Shown piece after piece: positions 1 to 64,000 of a stretch of DNA of 64,000 nt. The notes below the pieces were generated by a model. That model was not told the DNA's origin and did no database searches. It was given only the letters and a program-made list of their open reading frames with translations. The stretch's first letter is position 1. Each line of letters starts with the position of its first letter. The stretch spans positions 479,906-543,905 of the forward strand of contig NZ_KB849786.1 of assembly GCF_000369045.1 (NCBI RefSeq), given 5' to 3'. This DNA is from Acinetobacter pittii ATCC 19004 = CIP 70.29 (GTDB lineage: Bacteria > Pseudomonadota > Gammaproteobacteria > Pseudomonadales > Moraxellaceae). The translations under genes were made by a program, and so were the position numbers.

Positions 1-577
1 CTCAGATCCGCGTCATAACCCTGATGCTAAATTACTCTCTACTGTTCGGGCTATGGATGATGATTTATTCGATATGGCCGGCGGTGGTGGCGTGCTTGGG
101 CGAGGTGGGATGGTCACTAAAGTTCGTGCTGCGCGTTTAGCTGCTAAATCGGGCTGCCCAACCCTCATCGCGAGTGGCGAAAGTGATAATGTCTTATCAC
201 GTGCGATGGCAGGTGAGATGCTAGGCACTTTGTTTACTACAGATAAAGACCGCATGACTGCTCATCAACAGTGGCTCGCTGCTCATTTACAAACAGCAGG
301 TCGTCTTGTGATTGATGATGGTGCTGTTGAAGCGATTAAATTGAAGCATCGCAGTTTGCTCCCTGTTGGAGTTAAAAATGTTGAAGGACATTTTGATCGT
401 GGTGATGTGGTTGAATGTGTCGATAAACAAGGTAAACGTATTGCGGTAGGTCGAGTGAACTTTAGCTCACGATCAGCCGAAATTATTAAAGGCTTAGCCT
501 CAGATAAGGTTTATCAAGTGCTTGGTGAAGCTCGTTCACTTGAAATGATTCACCGTGATCATATGGCAATTTATTAA
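1..577 (+). CDS. proB: Glutamate 5-kinase, C-terminal part (5' end outside window)
   Basis: ATP-dependent phosphorylation of glutamate, the first step of cytosolic proline synthesis. The frame is open from base 2 and begins with S-D-P-R-H-N-P-D-A, followed by the glycine-rich G-R-G-G-M-V-T-K substrate/nucleotide loop typical of the amino acid kinase fold of ProB. The last 85 or so residues look like the RNA-binding-fold PUA domain found at the C-terminus of bacterial ProB (R-S-L-L-P-V-G-V, then G-D-V-V-E, then V-G-R-V-N-F-S-S). The stop is at 575-577 and a strong hairpin terminator follows. The start and the first half of the protein are outside the window, so the upstream partner cannot be seen. 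Confidence 0.93.
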
Positions 578-591
578 GTTTTACTCAAATA

Positions 592-620
592 AAAAAGCTC
601 GCTTTAAGCGAGCTTTTTTT
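592..620. terminator. Bidirectional terminator between proB and the HAD phosphatase
   Basis: A 12-bp stem (592-603 with 607-618) has a 3-nt loop, flanked by A and T runs, so it can work on both strands. The stop codon of the minus-strand HAD gene (604-606) is exactly the loop, so one arm of the hairpin encodes the end of that protein. Confidence 0.85.
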
Positions 621-1260
621 CTGGTGTTAAACGAGGTAAAACACGGTCTTCCCCTACCATATATGGATGTGTGGCGAGACTGAGCATGTCTAAGTCTTCC
701 GAGCTATTACCATACGCATAAATCTGGTGGTAATGCTGTAGCGTATATTGCTGATGTATTCTTAACTTCTTTTGTTCACTACTACAGTCTGGAGTGGAAT
801 AGTAACCCGTCATCATGCCGTTTTTAATTTGAGTTTCAGTACAAATTAATTCGATATCTAGTAACTTGCAAAGTGGAGCAAGATAGACATCAATTGAAGC
901 TGAAACTAATACGACCTGATCACCACGCAATTGATGGTGTTGTAACTGAGTAAAAATTTCAGGCGAAAGCGCAGAGACTAGCTCTTGCGCGTATTCTTCA
1001 CCTAATTTTTGTAATTCAATTGCAGGAGTATTTTTAAACATGCTGCGGAATAACTTGGCACGCATAGCATGGGCAGGATAAAAGTTAAGATAGTAGGCTT
1101 GAATCCATGGCAGAATTTTCAAGCCTTGCTTAACAATATGACGCTTAGATAAAGCATAAAAGATGAACCCTGTAAAACTATCTTTACTACACAAGGTTCC
1201 ATCAAAATCGAACAGGGCGAGACTTTTTATAGTCTTATTCGTTTCGCTCGTTGCATACAT
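604..1260 (-). CDS. HAD-IB family phosphatase (SerB-like)
   Basis: Predicted cytosolic phosphomonoesterase of the HAD superfamily, subclass IB, 218 residues. Motif I is L-F-D-F-D-G-T-L (nucleophile Asp18, acid Asp20). Motif II is V-L-V-S-A-S near residue 118. Motif IV is Y-G-N-S-S-E-D-L-D-M-L near 184. A helical cap lies between motifs I and II. The family includes phosphoserine and histidinol-phosphate phosphatases and the substrate cannot be read from sequence. The ATG start lies 34 nt inside the end of the YaiW-like gene, so the two are probably translated from one mRNA. The last codons form one arm of the shared terminator. Confidence 0.8.
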   Translation of the reverse strand: MYATSETNKTIKSLALFDFDGTLCSKDSFTGFIFYALSKRHIVKQGLKILPWIQAYYLNFYPAHAMRAKLFRSMFKNTPAIELQKLGEEYAQELVSALSPEIFTQLQHHQLRGDQVVLVSASIDVYLAPLCKLLDIELICTETQIKNGMMTGYYSTPDCSSEQKKLRIHQQYTLQHYHQIYAYGNSSEDLDMLSLATHPYMVGEDRVLPRLTPEKKLA

Positions 1261-2435
1261 GTTTCATATCGTCCGTTTACGCGGGTTGCATACCAATTGG
1301 TATTATAATCACGACTTAATTTAGGCCCAGAAATCACTACTTGAGGCATAATTGCATAGAGCGGTTCTTTGCCAGTTTTTGATTTATAAAGTTTAGTCAG
1401 CGCAATATAAGTTTGAGTACTTTCAAACTTTTTCTCTTTTTCTAATTTAAGATCATCACGAATTTGTCTTGGTGTAACCAATACATTATTTTTTGCAAAT
1501 ACCGTAATCAGCTCTTTTTCTGACTCGCTTTGAGCTGCGCGTGGATCACCATCTTTTGTATAAAGAAGTAGATCGCCATCAAGGCTTATATCTTTATCCG
1601 TAAGTTCTTGTAGCATTTTTTGAAAAGCTGCATTACGGCTAGAGTACATACCAGAGTTATAATCCGCAAAACGATAAATGGCTTTATCATAGTCTGCCGG
1701 ATAAACCATTAAACGATGTATGCCGTAATATAAACCACCGTATTCAGTATATAGGTCATCGCGGAGCGCAGCAGTACTCATACTCGAACGCTTATTGGCT
1801 TTCGCATAATTAATATGAACTTGCATTGAACCCAAAGTCGTAATAGGGTTCATTTTCTCGCCAATATCTTGACCAACCAATTTGGCTGCACCAGTTAAGG
1901 CACTCACATGATAGTGTTTAGCCATGAAGTCGAAAATTTCTCGGTAAAGTAAGTCGAGTTCTTTCTCGGTTTTAACTTTACGCATTTGACTCATATAGTT
2001 GTTATCAGGAGAGGGCTGAGTTCTTAGAACTTCTTCAAAGTAACCAGCAATTGTTCCACCAATGGTTTTGCCAAGCTTATCTTCAAATTTTTCATTTAAA
2101 CGTGTACTAACTTCTTCAACTGCCTTTTGTCCTAACCCAGGCACTTGAGGGTTGGCAACAAAGTTAGATTCCTGATCCACTACAGCCACAATACTACAGA
2201 CATTTTTCTTGGTTTTAGGAATATCCAAGTCTTTCATAATGTCATCAATATCTTTAGCCCATGACTCACGGTCATGCACACGCGATGGAATTAGACGTTT
2301 AATCTGTTGGCTTTCTAGTTCAGGCTCATCATTGTTTGACCACCAAGCTTTATCACCACAAGCAGCTAAACTCATGCATACGGCAGCCATGCCGAATGAT
2401 TTTAATAAAAAACGGGAAGACAACGGTTTGTTCAT
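1227..2435 (-). CDS. DUF1615 lipoprotein, YaiW-like
   Basis: Predicted lipoprotein of 402 residues. I chose the ATG at 2435 because it opens a signal peptide (M-N-K-P, hydrophobic stretch, lipobox S-L-A-A-C with the lipidated Cys near residue 25). The longer open frame to 2546 adds 37 residues that would bury the signal and cross the dusB start. The mature part resembles DUF1615, whose E. coli member YaiW is an outer-membrane surface lipoprotein linked to uptake of some antimicrobial peptides together with SbmA; no sbmA lies here. It is probably co-transcribed with the overlapping HAD gene. Family assignment is by recall of sequence character; molecular function is unknown. Confidence 0.72.
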   Translation of the reverse strand: MNKPLSSRFLLKSFGMAAVCMSLAACGDKAWWSNNDEPELESQQIKRLIPSRVHDRESWAKDIDDIMKDLDIPKTKKNVCSIVAVVDQESNFVANPQVPGLGQKAVEEVSTRLNEKFEDKLGKTIGGTIAGYFEEVLRTQPSPDNNYMSQMRKVKTEKELDLLYREIFDFMAKHYHVSALTGAAKLVGQDIGEKMNPITTLGSMQVHINYAKANKRSSMSTAALRDDLYTEYGGLYYGIHRLMVYPADYDKAIYRFADYNSGMYSSRNAAFQKMLQELTDKDISLDGDLLLYTKDGDPRAAQSESEKELITVFAKNNVLVTPRQIRDDLKLEKEKKFESTQTYIALTKLYKSKTGKEPLYAIMPQVVISGPKLSRDYNTNWYATRVNGRYETCMQRAKRIRL

Positions 2436-2518
2436 GGCGAGGAAAGCACCTGCATAAAAAGATGAGCCGATTAAGCGGATGAAGTATACTATGTTGATCA
2501 TCAATTGTATGAATATAT

Positions 2519-3544
2519 ATGTATATTGGTCCCTATCAACTGTCAAATAATTTAATTGTTGCTCCTATGGCGGGAGTTACTGACCGTCCATTTAGAACAC
2601 TCTGCAAGTATTTTGGCGCAGGCCATGCAGTCAGTGAAATGATGACTGCTGATAAAACTTTGCGGATGAGCAAAAAGAGCCTCTACCGTGCGAACTTTGA
2701 TGGTGAGCTCGCTCCGATCTCTGCTCAAATTGCAGGCTCTGATCCTGAGCAATTGGCAGAGGCTGCACGCTATCAAGTAGCAAATGGCGCACAAATTGTT
2801 GATATTAATATGGGATGTCCTGCCAAGAAAGTATGTAATAAGCTCGCTGGTTCAGCGTTATTACAAGATGAGGACTTGGTAGCGCGAATACTTGATGCAG
2901 TGGTCACTGCTGTTGATGTTCCCGTGACTTTGAAAACCCGTTTGGGCTTTTTAAATGGTCAGGAAAATATTTTAAGAGTCGCAAAAAGGGCAGAAGAAGC
3001 GGGGATTGCTGCGCTGGCTTTACATGGCCGTACTCGCGAAGACATGTATCTAAATACAGCACGTTATGATTTGATCAAACATGTCAAAGAATTAATCAAT
3101 ATTCCACTTATTGCGAACGGTGATATTGATAGTCCTGAAAAAGCAAAATATGTACTCGACTATACAGGGGCAGATGCAATTATGATTGGTCGAGCTGCTC
3201 AAGGTCGACCATGGATTTTTCGAGAAATTGCTCATTATTTAAAAACTGGAGAGCACTTAGCTGCGCCTAATATTGAAGAAGTTAAAGATGTACTTTTAGG
3301 ACATTTGACTGAGTTATATCAATTTTATGGTGAATATTCTGGATGTCGTATTGCTCGTAAACATATTGCTTGGTACACCAAAGGATTACGTTCGAGTAAT
3401 GAATTCCGCCAAAATATGTATAAAGTTGAAAGTACCGCTGAACAGGCAATAGTAGTCGAAAACTATTTTAATCAGTTATTGGCTGAAGGCAATTTGATGA
3501 GTGATGTTCAGGTTGAGCAGGTTAACTTACTAGAAACCCATTAA
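2519..3544 (+). CDS. dusB: tRNA-dihydrouridine synthase B
   Basis: FMN enzyme that reduces uridine to dihydrouridine in the tRNA D-loop. 341 residues form a TIM barrel plus a C-terminal helical domain. A-P-M-A-G-V-T-D-R-P-F (15-25) binds FMN. The catalytic Cys is C100 in N-M-G-C-P-A-K-K-V. L-K-T-R-L-G-F near 138 and I-G-R-A-A-Q-G-R-P-W near 222 complete the flavin site. Length and the G-C-P-A-K-K-V form fit DusB rather than DusA or DusC. The ATG start has little Shine-Dalgarno sequence. It is divergent from the YaiW-like gene, with a spacer of about 83 bp. No fis gene follows it, unlike in enterobacteria. Confidence 0.93.
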   Translation: MYIGPYQLSNNLIVAPMAGVTDRPFRTLCKYFGAGHAVSEMMTADKTLRMSKKSLYRANFDGELAPISAQIAGSDPEQLAEAARYQVANGAQIVDINMGCPAKKVCNKLAGSALLQDEDLVARILDAVVTAVDVPVTLKTRLGFLNGQENILRVAKRAEEAGIAALALHGRTREDMYLNTARYDLIKHVKELINIPLIANGDIDSPEKAKYVLDYTGADAIMIGRAAQGRPWIFREIAHYLKTGEHLAAPNIEEVKDVLLGHLTELYQFYGEYSGCRIARKHIAWYTKGLRSSNEFRQNMYKVESTAEQAIVVENYFNQLLAEGNLMSDVQVEQVNLLETH

Positions 3545-3546
3545 AT

Positions 3547-3577
3547 AAAAAGCCAGTATATGATTACTGGCTTTTTA
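3547..3577. terminator. Terminator after dusB
   Basis: An 8-bp stem (3551-3558 with 3565-3572) is flanked by A5 and T5 and lies between the convergent dusB and nitronate monooxygenase genes, so it probably works in both directions. Confidence 0.8.
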
Positions 3578-3581
3578 AGAT

Positions 3582-4628
3582 TTATTCATCTTCTAGCATT
3601 TCTACAACTAACTGGTTAACCAGATCAGCAGCATCTAGCTCTCGTATTTGAGAGACATTACTACCCGCCCAAAAAGCGCCGAAGCCATAGTCTTTATTTT
3701 TGCTTGCAATTGCATTGAGTTGCTTAGCCAAATCATAAGTATATGGATATTCTGGTTGAGAAGGGCGATTTGGTAGATCAATTTGTGTGTGCCAATGGTT
3801 GAGCAATCCACGTGCAGGACGTCCAGAAAGACTGGCACTAATTTGTGTCACAGGCTCATTAAATAAAGCTTTACGATATTCGGCAGATGCGTTTGATGTA
3901 TGGCATTGAACAAATGCTGTTCCGAGTTGAACAGCACTAGCTCCTAAGCTCAACATATGTCGTGCTTGTGCTCCATTCATAATACCGCCAGCGGCTACCA
4001 CAGGTTGTTTGCAATGTTGGACAATCAGATGTACTAAATCACTGGTTTTAATTGCTGCATCAAAGGTTTTATTAAAAATTCCACGATGTCCGCCAGCTTC
4101 AATCCCTTGAGCAATAATAATATCAATACCAGCTGCCTCAATGGCTTGTGCTTCAACTAAATTGGTAGCAGATACCATCGTAATAATTCCGGCATCTTTT
4201 AATGCCTGAATTTGATGGGGATGGGGAATGCCAAAATGAAAACTGACAGCTTTAGGTTTGGTTTCTAATACGACATTTAAAAAATCATCATTATCAAGAA
4301 AACTTGGATAAATACAGTTTAAGTTTTGAGGAGGCTGTTCTCCGAAATTTTCAAATTGGGGGCGTAAATATTCAATCCATTGTGCTGAGGTTTGAGGGTT
4401 TAGTTGTTCGGGTTGATGGCAGAAAAAATTAACCTGAAATGATTTTTCTGTAAGTGTTTGGGTTTTTAAAATCTGTTCACGTGCACTTTGCGCCGTATTT
4501 GCACCTAGACCTAAGGATCCAAGACCACCCTGATTAGAAACTTCTGCTGCAAGTTCAGGTGTAGATACACCTGCCATAGGGGCAAGAAAAATTGGATGTT
4601 TAATTTCAAGTTGTTGTAATAGGTCCAT
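3582..4628 (-). CDS. Nitronate monooxygenase (2-nitropropane dioxygenase family)
   Basis: FMN-dependent oxidation of alkyl nitronates, probably detoxification of propionate-3-nitronate-like compounds. 348 residues from the ATG at 4628; this start has a G-A-G-G-T-G site 6 nt upstream, whereas the longer frame begins with a GTG inside that site. L-A-P-M-A-G-V-S-T near the N-terminus binds FMN, and Q-G-I-E-A-G-G-H-R-G (about 174-183) carries the class I catalytic His. V-A-A-G-G-I and Q-L-G-T-A-F follow for phosphate binding. Enoyl-ACP reductase FabK shares the fold but is less likely here. It stands alone between dusB and the VIT gene. Confidence 0.85.
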   Translation of the reverse strand: MDLLQQLEIKHPIFLAPMAGVSTPELAAEVSNQGGLGSLGLGANTAQSAREQILKTQTLTEKSFQVNFFCHQPEQLNPQTSAQWIEYLRPQFENFGEQPPQNLNCIYPSFLDNDDFLNVVLETKPKAVSFHFGIPHPHQIQALKDAGIITMVSATNLVEAQAIEAAGIDIIIAQGIEAGGHRGIFNKTFDAAIKTSDLVHLIVQHCKQPVVAAGGIMNGAQARHMLSLGASAVQLGTAFVQCHTSNASAEYRKALFNEPVTQISASLSGRPARGLLNHWHTQIDLPNRPSQPEYPYTYDLAKQLNAIASKNKDYGFGAFWAGSNVSQIRELDAADLVNQLVVEMLEDE

Positions 4629-4745
4629 TTTATTCACCTCATTTCTTTCTATTCACCATAGCGTGAAAACCGAACCAAGAGCAAATAATATTGGGCATTT
4701 AGTTTTTAAATATTTAGTTCTTAAACATTGATAAGTTCTGATTTT

Positions 4746-5447
4746 TTAAAGTGGAGTAACATGAAATAAAGAGCCGATCCAGCTTGAAAAGCCCATCGCT
4801 AAAATTCCCCACAAGGTAATGCGTAGACTCCCTTTAAGCTTGGAAGTACCTGCGAAATGACTTGATAGCGCTCCTAAAAAGGCTAATGAAATAATGCCAA
4901 ATATTAAGACTGTTTTTTCGATCCATATATCTGGACTGAGTAAAATAGCCAGCATAGGAAACAATGCCCCAAATGAAAATGAGCCAGCTGAAGCTAATGC
5001 GGCTTGAATAGGGTTTGCTGCGGTATTTTCATGAATACCAATTTCATCACGCGCGTGAGCCCCTAATGCATCATGATTTGTAAGTTCAGTAGCAACTTGT
5101 AGAGCTAAGTCAGGTGCTAAGCCTCTGGATATATAAATTTGGGTGAGTTCGTCCAATTCACGCTGCGGATGCTTTTTGAGTTCTTGTTCTTCAAATTTTA
5201 AGTCGGCTTTTTCAATATCTTCTTGTGATTTTACTGAAATATATTCTCCTGCAGCCATAGAGGTTGCACCAGAAATTAAACCAGCAATACATGCAATAAG
5301 AAGTGTATGAGCAGAAGCCCCACTTGCAGCCATTCCCATAATTAGGCTAGTAACAGAAATAATTCCATCATTTGCCCCTAAAACGGCCGCCCTTAACCAA
5401 CCTGAGCGGTGAATAAAATGATGTTCTGGATGCTGAGAAAAGGACAT
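4746..5447 (-). CDS. VIT1/CCC1 family Fe/Mn transporter
   Basis: Predicted inner-membrane iron or manganese transporter, 233 residues. The N-terminus has the family signature G-W-L-R-A-A-V-L-G-A-N-D-G-I-I, and S-M-A-A-G-E-Y-I-S-V follows in TM2. A charged cytosolic segment of about 60 residues (metal-binding helical region, many E/K) separates TM1-2 from the three C-terminal membrane segments, as in plant VIT1. A G-G-G-G-A-A-A-A-C purine run precedes the ATG. Bacterial members often relate to metal stress, but no Fur-like box was recognised upstream. It is divergent from the polysaccharide plus arm. Confidence 0.85.
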   Translation of the reverse strand: MSFSQHPEHHFIHRSGWLRAAVLGANDGIISVTSLIMGMAASGASAHTLLIACIAGLISGATSMAAGEYISVKSQEDIEKADLKFEEQELKKHPQRELDELTQIYISRGLAPDLALQVATELTNHDALGAHARDEIGIHENTAANPIQAALASAGSFSFGALFPMLAILLSPDIWIEKTVLIFGIISLAFLGALSSHFAGTSKLKGSLRITLWGILAMGFSSWIGSLFHVTPL

Positions 5448-5584
5448 GTTTTCCCCTATTTGTAGTTATAAATTTTTATCTTATCCTATAAGATTATTTA
5501 CAATAATACGATTAAAAAATGTGTCATTATAGGAAAAACAAACAGATAAGAACTTTTTTAAAACATAATATTAAAGGAGATAAA

Positions 5585-5656
5585 ATGAACAATTTAAAGA
5601 ACTCATCTACTTATATAAACAGTGTCATTTATGGGTTTAATTATAATACTTATTGA
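5585..5656 (+). CDS. Candidate 23-residue leader peptide upstream of the polysaccharide plus arm
   Basis: A 23-codon frame (M-N-N-L-K-N-S-S-T-Y-I-N and onward, ending N-Y-N-T-Y) has a very good Shine-Dalgarno, AAGGAG at 5574-5579, five bases before the ATG. It ends with TGA at 5654-5656, 58 nt before the chosen start of the barrel gene. The peptide is rich in Asn and Tyr (5 N, 5 Y). Nothing in it identifies a function. It could be a translated leader controlling the downstream genes, the remnant of a longer gene, or chance in AT-rich DNA; the strength of the ribosome site argues against chance. Confidence 0.4.
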   Translation: MNNLKNSSTYINSVIYGFNYNTY

Positions 5657-5714
5657 TTAAATTTTAATTTGATTGCTACGCAAGCATTCTACCTATTTTA
5701 CTCTAGAGGTCCCA

Positions 5715-6932
5715 ATGAATAGCAAAACAATAAAATCTATAACCCGTTCCTTTATCGTTATTGGTTCGATCTGTCCAGCTTTAGGCCTCTTAAGTGTTGA
5801 GACTAGTTTTGCGCAAGAGATTGTTAATCAAGAATATAAACCAGGTAATCCAATTTATGATAAATGGGATCAATTTTATAAAATTGAAAAGACTCAACCT
5901 GAAAATGCCGAGAAGTTATTATTAGAACTTGGAGAGATGACACCACAAGATATTAAAGTATGGAAAAGTTTAACTTATTTACAGATTAGGTTAAGGAAAC
6001 AAGATGCTGCTTTGCAAAGTCTAAGAAAAGCAGAGGCATTAGATCCAGCAGATGATAATTTAAAACTCCAAGAAGCTTATCTACTGAATTCTCAAAAACA
6101 TAACAAAGAGGCTTTGGTAGTTTTTAAGGAGCTTACGCAATCTAAAGATGCGGATATTGCCAATAAGGCGACACAGGCCGTAAAGAATTTAAGTGGAGGG
6201 GAAGTCAAAACTTATTTCCGTGATGTGTATTTTGCACCTTCATATGAATCACGTTACGACGATGTAATTTTCCCACTTAAAGCTCGCTATGGTAAGAACC
6301 TCGATAATGGTCGAGCGCAGGTGTATGGCTTTTTAAATCTAAACCGCGATACTCAATCTCAAGGCGGAGTACGACCTGAAATTATTGATGAAAATGCAGT
6401 AACTCTAGGTGTCGGCGCTAATTATCAACCTTGGACTTCTATACCTGTACGCATGTATTTAGAAGTAGGTGGAAGCTATGATCTGATTGACCGAAATAGA
6501 GATAAATTTCGTGAAAGTGTTGTGGGTGGGATAGCAGGTTATCAAGAATGGTATTCTCAAAATAGTTGTAATCAGTCACTTTGTTTTAATGATTACTTCA
6601 CTGATTTATATGGCAATGCTGCGACTTATTCTAGAGAAGATTATAACGTTATTGGCGATTTACGCTTACGTACGGGTTTGAATGTCTATAAGGGGGAAAC
6701 GGGCACTGTACAGGCGTATATGAAATTGCATGGCTTAGCTGACAGTAAAGATGAGTATTACAATAATTTATTTGAATATGGCCCAGGTATTTCATGGCAG
6801 CCTTTTAATTATCAACCTATAAAATTACGTGTAGAACGACTATATGGCAATTACTTTAAAGATGTGCCAGTAAATACGAAAGATCATTACAACAATACTC
6901 GAGTAGAACTCGTTTTTTATAAGGATTTCTAA
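5715..6932 (+). CDS. TPR plus outer-membrane beta-barrel protein, NfrA C-terminus-like; predicted polysaccharide exporter
   Basis: 405 residues from the ATG at 5715, which has A-G-A-G-G-T five bases upstream. The longer frame begins with TTG. The first 33 residues are a signal peptide ending S-F-A before Q-E. Residues about 40-155 are alpha-helical with TPR character (A-L-Q-S-L-R-K-A-E-A-L-D-P-A-D-D-N). About 175-405 alternate polar and aromatic residues and end in Phe, as outer-membrane barrels do; this part resembles the C-terminal domain of E. coli NfrA, the phage N4 receptor. A scaffold plus barrel also matches the layout of PgaA and PelB. Only 1 nt separates it from wecB. The export role is inferred from architecture and neighbours. 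Confidence 0.72.
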   Translation: MNSKTIKSITRSFIVIGSICPALGLLSVETSFAQEIVNQEYKPGNPIYDKWDQFYKIEKTQPENAEKLLLELGEMTPQDIKVWKSLTYLQIRLRKQDAALQSLRKAEALDPADDNLKLQEAYLLNSQKHNKEALVVFKELTQSKDADIANKATQAVKNLSGGEVKTYFRDVYFAPSYESRYDDVIFPLKARYGKNLDNGRAQVYGFLNLNRDTQSQGGVRPEIIDENAVTLGVGANYQPWTSIPVRMYLEVGGSYDLIDRNRDKFRESVVGGIAGYQEWYSQNSCNQSLCFNDYFTDLYGNAATYSREDYNVIGDLRLRTGLNVYKGETGTVQAYMKLHGLADSKDEYYNNLFEYGPGISWQPFNYQPIKLRVERLYGNYFKDVPVNTKDHYNNTRVELVFYKDF

Positions 6933-6933
6933 A

Positions 6934-8076
6934 ATGAATAAAATTTTTATATCTATCGTATTTGGAACCCGTCCTGAATTAATCAAACTTGCCCCTGTGA
7001 TTTTATTGGCAAAACAAGACCCTCGCTTTCAAGTTGAAGTGATTTTTACTGGACAGCATGACGAACTAGTAAGAGATGCGATAGATTTCTTTGGGGTTGA
7101 AATTGACCACCGTCTTAAAATTATGAATGCTGGACAAAGTTTAAATCAGCTCTTAATTCATGGTTTGAGCCAAATCGAGAATGTGTACACTGATGGACAA
7201 AAACGAGATGCAATTGTTATTCAGGGTGATACAACAACTGTTTTAGCAGCTGGCTTAGTCGCGTTTTCAATGAAAGTTCCTGTTGCGCATGTTGAAGCTG
7301 GTTTACGTTCTTATGATTTAGATCATCCTTTTCCAGAAGAGGGAAATCGTCAGTTAGTTTCACGTATTACTAAATGGCATTTTGCCCCGACTGAACAATC
7401 AAAAAGAAATCTACTTAATGAACAAATTCCGCCAGAACTCATTACTGTTACAGGCAATACTGTTGTTGACGCTGTGTATTTAGGGCGTAAATTAATTTCT
7501 GAAAAATCTGATTTGAAGAACCAGCTTGAACCTTATGGAATTCAATTAAAGCAGGATGACAAAGTTGTACTTATTACTGCCCATCGTCGTGAAAACTTTG
7601 GTGGTGGAATTCAAAATATTTGTAATGCAGTTGAGCACTTAGCTCAAGCACATCCTGATTTACATTTTATTTGGCCTGTACATTTGAACCCGGCAGTACA
7701 TGATGTAGTCCATGATAAGTTTAAAGACCATTCCCAAATCCATCTTGTTAAACCATTAGACTACCCAAGTCTATTGGCAGTGATAGACCGATCGAATTTT
7801 ATTTTGACGGATTCGGGAGGCTTACAAGAAGAAAGTCCATCATTTAATAAGCCAGTTTTGATCTTGCGGGATACTACCGAGCGACCAGAAGTTGTTGAGG
7901 TGGGAGCAGGCGTTTTGGTGGGTACAAATCAACAAAAAATTATTGAAGAAGCTGAAAAGTTACTCACCGACCAACAGCATTATGAAAAAATGGCACATGT
8001 GGAAAACCCATTTGGCGATGGGCAAGCTGCTCAACGTATTCTCAATCAAATTGCTAAATCTTATGAATCGGCATAA
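6934..8076 (+). CDS. wecB: UDP-N-acetylglucosamine 2-epimerase (non-hydrolysing)
   Basis: Interconverts UDP-GlcNAc and UDP-ManNAc in the cytosol. 380 residues, normal for the family. F-G-T-R-P-E (10-15), Q-G-D-T (97-100), H-V-E-A-G-L-R-S (119-126), T-A-H-R-R-E-N near 213 and D-S-G-G-L-Q-E-E near 290 contain the known catalytic and UDP-binding Asp, Glu and His positions. It starts 1 nt after the barrel gene's stop, so the two are translationally coupled. Its last 16 bp overlap the end of the convergent hydrolase gene. Placed beside a glycan exporter and synthase, it suggests a polymer containing ManNAc or a derivative rather than a capsule housekeeping role. Confidence 0.9.
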   Translation: MNKIFISIVFGTRPELIKLAPVILLAKQDPRFQVEVIFTGQHDELVRDAIDFFGVEIDHRLKIMNAGQSLNQLLIHGLSQIENVYTDGQKRDAIVIQGDTTTVLAAGLVAFSMKVPVAHVEAGLRSYDLDHPFPEEGNRQLVSRITKWHFAPTEQSKRNLLNEQIPPELITVTGNTVVDAVYLGRKLISEKSDLKNQLEPYGIQLKQDDKVVLITAHRRENFGGGIQNICNAVEHLAQAHPDLHFIWPVHLNPAVHDVVHDKFKDHSQIHLVKPLDYPSLLAVIDRSNFILTDSGGLQEESPSFNKPVLILRDTTERPEVVEVGAGVLVGTNQQKIIEEAEKLLTDQQHYEKMAHVENPFGDGQAAQRILNQIAKSYESA

Positions 8077-8981
8077 TTATGATTTAAGGATCTCGTCTCA
8101 TTTATGGTTTTATTCGCATGACCATAAGTGAGGCGGTACCATAAGCTCACAATATTAACGCACCAGCGGCTCATGTAATGAGGACCATCAAAAATATAAA
8201 CAGTTTTACCTTCATATGCTTTTAGCTGAGAAATAATTTCCCAAGGGTATGCGGCTCTAAATTGCCCATTCTTTTTCACTCTAAAAGCTTCTAATACTAT
8301 AATTACTTTGTCTTTTCCAAGTTTATGTTCAAGCTGATCTAAAATATGTTTGGCTTGTTTAGGCGACCGAACGCCTACGCCAACGCCATCTTGGAAAAAA
8401 ACTCCCGTATGGTCAGGCAGCCAGCTTTTAACCCATAAATCATAATTTTCAGGCTCAGTTTCGCCACTATAAATACTCACCCAGACTGGTGAAGGAAGCT
8501 TCGATAACACATGACCTAAAGCACTGACTCGTAGCCAAGTTGGATCTGCTTCTACCGGAAAGTAATAACCTTTAAATGCTGTTTTTTGTTCTTTTATAAT
8601 TTGGGCAGATTTTTCGCCTAACTCAATGACATTAGCTCGAGCTTTAGGTTCATTATATTCACCGGCTAAGCCTAATATAAGATTTTTTGCCCAAGGTTCT
8701 TGTTTAATCTTTTCTAAATTAATAGCTTTTTCCCATTGAGGAAAATTTGATTCTTTCCACCAAGATTTAGATTCAACAACAGACCATTGAGGAACAAATG
8801 TATCGACACCTAAGTAGTGCCAATTTCCTTCTGGAGGAGTCGTGTTATTGTCAGGTTGCCAGAAAATGCCTTCAATATGAGGGGCTTGACCTTGATGTTT
8901 GAAAAGCCCCGCATATCCAATGACACTACATATAATTAAAATAATAAAAGCAGCTATTTTAATTGGTATCTGTTTTCTCAT
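8061..8981 (-). CDS. DUF4434-like TIM-barrel glycosidase-type protein, membrane-anchored
   Basis: 306 residues with one N-terminal hydrophobic segment (about 8-26) and the rest predicted periplasmic. The body resembles DUF4434-type TIM-barrel proteins, with conserved-looking acids in each strand: G-L-A-G-E-Y (E108), Y-Y-F-P-V-E-A-D (E144, D146), F-F-Q-D-G-V-G (D198) and V-L-E-A-F (E231). Such proteins are glycoside-hydrolase-like and sit in polysaccharide loci; YbcH beside E. coli nfrA/nfrB may be comparable. Trimming the nascent polymer is a plausible role. It overlaps the BcsB-like gene by 23 nt and is the last gene of the minus-strand operon. The family call is by resemblance only. Confidence 0.6.
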   Translation of the reverse strand: MRKQIPIKIAAFIILIICSVIGYAGLFKHQGQAPHIEGIFWQPDNNTTPPEGNWHYLGVDTFVPQWSVVESKSWWKESNFPQWEKAINLEKIKQEPWAKNLILGLAGEYNEPKARANVIELGEKSAQIIKEQKTAFKGYYFPVEADPTWLRVSALGHVLSKLPSPVWVSIYSGETEPENYDLWVKSWLPDHTGVFFQDGVGVGVRSPKQAKHILDQLEHKLGKDKVIIVLEAFRVKKNGQFRAAYPWEIISQLKAYEGKTVYIFDGPHYMSRWCVNIVSLWYRLTYGHANKTINETRSLNHNYADS

Positions 8982-10803
8982 TATTTCGTCTTAACCAGTA
9001 CCACAAGAAGATAATTATTATCATAATTGCAGAGATAATCACAACTAGTAAGAAGAAAGAAGACTGTTGAACTAGAGGCGCCTTTTGATTTCCGACAATG
9101 AGTTTTTGTAAAACATAGATATTTCCATTTTCTGAAACCAACATTTTCGTCACGTTGTTTGGAATTTTATGTTGTATTTTTTCCCAAAGGTGCATAAACG
9201 TTTGTGCGCCACCTTGTGAGTCGGTAATCACATCAAAGCGGTTATTGTTATAACTGACAATAAAACCATTTTGGGCAGCAGGTGCATAAATAATATCCTG
9301 ATGCATTAGTACTTGTTGTTGATAAATATCTTTGTTAACGCGGACATTTACGGATTGTGGCGCGCTCGGTGAATAACGGACTAGGTTGAGAGGCATTGGT
9401 GCTTGTGTTAAAAGCATTTTTTTCGCGGTTTGACCTAATACAATAGCGATATTTAACGCACCTGATTGATCATCAATCGCAATTGTAGGCGTCGTTGCTA
9501 AAGTCATTGAAATTGCGGCTACACCATTTTTGAGCTTATGAGGTAGCTTTACAGTAGACTTGGCTGTATCAATCCAGAGCGAACCATGTGCAGTGGGTAA
9601 ACACTGAGAGTTAGCAATCACCGAGTTTTCAAGCTTTAAACTAAAATTGGTCGTATTGGAAATAGCTTTTGCAAAAATGTTGAATTGTCGGTTTACAGGA
9701 TCGGAAGCAAGGTCGGCTGTTTTCATGCTTCCAGCAAGTCCTCCATCAATCCAAGCTGTAATATTGGAACCTTGTAATAAACCACTTTGAATACGAAGTG
9801 CGATTTGTCCTTGCAAGATATCGGTTGGTTGCCATACTGCTGGGAAATCAAGAAATAAGTTTTTTTCAGCGTGATTTAATCTGAAGTCCTCAATGCCTAA
9901 ATCGGCAAGTGTGTTGATTTTTTTAAATTGTGCCCAAGTTGGGGTGGAGATTGTTGTGGGGAAAATTGCACTTCCTGTATCAAGTTGCTCTACGTATGAG
10001 GGATTGATTAGTCCATTTATGGCAGCAGTGAGTTCTTGTGGTGTGTGATAAGTAATTGAAAGAGTAGCCACTCCACCTGCTGGTTTTGCGATTTGTACTA
10101 GTGCTCCGCCTTTTAGTGGTGCTGCTGAGCGAATAACTTCAATAATAAAGTTTGTTTCAGGATTTAAATTGGTTTGTCCTGAATCAACCCATTCAACAGG
10201 TGTTATGGAGGTCCATGAACTTGCTAATCTGGCGAGCATGGAGGCTTCTATAATCTCTTTACGGTTGTATTTTAAAATACCAACAAATGGAGTAGGCCGT
10301 CTCGCTTGTGGGTTATATAAAGCATCTGGCAAATCTTTTAAGCGATATTCATTACGAATAGGTGTAAAGTCGAGCTGGGAATTACTTAAATAAGTTAGGT
10401 GATCAATATCTTCTGTACAGAATGTTTCTTTGGTTTGATTCAGCGTAGTCGGTTTCGCATATTGTTGAATAATAAAATCTAAACGGTGAAAACCACTCTG
10501 ACTTGCTGGAATATCAAATTTGACTTGACCATCCCCACTTAGGGTAGTGTTATAAATGAGTTTATCATCATATTTTACAAGTAAAGTTGTATCGCTTTCA
10601 GTGGAATAATCACTTGAAAATTGAATGTTTTGCCACTGGGCACCTTTGCCAATATAGAAAAAATGAGGCTCGACTGTGTATTTAGTAGAAGTACTAATAT
10701 CGTCCAGTTCCCATGTATACGCATGAGCAGACATGGCGAGCATAAGACTGGTGCTGGCAAGGAGCACTTGAGCTGTTTTGTAAAGATCAAAAGTCTTTTT
10801 CAT
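8959..10803 (-). CDS. BcsB-like periplasmic subunit of a polysaccharide synthase
   Basis: 614 residues: signal peptide ending S-A-H-A (about 28), a large beta-rich periplasmic region, and one C-terminal membrane helix (about 582-604) followed by a short basic tail. This is the layout of BcsB, which guides cellulose from BcsA across the periplasm. P-T-P-F-V-G-I-L-K-Y and the D-F-P-A-V-W strand region fit the BcsB jelly-roll/flavodoxin-like repeats, though the protein is shorter than E. coli BcsB (about 780 residues). Its ATG follows the synthase stop directly. BcsB was once called a c-di-GMP-binding protein; in cellulose synthase the binding is by the PilZ domain of BcsA, which is absent here. 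Confidence 0.72.
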   Translation of the reverse strand: MKKTFDLYKTAQVLLASTSLMLAMSAHAYTWELDDISTSTKYTVEPHFFYIGKGAQWQNIQFSSDYSTESDTTLLVKYDDKLIYNTTLSGDGQVKFDIPASQSGFHRLDFIIQQYAKPTTLNQTKETFCTEDIDHLTYLSNSQLDFTPIRNEYRLKDLPDALYNPQARRPTPFVGILKYNRKEIIEASMLARLASSWTSITPVEWVDSGQTNLNPETNFIIEVIRSAAPLKGGALVQIAKPAGGVATLSITYHTPQELTAAINGLINPSYVEQLDTGSAIFPTTISTPTWAQFKKINTLADLGIEDFRLNHAEKNLFLDFPAVWQPTDILQGQIALRIQSGLLQGSNITAWIDGGLAGSMKTADLASDPVNRQFNIFAKAISNTTNFSLKLENSVIANSQCLPTAHGSLWIDTAKSTVKLPHKLKNGVAAISMTLATTPTIAIDDQSGALNIAIVLGQTAKKMLLTQAPMPLNLVRYSPSAPQSVNVRVNKDIYQQQVLMHQDIIYAPAAQNGFIVSYNNNRFDVITDSQGGAQTFMHLWEKIQHKIPNNVTKMLVSENGNIYVLQKLIVGNQKAPLVQQSSFFLLVVIISAIMIIIIFLWYWLRRNNEKTDTN

Positions 10804-12054
10804 TTATTTTTTCTCCTTGCTACGTTCCGTTTTGTACCATTGAAGGGAGTTGCCCTGTATTTTATTTTTAAGCATGTCATATGCGGCTTTAAAAACAATA
10901 AATAGAAATATTTGTGAGTAACTTACGTAAGATAGAACTGAATAAAAGTAGAGTTCTGGTTTAACTTTTTCGAGTGAAAGCGTAAACCACATTTGTGCCA
11001 CATATAGGCAAAATGACAGTCCCCATAGAGTTGTGAATGGGCCTGGAACTGAAATACCCGCAATATCAAGTATGCCAAGGGTTAAGGTGATATGACTCCA
11101 GAATAAAGCGGGTACAAAAAGTATGTAGCACATGATGTTGTTAAGAATTTCAATTCCGATAGGAAAAGGCGTTCTTAATGCGACGGGTAAATATTTACGA
11201 GTCACATAAAAATTACCTTGGGTCCAACGTGAACGCTGTTTAACAAACACACTCAGAGATGGAGGATCTTGCTGCCAACCAATTGCATAGGGCACCCATT
11301 TAATCCGTTTTTGACCAATGAAAATCCTAAAACTCATTTCTGTATCATCGACCAATGACTTTTCATCAAAACTGCCTAAGGTTTCTAAAGCATCACGCCA
11401 AATCACATAGTTAGTACCCATTAATGTCGATAGCTCAAAACGTTGCCAACGACCGCCTTGGAAAATCCATTGGAAAAAGATGAACTCAATGGCAATAAAT
11501 CGGGTCAAAATACTATCTTGCCAATTACGTGTTCTTACTTTTCCATTAACGGCTACTAATTTTTTATCGGCAAGTAGGGTTTGAGCTAGCAAGCGAACAC
11601 AATCGGGTTCTGGTGTACTGTCTGCATCATAGACAACAATCAATTCGCCTCTAGCATGGGGGAGGCCATTATTAAGCGTTCTAGATTTACCTTTACCCCC
11701 CATTCCTTTAGGAACATTAACAATCTTTATGCAAGGATAAATTTTTGCCAAATTTTCGGCGATTTCTAGGGTGTTATCCTTTGACCCATCATTAATGAGT
11801 AAAACTTCATATGCTTCGGCTGGGTAATCTTGTTGAGCAATTGCATGCAAAGTATCTTCAATCACAACACCTTCATTATAGGCAGGGATCAAGACACTCA
11901 AAACGGGCCATCTCTCTGGTATTGGAAGGTTTTGTAACTCTTTTTCTGCTGTTTTTGAATATTTCCAAGCTTGATAACTTAACCACGCCCAAAATGCTTG
12001 TGGAATCCAAATCCCTAAAAATCCAAATAAGAAGAGAATATCAATGGGAGCCAT
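10804..12054 (-). CDS. Processive family 2 glycosyltransferase (polysaccharide synthase)
   Basis: 416 residues, inner membrane. N-terminal membrane segment (about 5-25), cytosolic GT-A domain, then several C-terminal membrane helices (about 300-400). The synthase motifs are present: I-P-A-Y-N-E, D-G-S, D-A-D (143-145), D-D-T-E (236-239, the TED-like base) and Q-R-S-R-W (273-277, the QxxRW motif of processive enzymes). The size is that of PgaC or hyaluronan synthase rather than BcsA, and no PilZ domain is present, so any c-di-GMP control must come from elsewhere. Partnership with a BcsB-like subunit suggests synthesis coupled to translocation. Donor sugar is inferred from wecB next door. Confidence 0.85.
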   Translation of the reverse strand: MAPIDILFLFGFLGIWIPQAFWAWLSYQAWKYSKTAEKELQNLPIPERWPVLSVLIPAYNEGVVIEDTLHAIAQQDYPAEAYEVLLINDGSKDNTLEIAENLAKIYPCIKIVNVPKGMGGKGKSRTLNNGLPHARGELIVVYDADSTPEPDCVRLLAQTLLADKKLVAVNGKVRTRNWQDSILTRFIAIEFIFFQWIFQGGRWQRFELSTLMGTNYVIWRDALETLGSFDEKSLVDDTEMSFRIFIGQKRIKWVPYAIGWQQDPPSLSVFVKQRSRWTQGNFYVTRKYLPVALRTPFPIGIEILNNIMCYILFVPALFWSHITLTLGILDIAGISVPGPFTTLWGLSFCLYVAQMWFTLSLEKVKPELYFYSVLSYVSYSQIFLFIVFKAAYDMLKNKIQGNSLQWYKTERSKEKK

Positions 12055-12937
12055 TTGATTTAACCCTCCTGATAATAGACGAGATGAGCAAGACTAATAA
12101 AATCAACCCGATTACAAGAGAGAACCATGAAATATAGCTACCAAACGTACCAAGGAGGTCAGGGTAGGTACTCGTCAGAATTAGATCGAGTGGAACTACA
12201 ACACTACTTAAACCGATAAAAATGTATCCAAGGAAATTAGTTTTTACATGCTCTGGCGTACTTATGTAATTAATCTTATTAAATTTCCAAGATATTCCGA
12301 GTTGAGGATATCGAATATTTGTTGTGGGTAGATCAGCAGGAGGATTAATAATAATTTCATACCCAGAAATATGACCGTTAAAACGTTTAGCCGAATAAAA
12401 TAAATGCTGTTTTTGCTTAATTTCTCTAGAGGGTAACGGGAGCTGCGAAGGGTTAAATTGAATAATATAACTACCAGCGGTCTGTGAAATTAAATTTTCA
12501 TCCCATCCCGTTGAGACAAAAGCAGCCATTGGGCGCAACCCAATTGCAGTCGAAAATGTGGCTTTAGCCGCAAAATATTGAGGTTGCTCTGATTTATAAA
12601 GTGCAATCGGAATCGCACCTTGGCTGACTGCTTCTTTGAGCAAGAAATAATGAGAAAAGCTAAAAACTTCATCCGGCAATATAATGCCAGGCTTGAACCC
12701 TTTATGAATAAGTCGTTGAAAGCTATCCGAGCTGATCTGGTCAATTGTAAAGATAGGCCACCATGTATCCTGATATGGAAAAAACATTGAAAGATCATCG
12801 GTACTCTGAACTTCTGTTTTTGTTTGTTCCGTTTTAATCTCACAATGATAATATTGCCGATAGAACTGCTGTAAAGTGGCATCAGGATACTGACTAGATG
12901 CAATAATAATTCCACAAATATTAAGAAGATTAGACAT
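12041..12937 (-). CDS. Unknown protein of the polysaccharide locus, two C-terminal membrane helices
   Basis: I do not recognise this 298-residue protein. About 230 residues of mixed alpha/beta, soluble-looking sequence (G-I-I-L-P-D-E, G-A-I-P-I-A-L-Y patterns) are followed by two membrane helices near 235-256 and 268-290 and a basic tail, so most of it is probably cytosolic. No signal peptide or catalytic motif is clear. It overlaps the synthase start by 14 nt, and its ATG shares bases with the stop of the upstream gene (TAATG). This tight coupling on both sides implies a dedicated role with the synthase, perhaps an accessory subunit or regulator. Confidence 0.6.
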   Translation of the reverse strand: MSNLLNICGIIIASSQYPDATLQQFYRQYYHCEIKTEQTKTEVQSTDDLSMFFPYQDTWWPIFTIDQISSDSFQRLIHKGFKPGIILPDEVFSFSHYFLLKEAVSQGAIPIALYKSEQPQYFAAKATFSTAIGLRPMAAFVSTGWDENLISQTAGSYIIQFNPSQLPLPSREIKQKQHLFYSAKRFNGHISGYEIIINPPADLPTTNIRYPQLGISWKFNKINYISTPEHVKTNFLGYIFIGLSSVVVPLDLILTSTYPDLLGTFGSYISWFSLVIGLILLVLLISSIIRRVKSNGSH

Positions 12938-13680
12938 TAAGTAATCTCCTCTTCAGGTGGAATCTGAATAACTTTATATTCGACTTCAAGCCGCAAAGTC
13001 ATAATTTCTTTTAGCTTTTTAATAAATTCAGGTTCTTCATCCGTTTTTTGCTTGCGAATTACAATGCTGTATATAGTTTCAAGATCATCATCAGCAAACT
13101 GGAAAACGATTTCTTGTGGATGATGTTGGCTCAAAATTTTAATCATTTCATTTTGAGTGGTTTTCCACACATCGTCGCCTAACATTTCTTTAATTAAGCT
13201 TCGGTTGAGAATTCTAATTTCAAAGACTTCATAGTCTTGAATGTGATGATGATCAAGAAGCTTAAAGAAACTGCGTTGAAAATACTTGAGTGCGCTAAGC
13301 GGGAAAATATCACGGCGATAATTACGGTCATAACTTTGAATATCGCGGTATTTTTGAACGTTAATTTCAATATTATGGCGAACAGCACTCAGAAAAAGAG
13401 GAGTGAGGGGAATAATAAAAAGTAAAAGAAGCTGACGTTCAATATGCGTCTGAGCCCCTAAGTCGAGTAGAAAATATACTGCAACACCGATAAAAGCGAG
13501 TAAGCCCACAATTAAGGATGCACCAACTTGTAAAAAAGCTCCAGAAATTAAAAGAATGAGAATAAAAATCCAGCTTCCTCTAAAACTTACAGGCAACCAC
13601 TCATACGCCACCATGCCCATAAATAGATGAGCTGCGATAATCCATAAGACGAGTGTTCTTCCAGGGTTCTTTTGTTGCAT
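12937..13680 (-). CDS. Four-TM membrane protein with a degenerate GGDEF-like domain
   Basis: 247 residues. Four membrane segments (about 10-27, 34-52, 55-73, 82-100) precede a cytosolic domain (125-245) whose layout recalls a GGDEF domain: an L-S-A-L-K-Y-F-Q-R-S-F-F start, a G-D-D-V-W helix near 168-172, and F-A-D-D-D-L-E at 195-201 where GGDEF would be. The signature is lost and the inhibitory-site RxxD reads H-P-Q-E, so it should make no c-di-GMP and has no classical I-site. PelD has a comparable membrane plus degenerate GGDEF plan. It is the first gene of the minus arm and is well placed to control synthesis. The GGDEF relationship is inferred by eye. Confidence 0.55.
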   Translation of the reverse strand: MQQKNPGRTLVLWIIAAHLFMGMVAYEWLPVSFRGSWIFILILLISGAFLQVGASLIVGLLAFIGVAVYFLLDLGAQTHIERQLLLLFIIPLTPLFLSAVRHNIEINVQKYRDIQSYDRNYRRDIFPLSALKYFQRSFFKLLDHHHIQDYEVFEIRILNRSLIKEMLGDDVWKTTQNEMIKILSQHHPQEIVFQFADDDLETIYSIVIRKQKTDEEPEFIKKLKEIMTLRLEVEYKVIQIPPEEEIT

Positions 13681-13875
13681 GTGAGCTATAGCTACCTTAT
13701 TGTAATGTTAATTTTTTTATACTTTTATTACTAAATGTGAGACATTGCGAAGTTGTTGTTGTTTATGGCCTTTTTTAAGTATCTATTATGTTTATTTGTA
13801 GAACAAAGTCTCACTATAGTCAAATACTGTTATTATTTTTTAATTAAAAATAAACACTTAAGACGTAATTCTTAT
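13681..13875. promoter_or_regulatory. Upstream region of the polysaccharide minus arm
   Basis: 195 bp of AT-rich sequence upstream of the first minus-arm gene must hold its promoter and end the photolyase spacer. It contains a 7-bp inverted repeat, GTGAGAC at 13737-13743 and GTCTCAC at 13808-13814, about 64 bp apart. On the minus strand a TATAAA hexamer lies between this repeat and the start codon. Neither a -35 box nor a known regulator site is convincing. Confidence 0.3.
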
Positions 13876-15318
13876 TTAAATACTCTTGAAAGTTTCAATT
13901 GCTTTAAGACGAGTTTCCTTTAAATCTACAATTGGTTTTGGATAATTTAACTGAATATTCGTTTTAGTCGAGTAGGGCTCATGAATGGCTTTATTGTCTA
14001 GATGAGCTAATTCTTCAACCCATTGACGAATATAATCTCCATTTGGATCAAATTTCTTTGATTGAGCAATAGGGTTAAAAATTCTAAAGTAAGGTACGGC
14101 ATCAGTTCCGGTAGAAGCACACCATTGCCAGCCACCATTATTTGCTGCTAAATCCCCATCGATTAAATGCTCCATAAACCATTGTTCACCTACTCGCCAA
14201 TCGATGAGTAAGTTTTTACATAAAAACATAGCGGTAATCATGCGAACACGATTATGCATCCATCCCGTTTTTAAAAGTTGACGCATTCCAGCATCAATAA
14301 TCGGTATACCTGTCTGGCCCGTTTGCCATGCAATTAGGTGCTCTGGGTTGTGATTCCACTTAATTTTCTGAGTGTCTTTTTTAAACGGAATATGTTTAGA
14401 AACATGGGGGAAATCAAATAAAATATGTTGATAAAATTCTCGCCAAATGAGTTCATCTAACCAAGTCTGCTGGCCTTCATTTGTCAAATGAAAGTTGCCA
14501 TGTTCAGCCCTAAAAAGAGCTTGCAGGCACTGGCGGATAGACAAAATCCCAATGTTTAAGTAGGGGGAAAGTTGGCTAGTTCCTCTTACATTGGGAAAGT
14601 CACGTTCAGACTTATAATCAGATAAATGATCTTTAATAAATATGTCGAGCTGCTCTAGAGCAAAATTTTCTCCAGCTGGCCATAAGCCTTTTTGCTCTTT
14701 AGAAACAGAAGGATCAAAAAAAGCTTCAATATCTTCTAGAGTTAAGCTGTTTATTTTTGAAAAAGACGCTGGATAGCTACTTTGCTTTTCAGGAATTGGA
14801 TAGCATTGAGGTAAACCACTGATATCCAATTTTGAATAACATGCTTTTTTGAATGCACCGAAAATCTTGTAGGGCTGCTGTGATTGATTGCGAATAGAGC
14901 ATAAAGGAAAAATCGTACGGTCATGGAATAAAAAGAGCTCTTTACCTTGTTGATTTAAAAAATCTTGTACAGTTTTATCTCTTTTTAATTCATTAACGCC
15001 GATCTCTATATTTGAATAGACATTTTCAATATTAAGTTGAGTGCTAAGTTCACCAATATAATCAGCGATATCTTTCCAGTAAGGAATGACTTGGATAATA
15101 AGGGGAATATTAAGTTGTTCTAGTTCTTTTTTTAGTTGTTGAAGTTGACGTAAATAGAAATTAATTTTTATAGGCGCATCGTGATGCATTTTCCATTGTT
15201 CAGGCGGTAAAATAATTAACCCAATACAAGGCCCTTGTTGAGAGGCATGCCATAAAGCAGCATGGTCTCGAACTCTCAAATCTTGACGAAACCAAATTAG
15301 CTGATTTACGTTTGACAT
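13876..15318 (-). CDS. phrB: Deoxyribodipyrimidine photolyase
   Basis: Light-driven repair of cyclobutane pyrimidine dimers, FAD-dependent, cytosolic. 480 residues, usual for class I CPD photolyases. The N-terminal antenna domain starts W-F-R-Q-D-L-R-V-R-D-H. The C-terminal FAD domain has S-Q-L-S-P-Y-L-N-I-G, W-L-D-E-L-I-W-R-E-F-Y, G-W-M-H-N-R-V-R-M-I and D-G-D-L-A-A-N-N-G-G-W-Q-W, which includes the Trp of the electron-transfer chain. The antenna cofactor (MTHF or a flavin) cannot be told. It is a stand-alone gene with spacers of about 120-195 bp on either side. Confidence 0.93.
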   Translation of the reverse strand: MSNVNQLIWFRQDLRVRDHAALWHASQQGPCIGLIILPPEQWKMHHDAPIKINFYLRQLQQLKKELEQLNIPLIIQVIPYWKDIADYIGELSTQLNIENVYSNIEIGVNELKRDKTVQDFLNQQGKELFLFHDRTIFPLCSIRNQSQQPYKIFGAFKKACYSKLDISGLPQCYPIPEKQSSYPASFSKINSLTLEDIEAFFDPSVSKEQKGLWPAGENFALEQLDIFIKDHLSDYKSERDFPNVRGTSQLSPYLNIGILSIRQCLQALFRAEHGNFHLTNEGQQTWLDELIWREFYQHILFDFPHVSKHIPFKKDTQKIKWNHNPEHLIAWQTGQTGIPIIDAGMRQLLKTGWMHNRVRMITAMFLCKNLLIDWRVGEQWFMEHLIDGDLAANNGGWQWCASTGTDAVPYFRIFNPIAQSKKFDPNGDYIRQWVEELAHLDNKAIHEPYSTKTNIQLNYPKPIVDLKETRLKAIETFKSI

Positions 15319-15390
15319 GAAAATTGGCCCTTATAGAGTGAGGTGAGTTAAAGAATTATTATCAAAATATTATATAAAAATAAATACATA

Positions 15391-15416
15391 AAAAAAGCAA
15401 AGCCGAAGCTTTGCTC
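15391..15416 (-). terminator. Terminator of the FKBP isomerase gene
   Basis: On the minus strand a perfect 7-bp stem (15397-15403 with 15408-15414) closes a TTCG tetraloop and is followed by a T-run. UUCG loops are unusually stable, so this should be an efficient intrinsic terminator. Confidence 0.88.
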
Positions 15417-15436
15417 TTATCATCTTTAAAGATGAA

Positions 15437-15919
15437 TTAGTGGTGATGACCACCAGCACCGTGTACGTGACCGTGATCTAATTCTTCTTGAGAAGCATCA
15501 CGGATTTCTACGATTTCAACTTCAAAAGTTAAATCTTGACCAGCAAGTGGGAAGTTAGCATCAACAACAACGTTGTCGCCTTCAACCGCTTTAACAGTAA
15601 CGATCTGTACGCCGTCATCTGTTTGAGCTTGGAATTGCATACCAGGTTGAATGTTCTCAACACCTTGGAACATTTGAGCTGGAACTTCTTGTACTAGGTC
15701 TGGGTTGTATTCGCCATAACCTTCAGCAGCTGGAACGTTAACAGTGAATTTTTCACCAACAGTTTTACCTGTTAATGCATTTTCTAAACCAGGAATGATA
15801 TTGCCTGCACCGTGCAAATAGGCAAGTGGTTCACCTTGAGATTGATCAAGTGTTTCACCCTCAGCGTTTGTTAATTTGTAGTGGAATGAAACCACGTGGT
15901 TATTTGCAATAGCAGTCAT
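15437..15919 (-). CDS. FKBP-type peptidyl-prolyl cis-trans isomerase, SlyD-like
   Basis: Prolyl isomerase/chaperone, 160 residues from the ATG at 15919; the alternative start 7 codons upstream adds M-I-E-W-I-K-N, which SlyD relatives lack. FKBP strands frame an insert-in-flap region: H-Y-K-L-T-N, G-N-I-I-P-G-L-E-N-A-L, G-E-Y-N-P-D-L-V-Q-E-V-P, then D-G-V-Q-I-V-T-V and L-T-F-E-V-E-I-V. The C-terminus is His-rich (H-G-H-V-H-G-A-G-G-H-H-H), as in SlyD, where it binds nickel. SlyD relatives act in protein folding and sometimes hydrogenase maturation; no hydrogenase genes are present here. Cytosolic, as there is no signal peptide. Confidence 0.85.
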   Translation of the reverse strand: MTAIANNHVVSFHYKLTNAEGETLDQSQGEPLAYLHGAGNIIPGLENALTGKTVGEKFTVNVPAAEGYGEYNPDLVQEVPAQMFQGVENIQPGMQFQAQTDDGVQIVTVKAVEGDNVVVDANFPLAGQDLTFEVEIVEIRDASQEELDHGHVHGAGGHHH

Positions 15920-16054
15920 GTTTTTGATCCATTCAATCAATTGAAGCGTACATCATAAAGTGAAAAATAAATTTTGTAGACTACAAAATCTTAATCTTTG
16001 GCACTTTTTCTGATGCGTTTTTATATAAATAGGGACGAACTTAAAAAATTCAAC

Positions 16055-17341
16055 TTAATACAGCTTAATTTTTGGACGTACACGTCTTGTAAGTAAATCT
16101 TTCATTGTGAGTAGTCCAGCCTGAGTATATCCGTGAATCGTTGCTTGATGTAAACGATATAAAGAGACATACATTGTTTTCGCAATATAGCCTTGCACGC
16201 TTACATCTCCAAGTAATTCTCCAACGGCTTTATGACGACTTAAAGACACGAGAGAACCTTTGTCGTTAAATGTAAACATCGGCTGTGATCGGCCATTTAG
16301 TCGAGCAGCCATAGCATCGACTAAGAAACTGGCCTGTTGGCTTGCAACTTGAGCACGGGGGCCAAGTGGAGGATGTCTTGCATCAAGTTGGCAATGAGCA
16401 CAGTCACCAAACGCAAATACATTTGGATCAGAATAGGTTTGCAAGGTCGCATAGACCATCAGGCGGTTAATGTTATCGCGTTTAAAATCGGTAAAACTTT
16501 CTAATACCTTCGGTGCTTTTACACCTGCGGCCCAAACGGTAATATCACTTTTAAGTTGGTTGCCATTGCTAAAGTAGATGCAATGCTCATCAATTTTTTC
16601 AACGCGGTGTTGAGTTAAAATTTCAACCCCCATTTTTTTGAGTTGCTCAGCACTGTGTTCAGCAGTTTTATCGCTTAGAGCAGGTAAAATACGCTCAGAA
16701 GCTTCAATCAGTGTAATTTTGACTTGGTTTGGATGAATCTTCTTTAAACCATATCGATAAAAGTTTTTAGTTGTCTCAATTAACTCAGCTGCCAGTTCTA
16801 CACCTGTTGCTCCCGCACCAACAATTCCAATATTTAAAGTTCGTTGATTGGGTTGATTTTGAGCTTCAATATAAAGATGTAATAAATCTTGCTGGAAAAT
16901 ATCGGCTTGCTTTCTGCTATCAAGGAAATGGCAGTTTTCACGCACTCCAGTGGTATTAAAATCATTTGATACCGAACCAAGCGCTAAAATAAGTGTGTCA
17001 TAACTTAGCTCTTGCGAATGATTCTGTTGATCCTTAGACACTTGAGGGAGCATTAGTTCAATTAATTTTTTATCTTTATTAACCCCAACTAATGTTCCGA
17101 GCACAAATTCGTAATGATGTTTTTCTGAGTGCGCAAAATAGTTAGTTTGTTCTTCGTGGGGATTTAAAGAACCAGCAGCAATTTCATGAAGCAATGGTTT
17201 CCAAATATGGGTAAGGTTTTGGTCAACCAATGTAATCTTTGCTTTACGATTTTTCCCAAAAGTTTCACCGAGTTGTGTTGCCAGTTCTAAGCCGCCAGCA
17301 CCACCACCAACAATTACAATATGATGTAAATTTTGGGTCAT
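16055..17341 (-). CDS. NAD(P)/FAD-dependent oxidoreductase, type II NADH dehydrogenase-like
   Basis: 428 residues from the ATG at 17341, with AGGTG 6 nt upstream; the longer frame starts at a GTG inside that site. Two dinucleotide folds are visible: I-V-I-V-G-G-G-A-G-G-L-E-L for FAD at the N-terminus and I-G-I-V-G-A-G-A-T-G-V-E-L-A for NAD(P)H near 168. T-V-W-A-A-G-V and V-F-A-F-G-D-C-A are typical of NDH-2 enzymes, which pass electrons from NADH to quinone without pumping protons. The C-terminal part (about 375-425) has the amphipathic, membrane-associating character of this family. Sulfide:quinone reductase is a less likely alternative because its Cys pair is not seen. Confidence 0.83.
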   Translation of the reverse strand: MTQNLHHIVIVGGGAGGLELATQLGETFGKNRKAKITLVDQNLTHIWKPLLHEIAAGSLNPHEEQTNYFAHSEKHHYEFVLGTLVGVNKDKKLIELMLPQVSKDQQNHSQELSYDTLILALGSVSNDFNTTGVRENCHFLDSRKQADIFQQDLLHLYIEAQNQPNQRTLNIGIVGAGATGVELAAELIETTKNFYRYGLKKIHPNQVKITLIEASERILPALSDKTAEHSAEQLKKMGVEILTQHRVEKIDEHCIYFSNGNQLKSDITVWAAGVKAPKVLESFTDFKRDNINRLMVYATLQTYSDPNVFAFGDCAHCQLDARHPPLGPRAQVASQQASFLVDAMAARLNGRSQPMFTFNDKGSLVSLSRHKAVGELLGDVSVQGYIAKTMYVSLYRLHQATIHGYTQAGLLTMKDLLTRRVRPKIKLY

Positions 17342-17439
17342 TTTTTTCACCTAATTATTTTTCTATAAAAAAAGATGGCTAAATTATGCCATCTTTTATT
17401 TATAAAAATTATTGTGCGTCTGTGCACAATTTGATGTTT

Positions 17440-18759
17440 TTAGTGCGAATCTACTGGGTAGAGTTTAGCAGCACTATGTTCACTTGATGAAAAAATAGAG
17501 AAGAGGCTAGAAAACCACATTGCGATTTTTTGGAAAATGTTGGCTTCTTCAATATGTACGTTATCTTCGATTTGAAGACTACGGATCAGTTGATTATTTT
17601 GATAAATCGATACTGTTGCCAAACTTACGACTTTCATTAATGGCGCAGTTAATTGTTTTTCATTGAGCTCAATGTTTACATGTGTTTGAGTCGTTTCAAG
17701 TGGAGCAATCACCTTGAGCTGTTGGTTACTATCAAGTACTTGAACGCGTTGAGTTGCATTATCAAAAGTATTTAGGTCAATTGGTGCTGGGTCTGCATAT
17801 AAAGATGTCGTTACAATTGTTGGTTGCTTTGTTTCAACCTTAAACATTTTTAAAGTCGACTTTACAACAGGTAGTTCAGCAATTAATTTCTGCTCAGGAA
17901 TAATCACTTCATCACGTGTATAGGCGTAAGCAAGATTCATTAATTTATCTGCAATCTCAGCGCGTTTTACAGCACTCGGTGTACCTAAAACAATGACTAA
18001 TAAACGTCTTTGAGTTAAGTCAGATGAGAATGAAGGACGTGAAGCTGTGAGTGCCAAATTATAACCCGCTGCTTTGGTATATCCCGTTTTTAGGCCATCT
18101 ACATATGGGTCATATTTGAGCGCAAGGTTTGTCGCATGATGGAAGCGTTGGTTATAACTAAAGTTTGGCATTTTTGAATAATGCAAATATTCAGGGGTCT
18201 GCTTAATTACAGCCTGACTTAATAAGCTAAGGTCGTGTGCTGTAGTGAAATGGTCTGGCATCGTAATTCCGGCAGGATTACTAAAATGAGTATCTTTCAT
18301 ACCCAAAGCTTGAGCTTCCTGATTCATACGTTGCACGAAGCGCGGAACATCACCAGAGATTTTTTCAGCTAAAGTCACGGCTGCATCATTAGCAGACATT
18401 ACGATTAAACCTGCCAATAACTGATCAACTGAAATCTGTTCACCAGCTTTAAGATACATTTGTGATTCATCCCACTGCACAACACTAACCACTGGAGTTG
18501 CAGTAATGATTTCTTCTTTTTTCAGTTTTCCAGCTTTAATCTCTTTTAGGGCAATGTAGGCAACCATCATTTTGGTTAAAGATGCTGGTGCACGTTGCAC
18601 ATGGCTATTATGCTCAGCAATGATTTGACCCGATTGAGTATCTACAATAGTCCATGCAGCAGCTTCAACACTTTCAGGTGCAATATTGAGTAGTGCAGCA
18701 TTGGTTAGAGTAGTACAAAAAATACTAAAGAGGGTAAAAAGAGATAGAAAAAATTTCAC
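17440..18759 (-). CDS. D-alanyl-D-alanine carboxypeptidase (PBP5/6 family)
   Basis: Periplasmic serine peptidase that trims the terminal D-Ala from peptidoglycan stems. 439 residues from a GTG at 18759 with AAGGT seven bases upstream. That start opens a clean signal peptide (M-K-F-F-L-S-L-F, ending L-T-N-A), while the longer frame adds 22 implausible residues. Penicillin-binding motifs are S-L-T-K (60-63, nucleophile Ser60), S-A-N (122-124) and K-T-G (224-226). A PBP5-type beta-rich C-domain follows, and a C-terminal amphipathic/hydrophobic segment (I-A-M-W-F-S-S-L-F-S-I-F) probably anchors it to the inner membrane. It resembles DacD/PBP6b rather than DacC, but the subtype is uncertain. Confidence 0.9.
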   Translation of the reverse strand: MKFFLSLFTLFSIFCTTLTNAALLNIAPESVEAAAWTIVDTQSGQIIAEHNSHVQRAPASLTKMMVAYIALKEIKAGKLKKEEIITATPVVSVVQWDESQMYLKAGEQISVDQLLAGLIVMSANDAAVTLAEKISGDVPRFVQRMNQEAQALGMKDTHFSNPAGITMPDHFTTAHDLSLLSQAVIKQTPEYLHYSKMPNFSYNQRFHHATNLALKYDPYVDGLKTGYTKAAGYNLALTASRPSFSSDLTQRRLLVIVLGTPSAVKRAEIADKLMNLAYAYTRDEVIIPEQKLIAELPVVKSTLKMFKVETKQPTIVTTSLYADPAPIDLNTFDNATQRVQVLDSNQQLKVIAPLETTQTHVNIELNEKQLTAPLMKVVSLATVSIYQNNQLIRSLQIEDNVHIEEANIFQKIAMWFSSLFSIFSSSEHSAAKLYPVDSH

Positions 18760-18928
18760 GGATGACCTTAACTTCACTGGCAAATACGGGACACAGATGC
18801 ACAGCATGCTATGCCTTTTTTTCATGGAAGGCTAGTGGGAATTGTTGCCAAAAAATACATCTACGCAAGACGATACAAAAAAGTGATAATCTAATGTGAA
18901 GCCGTTCTTATTTTAAATTGAAGAATTT

Positions 18929-20632
18929 ATGTTGCATTATCAAATTGAGTTCGATGATTACAAACAGCACCTTGTTCACGTGACAATTCGTTTTTTAGCC
19001 AACCCAAATCAGGAACTTTGGCTACCAACGTGGATTCCAGGTAGTTATCTAATTCGAGAGTTCTCAAAACATATTGAATCCGTTAAAGCTTATGATGAAG
19101 CTGGACGTCTGCTGGACATTAAAAAAACGAGCAAGAATCGCTGGCGTTTATTTAATACAGATCATGAATTAATGACGATTGAATATGATGTGTATGCATA
19201 TGACTTGTCTGTCCGTGGTGCTTATGTAGACCAGACTCGTCTATATATTAATCCTGCGTGTGTATGTTTGGCTTTAGAAGGGCAGGAGCAGTCTGCTTGT
19301 GAAGTCGAAGTTTTCTTGCCGGATGAATTAAAGCATTTTCAGTTAGCAACAGGCTTAGCTTCAAAAAGCTTAGTCAAAGGTCGATTTACTTTAAAAGCAG
19401 ATCATTACGATCAACTGATTGATAGTCCATTTGAATTGGCTGATCAAACACGCTTTAGTTTTGAGACGAACGGCATTGAACATGAGTTCGTAATTTCTGG
19501 TTCGCACAATACCAATATTGATCGCCTAAAAGCCGATATTGAAAAGATTTGTGCAGCTGAAATAAATATGTTCGGGTCAGCACCATTTAAAAACTATACC
19601 TTTATGACCATGGCAACAGGGAATAGTTATGGCGGATTAGAGCATTGTAATAGCACAAGCTTGATTACACCGCGTGAGGATTTGCCAAAATCGAATGAAC
19701 CAACTGAACCTTCTAAAGATTATCAACGCTTTTTAGGCTTATGTAGTCATGAATATTTTCATTCATGGTTAGTCAAGTTTATCCGCCCAGAAAACTTTGC
19801 AAACTATAATTTGCATCAAGAAGGCTACACGTCTTTATTGTGGATATTTGAAGGCTTTACTTCATATTACGATGACCTGATTTTATTACGTAGTGGCGTA
19901 ATTTCTCAGAAGTCTTATCTTGATTTACTCAAAGCACAAATTGACCGTTATTTGCAAAACCCAGGTCGTTTTGTTCAAACAGTTGCAGAGTCAAGTTTTG
20001 ACGCGTGGATTAAATTTTATCGCCAAGATGAAAACTCGAATAATGCGGGCACCAGTTACTACAATAAAGGTTCGCTTGTAGCATTATGTCTAGATTTAGG
20101 TTTACGTCTACGGGGTTCTAGTCTTGATGCTTTAATGCGTCGGTTATATGAAAACACTCAAAATGGTATGCAAGTAAACGAAAGAACCATTTTTGATTTA
20201 TGTAAAGAACTGACGGGTGATAGCTGGATTGAACAAATTAATCATTTGATTAATACCACTGATGAATTGCCACTTGATCAACTGTTCCCTGAGTTTGGCT
20301 TAAGTTATAGAGTTAAAACTGACAAATCTTTGCCACTTGGTTTGAAACTTGTTGATAAGCCTGAAGGTGTACTCGTGCAAAGTACTCGCCGTGATAGCGC
20401 AGCAGCTAAAGCAGGTATTTCTGCCAATGATGTAATTATTGCAATTGATGGGCTAAAAGCGACCACTAAACTTGTTGAGAAGTATGCAAAGCAGGGCGGT
20501 ACTTATACTGTGTTTGCTTTCCGTCGCGATGAGTTACTATCTTTTGAAGTTGAATGTGCTACATCTGATTTAACTGAAGTTGAACTTATTATTGAAGATC
20601 AGGCTAAAACTGAAAAATGGTTAAAAGCTTAA
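18929..20632 (+). CDS. M61 family metallopeptidase with PDZ domain
   Basis: Predicted zinc aminopeptidase of the glycyl-aminopeptidase (M61) family, 567 residues with no signal peptide, so cytosolic. The zinc motif is H-E-Y-F-H (274-278) and the third ligand is probably E308 in W-I-F-E-G-F-T-S-Y-Y. The N-terminal beta-domain holds W-L-P-T-W-I-P-G-S-Y-L-I-R-E-F, a conserved M61 stretch. A PDZ domain covers about 470-540 (G-V-L-V-Q-S-T, A-A-K-A-G-I-S-A-N-D-V-I-I-A-I-D-G). It is divergent from the carboxypeptidase gene, with a strong terminator behind it. Substrate unknown. Confidence 0.88.
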   Translation: MLHYQIEFDDYKQHLVHVTIRFLANPNQELWLPTWIPGSYLIREFSKHIESVKAYDEAGRLLDIKKTSKNRWRLFNTDHELMTIEYDVYAYDLSVRGAYVDQTRLYINPACVCLALEGQEQSACEVEVFLPDELKHFQLATGLASKSLVKGRFTLKADHYDQLIDSPFELADQTRFSFETNGIEHEFVISGSHNTNIDRLKADIEKICAAEINMFGSAPFKNYTFMTMATGNSYGGLEHCNSTSLITPREDLPKSNEPTEPSKDYQRFLGLCSHEYFHSWLVKFIRPENFANYNLHQEGYTSLLWIFEGFTSYYDDLILLRSGVISQKSYLDLLKAQIDRYLQNPGRFVQTVAESSFDAWIKFYRQDENSNNAGTSYYNKGSLVALCLDLGLRLRGSSLDALMRRLYENTQNGMQVNERTIFDLCKELTGDSWIEQINHLINTTDELPLDQLFPEFGLSYRVKTDKSLPLGLKLVDKPEGVLVQSTRRDSAAAKAGISANDVIIAIDGLKATTKLVEKYAKQGGTYTVFAFRRDELLSFEVECATSDLTEVELIIEDQAKTEKWLKA

Positions 20633-20652
20633 ATAACAGATAAATAGTTTAT

Positions 20653-20686
20653 AAAAAACCGATGTTTTGTACGTCGGTTTTTTATT
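20653..20686 (+). terminator. Terminator of the M61 peptidase gene
   Basis: A 12-bp stem with one G-T pair (20653-20664 with 20672-20683), 7-nt loop, then T-runs. The A-rich left arm may allow some activity on the other strand. Confidence 0.82.
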
Positions 20687-20689
20687 TTT

Positions 20690-21033
20690 TAAGTGCTGCT
20701 AAACGATGAGATTCGTTTTATCTTTGAGTTTGTTTTGAATGAAAAGTATAATAATTGTCAGAACTCTGAAAGATATCTCATGTAATTTAATCGTATTCAG
20801 TCCCTAAAAAAGTAATGATGAATTATGTATTACTTAAAGTTGGGTATAGGAATATTATCAATAGATTTAAATTATGTATTATTTCGCTGCGAAATGTCGT
20901 TATCACTGGATATTTCGTTGACTGGAAGACAATGAGAGCCGATACTCTCAGGGTTTTATTTAAGCATATCGGTTCGTAGGCACTGGGCCACAAGCTCGGT
21001 CCTCAACACTCAATCAAACGGAAGGGGCTATAT
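20690..21033 (+). promoter_or_regulatory. icd2 promoter and structured leader with potential pseudoknot
   Basis: The 400-bp gap before icd2 has an AT-rich first half with the 12-mer AATTATGTATTA twice (20821-20832, 20871-20882) and a structured second half. There, TGAGAG (20933-20938) pairs with CTCTCA (20945-20950), closing the loop CCGATA. All six loop bases can pair with TATCGG at 20967-20972, an H-type pseudoknot. A further stem joins GGGCC (20985-20989) to GGTCC (20998-21002). The ribosome site GGAAGGGG (21020-21027) follows, 6 nt before the ATG. The layout suggests cis-acting RNA control of icd2. Confidence 0.5.
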
Positions 21034-23271
21034 ATGGCTGGTGAAAAGTCAACTATTATTTACACACTGACTGATGAGGCGCCATTATTGGCGACCTATT
21101 CGCTACTGCCGATCATTGAGACCTTTACCAAGCCAGCTGGCATCGAGATTATTAAAAGTGACATCTCTGTAGCTGCACGTGTGCTCGCAGAATTCGCTGA
21201 TTACCTAAGTGAAGAGCAAAAGGTATCCGACAACCTTGCAGAGCTAGGTCGTCTTACACAAGATCCAGATACAAACATTATCAAACTCCCGAACATTAGT
21301 GCGTCTGTTGCGCAATTAACTGCATGTATCAAAGAGCTTCAATCAAAAGGTTACGCAATTCCTGATTATCCGGAAAATCCAACGACTGAAGAAGAAAAAT
21401 CAATCAAAGCTCGTTATGGTAAGTGCCTTGGTTCAGCAGTAAACCCTGTCCTTCGTGAAGGTAACTCTGACCGCCGTGCTCCAGCAGCAGTTAAAAACTA
21501 TGCGAAAAAACACCCTCATTCAATGAGCGAGTGGAAACAGTGGTCACAAACTCACGTTTCACATATGGAAGAAGGTGACTTCTACCATGGTGAAAAATCA
21601 ATGACACTTGATCGCGCACGTAATGTGAAAATGGAACTTATCACGAATAGTGGTAAGAGCATTGTTCTTAAGCCAAAAGTTGCGCTTCAAGAAGGTGAAA
21701 TCATTGATTCAATGTTCATGAGCAAGAAAGCACTTTGTGATTTCTATGAAAAAGAACTTGATGATTGTAAAGAAGCGGGAATTTTATTCTCTTTACACGT
21801 AAAAGCGACAATGATGAAAGTTTCACACCCGATCGTTTTCGGTCACTGTGTGAAAATCTATTACAAAGAAGCTTTCGAAAAGCACGGTAAGTTATTTGAC
21901 GAATTAGGCATTAACGTTAATAACGGTATGGCTGGGTTGTACGAGAAAATCGAAACTCTTCCAACTTCATTACGTGAAGAAATCATTGAAGACTTACATG
22001 CTTGTCAAGAACACCGTCCTGCACTTGCAATGGTTGACTCGGCAAAAGGCATCACAAACTTCCACTCTCCAAACGACATCATCGTAGATGCTTCTATGCC
22101 AGCAATGATCCGTGCTGGTGGTAAAATGTGGGGTGCTGATGGTAAGCAATACGATGCTAAAGCAGTAATGCCAGAATCAACATTTGCCCGTATTTACCAA
22201 GAAATGATCAACTTCTGTAAGTGGCATGGTAACTTCGATCCGAAGACTATGGGTACAGTACCAAACGTTGGTTTGATGGCTCAAAAAGCTGAAGAATACG
22301 GTTCTCACGACAAGACTTTTGAGATTTCAGAAGCTGGTATTGCAAATATTACCGATCTTGACACTGGTGAAGTGTTATTGACTCAAAATGTTGAAGAAGG
22401 CGATATCTGGCGTATGTGTCAGGTTAAAGATGCTCCGATTCGTGACTGGGTTAAACTTGCAGTAACTCGTGCACGTAACTCAGGTATGCCTGCAATCTTC
22501 TGGCTTGACCCGTACCGTCCACACGAAAACGAATTGATCAAGAAAGTACAAAAGTACTTAAAAGATCATGATACGACTGGTCTTGATATCCAAATCATGT
22601 CTCAAGTACGTGCAATGCGTTACACACTTGAGCGCGTCGTACGTGGCCTAGACACGATTTCTGTGACTGGTAACATCTTACGTGACTACTTAACTGACTT
22701 GTTCCCAATTATGGAACTTGGTACTTCTGCAAAAATGTTGTCTATCGTTCCGCTAATGGCGGGTGGTGGTATGTACGAAACTGGTGCAGGTGGTTCAGCA
22801 CCAAAACACGTACAACAACTTGTTGAAGAAAACCACTTACGTTGGGATTCACTTGGTGAGTTCCTTGCGCTTGCAGTATCTTTAGAAGAAATGGGCATTA
22901 AAGAAAATAATGCTCGTGCTAAGTTACTTGCGAAGACACTTGATGAAGCGACTGGTAAATTGCTTGACAATGACAAGTCTCCATCACGTCGTACTGGTGA
23001 AATCGATAACCGTGGCAGCCACTTCTACTTGTCACTTTACTGGGCTGAAGCGCTTGCTGCTCAGAACGAAGATGCTGAGTTGAAAGCTAAATTTGCTCCT
23101 CTTGCTAAAGCTTTAGCTGAAAATGAAGAGAAGATTGTTGCTGAACTTGCTCAAGTACAAGGTAAACCAGCGGACATCGGCGGTTACTACGCTATCGACC
23201 CAACTAAAGTAAATGCTGTAATGCGTCCAAGTGCTACATTTAATGCAGCTCTTGCAACAGTTGAGGCTTAA
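21034..23271 (+). CDS. icd2: Isocitrate dehydrogenase, NADP-dependent, monomeric type (IDH-II)
   Basis: Oxidative decarboxylation of isocitrate to 2-oxoglutarate in the TCA cycle, cytosolic. 745 residues, the length of the large monomeric IDH family, which is unrelated in length and fold detail to the 45-kDa dimer. Family landmarks include Y-T-L-T-D-E-A-P at the start, [14 protein letters not shown] (isocitrate-binding serine loop), K-A-T-M-M-K-V-S, and [10 protein letters not shown] near 567. Acinetobacter is known to carry both IDH forms, and form II is the one reported to respond to nucleotides and glyoxylate or pyruvate. A long structured leader precedes it and two hairpins follow. Confidence 0.96.
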
Positions 23272-23292
23272 TTACTAACTCGTTAGTAATTA
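23269..23292 (+). other. Hairpin overlapping the icd2 stop codon
   Basis: Perfect 11-bp inverted repeat (23269-23279 with 23282-23292) whose left arm begins with the TAA stop. It has no T-run and sits 9 nt before the real terminator. It could protect the mRNA 3' end, or be a minor attenuator. Confidence 0.5.
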
Positions 23293-23300
23293 GCTTAAGA

Positions 23301-23326
23301 GCCGGTGCATATGCACCGGTTTTTTA
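23301..23326 (+). terminator. Terminator of icd2
   Basis: A perfect 18-bp palindrome (23302-23319), very GC-rich for this genome, is followed by T6. Strong intrinsic terminator. Confidence 0.9.
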
Positions 23327-23347
23327 TTGCCTAAAATAAAAGACATT

Positions 23348-23373
23348 AAAAAAGCCCACTGATGTGAGCTTTT
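23348..23373 (-). terminator. Terminator of rluE
   Basis: On the minus strand an 8-bp stem with one G-T pair (23352-23359 with 23364-23371) and a 4-nt loop is followed by six Ts, just past the rluE stop. Confidence 0.75.
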
Positions 23374-23386
23374 AAAAGATTAAATC

Positions 23387-24175
23387 TTATCGACCATTGC
23401 GGCCACGACCACGTGGTGCTTTGGTATTTGGACGAGTTGTACCATTGGTCTTACGACGTGGTTTCTCGCTTTCATCCATTTGCCAGATACGTTTTGTACC
23501 AGACTTTTTCGCAGAACCATCTTTGTTCTTGCGAACCATTGGTTTGCCACCCGTACCACCTGGCTTTTTCACGTATGAACGCGAGCGATAAGGCTGTTCA
23601 GCTGGTACATCTTTAAAGTCAGGGTAGAGTAATGGTTCAATTTCTTTTACATCACCCGGTCTTAAACCAAGTTGAACTAAGTCAATTGAGCCAATTTTAG
23701 TACGAATTAAACGTAAAGTTGGAAAACCTACCGCAGAAGTCATACGACGAACTTGGCGGTTACGGCCTTCACAAATTGAAATCTCAATCCAAGATGTCGG
23801 AATATTTGCACGGTAACGTACGGGTGGATTGCGTTCCCATAACCATTCAGGTTCACTGACTTTAATGGCTTTAGCAGGAAGCGTCATACCATCATTCAGT
23901 TCTACACCTTTACGAAGTTGCTCAAGCGCTTCTTCGGTTACATCGCCATCAACTTGAACTAAATACGTTTTGTATTTTTTATTTGCAGGGTTGGTAATGA
24001 ACTGATTCAGACCACCATGATCGGTTAAAAAAACTAAACCCTCAGAGTCCATATCAAGACGGCCTGCCAAGCGCAAAGTCGGGTCATCAACAAAGTCAGA
24101 GACGGTCATGTGTGCTTCGTCTTTACGAAACTGGGAGAGAACGTCATATGGCTTGTTGAGAATCACAATTTTCAT
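23387..24175 (-). CDS. rluE: 23S rRNA pseudouridine synthase, RluE-like (RsuA family)
   Basis: Isomerises a specific uridine in 23S rRNA (U2457 in E. coli). 262 residues. The catalytic Asp is in A-G-R-L-D-M-D-S-E-G-L (about 36-46) and the C-terminal family motif is C-E-G-R-N-R-Q-V-R-R-M. There is no N-terminal S4 domain, which fits RluE rather than RsuA, RluB or RluF. The last 60 or so residues are a low-complexity basic tail (K-K-P-G-G, K-K-S-G-T-K-R, R-G-R-G-R-N-G-R), probably RNA-binding and longer than in E. coli. It sits between the two isocitrate dehydrogenase genes on the opposite strand. Confidence 0.88.
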   Translation of the reverse strand: MKIVILNKPYDVLSQFRKDEAHMTVSDFVDDPTLRLAGRLDMDSEGLVFLTDHGGLNQFITNPANKKYKTYLVQVDGDVTEEALEQLRKGVELNDGMTLPAKAIKVSEPEWLWERNPPVRYRANIPTSWIEISICEGRNRQVRRMTSAVGFPTLRLIRTKIGSIDLVQLGLRPGDVKEIEPLLYPDFKDVPAEQPYRSRSYVKKPGGTGGKPMVRKNKDGSAKKSGTKRIWQMDESEKPRRKTNGTTRPNTKAPRGRGRNGR

Positions 24176-24371
24176 AAAAAATGGCTTCTTCTTTCAAATA
24201 ACTAGAGAAAACATTGAGCTATATTTAAGTGCGAAATTTGCTTATTTCCCACATAAATCTCAAAAAGAATTAAATTCGATTAAGCTATTATGCGTTAATA
24301 AAAGTTGAAAGTATTGTTTATCGATAATTATTTTTAGTTAATTAAGTATTATAAAAGGGAGAATCTACACA

Positions 24372-25628
24372 ATGGGTTATCAGAAGATCGTGGTTCCTGC
24401 CGACGGCGACAAAATCAAAGTAAATGCAGACCTATCACTGAACGTACCAAATCATCCAATTATTCCTTTCATTGAGGGTGATGGTATTGGTGTAGATATT
24501 ACGCCAACCATGAAAGCAGTCGTAGATGCTGCTATTTTAAAAGCTTACGGTGGCAAACGCTCGATCGAATGGATGGAAGTGTATTGCGGCGAAAAAGCCA
24601 ATAAAATTTATGGCAACTATATGCCCGAAGAAACTTTCGAAGCACTTCGCGAGTTCGTTGTATCAATCAAAGGTCCTTTAACCACACCAGTAGGTGGAGG
24701 CATCCGTTCACTCAACGTTGCTTTGCGCCAAGAATTAGATCTATATGTTTGCGTACGACCAGTACGTTGGTTTGAAGGCGTTCCTTCACCCGTTCAACAT
24801 CCTGAATTAACTGATATGGTGATTTTCCGTGAGAACTCGGAAGATATCTATGCAGGGATTGAATGGAAAGCTGATTCTGAAGAAGCAAAAAAAGTCATTA
24901 AGTTCCTTCAAGAAGAAATGGGTGTCACAAAAATTCGTTTCCCTGAAGGATGTGGCATTGGAATTAAACCAGTGTCAAAAGAAGGAACACAGCGTTTAGT
25001 CCGTAAAGCCATTCAGTTTGCAATCGAAAATGATAAGCCTTCTGTGACGCTGGTTCACAAGGGTAATATCATGAAATACACCGAAGGCGCATTTAAAGAG
25101 TGGGGCTATGAATTAGCTCAAGATCGTTTCGGTGGAGAACTGATTGATGGTGGCCCATGGGTTAAAATTAAAAATCCTAGAACTGGTAAAGACATCATTA
25201 TTAAAGATGTCATTGCAGACGCGTTTTTACAGCAGATTCTCATGCGTCCAGCCGATTACTCTGTGATTGCCACGCTAAATTTAAATGGTGATTATATTTC
25301 TGATGCTTTGGCAGCAGAAGTAGGCGGTATTGGTATTGCACCAGGTGCAAATATTGGCGGTGCAATTGCAGTTTATGAAGCAACGCATGGTACGGCACCT
25401 AAATATGCAGGTCAGGATAAAGTAAACCCGGGTTCTATTATTCTTTCTGCGGAAATGATGCTACGTGATATGGGCTGGACAGAAGCTGCAGACCTAATCA
25501 TTAAAGGAATTGCTGGAGCGATTGCAGCTAAAACCGTAACTTATGATTTTGAGCGTTTAATGCCGGGTGCAACCTTGTTGCGTTGTTCTGAATTTGGTGA
25601 TGCGATTATCAAACATATGGGAGAGTAG
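24372..25628 (+). CDS. icd: Isocitrate dehydrogenase, NADP-dependent, homodimeric type (IDH-I)
   Basis: Same reaction as icd2 but in the E. coli Icd family, 418 residues. [13 protein letters not shown] and [13 protein letters not shown] contain the substrate loop; the Ser in G-I-R-S-L-N matches E. coli Ser113, the site phosphorylated by the AceK kinase/phosphatase. H-G-T-A-P-K-Y-A-G and [10 protein letters not shown] are the cofactor and metal regions. AAGGGAG precedes the ATG at about ten bases. No aceK is in the window. Its closeness to an unrelated isozyme suggests division of labour between TCA flux and the glyoxylate branch. Confidence 0.95.
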
Positions 25629-25637
25629 TCTTCTATT

Positions 25638-25665
25638 AAAAAGCCCTCGATTGAGGGCTTTTTTT
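25638..25665. terminator. Terminator between icd and the small-ORF/MFS operon
   Basis: An 11-bp stem (25638-25648 with 25653-25663), 4-nt loop, A5 before and T7 after. It serves icd and, with its A-run, probably the convergent minus-strand operon. Confidence 0.88.
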
Positions 25666-25789
25666 ATTGCATAAATTCGGGATGCTTCGGAGTTTTAATA
25701 AAACCAGTTTTCTTTTGATAACTCTGGTCTAGGGCTTGAATAACAAGAACGAAAGCAACTAGAAATAAAGGAAAGAGCAGAGTTTTCAC
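25664..25789 (-). CDS. Candidate 41-residue membrane peptide downstream of the MFS gene
   Basis: A GTG-initiated frame overlaps the MFS stop codon in the classic GTGA arrangement (GTG 25787-25789, TGA 25786-25788). The peptide begins M-K-T-L-L-F-P-L-F-L-V-A-F, has one hydrophobic segment (about 3-20), then a polar, basic tail ending P-E-F-M-Q, and stops at the terminator. Codons and length fit a small accessory membrane protein made by coupled translation with the transporter. No known family was recognised. The hydrophobic segment could also be a signal or anchor sequence. Confidence 0.5.
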   Translation of the reverse strand: MKTLLFPLFLVAFVLVIQALDQSYQKKTGFIKTPKHPEFMQ

Positions 25790-26964
25790 GATTTGGTTTC
25801 TCCGAGAGTTGAGGTGAAAGAAGGGCGTACAGGAAATAAAAGGCAAACCGCAAAAAGAAGAACGATTCCGCCCAAAAGAAAGAGGTGGGCATAAGACCAA
25901 TGCAAATGATGCAAAGTACTAATGACCACCCCACCTAAAAGCTGAGTGCTAGCAAACCCAATAGTGGCAAGGCTCCAAAGTTTTTGATAATGTTGCTCAT
26001 AAATCTGTAGCAGACTATAAGAACTAATAAATACGGTTGCGGGAGTGAGTAAGCCTGTTAGAAGCGAAGACAAAGCTAGTAAAGAAGTGGTCTGTGAAAG
26101 GAAAGGTAAAACAACGGCTAGGCAGTAAATGCCATATAACCATTTAATGGCTTGTATATATCCCATTATTCGGCTTAAGCAATAAGCGACAAGTGCACCA
26201 ATGCAGCTTCCCGCTCCATAGAGAACCCAGAATAAATTTCTTTGTTGTAATGGGAAATGCAGAGTTCCAGATAAATAGTCCATCCAAAACAAAGAATGTG
26301 GAATATAGGCAAAGGCACTACACATATAGGCAATAATAATAACCAGACCCAAACCTGATTTTTGTGAGACTTGTATATTGGTCGATTGCGGCTTAATAAT
26401 TTGGGCAGTATTACGATTTAATAATCGATAAAGAGTTAAGCTTCCTAATAGCGAAAGACCTGAAAAAATATCCCAAACATAATGAACAGGCATATTTTGA
26501 AGTAGGGGAATAATAATTGTAGCGGATAAAACACCTACACCAATTCCGCTAAATCCTAAAAAATTAACTTTTAATCTTTGTGTATTTGGTATGTATTTCA
26601 TCGCAAAGCTAGGCGCCAAAATCATAAGTAAGCCACCAGCAATACCTGAAATCGTACGCCAAAAAATGAACCACACCAGGGGCATATCCATGAATGAACA
26701 ACAGAGTAGGCTAAGGCTCCCCGCTATAGCCGACAATACAATCATGGGTGGGATGTACTTTTCTTTAATACTTAAGAGCGCTAATAAGGCACCAATGAGA
26801 TATCCCAATAAATTTGCACTGCCTAAGAAGCTGGCAAAATCGTGAGTCCAGTGGTATTGCTCGATCATGATGGGCATAAGCGCAGTATAGGAAAATCTAA
26901 AAACACCAATTCCCAAACAAGTTGCCAAAAAGACAATTAAGCTCATTCGATAAAACCTAGACAT
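25786..26964 (-). CDS. MFS transporter, YbfB/YjiJ-like
   Basis: Inner-membrane permease of 392 residues with about 12 membrane segments. The start R-M-S-L-I-V-F-L-A-T-C-L-G-I-G-V-F-R-F-S-Y-T with A-L-M-P and the L-G-Y-L-I-G-A-L segment resemble the YbfB/YjiJ subfamily, whose substrates are mostly unknown. It is divergent from a LysR gene with only 96 bp between the starts, so that regulator probably controls it. The stop overlaps a small GTG-initiated frame. Direction of transport and substrate cannot be told. Confidence 0.82.
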   Translation of the reverse strand: MSRFYRMSLIVFLATCLGIGVFRFSYTALMPIMIEQYHWTHDFASFLGSANLLGYLIGALLALLSIKEKYIPPMIVLSAIAGSLSLLCCSFMDMPLVWFIFWRTISGIAGGLLMILAPSFAMKYIPNTQRLKVNFLGFSGIGVGVLSATIIIPLLQNMPVHYVWDIFSGLSLLGSLTLYRLLNRNTAQIIKPQSTNIQVSQKSGLGLVIIIAYMCSAFAYIPHSLFWMDYLSGTLHFPLQQRNLFWVLYGAGSCIGALVAYCLSRIMGYIQAIKWLYGIYCLAVVLPFLSQTTSLLALSSLLTGLLTPATVFISSYSLLQIYEQHYQKLWSLATIGFASTQLLGGVVISTLHHLHWSYAHLFLLGGIVLLFAVCLLFPVRPSFTSTLGETKS

Positions 26965-27060
26965 GAGAGGACGCTCAATTTTTTTATTATTAAAAGCGAG
27001 TTTTTAAATCTTTAAAAATGATTTAATATGATGGTAATTATCTTGTTTTGAGATAGTGCT
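26965..27060. promoter_or_regulatory. Divergent MFS/LysR promoter region with a LysR-type box
   Basis: The 96-bp space between the divergent starts holds AAATC (27006-27010), a 9-base spacer and GATTT (27020-27024). The core is ATC-N9-GAT, a known LysR-type recognition pattern. The location fits autoregulation plus control of the MFS gene. Confidence 0.5.
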
Positions 27061-27942
27061 ATGTTGCTTAAGTCTCTAGAGTTTTTTTTAGCAGTTGCAG
27101 AGAGTGGAAGTTTTTCCTTGGCTGCACAAAAAATGTATACGGTTCAATCGAATATCACGAGCCATGTGAAAAAGCTTGAAGAAGAGTTAGGGGTTATTTT
27201 ATTCAATCGTAATAACCCAGTGACCTTAACGAATGCTGGACAACAGCTACATAGTTACGCTGTTCAAATGATTGCGCTACATAATAAAGCGAAAAAAATC
27301 TTTCAAGAGGGTGATATTGACCCGAACGAAACCATTCGTTTGGGCAGTATGGAAACGACAGCAGCAATACGTCTACCTCAATTACTCAATCAATGTATGC
27401 AGCAATATCCGAATTTGCCGATCGAGCTGCAAACTCATCCGACACGATATTTGTTAAGCGCTGTGCAGCAAGGAGAGGTTGATTGTGCTTTCGTTGCTTC
27501 TAAATATCTGATTCCAGAGTTATATAGTTTTCCTGTGTGGCAAGAACAATTGGTTTTGGTTTGTCCGAAACAGCAAACTCACTTTCCAGATGTTGCCAAG
27601 CTTGCAAAGACCCGATTTATTGCGTTTCGGCAGGGATGTTCCTATCGGCATGCAATTGAGTTGTTTTTAAATGATCACAGTGTTCCGCCTTCACAAATTA
27701 TGGAAATGGGCAGTCTGGACGGGATTGTAAGCTGTGTGGAATTAGGCGTTGGTTTTGCTTTATTGCCAAAGTCATATCTAAACAAAGTAGTCGAGAAAGT
27801 GTCATTAAGTTGTTTTGAACTTAATACTGAATCCGCTCATTTTACTACCTACTTGATTGCCCAGTCTCCTGAAACATGGGGACCCAATTTAAAGCAGTTT
27901 ATTCATTTTATTGAGCAACAATTTGAATTAAAGGTTGCTTAG
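27061..27942 (+). CDS. LysR-type transcriptional regulator
   Basis: DNA-binding regulator of 293 residues. The N-terminal winged helix (about 1-60: F-F-L-A-V-A-E-S-G-S-F-S-L-A-A-Q-K, then S-N-I-T-S-H-V-K-K-L-E-E-E-L-G-V-I-L-F) is typical, and the effector-binding domain begins near residue 90 (I-R-L-G-S-M-E-T-T-A-A). G-V-G-F-A-L-L-P near 237 is the usual LysR end motif. Divergent from the YbfB-type transporter, it is the likely local regulator of that gene. The ligand is unknown. Confidence 0.88.
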   Translation: MLLKSLEFFLAVAESGSFSLAAQKMYTVQSNITSHVKKLEEELGVILFNRNNPVTLTNAGQQLHSYAVQMIALHNKAKKIFQEGDIDPNETIRLGSMETTAAIRLPQLLNQCMQQYPNLPIELQTHPTRYLLSAVQQGEVDCAFVASKYLIPELYSFPVWQEQLVLVCPKQQTHFPDVAKLAKTRFIAFRQGCSYRHAIELFLNDHSVPPSQIMEMGSLDGIVSCVELGVGFALLPKSYLNKVVEKVSLSCFELNTESAHFTTYLIAQSPETWGPNLKQFIHFIEQQFELKVA

Positions 27943-28150
27943 GTTGTGATTGATTTTCATACGTAAATATCCAACTTAATTTATAAATTAAAAATGATAT
28001 ATATGTATGAAAAAGTCATTTTATATTCTCACAGAGGTTTGTAATCATCTTGATGCTATAAAATTGTTGAAAAGGGTAGTTTATATAGGCCGGCTATGGT
28101 CAAATATGCCCCCTTGAAAGATGACACAAGCAATAATTTGGAGTTTGGGA

Positions 28151-29545
28151 ATGAATATACCCTTAATCATCAATATTGTGGTTTTTGTCGGGTTAATATT
28201 TTTACTCGCCCAAACACGTAAAACGGACTGGAGCTTATCGAAAAAAGTTCTGGCTGGCTTAGTTCTAGGTGTGGTGTTTGGTTTAGGACTACATTTGATT
28301 TATGGCGGTGGCCATCCGATTCTTGCTGAATCTATTAGCTGGTTTAATATCGTTGGAAACGGCTATGTAAAACTTTTACAAATGGTCGTGATGCCTTTGG
28401 TATTTGTGTCTATTTTGGGAGCGGTGGCAAAATTACACCAAGCATCTTCTTTAGGCAAAATCAGTTTTTATACGATCGGTACTTTACTCTTTACAACGCT
28501 GATTGCTGCACTGGTAGGGGTATTTGTTACAAACCTGTTTGGCTTAACTGCAAAAGGTTTGGTGCAAGGTGCTGCTGAAACTGCACGCTTAACTGCGATT
28601 AATACAGACTATGTAGGCAAAGTTACCGATTTAAGTGTGCCGCAGTTTATTCTTTCCTTTATTCCAAGTAACCCATTTGCTGAATTGACTGGTGCAAATC
28701 CAACATCAATTATTAGTGTGGTTATTTTCGCCGTCTTTTTAGGTATAGCAGCGCTTAACCTAATGAAGGATGACGCAGAAAAAGGTCAACGTATTCTGAC
28801 TGCGATTCAGACGTTGCAGTCATGGGTAATGAAGCTTGTGCGCTTAGTGATGACTCTTACACCATATGGCGTATTTGCGCTTATGACAAAAGTCGTGGCA
28901 AGTTCAAACGTTGCAGATATCTTAAATCTAGGCGGTTTCTTGGTTGCATCTTATTTAGGCTTGGCGATTATGTTTGTCGTACATGCCATTATTTTGACTA
29001 TGACCGGTGTTTCTCCGCTTAAATTCTTTAAGAAAGTTGCTCCAGTTTTAACGTTCGCATTCACTAGCCGTTCAAGTGCAGCAAGTATTCCACTGAGCAT
29101 TGAAACACAAACTCGTCGTTTGGGTGTGCCTGAATCTATTGCAAGTTTCTCTGCTTCTTTTGGTGCTACCATTGGTCAAAATGGCTGTGCGGGTTTGTAT
29201 CCTGCAATGCTGGCAGTGATGGTTGCACCTACAATGGGTATTAACACCTTAGACCCAATGTGGATTGCATCGTTAGTCGGTATTGTGACCTTAAGTTCAA
29301 TTGGGGTTGCAGGAGTAGGTGGTGGTGCGACTTTCGCTGCGTTGATTGTGCTTCCTGCCATGGGTTTACCTGTAACGTTGGTTGCGCTTCTTATTTCAAT
29401 CGAGCCACTCATTGATATGGGACGTACTGCGTTAAACGTAAATGGTTCGATGACTGCTGGCGTAGTTACGAGCCAATTGATGGGTCAAACTGATAAAGAA
29501 ATATTAAACAGTGAAGATGAAATTGAGTTAACTCAACATCATTAA
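28151..29545 (+). CDS. tcyP: L-cystine transporter, TcyP/YdjN-like (DAACS family)
   Basis: Sodium- or proton-coupled importer of cystine in the inner membrane, 464 residues. I chose the ATG at 28151: it has GGAG seven bases upstream and yields [13 protein letters not shown], matching the start of E. coli YdjN; the frame extends ten codons further to 28121 without a good site. [22 protein letters not shown] is the family signature, and [10 protein letters not shown] and G-C-A-G-L-Y-P-A-M form the two re-entrant hairpins. A monocistronic unit with its own terminator. Confidence 0.9.
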
Positions 29546-29553
29546 AAATCAAT

Positions 29554-29590
29554 AAAAAAACGGCTCTCTATTCTGGATGAGCCGTTTTTT
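29554..29590 (+). terminator. Terminator of tcyP
   Basis: CGGCTC pairs with GAGCCG across a loop of about 14 nt, extended by A7 on the left and T6 on the right (29554-29590). Confidence 0.8.
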
Positions 29591-29693
29591 ATAGGCATAA
29601 ATTGCTACTGTGATGTTAATTCTAAAAAAACTGTATCTGTTTTTCTTTTAAATAATTTTCGAAAATGAGTCTATTACAAAAGAGAGTACTATC

Positions 29694-30509
29694 ATGAAAA
29701 TGTATCAAGTCGATGCTTTTACAAAAGAGTTATTTCGTGGAAATCCGGCCGCTGTCGTTGTTGAAAAAGAGTGGCTAGATACAGATTTAATGCAGAAGAT
29801 AGCACTTGAGAATAATTTGTCTGAAACTGCTTTTGTAAAAATTATAGACTCTGAAAACTATGAAATCCGTTGGTTCACTCCAACAGTTGAAGTTGATTTC
29901 TGTGGGCATGCCACGCTTGCCAGCGCTTTCGTATTATTTAAAGATTTTACTGACAAAAAGACAATTAATTTCCATGTACGAAACTTAGGTCTTTTTGTGG
30001 TTCACCAAGATGAAGACGGTAAAATCAGAATGGATTTTCCAATTCGCAAAGCTCATCAAGTTGAAGATTATCCAGCTATTTTACGTCAAGCTTTAACAAA
30101 ACCTTTTAAAGCAGTTTATCAAAATGTTCAAGCCTACATTGTTGAGTATGAATCAGTACAAGATGTATTAGATGAGCAGCCTGACATGAATTTGCTCAAA
30201 GCTCTAGGCAAGAGAACTGCGATTACTACTGCAGGGATGGATGTTGCCATCACCTCAAAAGCCGATCAACAATATGATTGTGTATCGCGTTATTTTGCCC
30301 CTGTCGCGGGCATTGAAGAAGACCCTGTTACAGGTTCAATTCATACGGCAATAGCGCCATTATGGGCAGAAAAACTTGCTAAAAATAATATTACGGCTTA
30401 TCAGGCTTCTAGCCGTGGAGGCGTTTTATATTGCAATGTCCTGAATCAGGAACGTATTGAAGTTTCGGGGTATGGGAAGCTTTATATGCAAGCTGAAATT
30501 TTTCCTTAA
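29694..30509 (+). CDS. PhzF-family isomerase-like protein
   Basis: 271 residues of the diaminopimelate-epimerase fold, PhzF/YddE type. The catalytic Glu is E44 in N-N-L-S-E-T-A-F-V. D-F-C-G-H-A-T-L-A-S (69-77) and E-D-P-V-T-G-S-I-H (about 218-226) are the phosphate-like and active-site loops. No phenazine genes lie nearby, so this is one of the many orphan family members with unknown substrate. It has its own perfect-stem terminator. Confidence 0.88.
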   Translation: MKMYQVDAFTKELFRGNPAAVVVEKEWLDTDLMQKIALENNLSETAFVKIIDSENYEIRWFTPTVEVDFCGHATLASAFVLFKDFTDKKTINFHVRNLGLFVVHQDEDGKIRMDFPIRKAHQVEDYPAILRQALTKPFKAVYQNVQAYIVEYESVQDVLDEQPDMNLLKALGKRTAITTAGMDVAITSKADQQYDCVSRYFAPVAGIEEDPVTGSIHTAIAPLWAEKLAKNNITAYQASSRGGVLYCNVLNQERIEVSGYGKLYMQAEIFP

Positions 30510-30516
30510 AATATAA

Positions 30517-30543
30517 GGCCGTTTAAATAAACGGCTTTTTTTT
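30517..30543 (+). terminator. Terminator of the phzF-like gene
   Basis: A perfect 8-bp stem (30518-30525 with 30528-30535) is followed by eight Ts. Confidence 0.88.
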
Positions 30544-30631
30544 CAAAACTTTACTATGAAAGTTAGTTCAAATTTCCTACTATAGTCCCACAACTATTGA
30601 TTTTTTATTATTCAAATTAATTGGTATTTAT

Positions 30632-33394
30632 ATGTTTATGCAGTTTAAACAACTGACACTCTCCCTATGTATTCTTGGTTTAAGTGCTGCGTCTTGGGCA
30701 CAAACTACACTAGTAAAAAGTAAGCAAAATATTGAGGAATATAAATTAGATAATGGTTTTCGGATTGTGCTTGCACCGAATGACAAAGAAAATAAAATCT
30801 TTATTAATACCATTTATTTAACAGGCTCATTAAATGACCCGCAAGGTAAAAGTGGCTTAGCTCATTTGCTTGAGCATTTGGCTTTTAAGGGGACACAAAA
30901 TGTTAAAGGGGAAGAATTCCAGCGTCGTTTAGATCAATATACATTGATGACAAACGCCAGCACTGATTATTATTCAACAAAATATACTAATATCGTTCGT
31001 CCAGAAAAAACTGCGCTTGATCAGGTACTGTATCTTGAATCTGAGCGTATGGATAAATTAGTTCTTCAAGAAAAGTTTGTTCCTTCCGAGATTGAAATTG
31101 TAAAGCGTGAACGTGAAGTCCGTATGGATCAGCCTTTTGCTGTGCTGATGGATCAAATGTGGAAGTCAGCTTACGGTAACCAATATTTAGGACGTTTACC
31201 TATTGGCGATTTGCCTGAGCTTAAATCTATTAAGATGCCTGAATTGAACCAGTTTTATCGTAGCTGGTATGCACCCAATAATGCGGTTATGGTGATCTCA
31301 GGTAAATTTGATAAGACTGATGTCTTAAAAACAATAGATCAATATTTTAGTCCAATTGCGGCAAGAGCGGTTCCTAAAACTGTACAGATTCCTGTGCTTG
31401 ACTCTACAAGAATAAAAAATCGTCAATTCATGGTGAAAAAGGGCAGTGATCTGGCTAAATTCCATATCTATATGAATGGTAAAAATACCAAAATTCAGCC
31501 GACACTCGCTTTAGCTCCTTTGTTATATACCATGCAGCCAAGTGGTCACCTATACCAGAACATGGTGGAAACAGGTATTACCACAAATGTTGAAGCTAGT
31601 ACTTGGTTAGACCAAGATTTTAATGTGGTGTTTCTAGGTGCCATTTATTCACCAAGTAATGACCCTAAAAAAGTTGAAAGTTCTTTGTTAGCAGGCATTG
31701 AAAAAGGGAAGCCGTTTACTGAAGTTGAATTAAATCGTGTTAAAAGTTTAATGAAAACTCAAGGTGATCTAATCACAAAAGATGCGGTAGCACTTGGGTC
31801 ACGGTTAAGTGATTACACCGTCGCTGGCGGGCAATGGGATCAATATTTTAAAGATTTAGATTCTGTAGAAAAAGTTAAGCTAGATGATGTGAATCAAACT
31901 TTAAAACAGTTCCTTGTGGCTGATCATCGTATTGATGGCGATATTTTGCCAACACCTGAAGACCAGAAAAAAGCGCAACAGCAAAATTCAAAAGAGACAC
32001 CTAAAACTCTAGATCAGGTCGAAGCAAAGGCCGAGCCTTTAAAAGATCCGAAGGTATATCAACAAGAAGTTGCTGAGTTTTTAAAAACTTCTAAGCAATA
32101 TGTTGAAAGCAATGAGAAAAAGATCATCCGTGGAAAACTGAAAAATGGAATGAAGTATGCTTTATTCCCAGTTGAAACACGCGATGATCGTACTTATGCA
32201 ACGATTACGATGGACTTCGGAACAGAAAAATCTTTATTTAATAAAGGTACAGTAGTTGATCTAACCTCATACTTATTGCTCCGTGGTTCTGATAAATACA
32301 GTTTGCAAGATATTGCCGATAAATCAATTGATGCAGGCGGCGCGGCTTATGCAAGTGCTGACGGCAATGGCATGACCATTAATATTCAGTCTAAATCAGA
32401 AAAATTTGATGAGTTTTTCAAGTTTGTTCTTGATGTGATGAAAAATCCGAAATTTGAACAATCTCAATTTGATTTAATTAAATCGCAAAGCTTATCAAGC
32501 CTAGATCGTCCTTATACCGAGCCAGATGTGGTGGCGGGTTTAACACTTTCACGTTTACTTGAAGAATATCAACCAGGTGATTTGCGTTATCACTTCGAAC
32601 CTGAACTGGCAAAACAGCAGTTGAAAAATGCAACTCAAGAGCAAGTGAAAGAGTTATATGAGCGTTTCTTTGCAATGAACCATGCTCAAATTGCCATTAC
32701 AGGCGAATTTGATGCGAAAAAAATGCAAAAATTACTGAATCAGGAATTTGGTCGTTGGAACGGTAAGCAGCCATATCAAAAAATCTTGATTGATCACGTA
32801 GATTTTCCAGCACAACAAGTTCATGTTCTTTCTGAGCAGCGTGAATTTGGTAGCTACCAAAGTGTGCTTTCAATTCCAGTTGGGAAAAACCATCCAGATG
32901 CATCTGCTCTCATTTTAATGAACTATATTTTAGGGGAATCTCAAATTTCCTCACGTTTGGCTCAAGAGCTTCGTGAGAAAAATGCGCTGGTGTATGGTTT
33001 TGGAAGCGGGCTACAACTTGACCGTGACTCGAATGTAGGGGCCTTAAGCATTAGTGCAAATTATACTTCAGGTCGCTCAGCACAAGTGTCTGCTTCAATA
33101 CACAAAGTGTTAAATAACTTGGTTAAAAATGGGGTAACTGGGCAAGAGCTTGAAGCTGCTAAAGCAGATATCATGAAGAAACGAGTTACGGCTTTAGAAG
33201 ATGAGCGTAATATTCATGGCATGTTAAATCTACAGCTTGAAACAAACAAAACATTGCAAGACCGAATTCGTCATGATCAAGAGTTAACTAAATTGACTGT
33301 TGCTGACGTTAACAGAGTAATTAAGAAGTATATTAAACCTGAACATTTGGTCGAAGTGATGGCTGATCAATATGGTCAGGCAGCAAAGAAATAA
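30632..33394 (+). CDS. M16 family zinc peptidase (two-domain insulinase-like), exported
   Basis: 920 residues with a signal peptide ending S-W-A before Q-T (about residue 23), so periplasmic. The inverted zinc motif H-x-x-E-H is H-L-L-E-H (78-82), with the downstream Glu probably in S-E-I-E-I-V-K-R-E-R-E-V (about 150-160). The second half (from about 500: G-K-L-K-N-G-M-K-Y-A-L-F) is a second, inactive M16 unit, as expected for single-chain pitrilysin-like enzymes. A linker of about 50 charged residues (K-A-Q-Q-Q-N-S-K-E-T) separates them. A second ATG two codons in is an equally good start. Substrate unknown; monocistronic. Confidence 0.9.
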   Translation: MFMQFKQLTLSLCILGLSAASWAQTTLVKSKQNIEEYKLDNGFRIVLAPNDKENKIFINTIYLTGSLNDPQGKSGLAHLLEHLAFKGTQNVKGEEFQRRLDQYTLMTNASTDYYSTKYTNIVRPEKTALDQVLYLESERMDKLVLQEKFVPSEIEIVKREREVRMDQPFAVLMDQMWKSAYGNQYLGRLPIGDLPELKSIKMPELNQFYRSWYAPNNAVMVISGKFDKTDVLKTIDQYFSPIAARAVPKTVQIPVLDSTRIKNRQFMVKKGSDLAKFHIYMNGKNTKIQPTLALAPLLYTMQPSGHLYQNMVETGITTNVEASTWLDQDFNVVFLGAIYSPSNDPKKVESSLLAGIEKGKPFTEVELNRVKSLMKTQGDLITKDAVALGSRLSDYTVAGGQWDQYFKDLDSVEKVKLDDVNQTLKQFLVADHRIDGDILPTPEDQKKAQQQNSKETPKTLDQVEAKAEPLKDPKVYQQEVAEFLKTSKQYVESNEKKIIRGKLKNGMKYALFPVETRDDRTYATITMDFGTEKSLFNKGTVVDLTSYLLLRGSDKYSLQDIADKSIDAGGAAYASADGNGMTINIQSKSEKFDEFFKFVLDVMKNPKFEQSQFDLIKSQSLSSLDRPYTEPDVVAGLTLSRLLEEYQPGDLRYHFEPELAKQQLKNATQEQVKELYERFFAMNHAQIAITGEFDAKKMQKLLNQEFGRWNGKQPYQKILIDHVDFPAQQVHVLSEQREFGSYQSVLSIPVGKNHPDASALILMNYILGESQISSRLAQELREKNALVYGFGSGLQLDRDSNVGALSISANYTSGRSAQVSASIHKVLNNLVKNGVTGQELEAAKADIMKKRVTALEDERNIHGMLNLQLETNKTLQDRIRHDQELTKLTVADVNRVIKKYIKPEHLVEVMADQYGQAAKK

Positions 33395-33410
33395 AGTCTT
33401 CTCGCAAATA

Positions 33411-33438
33411 AAAAGCCACTCAAATGTGGCTTTTTATT
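33411..33438. terminator. Terminator after the M16 peptidase gene
   Basis: A 9-bp stem (33411-33419 with 33426-33434) with a 6-nt loop and T5, placed between convergent genes. Confidence 0.82.
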
Positions 33439-33455
33439 TAGGTATTTAAATCATA

Positions 33456-33839
33456 TTAATGATCATGTTTATGCGCGTGAAAATCTTCATTTTTACGGAA
33501 ACGTAAATAATTTTCGAATTGTTCACAATATTCATCGAAGTTATCTTCAAGCATCATCTGAAATTGCTGAAGAAGGTAAGACATAACCTGATCTTTCGCA
33601 TCACGCATTTCATTACCATCTTTAAAGTTATTTGCTGCTACCCATGTATTGAAGCGGGCAGTAGCAAATAACATTGCAGCACTCACTTGACCACGTAGCT
33701 CAGCTGGATCAACTTTTTTATCTTTTGGCGGGCGACAAAAATCATTGGCTTGTTTAATGAATTCATCCGCACGCTCAAAGAAAACCGCATTTAACGCTTC
33801 TTCTTCAGTAATATCTGTTGCATTAATCTTTTGAGACAT
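33456..33839 (-). CDS. DUF3144-like conserved protein
   Basis: 127 residues, acidic and helical, cytosolic. The body (F-F-E-R-A-D-E-F-I-K-Q-A-N, then A-A-M-L-F-A-T-A-R-F-N-T-W-V-A-A, then M-L-E-D-N-F-D-E-Y-C) fits the small DUF3144 family of unknown function. The C-terminus is His-rich (H-A-H-K-H-D-H), which might bind metal. It is convergent with the M16 peptidase gene. Family assignment from memory, moderate confidence. Confidence 0.65.
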   Translation of the reverse strand: MSQKINATDITEEEALNAVFFERADEFIKQANDFCRPPKDKKVDPAELRGQVSAAMLFATARFNTWVAANNFKDGNEMRDAKDQVMSYLLQQFQMMLEDNFDEYCEQFENYLRFRKNEDFHAHKHDH

Positions 33840-33946
33840 GACTTATTCCCGCAAAAATAGAGCTGCTTATTATAGGCAAACGCTTGCGGAAACAAAACCT
33901 TTGACTTAGTCTGTAAATAGCCTAAGTATTAGTAGGAGAGACTAAT

Positions 33947-34579
33947 ATGCAAGATGCAATTGCGATTCAAAGTTTAAAAACAGATATTGCTTTATTACGC
34001 CAGCATGTTTTCCCACCTCAATATTTAGAGCATGTTGAAGGGCTGCCGATTTATTATGGCTTGCAAGAAGAAGTCGAAAATTATTACCAACAGTGGCAGG
34101 GGCTAATTGAAAGGGCACAAGAGCTTTTTCAGCCATTTATGGAAGATGAATTACCAGACGCGATTCATTTGCCAAGCCATTTAAATTTACCGCTATTCTT
34201 TTTTCACGTAGACCGAATTCGGATTAATAAAACACGTGCAAAAGAATCTAAAACTTTCCGCGGTGTTGCGAGTCTTATTGAAAAATGCGGGCAGTTTGAA
34301 ACAGACCAGATATTTAGGATGCAAGAATGGTTGCAAAGTGATGATACCGCGGCTTTGGTTGCTCACCGTGAATTCATCGATTTAAGAACCTATGTGTTTC
34401 AACATGGGCAAAGCGAATATACACGTTCACGGTTTTATACCAATGGTATCGTGCTAGGGGTTGAGCCACATTTTAAATTGGTTGATGCTCGTGATAAGCC
34501 AAGAAAGCAACGCAGCGATAGCTATAGTGATCCGTTAGCAGATAACGGCGTATGGAAAGTATTTGGTAAATACCGATAA
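33947..34579 (+). CDS. Unknown conserved protein, 210 residues
   Basis: I do not recognise this protein. It has no signal peptide or membrane segment and looks helical (Q-E-E-V-E-N-Y-Y-Q-Q-W-Q-G-L-I-E-R-A-Q-E-L-F at about 44-65), with a basic C-terminal third (K-P-R-K-Q-R-S-D-S-Y-S near 186). The coding signal is convincing: AGGAGAG six to seven bases before the ATG, Acinetobacter-like codon use and an intrinsic terminator. It is divergent from the DUF3144 gene with about 107 bp between starts. Confidence 0.75.
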   Translation: MQDAIAIQSLKTDIALLRQHVFPPQYLEHVEGLPIYYGLQEEVENYYQQWQGLIERAQELFQPFMEDELPDAIHLPSHLNLPLFFFHVDRIRINKTRAKESKTFRGVASLIEKCGQFETDQIFRMQEWLQSDDTAALVAHREFIDLRTYVFQHGQSEYTRSRFYTNGIVLGVEPHFKLVDARDKPRKQRSDSYSDPLADNGVWKVFGKYR

Positions 34580-34608
34580 AAGTCGCTGCACGTTTACAGC
34601 GACTTTTT
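34580..34608. terminator. Terminator after the 210-residue unknown
   Basis: A perfect 8-bp stem (34581-34588 with 34597-34604) is followed by Ts between convergent genes. Confidence 0.82.
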
Positions 34609-34613
34609 ATAAA

Positions 34614-36077
34614 TTACCAGAAAGTTTCAACCTCACTAAAAGCCTGTAAAGCTTTTGCTGAGCGCTTTTGTAATTGTGGCTGTTTGGCTTTGACCCAACC
34701 TAAGGCAAACCAGAAAGATGGATCTTGTTCAACCACATTGTTAAAAATACCTTCTGCAATAAACAAATCGTTATATTGACCTAGGGTATTTTGCACAGGT
34801 TGTAGCTGTTTTAAATATTGCTGTACTTTTTTATTTGGATAAAGACTCGAAATAAACTCAACACAATAACGTAACTGTTTAGCTTGCTTTCTTATTTTGT
34901 GCTGTTCATTCACTTCAAGCTCAGAGAAGTGTTCAGCATTATTAATCACTTTATGATGTAACTTATCTAAACTCTTTTTAATGTGTTTTTTTAATCCACC
35001 TGTTTTGCTGTCTGAATCTTCTTCTGAATAAGCAAATGCTAATAAATCGAGTAATAGCTTAATCGTGTCCGCATAGGTAAAGATTGTTGAGAGTTCTTTT
35101 GAGGGCTGGGCTGAAACTGGTAGTAAAAGTTCAGGTGAACCGTGTTGTTGAATAATAGGTAACACTTCGGTGCGAATCGCATCTTCATCACGAGTGTCTC
35201 CAAGTTTACGGAAAAGCTCAGCAATTTGTTCTTCCCAAACAGGATTTAGCTCGCTTGACCAACCTGCAAAATGCTTAAGGGCACTACGTAAACGACGTAA
35301 GCTTACCCGTGCCTGATGGATATGCTCAGCTTCGGCAACTCCATCGGCAATGACAGCCATATTTGGTAAGAATTGCCCTAAACAGTTTTCGACAATCTTT
35401 TTTAGAGCCTGTTCAGCAGTAATATCTTTATTTAATGTCAAAGTTTTAGCATGAACAGCAGGTGAGGCAGCTTGCCCTAGTGCTAATAAGTTGCCACGTT
35501 CGGCTTTACTTCTTACATCAAGCCAAAGTGAATAACGATTAATCCATTGCTGCGCAAATTGAATAAGCGTTTTCACTGCACCCTGCTTGAGTTCAAATTC
35601 GACTTCGCAAATTACACTTTGTGCATCCGCTGTTTTTACGACACCATCATCTAAGCAAACTTCAATCGCTGTATTATCTGCTTCAAACACATGATAGGTG
35701 CGCTGTACATCAGTCTCAAACTGCAAACTTAGTTTTTCAGCTTGCGTTCCTAAGGCCGCATTAATTAAATCAGTTACCACTTTATTATCTTGGTATAACT
35801 CAAGGTTTAAGTCAGGTTCTTGGTCACAAACGCCTAAATGAGTTTCTTCTTCAACACGGTGGAGATGGCTTTGACCTGCGGCTTTAAATGTTTGTACCCA
35901 TTGATCATCTTCTTTACGTAAACGTAAGGCCATACCGTTTTTTGCAAGCAGTCGATCAGGTGTATCGTAATACTTTGCCTGTAAGTGGATGTTCTTTGCT
36001 TTGTGTTTTTTTAAGTATTGCTGGACAGTTTTTTTCTTCGATTCAGGCAACTGAAACTTTAGTTCGACTTCGACCAT
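34614..36077 (-). CDS. CYTH-CHAD protein, YgiF-like inorganic triphosphatase
   Basis: 487 residues. The N-terminal CYTH domain (1-200) starts E-V-E-L-K-F, giving the E-x-E-x-K metal/triphosphate motif, and continues with K-Y-Y-D-T-P-D, L-R-L-R-K and F-E-T-D-V-Q-R-T. The CHAD domain (about 225-487) has H-Q-A-R-V-S-L-R-R-L-R-S-A-L, a basic, His-rich helix thought to bind polyphosphate. E. coli YgiF with this layout hydrolyses inorganic tripolyphosphate. Cytosolic and monocistronic, with a 165-bp gap to the Mpo1-like gene. Confidence 0.88.
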   Translation of the reverse strand: MVEVELKFQLPESKKKTVQQYLKKHKAKNIHLQAKYYDTPDRLLAKNGMALRLRKEDDQWVQTFKAAGQSHLHRVEEETHLGVCDQEPDLNLELYQDNKVVTDLINAALGTQAEKLSLQFETDVQRTYHVFEADNTAIEVCLDDGVVKTADAQSVICEVEFELKQGAVKTLIQFAQQWINRYSLWLDVRSKAERGNLLALGQAASPAVHAKTLTLNKDITAEQALKKIVENCLGQFLPNMAVIADGVAEAEHIHQARVSLRRLRSALKHFAGWSSELNPVWEEQIAELFRKLGDTRDEDAIRTEVLPIIQQHGSPELLLPVSAQPSKELSTIFTYADTIKLLLDLLAFAYSEEDSDSKTGGLKKHIKKSLDKLHHKVINNAEHFSELEVNEQHKIRKQAKQLRYCVEFISSLYPNKKVQQYLKQLQPVQNTLGQYNDLFIAEGIFNNVVEQDPSFWFALGWVKAKQPQLQKRSAKALQAFSEVETFW

Positions 36078-36242
36078 AATATATCTCCCTGAATCAGGTA
36101 TTTAGACTATCTTGAATAAGTATAATAGCTCAGCTCTAAAAATAATGGTTTTGATAGAGAAAGTTACAATCAAACATATGACGCTACACTTTTATTTAGG
36201 TGTACAATCAGGTGACGTTTTGATCAAATAAAAATCAGGAAG

Positions 36243-36626
36243 ATGATCGTGAATGCACCAATAAACTTTAGCCATGAAGCTCAGCCAGAGTTTGAATTGC
36301 CGATTAAAAACTATCAGGAATTTTATCGTTTTTATTTAACTGAACACCGTAACATCATGAGCAGACGTTTGCATGTGGTGGGCAGTAGCATTGGTCTATA
36401 CTTTTTTTCAAAAGCAGTCCGTAAGAAGCAAGCCAAATATGTGCTCTATGGTTTGGTAGCGGGTTATGCAAATGCTTGGGTTGGACATTTTGTGTTTGAA
36501 AAAAATAAGCCTGCCAGTTTTAAACAACCTTTCTATAGCTTTATTTCTGATTGGCGAATGTTGTCTGATGTTGCACGTGGCCGTTTGAGTTTGGTTGACC
36601 GTAAGTTTGATAAAATTCCGAGCTAA
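36243..36626 (+). CDS. DUF962/Mpo1-like protein
   Basis: 127 residues. E-H-R-N-I-M-S-R-R-L-H-V-V-G and W-V-G-H-F-V-F-E-K-N-K-P-A-S-F-K-Q-P are the hallmark stretches of the Mpo1/DUF962 family; yeast Mpo1 is an iron-dependent 2-hydroxy fatty acid dioxygenase, and the His residues here could be its metal ligands. Two short hydrophobic segments (about 46-56, 67-82) suggest membrane association. AGGA four to five bases before the ATG supports the start. The gene stands alone between the CYTH-CHAD gene and thiE. Confidence 0.82.
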   Translation: MIVNAPINFSHEAQPEFELPIKNYQEFYRFYLTEHRNIMSRRLHVVGSSIGLYFFSKAVRKKQAKYVLYGLVAGYANAWVGHFVFEKNKPASFKQPFYSFISDWRMLSDVARGRLSLVDRKFDKIPS

Positions 36627-36741
36627 TTTTACTTTCTATTCTAAATATACCGATTGGTACTGTTAGACCTAGATCAATCGGTACTTATGATGTCCTATAA
36701 ATCCGTTATACTAGCCAAGTTTTTTAAAGCGAGAGTAGAGT

Positions 36742-37353
36742 ATGCGCGGTTTATACCTCATTACCAACGATGACCCAATCCAACTATTATTAGAAAAACT
36801 AGATGCCGCACTCGCAACTCGTCAGATCGCAATTTTGCAGTACCGCCGTAAGAAAGTAGAAAAAACAGACCAACCCGCAGAAGTTGAACAGATCAAACTT
36901 TTATGTGAAAAATATCAAGTTCCTTTTGTGATTAATGATGACCTAAAACTGGCTGCTCAGTTTGGATTAGGTGTGCATTTAGGGCAAAGTGACGGTGAAA
37001 TTACCGATGCAAAATCGCAGTTACCAGAAGGTGTCATCATTGGCCGTACTTGCTTAAATTCATTAGAACTTGCCCAAAAAGCTATTGCCGATGGTGCAAC
37101 TTATGTTGCCTTTGGTGCGGTTTACGCGACTTCTACAAAACCTGAAGCAGGTAATGTGGGGATCGAAGTAATTAAGCAGGCAGCAGCTCAATATGATGTA
37201 CCAATTTGTGCGATTGGTGGTTTAACTGTTGAAAACTCAAAACCTGTGATTGAGGCAGGGGCTGACCTCTGTGCAGTCATTAGTGATATATTAGGCCGAT
37301 CAACTGCTGAAATTCCTGCCCGTGTACAGGCGTGGGCACAATTATTTTCTTAA
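36742..37353 (+). CDS. thiE: Thiamine-phosphate synthase
   Basis: Joins the thiazole and pyrimidine precursors to thiamine phosphate, cytosolic. 203 residues, TIM barrel: Y-L-I-T-N-D at the start, Q-Y-R-R-K-K (pyrimidine-PP site), V-I-N-D-D, G-V-H-L-G-Q-S-D and Y-V-A-F-G-A-V-Y-A-T-S-T-K (phosphate loop). It lies 42 bp before hemL, probably in one transcript, pairing cofactor synthesis genes; no thiD or TPP riboswitch-like sequence was recognised upstream. Confidence 0.93.
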   Translation: MRGLYLITNDDPIQLLLEKLDAALATRQIAILQYRRKKVEKTDQPAEVEQIKLLCEKYQVPFVINDDLKLAAQFGLGVHLGQSDGEITDAKSQLPEGVIIGRTCLNSLELAQKAIADGATYVAFGAVYATSTKPEAGNVGIEVIKQAAAQYDVPICAIGGLTVENSKPVIEAGADLCAVISDILGRSTAEIPARVQAWAQLFS

Positions 37354-37395
37354 GCTTTCAAAATTATTTTTTAGATATTTAAGACGAGCATTTCC

Positions 37396-38694
37396 ATGAG
37401 TTTATCTCCAAAGCAAGAACAGTTATTTAAACAAGCCAGCAAACACATTCCAGGTGGTGTGAACTCTCCGGTACGTGCCTTTAATGGCGTTGGAGGAACA
37501 CCTGTTTTCATCGAGAAAGCAAAAGGTGCTTATTTATGGGATGTCGATGGTAAGCGTTATGTTGACTATGTTGGTTCTTGGGGACCAATGATTTTAGGTC
37601 ATGCTCATCCAGAGATTATTAAGGCTGTACAAACAGCAGCAGAAGATGGCTTAAGTTTTGGTGCACCAACCGTACACGAAACAACACTGGCAGATATTAT
37701 CTGTGAAATCATGCCATCAATTGAATTGGTGCGTATGACTAACTCGGGTACAGAAGCAACCATGACTGCTATTCGTTTAGCACGTGGTTATACTGGCCGT
37801 GACAAAATCGTGAAGTTTGAAGGTTGTTATCATGGCCACTCTGACTCACTTTTAGTAAAAGCGGGTTCAGGTTTACTGACTTTAGGTGAAGGTGAACCGA
37901 CTTCGAAAGGTGTTCCTGTTGATTTCGCTAAACACACTTTAACGTTACCTTACAACGATATTGCTGCATTAAAAGAATGCTTTGCTAAATTTGGTCATGA
38001 AATTGCGGGCGTTATTATTGAGCCTGTCGCAGGTAACATGAATATGGTGAAACCAATCGACGGTTTCTTACAAGCCATTCGTGATATTTGTGATGAATAT
38101 AAATCTGTATTCATTATTGATGAAGTGATGACAGGTTTCCGTGTTGCTTTAGGTGGTGCGCAATCGGTTTATAACGTTAAACCTGATTTAACGACTTTAG
38201 GTAAAATTATTGGTGCAGGTCTACCAGTTGGTGCATTTGGTGGTAAGCGTGAAATCATGGAATGTATCGCACCTTTAGGCGGTGTATACCAAGCCGGTAC
38301 ATTATCTGGTAACCCACTTGCTATGCGTGCTGGTATTGAAATGTTTAAACATTTACGCCAACCTGACTTTTACAGCAAATTATCTGCTCAACTTGAAAAG
38401 CTACTTGTAGGCTTACAAGCTGCAGCTGATGAAGCGGGTATTCCATTTAAGACTCAGCAAGCTGGCGCAATGTTCGGTCTTTACTTTACTGACCAAGAAG
38501 ATATTACAAGCTTTGACTCAATGTTGGCATGTGATATTGAGGCTTTCAAAAAGTTCTTCCATGGCATGTTAAAGCGTGGGGTAAACTTGGCACCTTCAGC
38601 ATTTGAAGCAGGCTTTATTTCATCTGCACATTCTGATGAAGATATTGAATTTACGATTCAGGCTGCAAAAGAAACATTCGCTGAAATGAAGTAA
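37396..38694 (+). CDS. hemL: Glutamate-1-semialdehyde 2,1-aminomutase
   Basis: PLP enzyme making 5-aminolevulinate, the entry to haem synthesis by the C5 pathway. 432 residues. Family marks: [40 protein letters not shown], and the PLP lysine in [12 protein letters not shown]. It is followed by a strong terminator, so thiE-hemL form a unit of two genes. Confidence 0.95.
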
Positions 38695-38696
38695 GC

Positions 38697-38724
38697 AAAA
38701 AAGCCCGTGTTAAACGGGCTTTTT
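38697..38724 (+). terminator. Terminator of thiE-hemL
   Basis: AGCCCGT pairs with ACGGGCT (38702-38708 with 38714-38720) across a 5-nt loop, A-run before and T4 after. Confidence 0.85.
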
Positions 38725-38756
38725 AATTTGAGCTATTTTTATATTTGTAGAGAATA

Positions 38757-39461
38757 ATGTTTTATCCCTTACCTCGAAAAATCCAATTAGCTGCAAGTAC
38801 TTCAAATTGGTCAATTGAGTCAGCGCAAAGTATTTTGCTCATGGTTGGGCTCAATGAGCTTAAACTACGAGCAGATTGGTCTGAGCAACCATTGGCGAAT
38901 CATTTGGAATTGTTGATTAAGCGCGCTCAATCACTTGAAATTCCAATTATTTTTATTGAGACATCTCAGCTTCAACAAACCATGTTGGAGCTTGGTCAGC
39001 GTTTGTCATCAAATACTAAAGCCCAAGTTATGATGGCAGGTGATTTGTCGCCTCTGTTTAAACAAGTCATGCAGCTTGTTTTATCGATTACAGATCAGGT
39101 CAGTGTTGTAAATGATGCGATCTTGGCGGCTAATCTAGAGCAGCATATCCAATGGGTTGAAAAGATCAGTTTTGACCATATAAAACATTTAAATACGCAG
39201 AGCTTAATGCGGTTATGGTCTTTAAGTACGCCGTCCTCTTATATCTTGTCAGATAAAGGAATCTTATTGGCAATTGCTGAACATGTGGGGCGACATCCTA
39301 TGGAGATCCATCCTGAAATTGATTTAAGAAACTACGGACTAGATCAGTCTGCTGTGAATTATTTGGTCGATCTATGGCGTGCAAATGGTGCGAGCTTAAG
39401 TGCTGAAGAGATAATGCAAGCACCGACATTGCAACATATTATGCAGTTATTGAAGCCTTGA
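38757..39461 (+). CDS. Degenerate EntB-like isochorismatase plus carrier-protein-like domain
   Basis: 234 residues. The N-terminal half follows the opening of siderophore isochorismatases (L-P-R-K-I-Q-L, N-W-S-I-E-S-A-Q-S, then I-P-I-I-F-I-E-T-S), but the catalytic Asp region reads L-L-M-V-G-L-N-E-L and the domain is about 50 residues short. The last 50 residues resemble the aryl carrier protein of EntB (D-L-R-N-Y-G-L-D-Q-S, 189-198), with Gln197 where the phosphopantetheine Ser of Y-G-L-D-S should be. It therefore looks non-catalytic with an unmodified carrier fold. No siderophore genes are nearby. It lies between hemL and an RluA-family gene. Confidence 0.6.
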   Translation: MFYPLPRKIQLAASTSNWSIESAQSILLMVGLNELKLRADWSEQPLANHLELLIKRAQSLEIPIIFIETSQLQQTMLELGQRLSSNTKAQVMMAGDLSPLFKQVMQLVLSITDQVSVVNDAILAANLEQHIQWVEKISFDHIKHLNTQSLMRLWSLSTPSSYILSDKGILLAIAEHVGRHPMEIHPEIDLRNYGLDQSAVNYLVDLWRANGASLSAEEIMQAPTLQHIMQLLKP

Positions 39462-39593
39462 CTGACTATAGACCTCAAGTGATCCATAATATTTGCAAAT
39501 TCTGCTGTTAATTTACCCGAACGGCATTGTAATTCGGACGTAAGCTTTTTATTATTGCCCGCTTGTTTTTCATCTTACCTTGGGAATACAACT

Positions 39594-40232
39594 TTGAGTG
39601 ATTTTCTAAGTGAACATCTGATCTATCGTGATGATGATTTTATGGTGATTCATAAACCTTCGGACATCTTGAGTGTTCCTGGTAAGGGTGATTTACATGA
39701 TAGCGTTTTGACAAGGTTGGTTGCAATTGAACCTAAAACTTTGCTCATTCATCGTCTAGACCGAGATACTTCAGGTATTTTAGTATTTGGTTTATCGAAG
39801 CTCGGTCAAAGTGCAATTGCACGTCAATTTCAAGATCGTCAGACTTCAAAAATATATGAAGCGCTTGTCGCAGGTCATTTAGAGGGTGAGGGGACTGTAG
39901 ATATTCCTGTCATCTATGACCCAAGCCGACCACCTTTACATATTGTCGACGCTTCTCACAATAAGCCTGCTTTAACACATTGGCAGGCAATAGAACATTT
40001 TCAGATTCAGGGACAGCCTGTAACTCGTGTCAAATTAACACCAATTACGGGCCGATCTCATCAACTCCGTGTACACATGCAATATCTTGGGCATCCAATT
40101 GTAGGTGACACGCTGTATGCAACACCGGAGCAGCAATTTGTTCCGCGTTTATGTTTGCATGCCAAACAGTTAAGTTTTAATCATCCTGTCACAGCAGAAA
40201 CATTAACTTTTGACTGTCCTGTACCGTTTTAA
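39594..40232 (+). CDS. RluA-family pseudouridine synthase
   Basis: Isomerises uridine in rRNA and/or tRNA. 213 residues from a TTG at 39594, chosen because it gives the expected short lead (L-S-D-F-L-S-E-H) before Y-R-D-D-D-F-M-V-I-H-K-P-S and has GGGA eight bases upstream; the frame extends to another TTG at 39555, and no ATG lies upstream of the first core strand. H-R-L-D-R-D-T-S-G contains the catalytic Asp, and P-I-T-G-R-S-H-Q-L-R-V-H-M is the RNA-contact motif. Length and motifs resemble E. coli RluA, but the target site is uncertain. Confidence 0.82.
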   Translation: MSDFLSEHLIYRDDDFMVIHKPSDILSVPGKGDLHDSVLTRLVAIEPKTLLIHRLDRDTSGILVFGLSKLGQSAIARQFQDRQTSKIYEALVAGHLEGEGTVDIPVIYDPSRPPLHIVDASHNKPALTHWQAIEHFQIQGQPVTRVKLTPITGRSHQLRVHMQYLGHPIVGDTLYATPEQQFVPRLCLHAKQLSFNHPVTAETLTFDCPVPF

Positions 40233-40376
40233 TGTAAAAATTTTAATGCGTGATTTTTTGTAGCAAAGCAATTTAATTGGTTTTTGCTTCAAAATTTTGC
40301 TTTAAAGACTACATAAAAAGATGCAAAAATAAGCTAATTTGCATCGTACAATATGTAGTGCGAACTTGAGAGAAAG

Positions 40377-43214
40377 GTGGAAAAATTGCAGCAGTATGCT
40401 ATTGGTCAACGTTGGCTATCAGACACAGAAACTGAGCTCGGTTTAGGTGTTCTTATTGATGTAGATGAAAGATCTGTCAGCATTTTATTCCCCAAAAGTG
40501 ATGAGACACGTGTATATGCACGTAATAATGCTCCACTATCTCGTATCATCTTCAATACGAATGATGAAGTTCAAGATCAAGAAGGCCAAAAGTGGATCGT
40601 TGAGTCTGTTGAAGACCGTCATGGCGTTTTGCGTTACAACGTTGTTCGTACTTTAGAAAATGGCGAGCAAGAGCGTAAAGCGCTTAATGAAACACGTATT
40701 GGTGCGCAAATTCAATTATCTAAACCTTTAGATCGTTTGCTTGCAAGTCAAGTTGACTATAAAGAGTGGTATGACCTGCGTATTGAAGCGATGTTGATGC
40801 AAGCACAAATGCAGACCAGTCCTCTACGTGGGATGGTCGGTGCACGTGTTGGCCTGATTCCTCATCAGCTTTATATCGCACATGAAGTTGGTAAACGCTT
40901 TGCACCTCGTGTTTTACTTGCCGATGAAGTTGGTTTAGGTAAAACAATTGAAGCTGGTTTAATTATCCACCAACAGCTTAAAACTGGTCGTTCAGAACGA
41001 ATTCTGATTTTAGTCCCTGATTCTCTTCAGTATCAGTGGATGATTGAAATGCGTCGCCGTTTTAACTTGCAATTCTCTCTGTTTGATTTAACGCGTACTG
41101 CATCTATTAAAGAACATGATCCAGAGCTTAACCCGTTCTTGACTGAGCAATGCATTATTGCCAGCGTTGACTTAATGGTTGACCATGATGATTTGCGTGA
41201 GCAAGCCATAGAAGCTGGTTTTGATTTGCTTGTGGTTGATGAAGCACATCATTTGATGTGGAGCGAAGAAGAAGGCGGTAATGATCGCTACGATTTAATT
41301 GAAGAGCTCGCTGAAAATACAGCAGGGGTACTATTACTCACTGCAACACCTGAACAATTAGGTGTAGAAAGTCATTTCGCTCGCTTACGTTTACTTGATC
41401 CACAGCGTTTTAGTAGTTTAGAGCGCTTCTTAGATGAGGAGACTCAGTACCAGCAGACTGCAAAAATTGCTGAAGTGCTGATGTCGGATCAAGCTTTAAC
41501 CCCAGAGCATTTATCTGCTTTAGAAGGTTTATTAGGTCACAGTATTGAAGACCAGCCTGACCAACGCTTTAGAGCAATTCACGAATTATTAGATCGTCAC
41601 GGTACTGGACGTATTTTATTCCGTAATACACGTGAAGCCATTCAGGGCTTCCCAGGTCGTGATTGTCAACCAGCACCATTACCAGCACCAGAAGATTGGT
41701 CAAAAGATGGCAAACTGCGTGAGCAGATGTGGCCTGAAGAAGCGCAAATTGATGGTTCATGGATGCAAAATGATCCGCGTGTGCCATGGTTAATGGAAAT
41801 TTTACGTAAAGATCTTAAGCATAAAAAAGTGCTTTTAATTGCGCGTAGCGGACCAGTAGTTGAATCTTTAGAAAATGTGTTGCGTTTGCATGCAGGTATT
41901 CGTACGGCAATGTTCCATGAAGGCATGAGCTTATTAGAACGTGACCAAGCGGCTGCTTATTTTGCTGAAGAAAGCTATGGCGCTCAGATTCTATTGTGTT
42001 CGGAAATTGGTTCGGAAGGCCGTAATTTCCAATTCGCCAGTGATCTAATTTTATTTGATCTACCAGCTAACCCAGATGTTTTAGAGCAACGTATTGGACG
42101 TCTAGACCGTATTGGTCAAGAAAACCGTATCCAAATTCATGTGCCATACCTTGTGGGAACAGCTCAAGAGCGTATGTTCCGTTGGTATAACGAAGCACTG
42201 AATATTTTCAGCAATATTTCTCCGACAGCGCAAACGCTGCAAGAGAATTTTATTGTTGAATTAAAAGACTGTTTACTTGCAGACCAAGGTCAAACATTTG
42301 AAGATTTGCTTGAAGAGGTGAACGTTCAACGTCAAGCCTTGGAAGCTGAACTTCAAGCTGGCCGAGATCGTTTACTTGAATATAATTCATGTCGTCCTAT
42401 TGTGGCACAAGAAATTGTTCAAGCCCTTGAAGACTATGATGACAATACTACGCTACCAATGTTTGTGAAGCGTTTCATGTCATCAACCAATATCGACTTT
42501 GATGAGCAAAGTAATGGTACGGTGATTATTAAACCAACCGACCAAATGCAAGTGCAAGGTTTGGCTTTAGACGAAGAAGGTATGACAGCAACCTTCTATC
42601 GCGATCAGGCTCAGCTTCGTGAAGATGCTCAATATTTAACTTTAGAGCATCCATTCATTGAAAGTGTTATGGAAATGATCCGTACACAATCGTTTGGTAG
42701 TACCAATGTTGCTGTACTTAAATCTAATGCGTTAAAGCAGGGCTCAGTATTAATTGAAGTCTGGTTTAAAGTGGATGTTGTTGCACCTAAATCTTTGAAC
42801 TTGCCATCAAGTTTACCGAAACAACTCATTCGCGTGTTGTTAAGTGAAAATGGACAGGATTTATCTGAAAAGATTGATCCAACAATTTTAAAACCATATT
42901 TACATCATTTAGATGGCAATAGCTGCCGCCAAGTAGTTAAAGCTCGCCGTGATATCATTGAGCAGCGCTATAAACAAGCGTTAGAAATTGCGAAAGTTGA
43001 TTTACCGCAGCTTCAGCAACAAGCAAAAGAACATTATGGCAATAAATGGCAATATGAAATTGACCGTTTAACTTATCTCAAACAGTTCAACCCAAGTATT
43101 CGTCAAGACGAAATTGAGCGTTTACAGAAACTGCAAAAAGAAGGCTTGAGTTTACTTGATGGTTTAACTGTTACACCAGAAGCAATTCAAGTGTTAGTTG
43201 TGGTTAAGCCGTAA
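40377..43214 (+). CDS. rapA: RNA polymerase-associated ATPase RapA
   Basis: Swi2/Snf2-type ATPase that recycles RNA polymerase after termination. 945 residues, close to the E. coli protein. N-terminal Tudor-like domains (I-G-Q-R-W-L-S-D-T-E-T-E-L-G-L-G) precede the ATPase: A-D-E-V-G-L-G-K-T-I-E-A-G (Walker A), V-V-D-E-A-H-H-L-M-W (motif II), L-L-T-A-T-P-E-Q-L-G, then L-C-S-E-I-G-S-E-G-R-N-F-Q-F and Q-R-I-G-R-L-D-R-I-G-Q (motifs V and VI). The GTG at 40377 is used here; a TTG three codons later lies behind AAGGTGG and is a real alternative. Monocistronic, strong terminator. Confidence 0.94.
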   Translation: MEKLQQYAIGQRWLSDTETELGLGVLIDVDERSVSILFPKSDETRVYARNNAPLSRIIFNTNDEVQDQEGQKWIVESVEDRHGVLRYNVVRTLENGEQERKALNETRIGAQIQLSKPLDRLLASQVDYKEWYDLRIEAMLMQAQMQTSPLRGMVGARVGLIPHQLYIAHEVGKRFAPRVLLADEVGLGKTIEAGLIIHQQLKTGRSERILILVPDSLQYQWMIEMRRRFNLQFSLFDLTRTASIKEHDPELNPFLTEQCIIASVDLMVDHDDLREQAIEAGFDLLVVDEAHHLMWSEEEGGNDRYDLIEELAENTAGVLLLTATPEQLGVESHFARLRLLDPQRFSSLERFLDEETQYQQTAKIAEVLMSDQALTPEHLSALEGLLGHSIEDQPDQRFRAIHELLDRHGTGRILFRNTREAIQGFPGRDCQPAPLPAPEDWSKDGKLREQMWPEEAQIDGSWMQNDPRVPWLMEILRKDLKHKKVLLIARSGPVVESLENVLRLHAGIRTAMFHEGMSLLERDQAAAYFAEESYGAQILLCSEIGSEGRNFQFASDLILFDLPANPDVLEQRIGRLDRIGQENRIQIHVPYLVGTAQERMFRWYNEALNIFSNISPTAQTLQENFIVELKDCLLADQGQTFEDLLEEVNVQRQALEAELQAGRDRLLEYNSCRPIVAQEIVQALEDYDDNTTLPMFVKRFMSSTNIDFDEQSNGTVIIKPTDQMQVQGLALDEEGMTATFYRDQAQLREDAQYLTLEHPFIESVMEMIRTQSFGSTNVAVLKSNALKQGSVLIEVWFKVDVVAPKSLNLPSSLPKQLIRVLLSENGQDLSEKIDPTILKPYLHHLDGNSCRQVVKARRDIIEQRYKQALEIAKVDLPQLQQQAKEHYGNKWQYEIDRLTYLKQFNPSIRQDEIERLQKLQKEGLSLLDGLTVTPEAIQVLVVVKP

Positions 43215-43227
43215 CTCACTCAAAATG

Positions 43228-43254
43228 AAAAAAGCGCCGAGAGGGCGCTTTTTT
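43228..43254. terminator. Terminator between rapA and the AI-2E-type permease
   Basis: A stem of A6-GCGCC against GGCGC-T6 (43228-43238 with 43244-43254); symmetrical, so probably bidirectional for these convergent genes. Confidence 0.88.
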
Positions 43255-43271
43255 CATACATCGATTTTGAG

Positions 43272-44288
43272 TTAGATGAGACCAGCGTCTTTTAATTCTA
43301 GCTTTAAATACGCATAAAAAATTGGAGCTGCGATTAAACCGCCTAAGCCAAAAATTGACTCAAATACTAGCATTGCTAATAAAATCTCCCATGCATTTGC
43401 ATTGATTTTATGCCCAATAATTTTAGCATTAATAAAATATTCAAGCTTATGAACCAAAACGAGATAAAGTAATGCTGCTCCTGCTAGTCCTAGGGAAATG
43501 GTAAGAGCTGCAATAAACGTTAAAGTGTTTGAAAGCAGATTCCCTAAAATTGGAATGAGACCAAACATAAAGGTCAAAATAGTTAAAGTTTTGGCAAAAG
43601 GAAGGTGAACTCCCCAAAGCGGCAACAAAATAAAGGCGAATAAAATAAAGAGCAGCGTGTTAATCGCTGAAATTTTTATTTGGGCAAAAACAACATTTTT
43701 AAATGAAATTGATAATTTTTGAATACGCTGGATAAGCAGTGACTTAAAAACAGGCTGAGGCGTACGGCGATGAAAACCATGTATTGCCACCAAAATACCA
43801 ATAATTAATCCCATGACCATAGTCACGAAGTTATGCAAAATATCGGAACTGGTGTTTTTTAGAGTAGTCACGTTATCTTTCATAAATGCAAAGATTTCGT
43901 CTTTTAGATCTGTCACGCTATCAGGAATATAACCTGGAAGATACTTTGTGATCTCTGCTTGCAAATGAAGAAGGGTTTGATCAACCTTGCTATTAATACT
44001 ATGTAAGCCGACACCTTTTAGATCGTATAAAACGAAACTAATTAGACTTGTGATGAAAAAACCAATAAGTGAGATGGTGATGATACTGAGTAAAATACTA
44101 ATAAAAATACGGGCTCTTTGGCCATCAATATAACGTTCTACAACCGAACTTAAACTAATAATAATTTCATAAATGAGAAAGCCTGCAAAAAAACTTGCTA
44201 ATAAATGTAAGGGGATAACCGAAAGCAAAAAGATGCCCATAAGAATGTAGCTTGCAATCAGACTTTGACGATTATTCAAATTTTGCAT
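43272..44288 (-). CDS. AI-2E/PerM family permease
   Basis: 338-residue inner-membrane protein with about seven or eight membrane segments: paired N-terminal helices, a long soluble loop (about 80-145, G-V-G-L-H-S-I-N-S-K-V-D-Q-T), then the C-terminal bundle with F-G-L-I-P-I-L-G-N and F-G-L-G-G-L-I-A-A-P near 315. This is the AI-2E-family/UPF0118 layout; relatives range from proposed autoinducer exporters to Na+/H+ antiporters, so the substrate is open. No lux genes are nearby. Confidence 0.83.
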   Translation of the reverse strand: MQNLNNRQSLIASYILMGIFLLSVIPLHLLASFFAGFLIYEIIISLSSVVERYIDGQRARIFISILLSIITISLIGFFITSLISFVLYDLKGVGLHSINSKVDQTLLHLQAEITKYLPGYIPDSVTDLKDEIFAFMKDNVTTLKNTSSDILHNFVTMVMGLIIGILVAIHGFHRRTPQPVFKSLLIQRIQKLSISFKNVVFAQIKISAINTLLFILFAFILLPLWGVHLPFAKTLTILTFMFGLIPILGNLLSNTLTFIAALTISLGLAGAALLYLVLVHKLEYFINAKIIGHKINANAWEILLAMLVFESIFGLGGLIAAPIFYAYLKLELKDAGLI

Positions 44289-44412
44289 GTGGATCCCTGA
44301 GATCGTTGGGAATATAGGAGAAAGAGCAAACAGAAAGATTATTTATACTCTGGCAAGCTATTAGCTTCAATTGGTGAATTATATTTTTATTAGAAAATAG
44401 AGGAGTTAGATT

Positions 44413-44442
44413 TAAAAATGGCCTGTTCATCAACAAGCCATT
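44413..44442 (-). terminator. Terminator of the desaturase regulator gene
   Basis: On the minus strand an 11-bp stem with one G-T pair (44417-44427 with 44432-44442) and a 4-nt loop is followed by a short T-run, just past the regulator stop. Confidence 0.7.
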
Positions 44443-44454
44443 CATTAGATAATT

Positions 44455-45150
44455 TTAGCGAATTTTTGCTTCATCTAAATGACGTGCACCTTCTAAAATC
44501 ATCCGAATCATAATCATGGTTTGTTCAGCAACTTCTGCACGTTGATTGATCGGTAAATCAATGACTTTTGCACCCATGTGAAACACAAGTTGAGTAATTG
44601 CTTTTGCAACAAGATCTGGATGGTAGAGGTGATTGTTATTTAAACGCTCAAGACGGATTAAATCTTCTTGCAACTCTTGCTGAAAAAAGTTGAGTTGACG
44701 GTCTACGGCAGCTTTATAAGAAGCTGAACCTGTAAAACTTTCACGGAGCAGTAAACTTAAATTGCCTTCGTCGGCATCAAGCTGTTGAAGAAAAATATCG
44801 ACCGAACTACGAATAATACTTTCTTGCAAGGAAGCGCGTAGGCGAGCCTGACGGATAATTTTACGTAAAACGATACCTGCGCGGTCAATTAGAGAAATAG
44901 CTAATTCATCAATATCTTTAAAATGTCGATAGAAACTATTTGGCGCAATTCCTGCTTCTCGAGCTACTTCTCGTAAGCTTAATGAAGCAATACTTTTTTG
45001 CGGACCAATGAGGTTTAAAGCGGCCTGAAAAAGTTCTTCTTTAGTAATTGTCGCTTTTCTTCCAACAGAACGCGTAGCTGTTTTAATTTCAATGACATCT
45101 TGTTGTTGAGGTGTGTCATTCAGGTTCTGAGAAAGTGAAGATTGGGTCAT
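44455..45150 (-). CDS. desT: TetR-family fatty-acid desaturation repressor, DesT/FabR-like
   Basis: 231 residues from the ATG at 45150; the frame begins three codons earlier at a TTG. The N-terminal helix-turn-helix (about 30-75) reads L-S-L-R-E-V-A-R-E-A-G-I-A-P-N-S-F-Y-R-H-F, near-identical in character to FabR/DesT, which sense the saturation of acyl-CoA or acyl-ACP. The C-terminal ligand domain has S-L-L-L-R-E-S-F-T-G and Q-L-V-F-H-M-G. It is divergent from a ferredoxin-reductase/desaturase pair, which is the desT-desCB arrangement of Pseudomonas, so repression of that pair is expected. The name reflects this context. Confidence 0.85.
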   Translation of the reverse strand: MTQSSLSQNLNDTPQQQDVIEIKTATRSVGRKATITKEELFQAALNLIGPQKSIASLSLREVAREAGIAPNSFYRHFKDIDELAISLIDRAGIVLRKIIRQARLRASLQESIIRSSVDIFLQQLDADEGNLSLLLRESFTGSASYKAAVDRQLNFFQQELQEDLIRLERLNNNHLYHPDLVAKAITQLVFHMGAKVIDLPINQRAEVAEQTMIMIRMILEGARHLDEAKIR

Positions 45151-45228
45151 GCTGTTCAATATATTTGTAAACTCTCAGGATTATAGCCTTAGAAGCTGAA
45201 CTTGTGAAATTGTAATTAAAAGTACGGG

Positions 45229-45260
45229 TGTATATACAAATATATATACATGTGTATAAT
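45229..45260 (+). promoter_or_regulatory. Probable desCB promoter and DesT operator
   Basis: An 8-bp inverted repeat, TGTATATA (45229-45236) and TATATACA (45243-45250), lies just upstream of a perfect -10 hexamer TATAAT (45255-45260). The repeat covers where the -35 box would be, which none matches well, so a repressor bound there would block polymerase. Confidence 0.5.
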
Positions 45261-45290
45261 AATTAAAAAAGAGCGACAGAGCCTTCAGTT

Positions 45291-46361
45291 ATGCAAGCAA
45301 TCGAAAAGAGAAATTCTCTATTCAATTCATTGACACAAGCCATCTTTGATAAAGAAATGGCTAATTTCTGGCTACAAAAAGTTAATCCTTTATGGTCTGT
45401 AAAGCACGGACTTGTTCAAATTGTAAAAAAAGAATTTGTCGCTCATGACATGGTGAGCCTGACGCTGAAATGCAACCGCCTAGTAAAAATGGGCGTTGCA
45501 GGCCAGCATCATCCTGTAATTGTAGAAATTGCCGGTCGTCGCTATGAACGTACTTATAGTTTGACGCAAATAGATGCGCAGCACTTACGTTTAACAGTTA
45601 AAAAAGTTGCTGATGGGATCGTGAGTAACTGGTTTATTTCTGAAAGCAAAATTGGTGATGTTTTTGAGCTTGGTCAACCTTATGGTGACATGCAACAAAA
45701 CATCAAAACATCGAATTTAACTATATTGGCTGCGGGTAGTGGTATTACCCCAATGTTAAGCCTAATTACTGCGATTAAACAAAGCCAGCAGTTAGATAAA
45801 GTTCAGGTACAACTTTTATATTGGGTAAAGCAGCGTTCAGATGCAGCTTTTGTTGAATACTTTGAAAAAGTTGCACAGCAATATCCGAACTTTAATTATC
45901 AGGTTTTCTATACACAAGAAACCCCAAATGATGAGCGTTTAAATACAGAGCATTTAGCATTAGTTGATGATGTGGAAAACAGCACAATTTATGCGTGTGG
46001 ACCTTCTGGCTTTGTGGCGACAGTTGAGCAACTTTTTGAAAAAGCTCCAGCCGTTTTAACAGAGGCCTTTAGCTTAACAAATGAAAGCTCTGCTGATGAT
46101 ATTGGTTATGTGAATGTCACATTAACCCAGTCTAATAAGGTCATTGCAATTCCTAAAGGCCAGTCAATTCTGGTTAGCCTTGAACATGAAGGTCTTAAAC
46201 CAACTCATGGTTGCCGTATGGGAATTTGTAATAAATGTGTTTGTAATAAATCACAAGGTTCAACACGTAATTTACTTAACGGTAGTGAAAACACTGAACC
46301 AAGCCAATTACTCAAAATTTGTGTGAACTCAGCACAATCCGATCTAGTTATTGATCTTTAA
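45291..46361 (+). CDS. Ferredoxin reductase partner of a desaturase, DesC-like
   Basis: 356 residues, three modules: an N-terminal flavin domain with R-x-Y-S-type R-T-Y-S-L-T (about 85-90), an NAD(P)H domain (L-A-A-G-S-G-I-T-P-M-L-S-L, then Y-A-C-G-P-S-G-F), and a C-terminal plant-type 2Fe-2S domain (G-C-R-M-G-I-C-N-K-C-V-C and a distal Cys in L-L-K-I-C-V-N). It should carry electrons from NAD(P)H to the desaturase encoded 12 bp downstream. P. aeruginosa DesC plays this role. Confidence 0.87.
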   Translation: MQAIEKRNSLFNSLTQAIFDKEMANFWLQKVNPLWSVKHGLVQIVKKEFVAHDMVSLTLKCNRLVKMGVAGQHHPVIVEIAGRRYERTYSLTQIDAQHLRLTVKKVADGIVSNWFISESKIGDVFELGQPYGDMQQNIKTSNLTILAAGSGITPMLSLITAIKQSQQLDKVQVQLLYWVKQRSDAAFVEYFEKVAQQYPNFNYQVFYTQETPNDERLNTEHLALVDDVENSTIYACGPSGFVATVEQLFEKAPAVLTEAFSLTNESSADDIGYVNVTLTQSNKVIAIPKGQSILVSLEHEGLKPTHGCRMGICNKCVCNKSQGSTRNLLNGSENTEPSQLLKICVNSAQSDLVIDL

Positions 46362-46373
46362 GAGAGAACTCTT

Positions 46374-47468
46374 ATGAATATGCCAGTGAAAGTCGAATAT
46401 TTTAAAAATCCTAAAAATCGAGATTTGACTCCAGCAGAACTTGATGCATTTGCAAAAGAGCTCGATCAGATCAAGCAAGAAGTATTGGATGATTTGGGCG
46501 AAAAAGACGCTAAGTATATCCGCCGTGTTTATGCTGCGATTCGTTATAGTAGCTTTTTAGGTCGTGCATGTTTGTTTGCAGGTTGGTTCCCACCAGCGTG
46601 GATTTTAGGAACAGGCCTATTAGGCTTCTCTAAAATTATGGAAAACATGGAACTCGGTCATAACGTAATGCATGGTCAATATGACTGGATGAATGATCCT
46701 AAATTTAATGGTCAAACTTACGAGTGGGATACAGTCGGTACTTCTGATAACTGGCGTCAAACGCATAACTATAAACATCACACCTATACCAACATTAAAG
46801 GTATTGATGATGACATCGGTTACGGTTTACTTCGTTTATTCCCAGAGCAACGCTGGAAGCCAGGTTTCTTACTTCAACCTGTTTATAGCATCCCATTCTG
46901 TTTATTGTTCCAATGGGGCGTAGCTATTCAGAATCTTGAAATTGGACGTGTCCTTTATAAACGTAAGAGCATGGCAAAATTCTTGGAAGAGTTAAAACCT
47001 GTTAATAAAAAGATTGGAAAACAACTTTTTAAAGACTATGTTTTCTTCCCTTTAATTGCAGGTCCAGCAGCTTTACCTGTATTCACTGGTAATTTGGTTG
47101 CAAATGGTCTTCGTAATATCTGGACATTTACGATTATTTTTTGTGGTCACTTCACAAAAGATGCAGAAGTATTTCCAAAGTCTGTTTTACAAGAAGAAAG
47201 CCGTGGTCACTGGTATATGCGCCAGATTCGTGGTTCTTCTAACTTGAAAGGTTCAGAAGCATTACATATTTTAAGCGGACATTTGAGCCATCAGATTGAG
47301 CACCATTTATTTCCAGATATTCCAGCGCGTCGTTATCGCCAAATGGCTCCAAAAGTTGAAGCTGTATGTAAAAAATATGGTCTAAATTATAACAACGCAA
47401 GTTTGGCTAAACAGTTTGGACAGGTGGTAGGCCGTATCTTTAAATATGCTTTACCTTTTAAAAAATAA
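46374..47468 (+). CDS. Acyl-CoA delta-9 fatty acid desaturase, DesB-like
   Basis: Membrane di-iron enzyme that introduces a cis double bond in acyl-CoA, adjusting membrane fluidity. 364 residues with the three His boxes: G-H-N-V-M-H-G, H-N-Y-K-H-H and S-H-Q-I-E-H-H-L-F-P-D. Hydrophobic segments (about 65-85, 165-185, 230-260) fit this family. AGAGAGAAC precedes the ATG. It forms an operon with the reductase and is expected to be under the divergent TetR-family repressor. Confidence 0.9.
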   Translation: MNMPVKVEYFKNPKNRDLTPAELDAFAKELDQIKQEVLDDLGEKDAKYIRRVYAAIRYSSFLGRACLFAGWFPPAWILGTGLLGFSKIMENMELGHNVMHGQYDWMNDPKFNGQTYEWDTVGTSDNWRQTHNYKHHTYTNIKGIDDDIGYGLLRLFPEQRWKPGFLLQPVYSIPFCLLFQWGVAIQNLEIGRVLYKRKSMAKFLEELKPVNKKIGKQLFKDYVFFPLIAGPAALPVFTGNLVANGLRNIWTFTIIFCGHFTKDAEVFPKSVLQEESRGHWYMRQIRGSSNLKGSEALHILSGHLSHQIEHHLFPDIPARRYRQMAPKVEAVCKKYGLNYNNASLAKQFGQVVGRIFKYALPFKK

Positions 47469-47471
47469 GTC

Positions 47472-47506
47472 AAAAAAAAGCCCTGATGAGTTCAGGGCTT
47501 TTTTTA
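47472..47506. terminator. Terminator between the desaturase and the SIMPL protein
   Basis: AGCCCTGA pairs with TCAGGGCT (47479-47486 with 47492-47499), with an A8 run before and T7 after; symmetrical and placed between convergent genes. Confidence 0.9.
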
Positions 47507-47516
47507 GAGAAACAAA

Positions 47517-48218
47517 TTATTTAAACTGAATTGAACCGTTTGCATTTACAGTAATTTTAGACTCACCAGCTGCCATGTCTTGAGCTGGTGCAGCTTCGGC
47601 CATAGCAAATTTAGCCATGCTGGCACGCATTACAGGTTGTGGGAAATAGTTATTTGTGTTCAGGTTTAGAGTGACCAAACTATATTGGTTTTTATTCCAA
47701 GCTTGGGTCAACATTTGAGCACGTTGTTGGAAGTTTTTAGATGCTTCTACCATTAACTCATTTTCAACTTTTTTACGTTGTTCATCAGAAACCGTAAAAT
47801 TAATCGATTGAGTTTGGAAGTTTTGCTGTAATTCGTTTACTAACTGGCTAGCAGCTTTAAAGTCTTTACTTTCAAGACGGATTTCAGCACGGCCACGCCA
47901 TTCTTTTAACTTATTGCTATCGTTATCGTAAATTGGGTAAGTACTTTGAGCACCAGTTTCCACTTTTACTTGAGGATATTTACGAGAAACGCTAAGCGCT
48001 TGATTCATCAATTGATTAATTTGGTTTGAAAGCTCGGCTGGTTGTTTGTTACTTTTTTCAATATATAAAGTTGCATGCATTTCGTCGTTTGAAACTTGGC
48101 GAGAAGCTTCCGCTTGTACATTTACAATATTGTAGTTCAAAGCATTGTCATCCTGAGCAAAAACTAAAGGGCTAAGGAGAGAACCTAAAAGAAGGATAGA
48201 GACGGCTAAAGTACGCAT
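47517..48218 (-). CDS. SIMPL (DUF541) domain protein, exported
   Basis: 233 residues with a signal peptide ending L-V-F-A before Q-D-D (about residue 21), so periplasmic or secreted. The body follows the SIMPL pattern: V-Q-A-E-A-S-R-Q-V-S-N-D-E start, N-Q-L-M-N-Q-A-L helix, Q-S-T-Y-P-I-Y-D, then the G-R-A-E-I-R-L-E-S strand. E. coli YggE is a relative linked to oxidative-stress tolerance; the mechanism is unknown. Monocistronic. A 467-bp gap separates it from dat. Confidence 0.8.
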   Translation of the reverse strand: MRTLAVSILLLGSLLSPLVFAQDDNALNYNIVNVQAEASRQVSNDEMHATLYIEKSNKQPAELSNQINQLMNQALSVSRKYPQVKVETGAQSTYPIYDNDSNKLKEWRGRAEIRLESKDFKAASQLVNELQQNFQTQSINFTVSDEQRKKVENELMVEASKNFQQRAQMLTQAWNKNQYSLVTLNLNTNNYFPQPVMRASMAKFAMAEAAPAQDMAAGESKITVNANGSIQFK

Positions 48219-48685
48219 AAATTTTTCCTTTAAAAATTAATATAAATTTAATTTTTTTCATTAGGAAATGTTAAACATAACTTATGCATAACTTTTGCAG
48301 ATTTTGTGGCGTATTTGTAATATTAAAATCAGGTTTTTTTAAATTTTGGTAAATATAAAGTCTTTAAAAATTAAAAGCTTAAAATTAAAGTGTTTCAATG
48401 TAACTTAAAAAATCAAAGTAATATAAAAAAAGAATATTTTCTTTAGGTTGTCACATAGTATGATGATAATTCATCATAACTATTGGGATGATACATTTTT
48501 TCAATAAGATTAGATGAGTAAAGTACATAAAAGACGTTTTTTTTCTTGTAAAATTAGGTATCATCGCGCTCCTAGTTACAAGATATAAAATAAGTGTCTT
48601 TACTAGTTCTATAAAGCACCGAGTCAAAGGACCAATCGTCACCAGACTTATTTCTTTCTACCCCTATCAGAGATGGTAATCCGAT
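48219..48685. other. 467-bp gap between the SIMPL gene and dat
   Basis: No convincing gene. The first 320 bp are extremely AT-rich and hold the SIMPL promoter on the minus strand. Candidate -10 hexamers for dat are TATCAT at 48559 and TATAAA at 48584, neither with a good -35. The last 100 bp are less AT-rich and look like an untranslated leader: AAATAAGT near 48588 can pair with ACTTATTT near 48646, enclosing about 50 nt. No known riboswitch was recognised. Confidence 0.4.
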
Positions 48686-50059
48686 ATGAGCGTTACTTCC
48701 GTTAACCCTGCCACTAATGCTACTAACGAATATTATTTGACTCGCCAAAGTCAAATGGAATCAAATGTTCGTAGCTATCCACGTAAATTACCGTTAGCGA
48801 TAGCGAAAGCACAAGGATGCTGGGTTACTGATGTTGAAGGTACACAGTACCTTGATTGTTTAGCTGGGGCAGGTACATTGGCTTTAGGTCATAATCATCC
48901 TGCGGTGATTCAAAGTATTCAAGATACATTGGCAAGTGGTTTGCCATTGCATACTTTAGACTTAACCACACCTTTAAAAGATGCATTCACTGAAGCATTG
49001 TTAGCATATTTACCTGGTGGTAAAGAAGAATATTGCTTGCAGTTCTGTGGTCCTGCTGGTGCAGACGCAACTGAAGCAGCAATTAAACTTGCTAAGACTT
49101 ACACTGGCCGTAGTTCAGTGATCAGTTTCTCAGGCGGTTATCATGGTATGACCCATGGTGCGCTTGCTATGACTGGTAACTTAAGTGCAAAAAATGCAGT
49201 TAACGGTTTAATGCCAGGCGTACAATTCATGCCATATCCGCATGAATACCGCTGCCCACTTGGTTTAGGTGGTGAAGCTGGTGTTGACGCTTTAACTTAC
49301 TACTTTGAAAACTTTATTGAAGATGTAGAAAGCGGTGTAACAAAACCGGCTGCTGTGATTCTTGAAGCGATTCAAGGTGAAGGCGGCGTAGTTACAGCTC
49401 CAGTAAAATGGTTGCAAAAAATCCGTGAAGTGACTGAAAAGCACAACATCGTTTTAATTTTAGACGAAGTTCAAGCTGGCTTTGCACGTTCAGGCAAAAT
49501 GTTTGCATTTGAACATGCAGGTATTGAACCTGATGTTGTTGTAATGTCTAAAGCAGTAGGTGGTGGTTTACCACTTGCAGTATTAGGTATTAAACGTAAA
49601 TTTGATGCTTGGCAGCCTGCTGGTCACACGGGTACTTTCCGTGGTAACCAACTTGCTATGGGTACTGGTCTTGTCGTATTAAAAACGATTAGCGAACAAA
49701 ATCTTGCTCAAAATGCGCAAGAGCGTGGTGACTTCTTACAAGCTGAATTTAAAAAATTAGCTCAAGAATTCCCATGTATCGGTAACGTACGTGGTCGCGG
49801 TTTAATGATCGGTGTTGAGATCGTTGACGAGCGTAAACCAGCTGATCGTATTGGTTCGCATCCTGCTGACTCACAATTAGCTGCTGCAATTCAAACTGCT
49901 TGTTTCAACAATAAATTATTGCTTGAAAAAGGTGGTCGTAACGGTACAGTAATTCGTTTACTTTGCCCGCTTATCATCACTCAAGACGAGTGTGTTGAAG
50001 TAGTTGCTCGCTTTAAGAAAGCAATTGCAGAAGCATTGGTTGCAGTACGAGGCGCATAA
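48686..50059 (+). CDS. dat: Diaminobutyrate-2-oxoglutarate aminotransferase
   Basis: PLP enzyme converting aspartate semialdehyde and glutamate to 2,4-diaminobutyrate. 457 residues, class III aminotransferase: [13 protein letters not shown] (PLP phosphate), [19 protein letters not shown], and the PLP lysine in [11 protein letters not shown]. It is 2 bp upstream of ddc. Together they make 1,3-diaminopropane, which in A. baumannii is known to be needed for surface-associated motility and virulence. Confidence 0.94.
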
Positions 50060-50061
50060 GT

Positions 50062-51594
50062 ATGGTGGATTTTGCAGAACATCGTAAAGCGTTACTCTGC
50101 AATGATGCACAATCCATTGCTGACTATGAGTCAGCAATGGGCGAAGCGGTAAAAGCCGTTTCAGCATGGTTGCAAAATGAAAAGATGTACACTGGTGGTA
50201 GCATTAAAGAATTGCGTTCAGCAATTTCTTTCCAACCTTCAAAAGAAGGTATGGGTGTACAAGAATCTCTTCAACGTATGATTGAGCTTTTCTTGAATAA
50301 AAGCTTGAAAGTACATCATCCACATTCATTAGCACATTTACACTGCCCAACCATGGTGATGAGCCAGATTGCGGAAGTGTTAATCAATGCAACTAACCAA
50401 TCTATGGACTCATGGGATCAAAGCCCGGCAGGTTCATTAATGGAAGTTCAGCTCATTGATTGGTTGCGTCAAAAAGTAGGTTATGGTTCTGGTCAGGCTG
50501 GTGTTTTCACTTCTGGCGGTACTCAATCTAACTTGATGGGTGTATTGCTTGCTCGTGACTGGTGCATCTCGAAAAACTGGAAAGACGAAAATGGTAACCC
50601 ATGGTCTGTACAGCGTGATGGTATTCCTGCCGATGCAATGAAAAATGTCAAAGTCATTTGTTCTGAAAATGCGCATTTCTCTGTGCAAAAGAACATGGCA
50701 ATGATGGGCATGGGTTTCCAGTCAGTTGTGACTGTTCCTGTGAATGAAAATGCACAGATGGATGTAGATGCTCTCGAAAAAACGATGGCGCATCTTCAGT
50801 CTGAAGGTAAAGTTGTTGCTTGTGTCGTTGCGACAGCAGGTACAACCGATGCTGGTGCAATTGACCCATTGAAGAAAATCCGTGAAATTACCAATAAATA
50901 TGGTTCATGGATGCATATCGATGCGGCATGGGGCGGTGCATTAATTCTGTCAAATGACTATCGTGCAATGCTTGATGGTATTGAGTTGTCTGACTCGATT
51001 ACCCTCGACTTCCATAAGCATTATTTCCAAAGCATTAGCTGTGGCGCGTTCTTGTTGAAAGATGAAGCGAACTATCGTTTCATGCACTACGAAGCTGAAT
51101 ACTTGAATTCTGCTTATGACGAAGAGCACGGTGTACCAAACCTTGTGTCTAAATCATTACAAACGACTCGTCGTTTTGATGCATTGAAATTGTGGATGAC
51201 AATCGAATCACTAGGTGAAGACCTTTATGGTTCAATGATTGACCATGGTGTAAAACTTACTCGTGAAGTTGCAGATTACATTAAGGCAACTGATGGTTTA
51301 GAACTTTTAGTTGAGCCTCAGTTTGCTTCGGTATTATTCCGTGTTGTGCCACAAGGCTACCCAGTTGAGTTTATCGATAGCTTGAACCAAAACGTAGCGG
51401 ACGAATTGTTTGCACGTGGTGAGGCAAATATCGGTGTAACAAAAGTTGGTAATGTACAGTCATTGAAAATGACAACATTAAGCCCTGTTGTGACATTTGA
51501 AAACGTTAAAAACCTTTTAGGTCAAGTATTGGCTGAAGCTGACCGCATTAAAGATGCAATTGCTTCTGGTAACTATGTACCACCAATCGACTAA
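50062..51594 (+). CDS. ddc: L-2,4-diaminobutyrate decarboxylase
   Basis: PLP group II decarboxylase producing 1,3-diaminopropane. 510 residues: [11 protein letters not shown] near 90, [11 protein letters not shown] (PLP site), [22 protein letters not shown] and the PLP lysine in L-D-F-H-K-H-Y-F-Q. It follows dat with a 2-bp gap and ends in a terminator, so dat-ddc is a two-gene operon. Standard in Acinetobacter, where this polyamine is abundant. Confidence 0.95.
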
Positions 51595-51607
51595 TTGAGT
51601 TGATAAC

Positions 51608-51640
51608 AAAAAAAAGCTCGGTTTATTGCCGGGCTTTTTT
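51608..51640 (+). terminator. Terminator of dat-ddc
   Basis: A 7-bp stem with a T-G pair (51615-51621 with 51629-51635), A8 before and T6 after. Confidence 0.82.
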
Positions 51641-51691
51641 ATTGCAGATTATTTTTATTTGAATTGTGTATGAAGAAAAGAATACATGCAC

Positions 51692-51736
51692 AAATCATGC
51701 ATATTTTCAAAAAACAAAAATAATTATGCATGATTT
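51692..51736. promoter_or_regulatory. Spaced inverted repeat upstream of the aldehyde dehydrogenase (candidate Lrp-type operator)
   Basis: AAATCATGCAT (51692-51702) and its exact inverse ATGCATGATTT (51726-51736) are separated by 23 nt. The same motif with the same spacing lies between the Lrp-type gene and ipdC. A further 14-bp palindrome, ATTGATATATCAAT, is at 51789-51802, nearer the start codon. Confidence 0.6.
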
Positions 51737-51881
51737 ATGGGGAGCAAATTTCTTATTGTATTGGTATGTCCCCAATATTTTTGGTCACATTGATATATCA
51801 ATATCATACTTACTTTGAATAATCCCGCTTTAACTGAAAAAAGTAAGTGGCTGTAATTACAATTAAGACAAGGAAGAAGAA

Positions 51882-53312
51882 ATGCAACAAGCGAATATGC
51901 TCAATGAATTTAAACTCATTATTGGCGGTCAACTTTGTTCAGGTGAGCAAGGCGAGCTAGAAATTCTTAACCCCGCTACAGGTTTAACTGCTGCACGTTG
52001 TGCAAAAGCTTCGGTTGCGCAGGTAAATCAGGCAGTGAGTGCTGCTAAACAAGCATCTAAAGCTTGGCAACAAGTTTCACACGAAGAGCGTAAGTCAATC
52101 TTGAGCAAGATTGCAGATGGCATTGAAAAGCACGCTGAAATGCTCGCAGAGTTGGTTGTGCTTGAACAGGGTAAGCCACTCGCACTTGCTCAAATGGAAG
52201 TGCAGGGCGCAATTGGCTGGACGCGTTACGCAGCTACTATGGATTTACCAGTAGAAGTAATTGAAGACAGTGAAACCAAGCGTATTGAGCGCCATCGCCA
52301 ACCATTAGGTGTAGTGGCTTCAATTACTCCTTGGAACTGGCCATTGATGATTGCGGTTTGGCATATCATGCCTGCATTGCGTGCAGGTAACGTTGTCATT
52401 AGTAAACCTTCTGAATACACCCCACTATCGACTTTACGTTTATGTGAAATCATTCAGCAAGAAGTTCCTGCTGGCGTAATTTCAATTGTAGTTGGTGCTG
52501 GTGAGATTGGTGAAGCATTATCTTCTCACCCTGATGTACAAAAAGTCGTGTTTACGGGATCAACTCGAACAGGTCAGCACATTATGGCTGGGGCAGCTCA
52601 GCACCTAAAACACTTAACTTTAGAGTTGGGTGGTAATGATGCTGGTATTGTATTGCCTGATGCAAATATCGATGAAATTGCAGCCAAGATTTTTAATATG
52701 GCGTTCTTAAACGCTGGTCAAACATGTGCAGCCTTAAAGCGTCTATATGTGCATGAAAGCCAATATGAAGCTTTATCTCAAAAGTTAGCTGATATTGCCA
52801 ACGCTCAAGTTGTGGGTGATGGTATGGCGTCTTCTACAACATTTGGTCCAGTACAAAATCAAATGCAATATAACAAAGTGAAAGCACTTATTGCTGAAGC
52901 GATTGAACAGGGGGCAAAAGCACTTTCTGGGCAAAAGCAGTTACCAGAGCAGGGCTACTTTATTGCACCAACTATTTTGACTGAAATTTCTGATTCTTGC
53001 CGCGTGGTGCAAGAAGAACAGTTTGGCCCTGTGTTACCTGTTTTAAAATATACCGATATCAACGATGCTATTGCTCGTGCCAATGATAGTGAGTTTGGTT
53101 TAGGTGGCTCAATTTGGTCTTCTGATATTAAAGCAGCACAGACTTACGCTAGTCAGCTTCAATGCGGTACTGTTTGGATTAATACCCATGCAGAAGTCCT
53201 GCCTCATGCGCCTTTTGGTGGCTGGAAAATGTCTGGTCTAGGTGCTGAATTTGGTCTGGAAGGCTTGCTTGAAAATACGATTGGGCAAACAGTTCATATT
53301 AGTAAAGTCTAA
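51882..53312 (+). CDS. NAD(P)-dependent aldehyde dehydrogenase of the aromatic amino acid module
   Basis: 476 residues, ALDH superfamily, cytosolic. S-I-T-P-W-N-W-P (148-154), F-T-G-S-T-R-T-G-Q (224-232), the general base E248 in L-E-L-G-G-N-D, and the nucleophile C282 in N-A-G-Q-T-C. Next to an IpdC-type decarboxylase it probably oxidises arylacetaldehydes (phenyl- or indoleacetaldehyde) to the acids. By sequence alone it could be called succinate-semialdehyde or another ALDH. AAGGAAGAAG precedes the ATG. Confidence 0.85.
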   Translation: MQQANMLNEFKLIIGGQLCSGEQGELEILNPATGLTAARCAKASVAQVNQAVSAAKQASKAWQQVSHEERKSILSKIADGIEKHAEMLAELVVLEQGKPLALAQMEVQGAIGWTRYAATMDLPVEVIEDSETKRIERHRQPLGVVASITPWNWPLMIAVWHIMPALRAGNVVISKPSEYTPLSTLRLCEIIQQEVPAGVISIVVGAGEIGEALSSHPDVQKVVFTGSTRTGQHIMAGAAQHLKHLTLELGGNDAGIVLPDANIDEIAAKIFNMAFLNAGQTCAALKRLYVHESQYEALSQKLADIANAQVVGDGMASSTTFGPVQNQMQYNKVKALIAEAIEQGAKALSGQKQLPEQGYFIAPTILTEISDSCRVVQEEQFGPVLPVLKYTDINDAIARANDSEFGLGGSIWSSDIKAAQTYASQLQCGTVWINTHAEVLPHAPFGGWKMSGLGAEFGLEGLLENTIGQTVHISKV

Positions 53313-53323
53313 ATATTAATTCT

Positions 53324-53352
53324 AAGGCGGATGATAAATCCGCCTTTTTATT
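53324..53352. terminator. Terminator between the aldehyde dehydrogenase and Lrp-type genes
   Basis: A perfect 9-bp stem (53324-53332 with 53338-53346), 5-nt loop and T-run. Confidence 0.85.
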
Positions 53353-53381
53353 TTAAATTATCTTATTAAATACTAACCTGT

Positions 53382-53867
53382 TTAAGTCGTGTGATGGTAA
53401 CCGTGACCTTTAGGTTTGATTAAAAAATGATTCTGTTCTTTAATTTTTTTTAGAACAATGTAAGACTTTATGTGGCCAATAAAATTATAAGAAAGCAATC
53501 TTTCGGTTACAAATTGAGAAAGCTGTTCTAAGTTTTCAGCAACGACTTTTAAAATAAAATCCGCATCGCCACTAATTGAAAATGCATCTTGAATGTTATC
53601 TTCTGCTTCAATTAACTCTTGAAAAGCCTGCTGAGATTTTGCCTCATGTGTTCTTAAATTAATGTGAATCATCGCTGTAACTTCCAGTCCTAGCGCTTGT
53701 TGCTGGATGCGGGCCGTGTAACCTAAAATTATGCCTTTTTGCTCAAGTAGCTGTCTTCTTCTAGAACATTGAGAAGCAGATAAACCAATTAAATCTCCAA
53801 CTTCCTGATTGGTGAGCCGTCCATTCTTTTGTAGTGCCTGAATGATTTGCCAGTCGAACTTATCCAT
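53382..53867 (-). CDS. Lrp/AsnC-family transcriptional regulator
   Basis: 161 residues from the ATG at 53867, with AAGGA nine bases upstream; the longer frame adds nine residues not seen in Lrp proteins. The helix-turn-helix is L-T-N-Q-E-V-G-D-L-I-G-L-S-A-S-Q-C-S-R-R (about 18-37), and the C-terminal RAM ligand domain has I-S-G-D-A-D-F-I-L-K-V-V-A near 101. It sits between the aldehyde dehydrogenase and the divergent ipdC gene, and the 11-23-11 repeats in both intergenic regions suggest it controls the module in response to an aromatic amino acid. Confidence 0.87.
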   Translation of the reverse strand: MDKFDWQIIQALQKNGRLTNQEVGDLIGLSASQCSRRRQLLEQKGIILGYTARIQQQALGLEVTAMIHINLRTHEAKSQQAFQELIEAEDNIQDAFSISGDADFILKVVAENLEQLSQFVTERLLSYNFIGHIKSYIVLKKIKEQNHFLIKPKGHGYHHTT

Positions 53868-53892
53868 TGCATAAAATCCTTTTATGATACAC

Positions 53893-53937
53893 AAATCATG
53901 TATTTTTATTAAAATGCGTTTTCATTATGCACGAAAT
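53893..53937. promoter_or_regulatory. Second spaced inverted repeat, between the Lrp-type gene and ipdC
   Basis: AAATCATGTAT (53893-53903) and ATGCACGAAAT (53927-53937) are imperfect copies of the arms upstream of the aldehyde dehydrogenase, with the same 23-nt spacer. It sits in the divergent promoter region, suited to control ipdC and to autoregulation. Confidence 0.6.
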
Positions 53938-54001
53938 CTAAAAGATAGATGAAATATTATTTTTCTATGGAATAAAAATTGGTCTCAAAGGATATAGAGC
54001 A

Positions 54002-55723
54002 ATGTTCATAGAAATCGGTGACTTTTTAAATCTTCGTTTAAAACAAATGGGTATCCAACATCTTTTTGGAGTACCTGGTGATTTTAACCTCTCATATCTA
54101 GAACAAGTTGAAGCAGACCCACAACTCGAATTTATTGGAAATTGTAATGAATTAAATGCTGCCTATGCAGCAGACGGTTATGCACGAATTAACGGTTTTT
54201 CTGCCTTGGCAACCACTTATGGTGTAGGTGACTTAAGTGCGATTAATGGTATTGCAGGTGCCTATGCAGAAAATGTACCTCTTATTCATATCTCAGGTAT
54301 TCCGCCTTTACATGCGGTTCAAAAGGGCACACTAATACACCACACGCTTGTCGATGGTAACTACGACAATATTATGAACTGTATGAAAGAGTTCACAGTT
54401 GCCCAAACACGTTTAACTCCAGCAAATGCAGCTTTTGAAATTGACCGTGTATTACGTCAGTGTTTCCTTGAACGCCGTCCTGTACACATTCAACTACCTG
54501 GTGATATTACTCACGTTAAAATTGAAGTGTCTGAGCGTCCGCTCGACCTAAGTTATCCAGCTGTTGAACCTGAATTATTGCAGAGTGTGGTAAGCAAACT
54601 CTGTGACATTATTGAGAATGCTCAAAGTCCTGCACTTCTTATTGATAATGAAGCTTCAGTTTTTGGTGTAACGTCACTTTTAAATGATTTGTCTCAAAAA
54701 TGCTCAATTCCATTTGCAGGCATGAATACTGCAAAAAATATTATGGATGAAGGTTCACCTCGTTACATTGGAACTTATGTGGGTGGGGCAAGCCAACCTC
54801 ATGTAAAAAATATCATTGAACAATCTGACTGTTTAATTGGTGTTGGTGCACGTTTTACCGATGTAGGTTCAGCTGTATTTACTCATCAAATTGAGACCAA
54901 AAACTACATCGAAATTAAATCTTATGGCCTAAATATTTTTGGTCAGGATTTTCCAGGTATTGAAATTGGACAATTACTTGTCGAGCTAAATAAAAAAGTC
55001 GCGCCACGTAAATCAACAACACCGCTTCTTGAAAAACAACCTCAGAAAGTAATTGAAGCTCCAGCTCAACAAAAGTTAAGCCAAGATGTGCTTTGGAATT
55101 ACATTTCAGGGTTCTTAAAAGAAGATGATGTGATTATTGGTGAGGTAGGAACATCAAACTCTGCTTTGTCAGGTATCAAACTTCCTGCTACAGCTAAATA
55201 TATTGCCCAGCCGCTTTGGGGTTCTATTGGTTATACCTTGCCAGCTTTACTTGGTAGCTTGCTGGCAGCTCCTGAACGCCGTCAAATTTTATTTATTGGC
55301 GATGGTTCTTTCCAGCTTACGGTACAAGAGCTTTCTACAATTATCCGTCATGGTTTAAAACCAATCATTTTCTTGCTGAACAATGGCGGCTATACCATTG
55401 AGCGCTTAATTATGGGTGAAAACGCGGCCTATAACGACGTGCAAAACTGGAAATACACTGAAATTCCTGCGGTATTTAACGGTAAAAAAGGCCATACAAC
55501 TTATGTGGTTGAAACCGCTGGACAGCTTAAGAGTGTTTTAGACAACGTTCAGCAAAATGATCAGTTAACTTTCATTGAATTAAAACTACCAGCAATGGAT
55601 GCGCCAGTAAGTTTGAAAAAATTTGCTTCTGTGATTGCGCGTTTTGACTACGGTGATCGCGGCTACGAAATTTTAAAGGAGCGTTCCCAACCCGTTAAAT
55701 GTAAGGATGCAATCTCTTTTTAA
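54002..55723 (+). CDS. ipdC: ThDP-dependent indolepyruvate/phenylpyruvate decarboxylase
   Basis: 573 residues, cytosolic. The N-terminal Pyr domain has H-L-F-G-V-P-G-D-F-N-L and the ThDP-activating Glu50 in G-N-C-N-E-L-N-A-A-Y-A-A-D-G-Y. The paired His motif is I-H-H-T-L. The C-terminal PP domain has G-D-G-S-F-Q-L-T-V-Q-E-L followed by the metal/ThDP N-N-G-G-Y-T-I-E. The sequence class is that of IpdC and yeast-like keto-acid decarboxylases. With the aldehyde dehydrogenase and an aromatic permease it makes an Ehrlich-type route from tryptophan or phenylalanine to arylacetic acids. Pyruvate decarboxylase is the main alternative. Confidence 0.87.
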   Translation: MFIEIGDFLNLRLKQMGIQHLFGVPGDFNLSYLEQVEADPQLEFIGNCNELNAAYAADGYARINGFSALATTYGVGDLSAINGIAGAYAENVPLIHISGIPPLHAVQKGTLIHHTLVDGNYDNIMNCMKEFTVAQTRLTPANAAFEIDRVLRQCFLERRPVHIQLPGDITHVKIEVSERPLDLSYPAVEPELLQSVVSKLCDIIENAQSPALLIDNEASVFGVTSLLNDLSQKCSIPFAGMNTAKNIMDEGSPRYIGTYVGGASQPHVKNIIEQSDCLIGVGARFTDVGSAVFTHQIETKNYIEIKSYGLNIFGQDFPGIEIGQLLVELNKKVAPRKSTTPLLEKQPQKVIEAPAQQKLSQDVLWNYISGFLKEDDVIIGEVGTSNSALSGIKLPATAKYIAQPLWGSIGYTLPALLGSLLAAPERRQILFIGDGSFQLTVQELSTIIRHGLKPIIFLLNNGGYTIERLIMGENAAYNDVQNWKYTEIPAVFNGKKGHTTYVVETAGQLKSVLDNVQQNDQLTFIELKLPAMDAPVSLKKFASVIARFDYGDRGYEILKERSQPVKCKDAISF

Positions 55724-55863
55724 ATAGAAGACAGGACAAGTCTTCTCAAAAATTAAATGGACTCATATTAAAGCTATTTATGTCCGAAGGTCGGTTTCTG
55801 GCCTTCGGATATGGTGCTGAATAAAGGTGTACAGGAAGTGACACCAACATTGGAGATAATGTT
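55724..55863 (+). other. ipdC-aroP gap with two intercistronic hairpins
   Basis: TCCGAAGG (55783-55790) pairs with CCTTCGGA (55802-55809), and GGTGT (55826-55830) with ACACC (55841-55845). Neither is followed by a T-run, so they are more likely mRNA stability or processing elements than terminators. The ribosome site GGAG and the permease ATG follow. Confidence 0.45.
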
Positions 55864-57243
55864 ATGGATGCAAACAATAAGCACGAGTTAAAACAAGGCT
55901 TATCCAATCGGCATATTCAACTCATCGCACTCGGAGGGGCGATTGGTACAGGATTATTCTTAGGTCTTTCACAAACAATTAAATTGGCTGGTCCTTCAAT
56001 TTTATTAGGATATGCAATTGCAGGAATTATTGCCTTTTTAATTATGCGCCATTTAGGTGAAATGGTTGTTGAAGAGCCGGTCAGTGGTTCTTTTAGTTAT
56101 TTTGCGAACAAATATTGGGGCAAAATGGCGGGTTTTATGTCTGGCTGGAACTATTGGGTATTATATGTACTCGTCAGTATGGCTGAATTGAGTGCGATTG
56201 GGACGTTTATACAGTTTTGGTGGCCTGAAATTCCGACATGGCTGACTGCTTTATTTTTCTTTATTTTAATTAACGGCATTAACTTGGTAAATGTCCGCTT
56301 TTTTGGGGAATCCGAGTTCTTATTTTCCTGCATTAAAATTGTTGCTATTTTAAGCATGATTGGTTTCGGTGCTTATCTTTTACTTTCAGGCTCAGCAGGT
56401 CCGCAAGCGGGTGTTGCAAATTTATGGCAACACGGTGGTTTTTTCCCGCACGGGATTCACGGTTTTGTCATGGCTTTGGCTGTCATTATGTTTGCATTTG
56501 GTGGCTTGGAATTAATTGGTATTGCTGCAGCTGAAACGAAGAAACCTGAAACGACTATTCCTAAAGCAGTAAATCAGATTGTGTACCGTATTTTAATTTT
56601 TTATATCGGTGCAATCGGTATTCTTTTATGTCTTTATCCATGGAACATGGTGGCAGAAGGCGGCAGTCCATTTGTTATGATTTTCCAGTCACTCAATAGT
56701 AACGGTGTTGCGAACGTTCTGAACTTTGTGGTCTTAATTGCTGCTATTTCAGTTTATAACAGCTGTATCTATTGTAATAGTCGTATGTTACATGGTTTGG
56801 CAGAGCAGGGTAATGCTCCTGCAATTTTGAAAAAAGTAAACAGTCGCGGTATTCCAGTTCCAGCAGCAGTTGTTTCTGCATCTATCACAGCAATATGTGT
56901 GGTCGTGAATTATCTGATTCCTGGTCAAGCTTTTCAGCTCTTTATGATGCTTGTGGTGGCTGCACTTGTCATTAACTGGCTCATGATTTCAGTGACGCAT
57001 TTGAAATTTACTAAAGCAATGAAATTGCAAAGACGCCAAACTAAGTTCCAAAGCATTATGAGTCCTTGGAGTAATTATTTAACCATTAGCTTTGTATGCT
57101 TTATTCTTATTATTATGGCGATGACTCCAGATATGAGATTGGCAGTTATTTTAGGGCCAATCTGGCTTGTTGTTTTAGCTGTGATGTACTTCTTAAAATA
57201 TCGTAAAAAAATGGTTGTTCTGCCAGAAGTACAATCGAATTGA
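55864..57243 (+). CDS. Aromatic amino acid permease, AroP-like (APC family)
   Basis: 459 residues, about 12 membrane segments. G-L-S-N-R-H-I-Q-L-I-A-L-G-G-A-I-G-T-G-L-F-L-G opens TM1 with the unwound substrate loop typical of the amino acid transporter subfamily, and E-E-P-V-S-G-S-F-S-Y and F-G-G-L-E-L-I-G-I-A-A-A-E-T follow. It lies 140 bp after ipdC on the same strand, probably co-transcribed, and should import phenylalanine, tryptophan or tyrosine to feed the module. D-serine/alanine permeases share the motifs, so the substrate rests on context. Confidence 0.82.
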   Translation: MDANNKHELKQGLSNRHIQLIALGGAIGTGLFLGLSQTIKLAGPSILLGYAIAGIIAFLIMRHLGEMVVEEPVSGSFSYFANKYWGKMAGFMSGWNYWVLYVLVSMAELSAIGTFIQFWWPEIPTWLTALFFFILINGINLVNVRFFGESEFLFSCIKIVAILSMIGFGAYLLLSGSAGPQAGVANLWQHGGFFPHGIHGFVMALAVIMFAFGGLELIGIAAAETKKPETTIPKAVNQIVYRILIFYIGAIGILLCLYPWNMVAEGGSPFVMIFQSLNSNGVANVLNFVVLIAAISVYNSCIYCNSRMLHGLAEQGNAPAILKKVNSRGIPVPAAVVSASITAICVVVNYLIPGQAFQLFMMLVVAALVINWLMISVTHLKFTKAMKLQRRQTKFQSIMSPWSNYLTISFVCFILIIMAMTPDMRLAVILGPIWLVVLAVMYFLKYRKKMVVLPEVQSN

Positions 57244-57600
57244 TCCTTTAAATTGACAATGATATTGCGGTTATCAGCCTTAAGGTCGGTAACCCTTTAT
57301 CTTTTGTCATATTATTTTCATGTTACAAAGAAATTATTTTTTTCTAGAAATTTTTAATAATAATTTTAATGACAGAAAATATTGAAATAATAAAATTAAT
57401 AAATCACTAAATTACCGTTTTTTAATATATTTATAATACCTTTTGTTTTTATATTTTATAAAAAATAAAAATTTAATATTTTTAGTTAATGTCATAATAT
57501 AGATTGATAGAGAGGGTAAAATAATCTCTATATTTAAAATAACTAATTGATAGTACATAAAAAATATTAATGTGACAGTTAACAATATCGAAATCATTAA
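57244..57600. other. Very AT-rich gap between aroP and pstS
   Basis: No convincing gene. At 57269-57311 a weak 11-bp stem (one mismatch, TTAA loop) with a T-rich tail may terminate the aroP transcript. From about 57330 to 57560 the sequence is mostly A and T. GTGACAG at 57572-57578 is an inverted PHO half-site. A minus-strand frame from 57630 lacks a ribosome site and is not called. Confidence 0.4.
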
Positions 57601-57601
57601 A

Positions 57602-57646
57602 GCGTCATCATACTGTAACTTAATTGTCATATTTTCTATTCACAAT
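57602..57646 (+). promoter_or_regulatory. Tandem PHO-box-like repeats and -10 of the pst operon
   Basis: Three 7-bp direct repeats spaced by 4 bp: GCGTCAT (57602-57608), CTGTAAC (57613-57619) and TTGTCAT (57624-57630). The last two match the PhoB consensus CTGTCAT-N4-CTGTCAT closely. A -10-like CACAAT (57641-57646) follows ten bases downstream, the arrangement of PhoB-activated promoters in which the box replaces the -35. Confidence 0.7.
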
Positions 57647-57720
57647 GCAGCTATCGAAGAGCGTACAAGCACTCAACAAAAAGTGACGTACAACCTATTG
57701 CATTAATGAGAGAGAACAGA

Positions 57721-58752
57721 ATGCGCTTAAATCCACGTCAAATCGCAATTGCGTTAGCAGTAACTGGGGCAGCTGTAACAACGACTGCAAATGCAGCTCG
57801 TGATACGATTCAAATTGCTGGTTCTTCAACTGTATTACCGTTTGCCAGCGTTGTAGCTGAAGAGTTTGGTAATACTTTCCCTCAATTTAAAACTCCTGTA
57901 GTTGGTTCTGGCGGTTCTTCTGCTGGTTTGAAACAATTCTGTCAAGGTGTTGGCGATAACACGATCGACGTTGCTAACTCTTCTCGTAAAATTAAAAGCA
58001 CTGAAATCGAAGCTTGTAACAAAGCTGGTGTAAAACAAATTCAAGAAATCAAAATCGGTTACGACGGTATTGTATTCGCGTCTAACTCAAACAAAGCAGC
58101 TTATAAATTAAAACCTTACCACGTGTTTGCTGCTTTAGCTGCACAGTTACCTTCAAAAGGTAAATTGGTTCCAAACCCATATACAAACTGGAATCAAATT
58201 GATAAAACACTTCCAAATGAACCTATTACTCTTGTAATCCCTGCATCTAACCACGGTACTCGTGAAGTTTTCCAAGAGAAAATGGTTGAAGCTGGTTGTG
58301 AAGCATATGAATACTTCAAGAGCTTAGATAAAGATGCTCAGAAGAAAGCATGTTCTACTTTCCGTAAAGATGGCCGTGTAATTGAAATCGCTGGCGACTA
58401 TACAGAAACATTAGCGCGCTTAAAAACTTCTCCAAGTGCTGTAGGCGTGTTTGGTTTAAGTTTCTATGACATGAACCGTGACAAGTTACGTGTAGCAACA
58501 GTAAACAACGTTGTTCCATCTGAGAAGACAGTATTGAATGGTACATACCCTGTATCTCGCCCATTGTACTTCTACGTGAAAGGCGAACACTTAAAATCAG
58601 TTAAAGGCTTACCGCAATATGTAGAATATTTCGTAAGCAAGAAAGCAACTGGTAAAGGTTCTAAAGCTGAGCGTGATGGTTTAATCGCGATGTCTGATGC
58701 TGAACGTGCAAAAGTTTTGGCTGACTTTAAAGCAGGTAAAACTGTTAAATAA
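57721..58752 (+). CDS. pstS: Phosphate-binding protein PstS
   Basis: Periplasmic phosphate receptor of the high-affinity Pst ABC importer. 343 residues from the ATG at 57721, preceded by the purine run GAGAGAGAACAG; the frame's first ATG is five codons upstream within that run and would place M-R-E-N-R before the signal peptide. The signal ends T-A-N-A before A-R-D (about 24). A-G-S-S-T-V-L-P-F is the conserved phosphate-loop start, and G-S-G-G-S-S-A-G-L the second loop. It opens pstSCAB under PHO boxes. A hairpin with T5 before pstC may keep pstS expression above that of the membrane genes. Confidence 0.93.
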   Translation: MRLNPRQIAIALAVTGAAVTTTANAARDTIQIAGSSTVLPFASVVAEEFGNTFPQFKTPVVGSGGSSAGLKQFCQGVGDNTIDVANSSRKIKSTEIEACNKAGVKQIQEIKIGYDGIVFASNSNKAAYKLKPYHVFAALAAQLPSKGKLVPNPYTNWNQIDKTLPNEPITLVIPASNHGTREVFQEKMVEAGCEAYEYFKSLDKDAQKKACSTFRKDGRVIEIAGDYTETLARLKTSPSAVGVFGLSFYDMNRDKLRVATVNNVVPSEKTVLNGTYPVSRPLYFYVKGEHLKSVKGLPQYVEYFVSKKATGKGSKAERDGLIAMSDAERAKVLADFKAGKTVK

Positions 58753-58765
58753 GTTAGTTTGAATG

Positions 58766-58801
58766 AAGGCTGGTGATCTTAAGAGTTCATCAGCCTTTTT
58801 G
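58766..58801 (+). terminator. Attenuating terminator between pstS and pstC
   Basis: A stem of about 11 bp with a G-T pair (58766-58776 with 58787-58797) across a 10-nt loop, followed by T-run. Inside an operon it would give partial read-through and excess PstS. Confidence 0.7.
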
Positions 58802-58851
58802 TCTAACTTGTTTTTCCAAATTATGACAATTGAGAAAACAGTGGAGAGTAC

Positions 58852-60231
58852 ATGAATCTGCTACTTATCGGTGTGTTGTTAGCCCTCGTGGCAATTGCAT
58901 ATCAACTTGGGCTGAGAAAGAGCCGTAACATAGCAGGTAAGGGAAGCAACTCGGCGACGTTACATTCTCGTCCTGGTTATTATGGCGCACTGGTTGGTCT
59001 TTGGTGCGGTATCCCTGCTTTTTTAATTTTGATCATTTGGAACTTGGTTGAACCAAGTATTTTAAATCATATTATTTTTAATAATATTCCGGCGTCTGTA
59101 AGTGCTTCTCTTGATGAAGCGGGTAGAAGTGTATTGGTTGATCGTGTTCAATCAATTGCTTCAGGTTTTGGGGTGAGCGATAAACCGGCAGCCTACGAAT
59201 TAGCTGCTGCTCAACAGTTTGCAAAATTTCAAACCATTGGCTCTTTTGCCAAATTTGCTGTTGTAATTTGTGCTGCTTTATTGGGGTTGGTTTGGGCAAA
59301 GAAAAAAATCAGCCAACAATATCGTGCTCGTAACCAAGTTGAACGTGCCATTAATGTTGGTTTGATTTTATGTTCTGGTGTTGCGATTTTAACAACCATC
59401 GGTATCGTTATGTCGATGTTTGGCGAAGCAATGCACTTCTTCCGTTTTGTCAGTCCAATGGACTTTTTCTTTGGTACAGAATGGAATCCGGGCTTTAGTA
59501 CTTCTGGTAATGCTGAAGGCAGTTATGGTTTATTACCATTGCTATGGGGTACGCTCATGGTCAGTGGTATCGCTCTACTCGTTGCTGTACCAGTTGGATT
59601 AATGATCGCAATTTATTTAGCTGAATATGCTTCACCATGGTTCCGCTCATGGGCAAAACCAACAATTGAAGTCTTAGCTGGTATTCCAACAATTGTTTAT
59701 GGTGTATTTGCCATGATGATTATTGGACCATTCTTTAAAGCAGCGGGTGCATATGTTGGTTTAGAGATTAATGCGACGAGTGCTTTAACTGCTGGCTTTG
59801 TAATGGGAATTATGATTATCCCGTTTGTGTCATCTTTGTCAGATGACATTATTACTCAAGTCCCGCGTGCACTACGTGACGGTTCTTTAGGACTTGGTGC
59901 GACTAAGTCTGAAACAATTCGTCAAGTCGTATTACCGGCAGCTTTACCGGGGATTACAGGCGCTTTCTTATTGGCAGTCTCTCGCGCTGTTGGGGAAACC
60001 ATGATTGTGGTTTTAGCAGCAGGGAACAGTCCACTTTTACACGCAAATCCATTTGAAGCTGTTTCGACAGTGACAGTAACTATTGTAAAACAGTTGACTG
60101 GAGATACAGACTTCTCAAGTCCACAAGCATTGGTTGCATTCGCGCTAGGTTTAACACTATTTGTTATTACCTTGGGATTAAATATTGTAGCACTGTACAT
60201 TGTGCGTAAATACCGTGAGCAATACGAATGA
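58852..60231 (+). CDS. pstC: Phosphate ABC permease PstC
   Basis: Inner-membrane subunit of the Pst importer, 459 residues, longer than E. coli PstC (319) because of an N-terminal extension with extra membrane segments and a loop (about 55-130). The conserved permease half runs from about 215 with E-T-L-A-G-I-P-T-I-V-Y-G equivalent E-V-L-A-G-I-P-T-I-V-Y-G and the ABC-contacting EAA loop A-L-R-D-G-S-L-G-L-G-A-T-K-S. The last bases overlap the pstA start by four (ATGA), indicating coupled translation. Confidence 0.9.
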   Translation: MNLLLIGVLLALVAIAYQLGLRKSRNIAGKGSNSATLHSRPGYYGALVGLWCGIPAFLILIIWNLVEPSILNHIIFNNIPASVSASLDEAGRSVLVDRVQSIASGFGVSDKPAAYELAAAQQFAKFQTIGSFAKFAVVICAALLGLVWAKKKISQQYRARNQVERAINVGLILCSGVAILTTIGIVMSMFGEAMHFFRFVSPMDFFFGTEWNPGFSTSGNAEGSYGLLPLLWGTLMVSGIALLVAVPVGLMIAIYLAEYASPWFRSWAKPTIEVLAGIPTIVYGVFAMMIIGPFFKAAGAYVGLEINATSALTAGFVMGIMIIPFVSSLSDDIITQVPRALRDGSLGLGATKSETIRQVVLPAALPGITGAFLLAVSRAVGETMIVVLAAGNSPLLHANPFEAVSTVTVTIVKQLTGDTDFSSPQALVAFALGLTLFVITLGLNIVALYIVRKYREQYE

Positions 60232-61625
60232 GTACATCAAATACATCGTCTCCTATGGATCAGAACGTATTTGATCCGAAAACTGCTGCCGAAACACGTG
60301 AACGACGTAAACAGGTTATTGAAAAATCTTTGGCTAAACGTCATCGTAAAGAAAAAGCTTTCCGTTTTGCGGGTTTCTCGGCAGTCATTATTGGTCTTGC
60401 ATTCGTTGCTCTCTTGTTCGGTAGTATCTTGGCAAAAGGTTTACCTGCTTTTTGGCAAACCAGTATGAATGTTCCAATTTACTTTGACCCTAAAGTGATT
60501 GATGCAGGACCAGTACCTGTACGCACTCAAGGTGAAACACCTGCACATTACCAAGAACGTTATGTTGATTGGCAAACTAAAATGGGTATGGTCGATTGGG
60601 ATGGCATCATTGTAAATGGAATGATTGCTAAAGATCCTGCACTTGCATCACAACGTGACTACTTGAGCAGCTTATATGCAAGCTCGGAAGCTTATCGTCT
60701 ACGTGATATGGTTTTTGCAGATCCATCACTTATTGGTAAAAAAGAAAATATTACCTTCTTAGGTGATGCGAATGTCGATGTTTGGTTAAAAGGTAATATT
60801 GATCGTTCATTACCAGATGATCAGCAACAACTCGATCCAGAAGTGCGTAAGCTCGCAGATGAATTAAAGGCGAAAGGTGTTCTTGAAAGTACATTTAACT
60901 TGAACTTATTTAAGAACCCTGACTCACGTAGTTCTCCAGCAATTAGTGGTCTTGCAGGTGCATTCATGGGTTCATTATTCATGATGCTCATCGTGATCAT
61001 CATTGCGATCCCAATTGGTGTTGCCAGCGCAATCTATCTCGAAGAGTTTGCTCCAAAAAATGTTCTTACCGATATTATTGAAGTTAACATCAATAACCTT
61101 GCTGCTGTTCCTTCAATTGTATTTGGTCTACTTGGTGCTGCGATTTTCATTGGCTGGATGCATTTGCCTTTATCAGCTCCGTTGGTGGGTGGTTTGGTTT
61201 TAAGCTTAATGACACTGCCAACAGTGATTATTACCACGCGTGCTTCATTAAAAGCAGTGCCACCTTCTATTCGACAAGCGGCACTTGGTTTGGGAGCTTC
61301 TAAGTTCCAAACGATTTTCCATCACGTTTTACCGTTGGCATTACCAGGCATTATGACAGGTGCAATTATTGGTGTTGCACATGCGCTTGGTGAAACCGCA
61401 CCTTTACTTTTAATTGGAATGAGTGCATTCGTTGCAAGTATTCCAGCAACTCCATTTGATCAAGCAACTGCTTTACCTGTACAGGTTTATTTATGGCAGG
61501 GTAATGAGTTGCGTAACTTCTTCGAAGGCCGTACTGCTGCTGCGATTATCGTACTACTTGCATTAATGATTGGTTTAAACAGTCTTGCAATTTGGTTACG
61601 TAAAAAGTTCGAAGTGCGTTGGTAA
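60228..61625 (+). CDS. pstA: Phosphate ABC permease PstA
   Basis: Partner permease, 465 residues, longer than E. coli PstA (296). After TM1 (about 48-70) there is a large non-membrane insert of about 165 residues (D-A-G-P-V-P-V-R-T-Q-G, D-V-W-L-K-G-N-I-D), predicted periplasmic, and then the permease core with N-L-A-A-V-P-S-I-V-F-G and the EAA-type loop A-A-L-G-L-G-A-S-K-F. Its start overlaps pstC (ATGA). Long Pst permeases are common in Pseudomonas and Acinetobacter; the insert has no assigned role. Confidence 0.9.
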   Translation: MSTSNTSSPMDQNVFDPKTAAETRERRKQVIEKSLAKRHRKEKAFRFAGFSAVIIGLAFVALLFGSILAKGLPAFWQTSMNVPIYFDPKVIDAGPVPVRTQGETPAHYQERYVDWQTKMGMVDWDGIIVNGMIAKDPALASQRDYLSSLYASSEAYRLRDMVFADPSLIGKKENITFLGDANVDVWLKGNIDRSLPDDQQQLDPEVRKLADELKAKGVLESTFNLNLFKNPDSRSSPAISGLAGAFMGSLFMMLIVIIIAIPIGVASAIYLEEFAPKNVLTDIIEVNINNLAAVPSIVFGLLGAAIFIGWMHLPLSAPLVGGLVLSLMTLPTVIITTRASLKAVPPSIRQAALGLGASKFQTIFHHVLPLALPGIMTGAIIGVAHALGETAPLLLIGMSAFVASIPATPFDQATALPVQVYLWQGNELRNFFEGRTAAAIIVLLALMIGLNSLAIWLRKKFEVRW

Positions 61626-61638
61626 TAGAGGATAAATC

Positions 61639-62541
61639 ATGAATACTATTGATATTACGAATTCCTTAGAAAAGGATAAGTTAGTGAATACTGAACAATC
61701 TCAATTTACAGATAAATCGCTGAATCATGGCACTTCGTATGTTTCGCATTTTGAACCACATACTTCAAAAAAGCAGAACTCAAACGAAATCAAAATTAGT
61801 GCACAAGATGCCCATGTTTATTATGGTGATTTTGAAGCTATCAAGGGTATTGACCTAGATATTTACCAAAATGAAGTGATTGCATTTATTGGTCCTTCAG
61901 GTTGTGGTAAATCAACCTTTCTTCGTACGTTAAACCGTATGAACGATACGATTGATGGTTGCCGCGTAACAGGTAAAATTACCCTCGATAACCACAATAT
62001 TTATGATCCAAATCTAGACGTTGTATTATTGCGTGCTCAGGTTGGTATGGTGTTCCAAAAGCCAAACCCATTCCCTAAATCTATTTTTGACAACGTGGCT
62101 TATGGGCCTAAACTTCACGGTTTAGCGCGTGATAAATATGACCTTGAAGAAATTGTTGAAAATAGTTTACGCAAAGCTGGTTTGTGGGATGAGGTTAAAG
62201 ACCGTTTGAACCAGCCAGGTACAGGTTTATCAGGTGGTCAGCAACAACGTTTATGTATTGCACGTACCATTGCTGTTAGTCCTGAAGTGATTTTAATGGA
62301 TGAGCCGTGTTCGGCACTCGATCCAATTGCAACAGCAAAAGTAGAAGAACTTATTTCTGAATTGTCTAATCAATACACAATTGTGATTGTGACTCACTCA
62401 ATGCAACAAGCGGCACGTGTTTCTGATCGTACTGCTTATTTCCATTTAGGTGATTTAATTGAAGTCAACTCAACTGAAAAAGTCTTTACTCAACCTGACC
62501 ATCAGTTAACGGAAGCGTATATTACTGGTCGCTTCGGTTGA
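61639..62541 (+). CDS. pstB: Phosphate ABC ATPase PstB
   Basis: Cytosolic ATPase of the Pst importer, 300 residues. Walker [10 protein letters not shown] (85-93), Q-loop V-F-Q-K-P-N-P-F-P, signature L-S-G-G-Q-Q-Q-R, Walker B V-I-L-M-D-E-P, and the H-loop V-T-H-S-M. About 50 polar residues precede the usual family start at E-I-K-I-S-A-Q-D, an extension also seen in related genera. AGAGGAT precedes the ATG. It ends the operon before a terminator; the phosphate-signalling gene phoU, which often follows pstB, is not here. Confidence 0.95.
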
Positions 62542-62557
62542 TTAGTAAACAATAAAA

Positions 62558-62584
62558 GAAAAAGAGCCACGTGCTCTTTTTTTT
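62558..62584 (+). terminator. Terminator of the pst operon
   Basis: AAAGAGC pairs with GCTCTTT around a CACGT loop, followed by a run of Ts (62558-62584). Confidence 0.85.
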
Positions 62585-62689
62585 ATTTTATAAATGAAAA
62601 TGACTCTATTTTGCAAAATCGCTATTGAATTTTAATCAAAAGGACCACATCTTAAGGCTATAAAGATAAACTTATGAGCTTAGAATTTT

Positions 62690-63652
62690 ATGTTATTCCA
62701 TTTGCCTAAACTCCCTGCGGAAATACGTGTCAGCCATTTAAATGCACGTGTGAATGAACAGAGAAAAAAAATTGCGCAAACTACAGCAAGCCGTTTAGAA
62801 CTTTTACAATTAGCTCAACAACTTGCTAAAGAGGCTAAAATTCGCCGTAAAAATAATCAGAAGATTTTTGTTTTAGATTTCAAAGGTGATATTCAAGCTT
62901 CGGCAGTTGAAAACTTGCGTGAAGAAATTACCCTGATTTTAGCAACTGCTAAAGCAGGGCGTGACCGGATTGTAGTTCGTCTTGAAAGCCCAGGTGGTAT
63001 GGTGCATGGTTATGGTCTAGCAGCAGCTCAGTTGGTGCGTTTACGCGATGCAGGTTTTCATTTAACAATTTGTGTTGATAAAGTCGCTGCAAGTGGTGGC
63101 TATATGATGGCATGTATTGCAAATGAAATTATTGCAGCACCGTTTGCTATTGTGGGTTCAATTGGTGTGGTTGCTCAAGTTCCAAACTTTAATCGTCTTT
63201 TAAAAGAACACAATGTGGATTTTGAGCTTTACACAGCAGGGCAGTATAAGCGTACGGTAACCATGTTTGGTGAAAATACGCCTGAAGGTAAAGCCAAGTT
63301 CGAAGAAGAGCTGCAACAAACTCATGTTTTATTTAAGCACTTTGTAGAAAAATATCGCCCACAGCTTAATGTCGATAAAGTGGCGACAGGTGAACATTGG
63401 TATGGTGAAGATGCGCTAGATCTTAACCTTGTTGATAAATTACAAACATCTGATGAGTATTTATTAGCTTTATTGCCGCAACATGATGTGTATGTCATTA
63501 ATACACGTAAGAAAGCGACTTTAGGTGAAAAGCTGGGTTTACAAGCAGCGCAAATGGCCGATAGTTTGATTCCTACTGTAATGAGCAAAGTCATGGAAAG
63601 TCTAGCAAAAGCGAACACGACGCTTGTACAGGTACGTGATCCAAAACTATAA
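62690..63652 (+). CDS. sohB: SohB-like S49 family serine peptidase
   Basis: 320 residues. F-V-L-D-F-K-G-D-I-Q-A-S-A-V (about 60-73), R-L-E-S-P-G-G-M-V-H-G-Y-G-L-A-A, the nucleophile Ser in V-A-A-S-G-G-Y-M-M-A-C (about 142-144), S-I-G-V-V-A-Q-V-P-N-F-N-R and T-A-G-Q-Y-K-R-T with the catalytic Lys match E. coli SohB along nearly the whole length. The N-terminal membrane anchor of SohB is missing: the chain begins with a polar, coiled-coil-like segment. No upstream in-frame start restores it. Cytosolic or peripheral location is therefore likely. Monocistronic. Confidence 0.88.
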   Translation: MLFHLPKLPAEIRVSHLNARVNEQRKKIAQTTASRLELLQLAQQLAKEAKIRRKNNQKIFVLDFKGDIQASAVENLREEITLILATAKAGRDRIVVRLESPGGMVHGYGLAAAQLVRLRDAGFHLTICVDKVAASGGYMMACIANEIIAAPFAIVGSIGVVAQVPNFNRLLKEHNVDFELYTAGQYKRTVTMFGENTPEGKAKFEEELQQTHVLFKHFVEKYRPQLNVDKVATGEHWYGEDALDLNLVDKLQTSDEYLLALLPQHDVYVINTRKKATLGEKLGLQAAQMADSLIPTVMSKVMESLAKANTTLVQVRDPKL

Positions 63653-63675
63653 GTTTATCTAATTCAAATGTTATA

Positions 63676-63703
63676 AAAGACCAGCTTAAATGCTGGTTTT
63701 TTC
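63676..63703 (+). terminator. Terminator of sohB
   Basis: ACCAGC pairs with GCTGGT (63680-63685 with 63692-63697) across a 6-nt loop, A4 before and T6 after. Confidence 0.82.
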
Positions 63704-63906
63704 TATAAAGTTAATATTCAAAATTGTCTTATTAAATACGCTTAGATTTTTAATGGAAAGTAAAAAATAAATATTGATAAATATAATTTTTGAATTGTGA
63801 TAAACACATGGTTTTGATATTTTAAACAGCAATAAAATAGCTTTTAAATGAAATATTTAAAAAGTTAGACATTTAAAAATATAACTGAAATTTAGGACAG
63901 GAAATA

Positions 63907-64000
63907 ATGACAAGAATAATTGTAGCATCCAAAGAGGGTTTGGACGTTCTGCAAGATGGTCAGCTCAATAAGGTCGTGTTAAGTAAACCTTCTATTATTC
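63907..64000 (+). CDS. Start of a probable Bap-family adhesin (cut by window end)
   Basis: Only 31 codons are present: M-T-R-I-I-V-A-S-K-E-G-L-D-V-L, then L-S-K-P-S-I-I. The spacing of the strand I-V-A-S-K, the following turn and the V-L-S-K-P-S-I segment resembles the BapA prefix-like domain that opens very large Ig-repeat biofilm adhesins (Bap and Bap-like proteins of Acinetobacter). There is no Sec signal peptide, consistent with type I secretion. AGGACAGG lies 5-12 bases before the ATG. The 200-bp region upstream is AT-rich. The call rests on a short stretch and is tentative. Confidence 0.45.
   Translation, partial: MTRIIVASKEGLDVLQDGQLNKVVLSKPSII

Follow-up and report, generated by a model that had tools for sequence, protein, structure and literature searches.

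The closest described counterpart of the locus analyzed here was published in September 2025 as pgrA-G, the PGR (phage glycan receptor) locus of Acinetobacter; it is required by phage StAb3, and a ManNAc-containing exopolysaccharide was proposed as its product (McCalla et al. 2025, PMC12507263). Its genes were described as encoding, from pgrA to pgrG, a GGDEF-fold protein, an unknown protein, a GT2 glycosyltransferase, a BcsB-like protein, a PgaB/DUF4434-like protein, WecB and a porin. The pgrD and pgrF mutants of A. baumannii resist StAb3 and were complemented, and deletion of pgrD in A. baumannii MC47.2 abolishes adsorption of the phage (PMC12507263).

The Nfr (NGR) system of E. coli (nfrB-nfrA-ybcH plus wecB), for which the same principle of a WecB source was published in 2021, has in common with PGR a GT2 synthase, a TPR outer-membrane protein, a DUF4434-type protein, use as a phage receptor and dependence on WecB (for PGR, from the genome census given below and published pgrF genetics). 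PGR differs from it in having neither the MshEN c-di-GMP domain nor NfrA_C, and in possessing the additional proteins PgrD (BcsB-like), PgrB and PgrA. With the PNAG system (pgaABCD), PGR shares a GT2 protein closest to PgaC and a TPR outer-membrane protein, and PgrE was reported to resemble the C-terminus of PgaB (PMC12507263); however, PGR is tied to WecB, and membership in the PNAG system was rejected on scores far below the model cut-offs (PgrC on PgaC, 142.9 of 422.3 bits; the PgaA porin equivalog, 15 of 366.65 bits). With the cellulose system (bcsABC), PGR would share a BcsB-like partner of the GT2 synthase, but PGR is again set apart by its tie to WecB and by the absence of PilZ from PgrC (0/12 homologues in Pfam searches), on which cellulose membership was rejected. 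The degenerate GGDEF protein PgrA presumably recalls BcsE of the cellulose system. Among the seven proteins there was no match to deacetylase families or to the BcsZ and BcsC families.

The window, i.e. the whole analyzed stretch of 64,000 nucleotides from Acinetobacter pittii ATCC 19004 = CIP 70.29, contains at positions 5715-13680 seven genes arranged in two convergent arms according to the ORF list (Table 1). The sequence-only reading had assigned all seven to one polysaccharide pathway, which was confirmed, and had taken them for a new, parallel system with a different engine. The claim of novelty was abandoned, since the genes match a characterised locus (PMC12507263), a finding that the reading itself had named as decisive against it. 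In a comparison by gene set, order and description, all seven genes fit the account of PGR, and the locus is, to judge from gene order and described functions, the already published pgrA-G. An A. baumannii record carries a collinear locus with the same two convergent arms, the same flanking genes and 80-98% protein identity over the seven proteins; the window comes from a different species of the same group, in which PGR had already been reported (PMC12507263), and the gene content showed no difference.

Table 1. Coordinates of the pgr locus in the window and basis of each assignment
Feature	Description	Position	Strand	Basis
pgrG	Predicted exporter of the outer membrane, with TPR region, 405 aa	5715..6932	+	ORF; TPR matches
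pgrF	WecB, non-hydrolysing UDP-GlcNAc 2-epimerase, 380 aa	6934..8076	+	TIGR00236
pgrF/pgrE overlap	16-bp tail-to-tail overlap; one end of the stretch missing in pgrF-less species	8061..8076	.	ORF coordinates; spacing in other loci
pgrE	DUF4434/YbcH-like, probably periplasmic, 306 aa	8061..8981	-	Pfam DUF4434 in homologues; hhalign to YbcH
pgrD	BcsB-like synthase partner, 614 aa	8959..10803	-	Orthologue annotation; Pfam BcsB in 1/15; PMC12507263
pgrC	Processive GT2 synthase, 416 aa	10804..12054	-	Pfam GT2 families; motifs
pgrB	Soluble domain and two C-terminal helices, 298 aa	12041..12937	-	AlphaFold2; weak fold likeness to polysaccharide deacetylases
pgrA	N-terminal helices and degenerate GGDEF-fold domain, 247 aa	12937..13680	-	AlphaFold2; fold comparison

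For pgrG, an internal ATG of the longer ORF 5673-6932 was taken as the start. In the promoter and terminator scan, matches were no commoner than in shuffled sequence, and scanning the window for tRNAs and Rfam families gave no match.

We found pgrD (match with E up to 1e-30, taken to define a PGR-positive genome) in 53 of 175 Acinetobacter genomes; one genome with a partial pgrC match and no pgrD (G148) was counted as PGR-less. Six of the 175 genomes are less than 90% complete or more than 5% contaminated, and all 53 positive genomes pass these limits. Gene order is uniform throughout the 53 loci (38 read G-F-E-D-C-B-A, and 15 differ only in lacking pgrF), which is more than chance. The co-occurrence of the two arms, set beforehand as a test, was borne out, as pgrG accompanies pgrA-E in every locus, where it (and pgrF) lies on the opposite strand. 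Seven-gene loci were also found on mobilizable plasmids and in Lampropedia, where the genes are co-directional. The complete set is present in the type-strain record of A. baylyi, and the genome taken to correspond to it (G123) encodes a single WecB at E up to 1e-60; A. venetianus RAG-1 is an example of an environmental species lacking pgrF.

What is new here is the tie of PGR to a WecB source and the pattern of pgrF loss. The identification of PgrF as WecB held, with 438.5 bits on NCBIfam TIGR00236 (cut-off 210.15). When a match with E up to 1e-60 was required, WecB was encoded in 53/53 pgrD-positive genomes vs 27/122 pgrD-less genomes (Fisher p 6e-25, a test which, as below, takes no account of relatedness among genomes); weaker NeuC-like relatives (the match in G076 and second matches in G005, G009, G055 and G095) were left out of this count.

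The pgrF gene itself is missing or nonsense in 16 of the 53 pgrD-positive genomes (absent in 15, including G109 with a 95-bp remnant, and nonsense in one). All 16 encode another WecB, as against 6 of the 37 genomes with intact pgrF, which keep the gene despite a second WecB (p 5e-9); with the nonsense copy counted as present, the figures are 15/15 vs 7/38 (p 3e-8). On a tree of the Pgr proteins, which is not a species tree, the presence or absence of pgrF changes nine times, and independent pairs gave a median sign-test p of 0.004 (range 0.004-0.016). The six remaining pgr genes are full length in 14 of the 16 loci without working pgrF; since pgrC or pgrD is broken in the other two (and also in 2/37 of the remaining loci), some losses of pgrF may reflect decay of the whole locus.

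In the 15 genomes lacking pgrF, the other WecB adjoins a UDP-ManNAc dehydrogenase in ten cases, a TviB-type dehydrogenase in four and neither in one. The possibility that this second epimerase is FnlC rather than WecB was rejected, because 17/17 proteins (PgrF, the additional WecB from each of the 15 genomes without pgrF, and that from G043) match TIGR00236 with E up to 1e-20; two of them were scored against the cut-off and both lie above it. No FnlA/FnlB-type neighbours were noticed by eye in eight listed stretches. The presence of WecB in all pgrD-positive genomes and the loss of pgrF only beside another WecB support UDP-ManNAc as the donor, and the ManNAc-containing polymer put forward in the sequence-only reading was judged probable. 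No glycan structure of the PGR polymer was found.

What the census shows is a WecB source accompanying PGR, not UDP-ManNAc as the sole donor, which leaves room for a heteropolymer in which PgrC would alternate ManNAc with GlcNAc or another sugar. PgrC is the sole glycosyltransferase among the seven proteins, and its solved relatives include cellulose synthases among the stronger and hyaluronan synthases among the weaker matches. Hyaluronan synthase offers a precedent, its single GT2 domain accepting two donors. Against this, the flanking genes of the collinear A. baumannii record, the locus inspected for extra genes, bear no sugar-nucleotide names; this is a weak counter-argument, because UDP-GlcNAc is, to our knowledge, made by every cell. 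On balance we regard a heteropolymer as rather unlikely.

As for the synthase itself, all 12 PgrC proteins match Pfam GT2 families, and the 12 aligned homologues show a mean column identity of 88%. The processive GT2 with D-D-TED-QxxRW motifs that had been described was upheld as to family and QxxRW (Q273 R274 S275 R276 W277, invariant in 12/12), but the literal TED was not, the sequence being DDTE (invariant D236 D237 T238 E239). Among NCBIfam models, PgrC comes closest to that of the GlcNAc polymerase PgaC (E 1.3e-41), which would suit a PNAG-like or chitin-like GlcNAc polymer, with PgrF linked by chance and serving another pathway. However, the PgaC score is only a third of the cut-off, and both the distribution of WecB and the absence of pgrF solely where a second WecB exists speak against such a chance linkage, as does the StAb3 resistance of the published pgrF mutant (PMC12507263); this reading is very improbable.

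The DUF4434-type assignment of PgrE stood for the family (12/14 homologues match with E up to 0.1), while the window copy scores 23.6 bits, below the cut-off of 30. An hhalign comparison with E. coli YbcH gave a probability of 94% (E 1.5e-7), and the PgrE profile returned nothing useful from PDB sequences. In the case of PgrG, TPR_19 and TPR_14 were found in 15/15 homologues (E up to 0.1), and a signal peptide and barrel were read by eye and from PMC12507263. The proposed NfrA-like export was not sustained: NfrA_C was detected in 0/15 PgrG (E. coli NfrA as positive control, E 9.7e-68), and a profile comparison with NfrA C-termini was negative. That the locus is an orthologous Nfr system under c-di-GMP control, as the YbcH-like PgrE and the WecB dependence and phage-receptor use of both systems might suggest, is extremely improbable, and Nfr membership was rejected on the absence of NfrA_C, the absence of MshEN (0/12 PgrC; E. 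coli NfrB control, E 3.8e-14) and a PgrC-NfrB BLASTP match (E 4e-4) covering only part of the GT2 domain, to which is added the lack of PgrD, PgrB or PgrA genes beside nfrBA-ybcH.

The sequence likeness of PgrD to BcsB appears faint: the A. baumannii orthologue is annotated BcsB, Pfam BcsB was matched by one of 15 homologues (E 0.0017), and the profile had no match in PDB sequences. In keeping with the BcsB-like subunit proposed earlier, PgrD is probably a partner of the synthase.

For PgrA, the AlphaFold2 model (mean pLDDT 82.3) resembles GGDEF domains (Z up to 10.5), and both the GG(D/E)EF signature and the RxxD I-site are absent in 31/31 homologues, in agreement with the degenerate GGDEF-like protein initially described; on these grounds, diguanylate cyclase activity and a role as c-di-GMP receptor through an I-site were both rejected for PgrA. 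The model of PgrB (mean pLDDT 84.6) is weakly similar to polysaccharide deacetylases (best VIA-align Z 9.7, to 3rxz), no Foldseek match reached the limit of E 0.001 (best E 0.044), an absence which, as in all these fold look-ups, excludes no family, and histidine columns reach at most 26 and 25 of 34 sequences. A PDB profile match of PgrB at 1.4e-6 covers 19 residues in a designed repeat protein and was set aside. Pfam yielded only scattered weak matches for PgrA and PgrB.

We infer the polymer chemistry and the working of the locus in the window as follows. UDP-ManNAc made by PgrF would be polymerised by PgrC at the inner membrane, probably with the assistance of PgrD; PgrE may guide or act on the polymer in the periplasm, and PgrG would carry it across the outer membrane, where the surface-exposed polymer would form the adsorption site of StAb3-like phages. 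PgrB and PgrA, the latter without cyclase signature or canonical c-di-GMP site, may serve as membrane-anchored scaffold or regulatory proteins. We consider this explanation, from UDP-ManNAc to phage adsorption, highly probable as a whole.

More speculatively, PGR might represent a third class of synthase-dependent polymer of ManNAc, independent of Nfr, and might draw upon the same UDP-ManNAc pool as other surface polysaccharides. A split, non-deacetylating counterpart of PgaB would then be formed by PgrB, whose deacetylase-like fold has no invariant metal His, and the hydrolase-like PgrE. PgrA would be a GGDEF scaffold that no longer binds nucleotides, so that polymer synthesis would escape c-di-GMP control, and capsule loci making UDP-ManNAc would be competitors of the epimerase of the locus and, in the course of evolution, its replacement. 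Taken jointly, these proposals are tentative and rather unlikely.

Which strains of Acinetobacter are open to infection by a broad-host-range group of phages is decided by the PGR locus. The way in which pgrF has been lost provides support for the UDP-ManNAc donor that is independent of the published mutants. It also leads one to expect that the receptor of several lineages is made with the epimerase of another surface-polysaccharide locus. Capsule switching could therefore alter sensitivity to PGR-dependent phages, which would be relevant to the design of phage cocktails.

The seven genes described by the sequence-only reading are present in A. pittii; they are adjacent and lie between a VIT-family and a photolyase gene. 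The two arms converge, and their 3' ends overlap by 16 bases. In the glycosyltransferase PgrC, the QxxRW motif of that reading is present (in the exact form QRSRW), while its literal TED was wrong, the sequence being DDTE.

Genes of the locus and its flanks (window coordinates)
Gene	Position	Strand	Remarks
VIT-family gene (flank)	4746-5447		name from collinear A. baumannii record
pgrG	5715-6932	+	weak TPR family matches
pgrF (WecB)	6934-8076	+	438.5 bits, cut-off 210.15
pgrE	8061-8981	-	weak DUF4434 match; last gene of minus arm
pgrD (BcsB-like)	8959-10803	-	family search: nothing convincing
pgrC	10804-12054	-	GT2 family match
pgrB (membrane protein)	12041-12937	-	no family match
pgrA (membrane protein)	12937-13680	-	no family match
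photolyase gene (flank)	13876-15318		name from collinear A. baumannii record

An A. baumannii record carries the same genes and flanks, with the seven proteins 80-98% identical. Judged from these comparisons, the locus is the A. baumannii phage glycan receptor (PGR) locus described on 29 September 2025 (PMC12507263), matched by description and order and fitting in gene set, order and function; it is already published. The main text of that paper presents PgrA as a diguanylate-cyclase fold without GGDEF, PgrC as a homologue of NfrB, BcsA and PgaC, PgrD as a BcsB homologue, PgrE as resembling the C-terminus of PgaB, PgrF as WecB and PgrG as a putative porin; a term search of it did not find the name PgrB. 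It also reports that mutation of pgrD or pgrF confers resistance to phage StAb3 (both were complemented), that pgrD deletion abolishes adsorption, that at least a partial locus is present in 958 of the 994 complete genomes of A. baumannii, and that the locus is enriched in the A. calcoaceticus-baumannii complex. A PGR locus beside dusB and PBP6B was seen in CP040041.1 (A. baumannii VB958, 561 kb, filed as a plasmid), which is perhaps part of a chromosome, since these neighbors are housekeeping genes.

The interpretation offered by the sequence-only reading was half right. Its "NfrA-like" export did not hold: NfrA_C was matched by none of 15 PgrG proteins, the profile comparison of PgrG with NfrA C-termini was negative, and profiles of the whole proteins aligned no more than weakly, through TPR (probability 6.6%). 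MshEN was likewise absent from all 12 PgrC proteins tested, and the similarity of PgrC to NfrB is limited to a weak GT2 match (BLASTP E 4e-4). The E. coli K-12 positive controls were all detected (NfrA with NfrA_C, E 9.7e-68; NfrB with MshEN, E 3.8e-14; YbcH with DUF4434, E 1.5e-69). PGR is thus not an Nfr system: it lacks two defining features of Nfr, although it works in a like manner. The one clear relationship is between PgrE and YbcH (probability 94% by hhalign, E 1.5e-7).

In the PgrA model (pLDDT 82.3), residues 118-241 adopt the fold of GGDEF domains (highest Z 10.5, to 4urg, with 119 residues aligned at 2.9 A); GGDEF proteins dominate among the matches listed, and Foldseek alone likewise returned cyclases (best E 1.6e-3). 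None of 31 PgrA homologues contains GG(D/E)EF, the signature position reading INEEL, ADDDL or similar, and none has RxxD within the preceding 16 residues. Because these motifs are absent and PgrC has no PilZ or MshEN match, the sequences do not support canonical c-di-GMP control of PGR. Ten other GGDEF domains are encoded in the genome of the window; the nearest, at G000:C2:468382-468825, precedes the window by about 11 kb, scores above the Pfam cut-off within a frame of 529 aa and is a possible unlinked source of c-di-GMP.

PgrB was modeled well (pLDDT 84.6), as a soluble domain followed by two C-terminal helices. Foldseek gave no significant match (best E 0.044); a second fold search ranked highest the polysaccharide deacetylase 3rxz (Z 9.7, with 159 residues aligned at 3.2 A), the GH57-type enzyme 1k1x (Z 8.4) and the chitin deacetylase 2vyo (Z 8.2), followed mostly by barrels of other kinds. 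Unrelated proteins commonly reach best Z values of 7 to 8, and the possibly deacetylase-like nature of PgrB is a lead only. The most conserved histidine is kept in at most 26 of 34 homologues; if PgrB is deacetylase-like, it is therefore probably without the usual metal site.

In the Acinetobacter census, pgrD was found in 53 of 175 genomes. The loci read G-F-E-D-C-B-A in 38 of these, and 15 keep this order minus pgrF; pgrG (and pgrF) oppose pgrA-E in every case. When 299 genomes were searched at family level, 46 had PgrC matches (E <=1e-120), spanning 2 of 16 genera. Outside the genus, scanning genome contigs for two conserved PgrC peptides returned Lampropedia hyalina, one Moraxellaceae metagenome assembly and one distant GT2. 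In L. hyalina DSM 16112 (L141) the seven genes run in one direction (G-F-A-B-C-D-E), which argues that both arms form one functional unit.

The L. hyalina PgrC, from outside the Moraxellaceae, is 75% identical, and in that record a single in-frame stop interrupts its gene. In the metagenome assembly, a gap of about 16 kb separates two loci (L145 and L146) on the same contig (JAUXVU010000018.1); the pgrE match of one is a frame of 73 aa, and no pgrE was found in its partner. Three plasmid records (A. variabilis, Acinetobacter sp. ACNIH1) encode PgrD about 38% identical: NZ_CP104652.1, NZ_CP083659.1 (L036) and NZ_CP026426.1 (L037). The last two are typed mobilizable (MOBP) and have all seven genes of a divergent PGR-like locus; in one copy an IS5 transposase separates pgrE and pgrF. 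Natural breaks were also found: a pgrC stop (L043, G053), an interrupted pgrD (L059, G099), a shortened pgrD preceded by extra DNA (L060, G117) and a split pgrD (L068, G109); such breaks would be in keeping with selection by phages against the receptor. In the remnant locus of A. genomosp. 15BJ (L151), no Pgr genes were detected beyond pgrA, pgrB and a shortened pgrC, and G148 may be the same case.

If the polymer requires UDP-ManNAc, every PGR genome should have WecB. This prediction was tested, and WecB (E <=1e-60) was present in 53/53 pgrD-positive versus 27/122 pgrD-less genomes (p 6e-25 by Fisher's test, which ignores relatedness among genomes). The pgrF gene is missing from 15 loci, where the pgrG and pgrE stops lie -4 to 98 bases apart, and in one more (G043) has a stop after 80 codons. 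The latter, and 95 remaining bases in G109 (94.7% identical to pgrF of a sister species), show loss; for the other pgrF-less loci we infer it from the tree. All 16 genomes with pgrF absent or nonsense have WecB elsewhere, versus 6 of the 37 in which pgrF is intact (p 5e-9), these six retaining pgrF beside a second WecB. On the tree, which is of Pgr proteins and not of species, nine changes are needed, as also with well-supported branches alone; of nine independent pairs, an average of 8.5 associate a second WecB with loss, none show the opposite and 0.5 show no difference (sign test, median p 0.004, range 0.004-0.016). The other six genes are full length in 14 of the 16 loci, as would be expected were the pathway still active; the remaining two have a broken pgrD.

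The 13-kb surroundings of one other WecB per genome were examined in the 15 pgrF-less genomes, neighbor families being checked on one representative of each kind. Genes of wza/wzc type were nearby in nine and KpsM/KpsE-type capsule export genes in three. This WecB adjoins the gene for a UDP-ManNAc dehydrogenase in 10 genomes, that for a dehydrogenase of TviB type in four and neither in one. The natural reading of these neighborhoods is that pgrF may have been made redundant by the epimerase of another surface-polysaccharide locus.

A 2021 paper reported the same principle of WecB supply for Nfr: where an organism has NfrB and no other pathway includes WecB, it is linked to nfrB (PMC8669469); according to the companion paper, N4 needs wecB alone among the genes of its cluster (PMC8669472). 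For PGR, no report of the pgrF pattern was found in literature searches or in the main text of PMC12507263, whose supplement compares 20 locus compositions. What is new is the comparative evidence, both for the donor sugar and for epimerase supply having been swapped between the PGR locus and other loci for polysaccharides.
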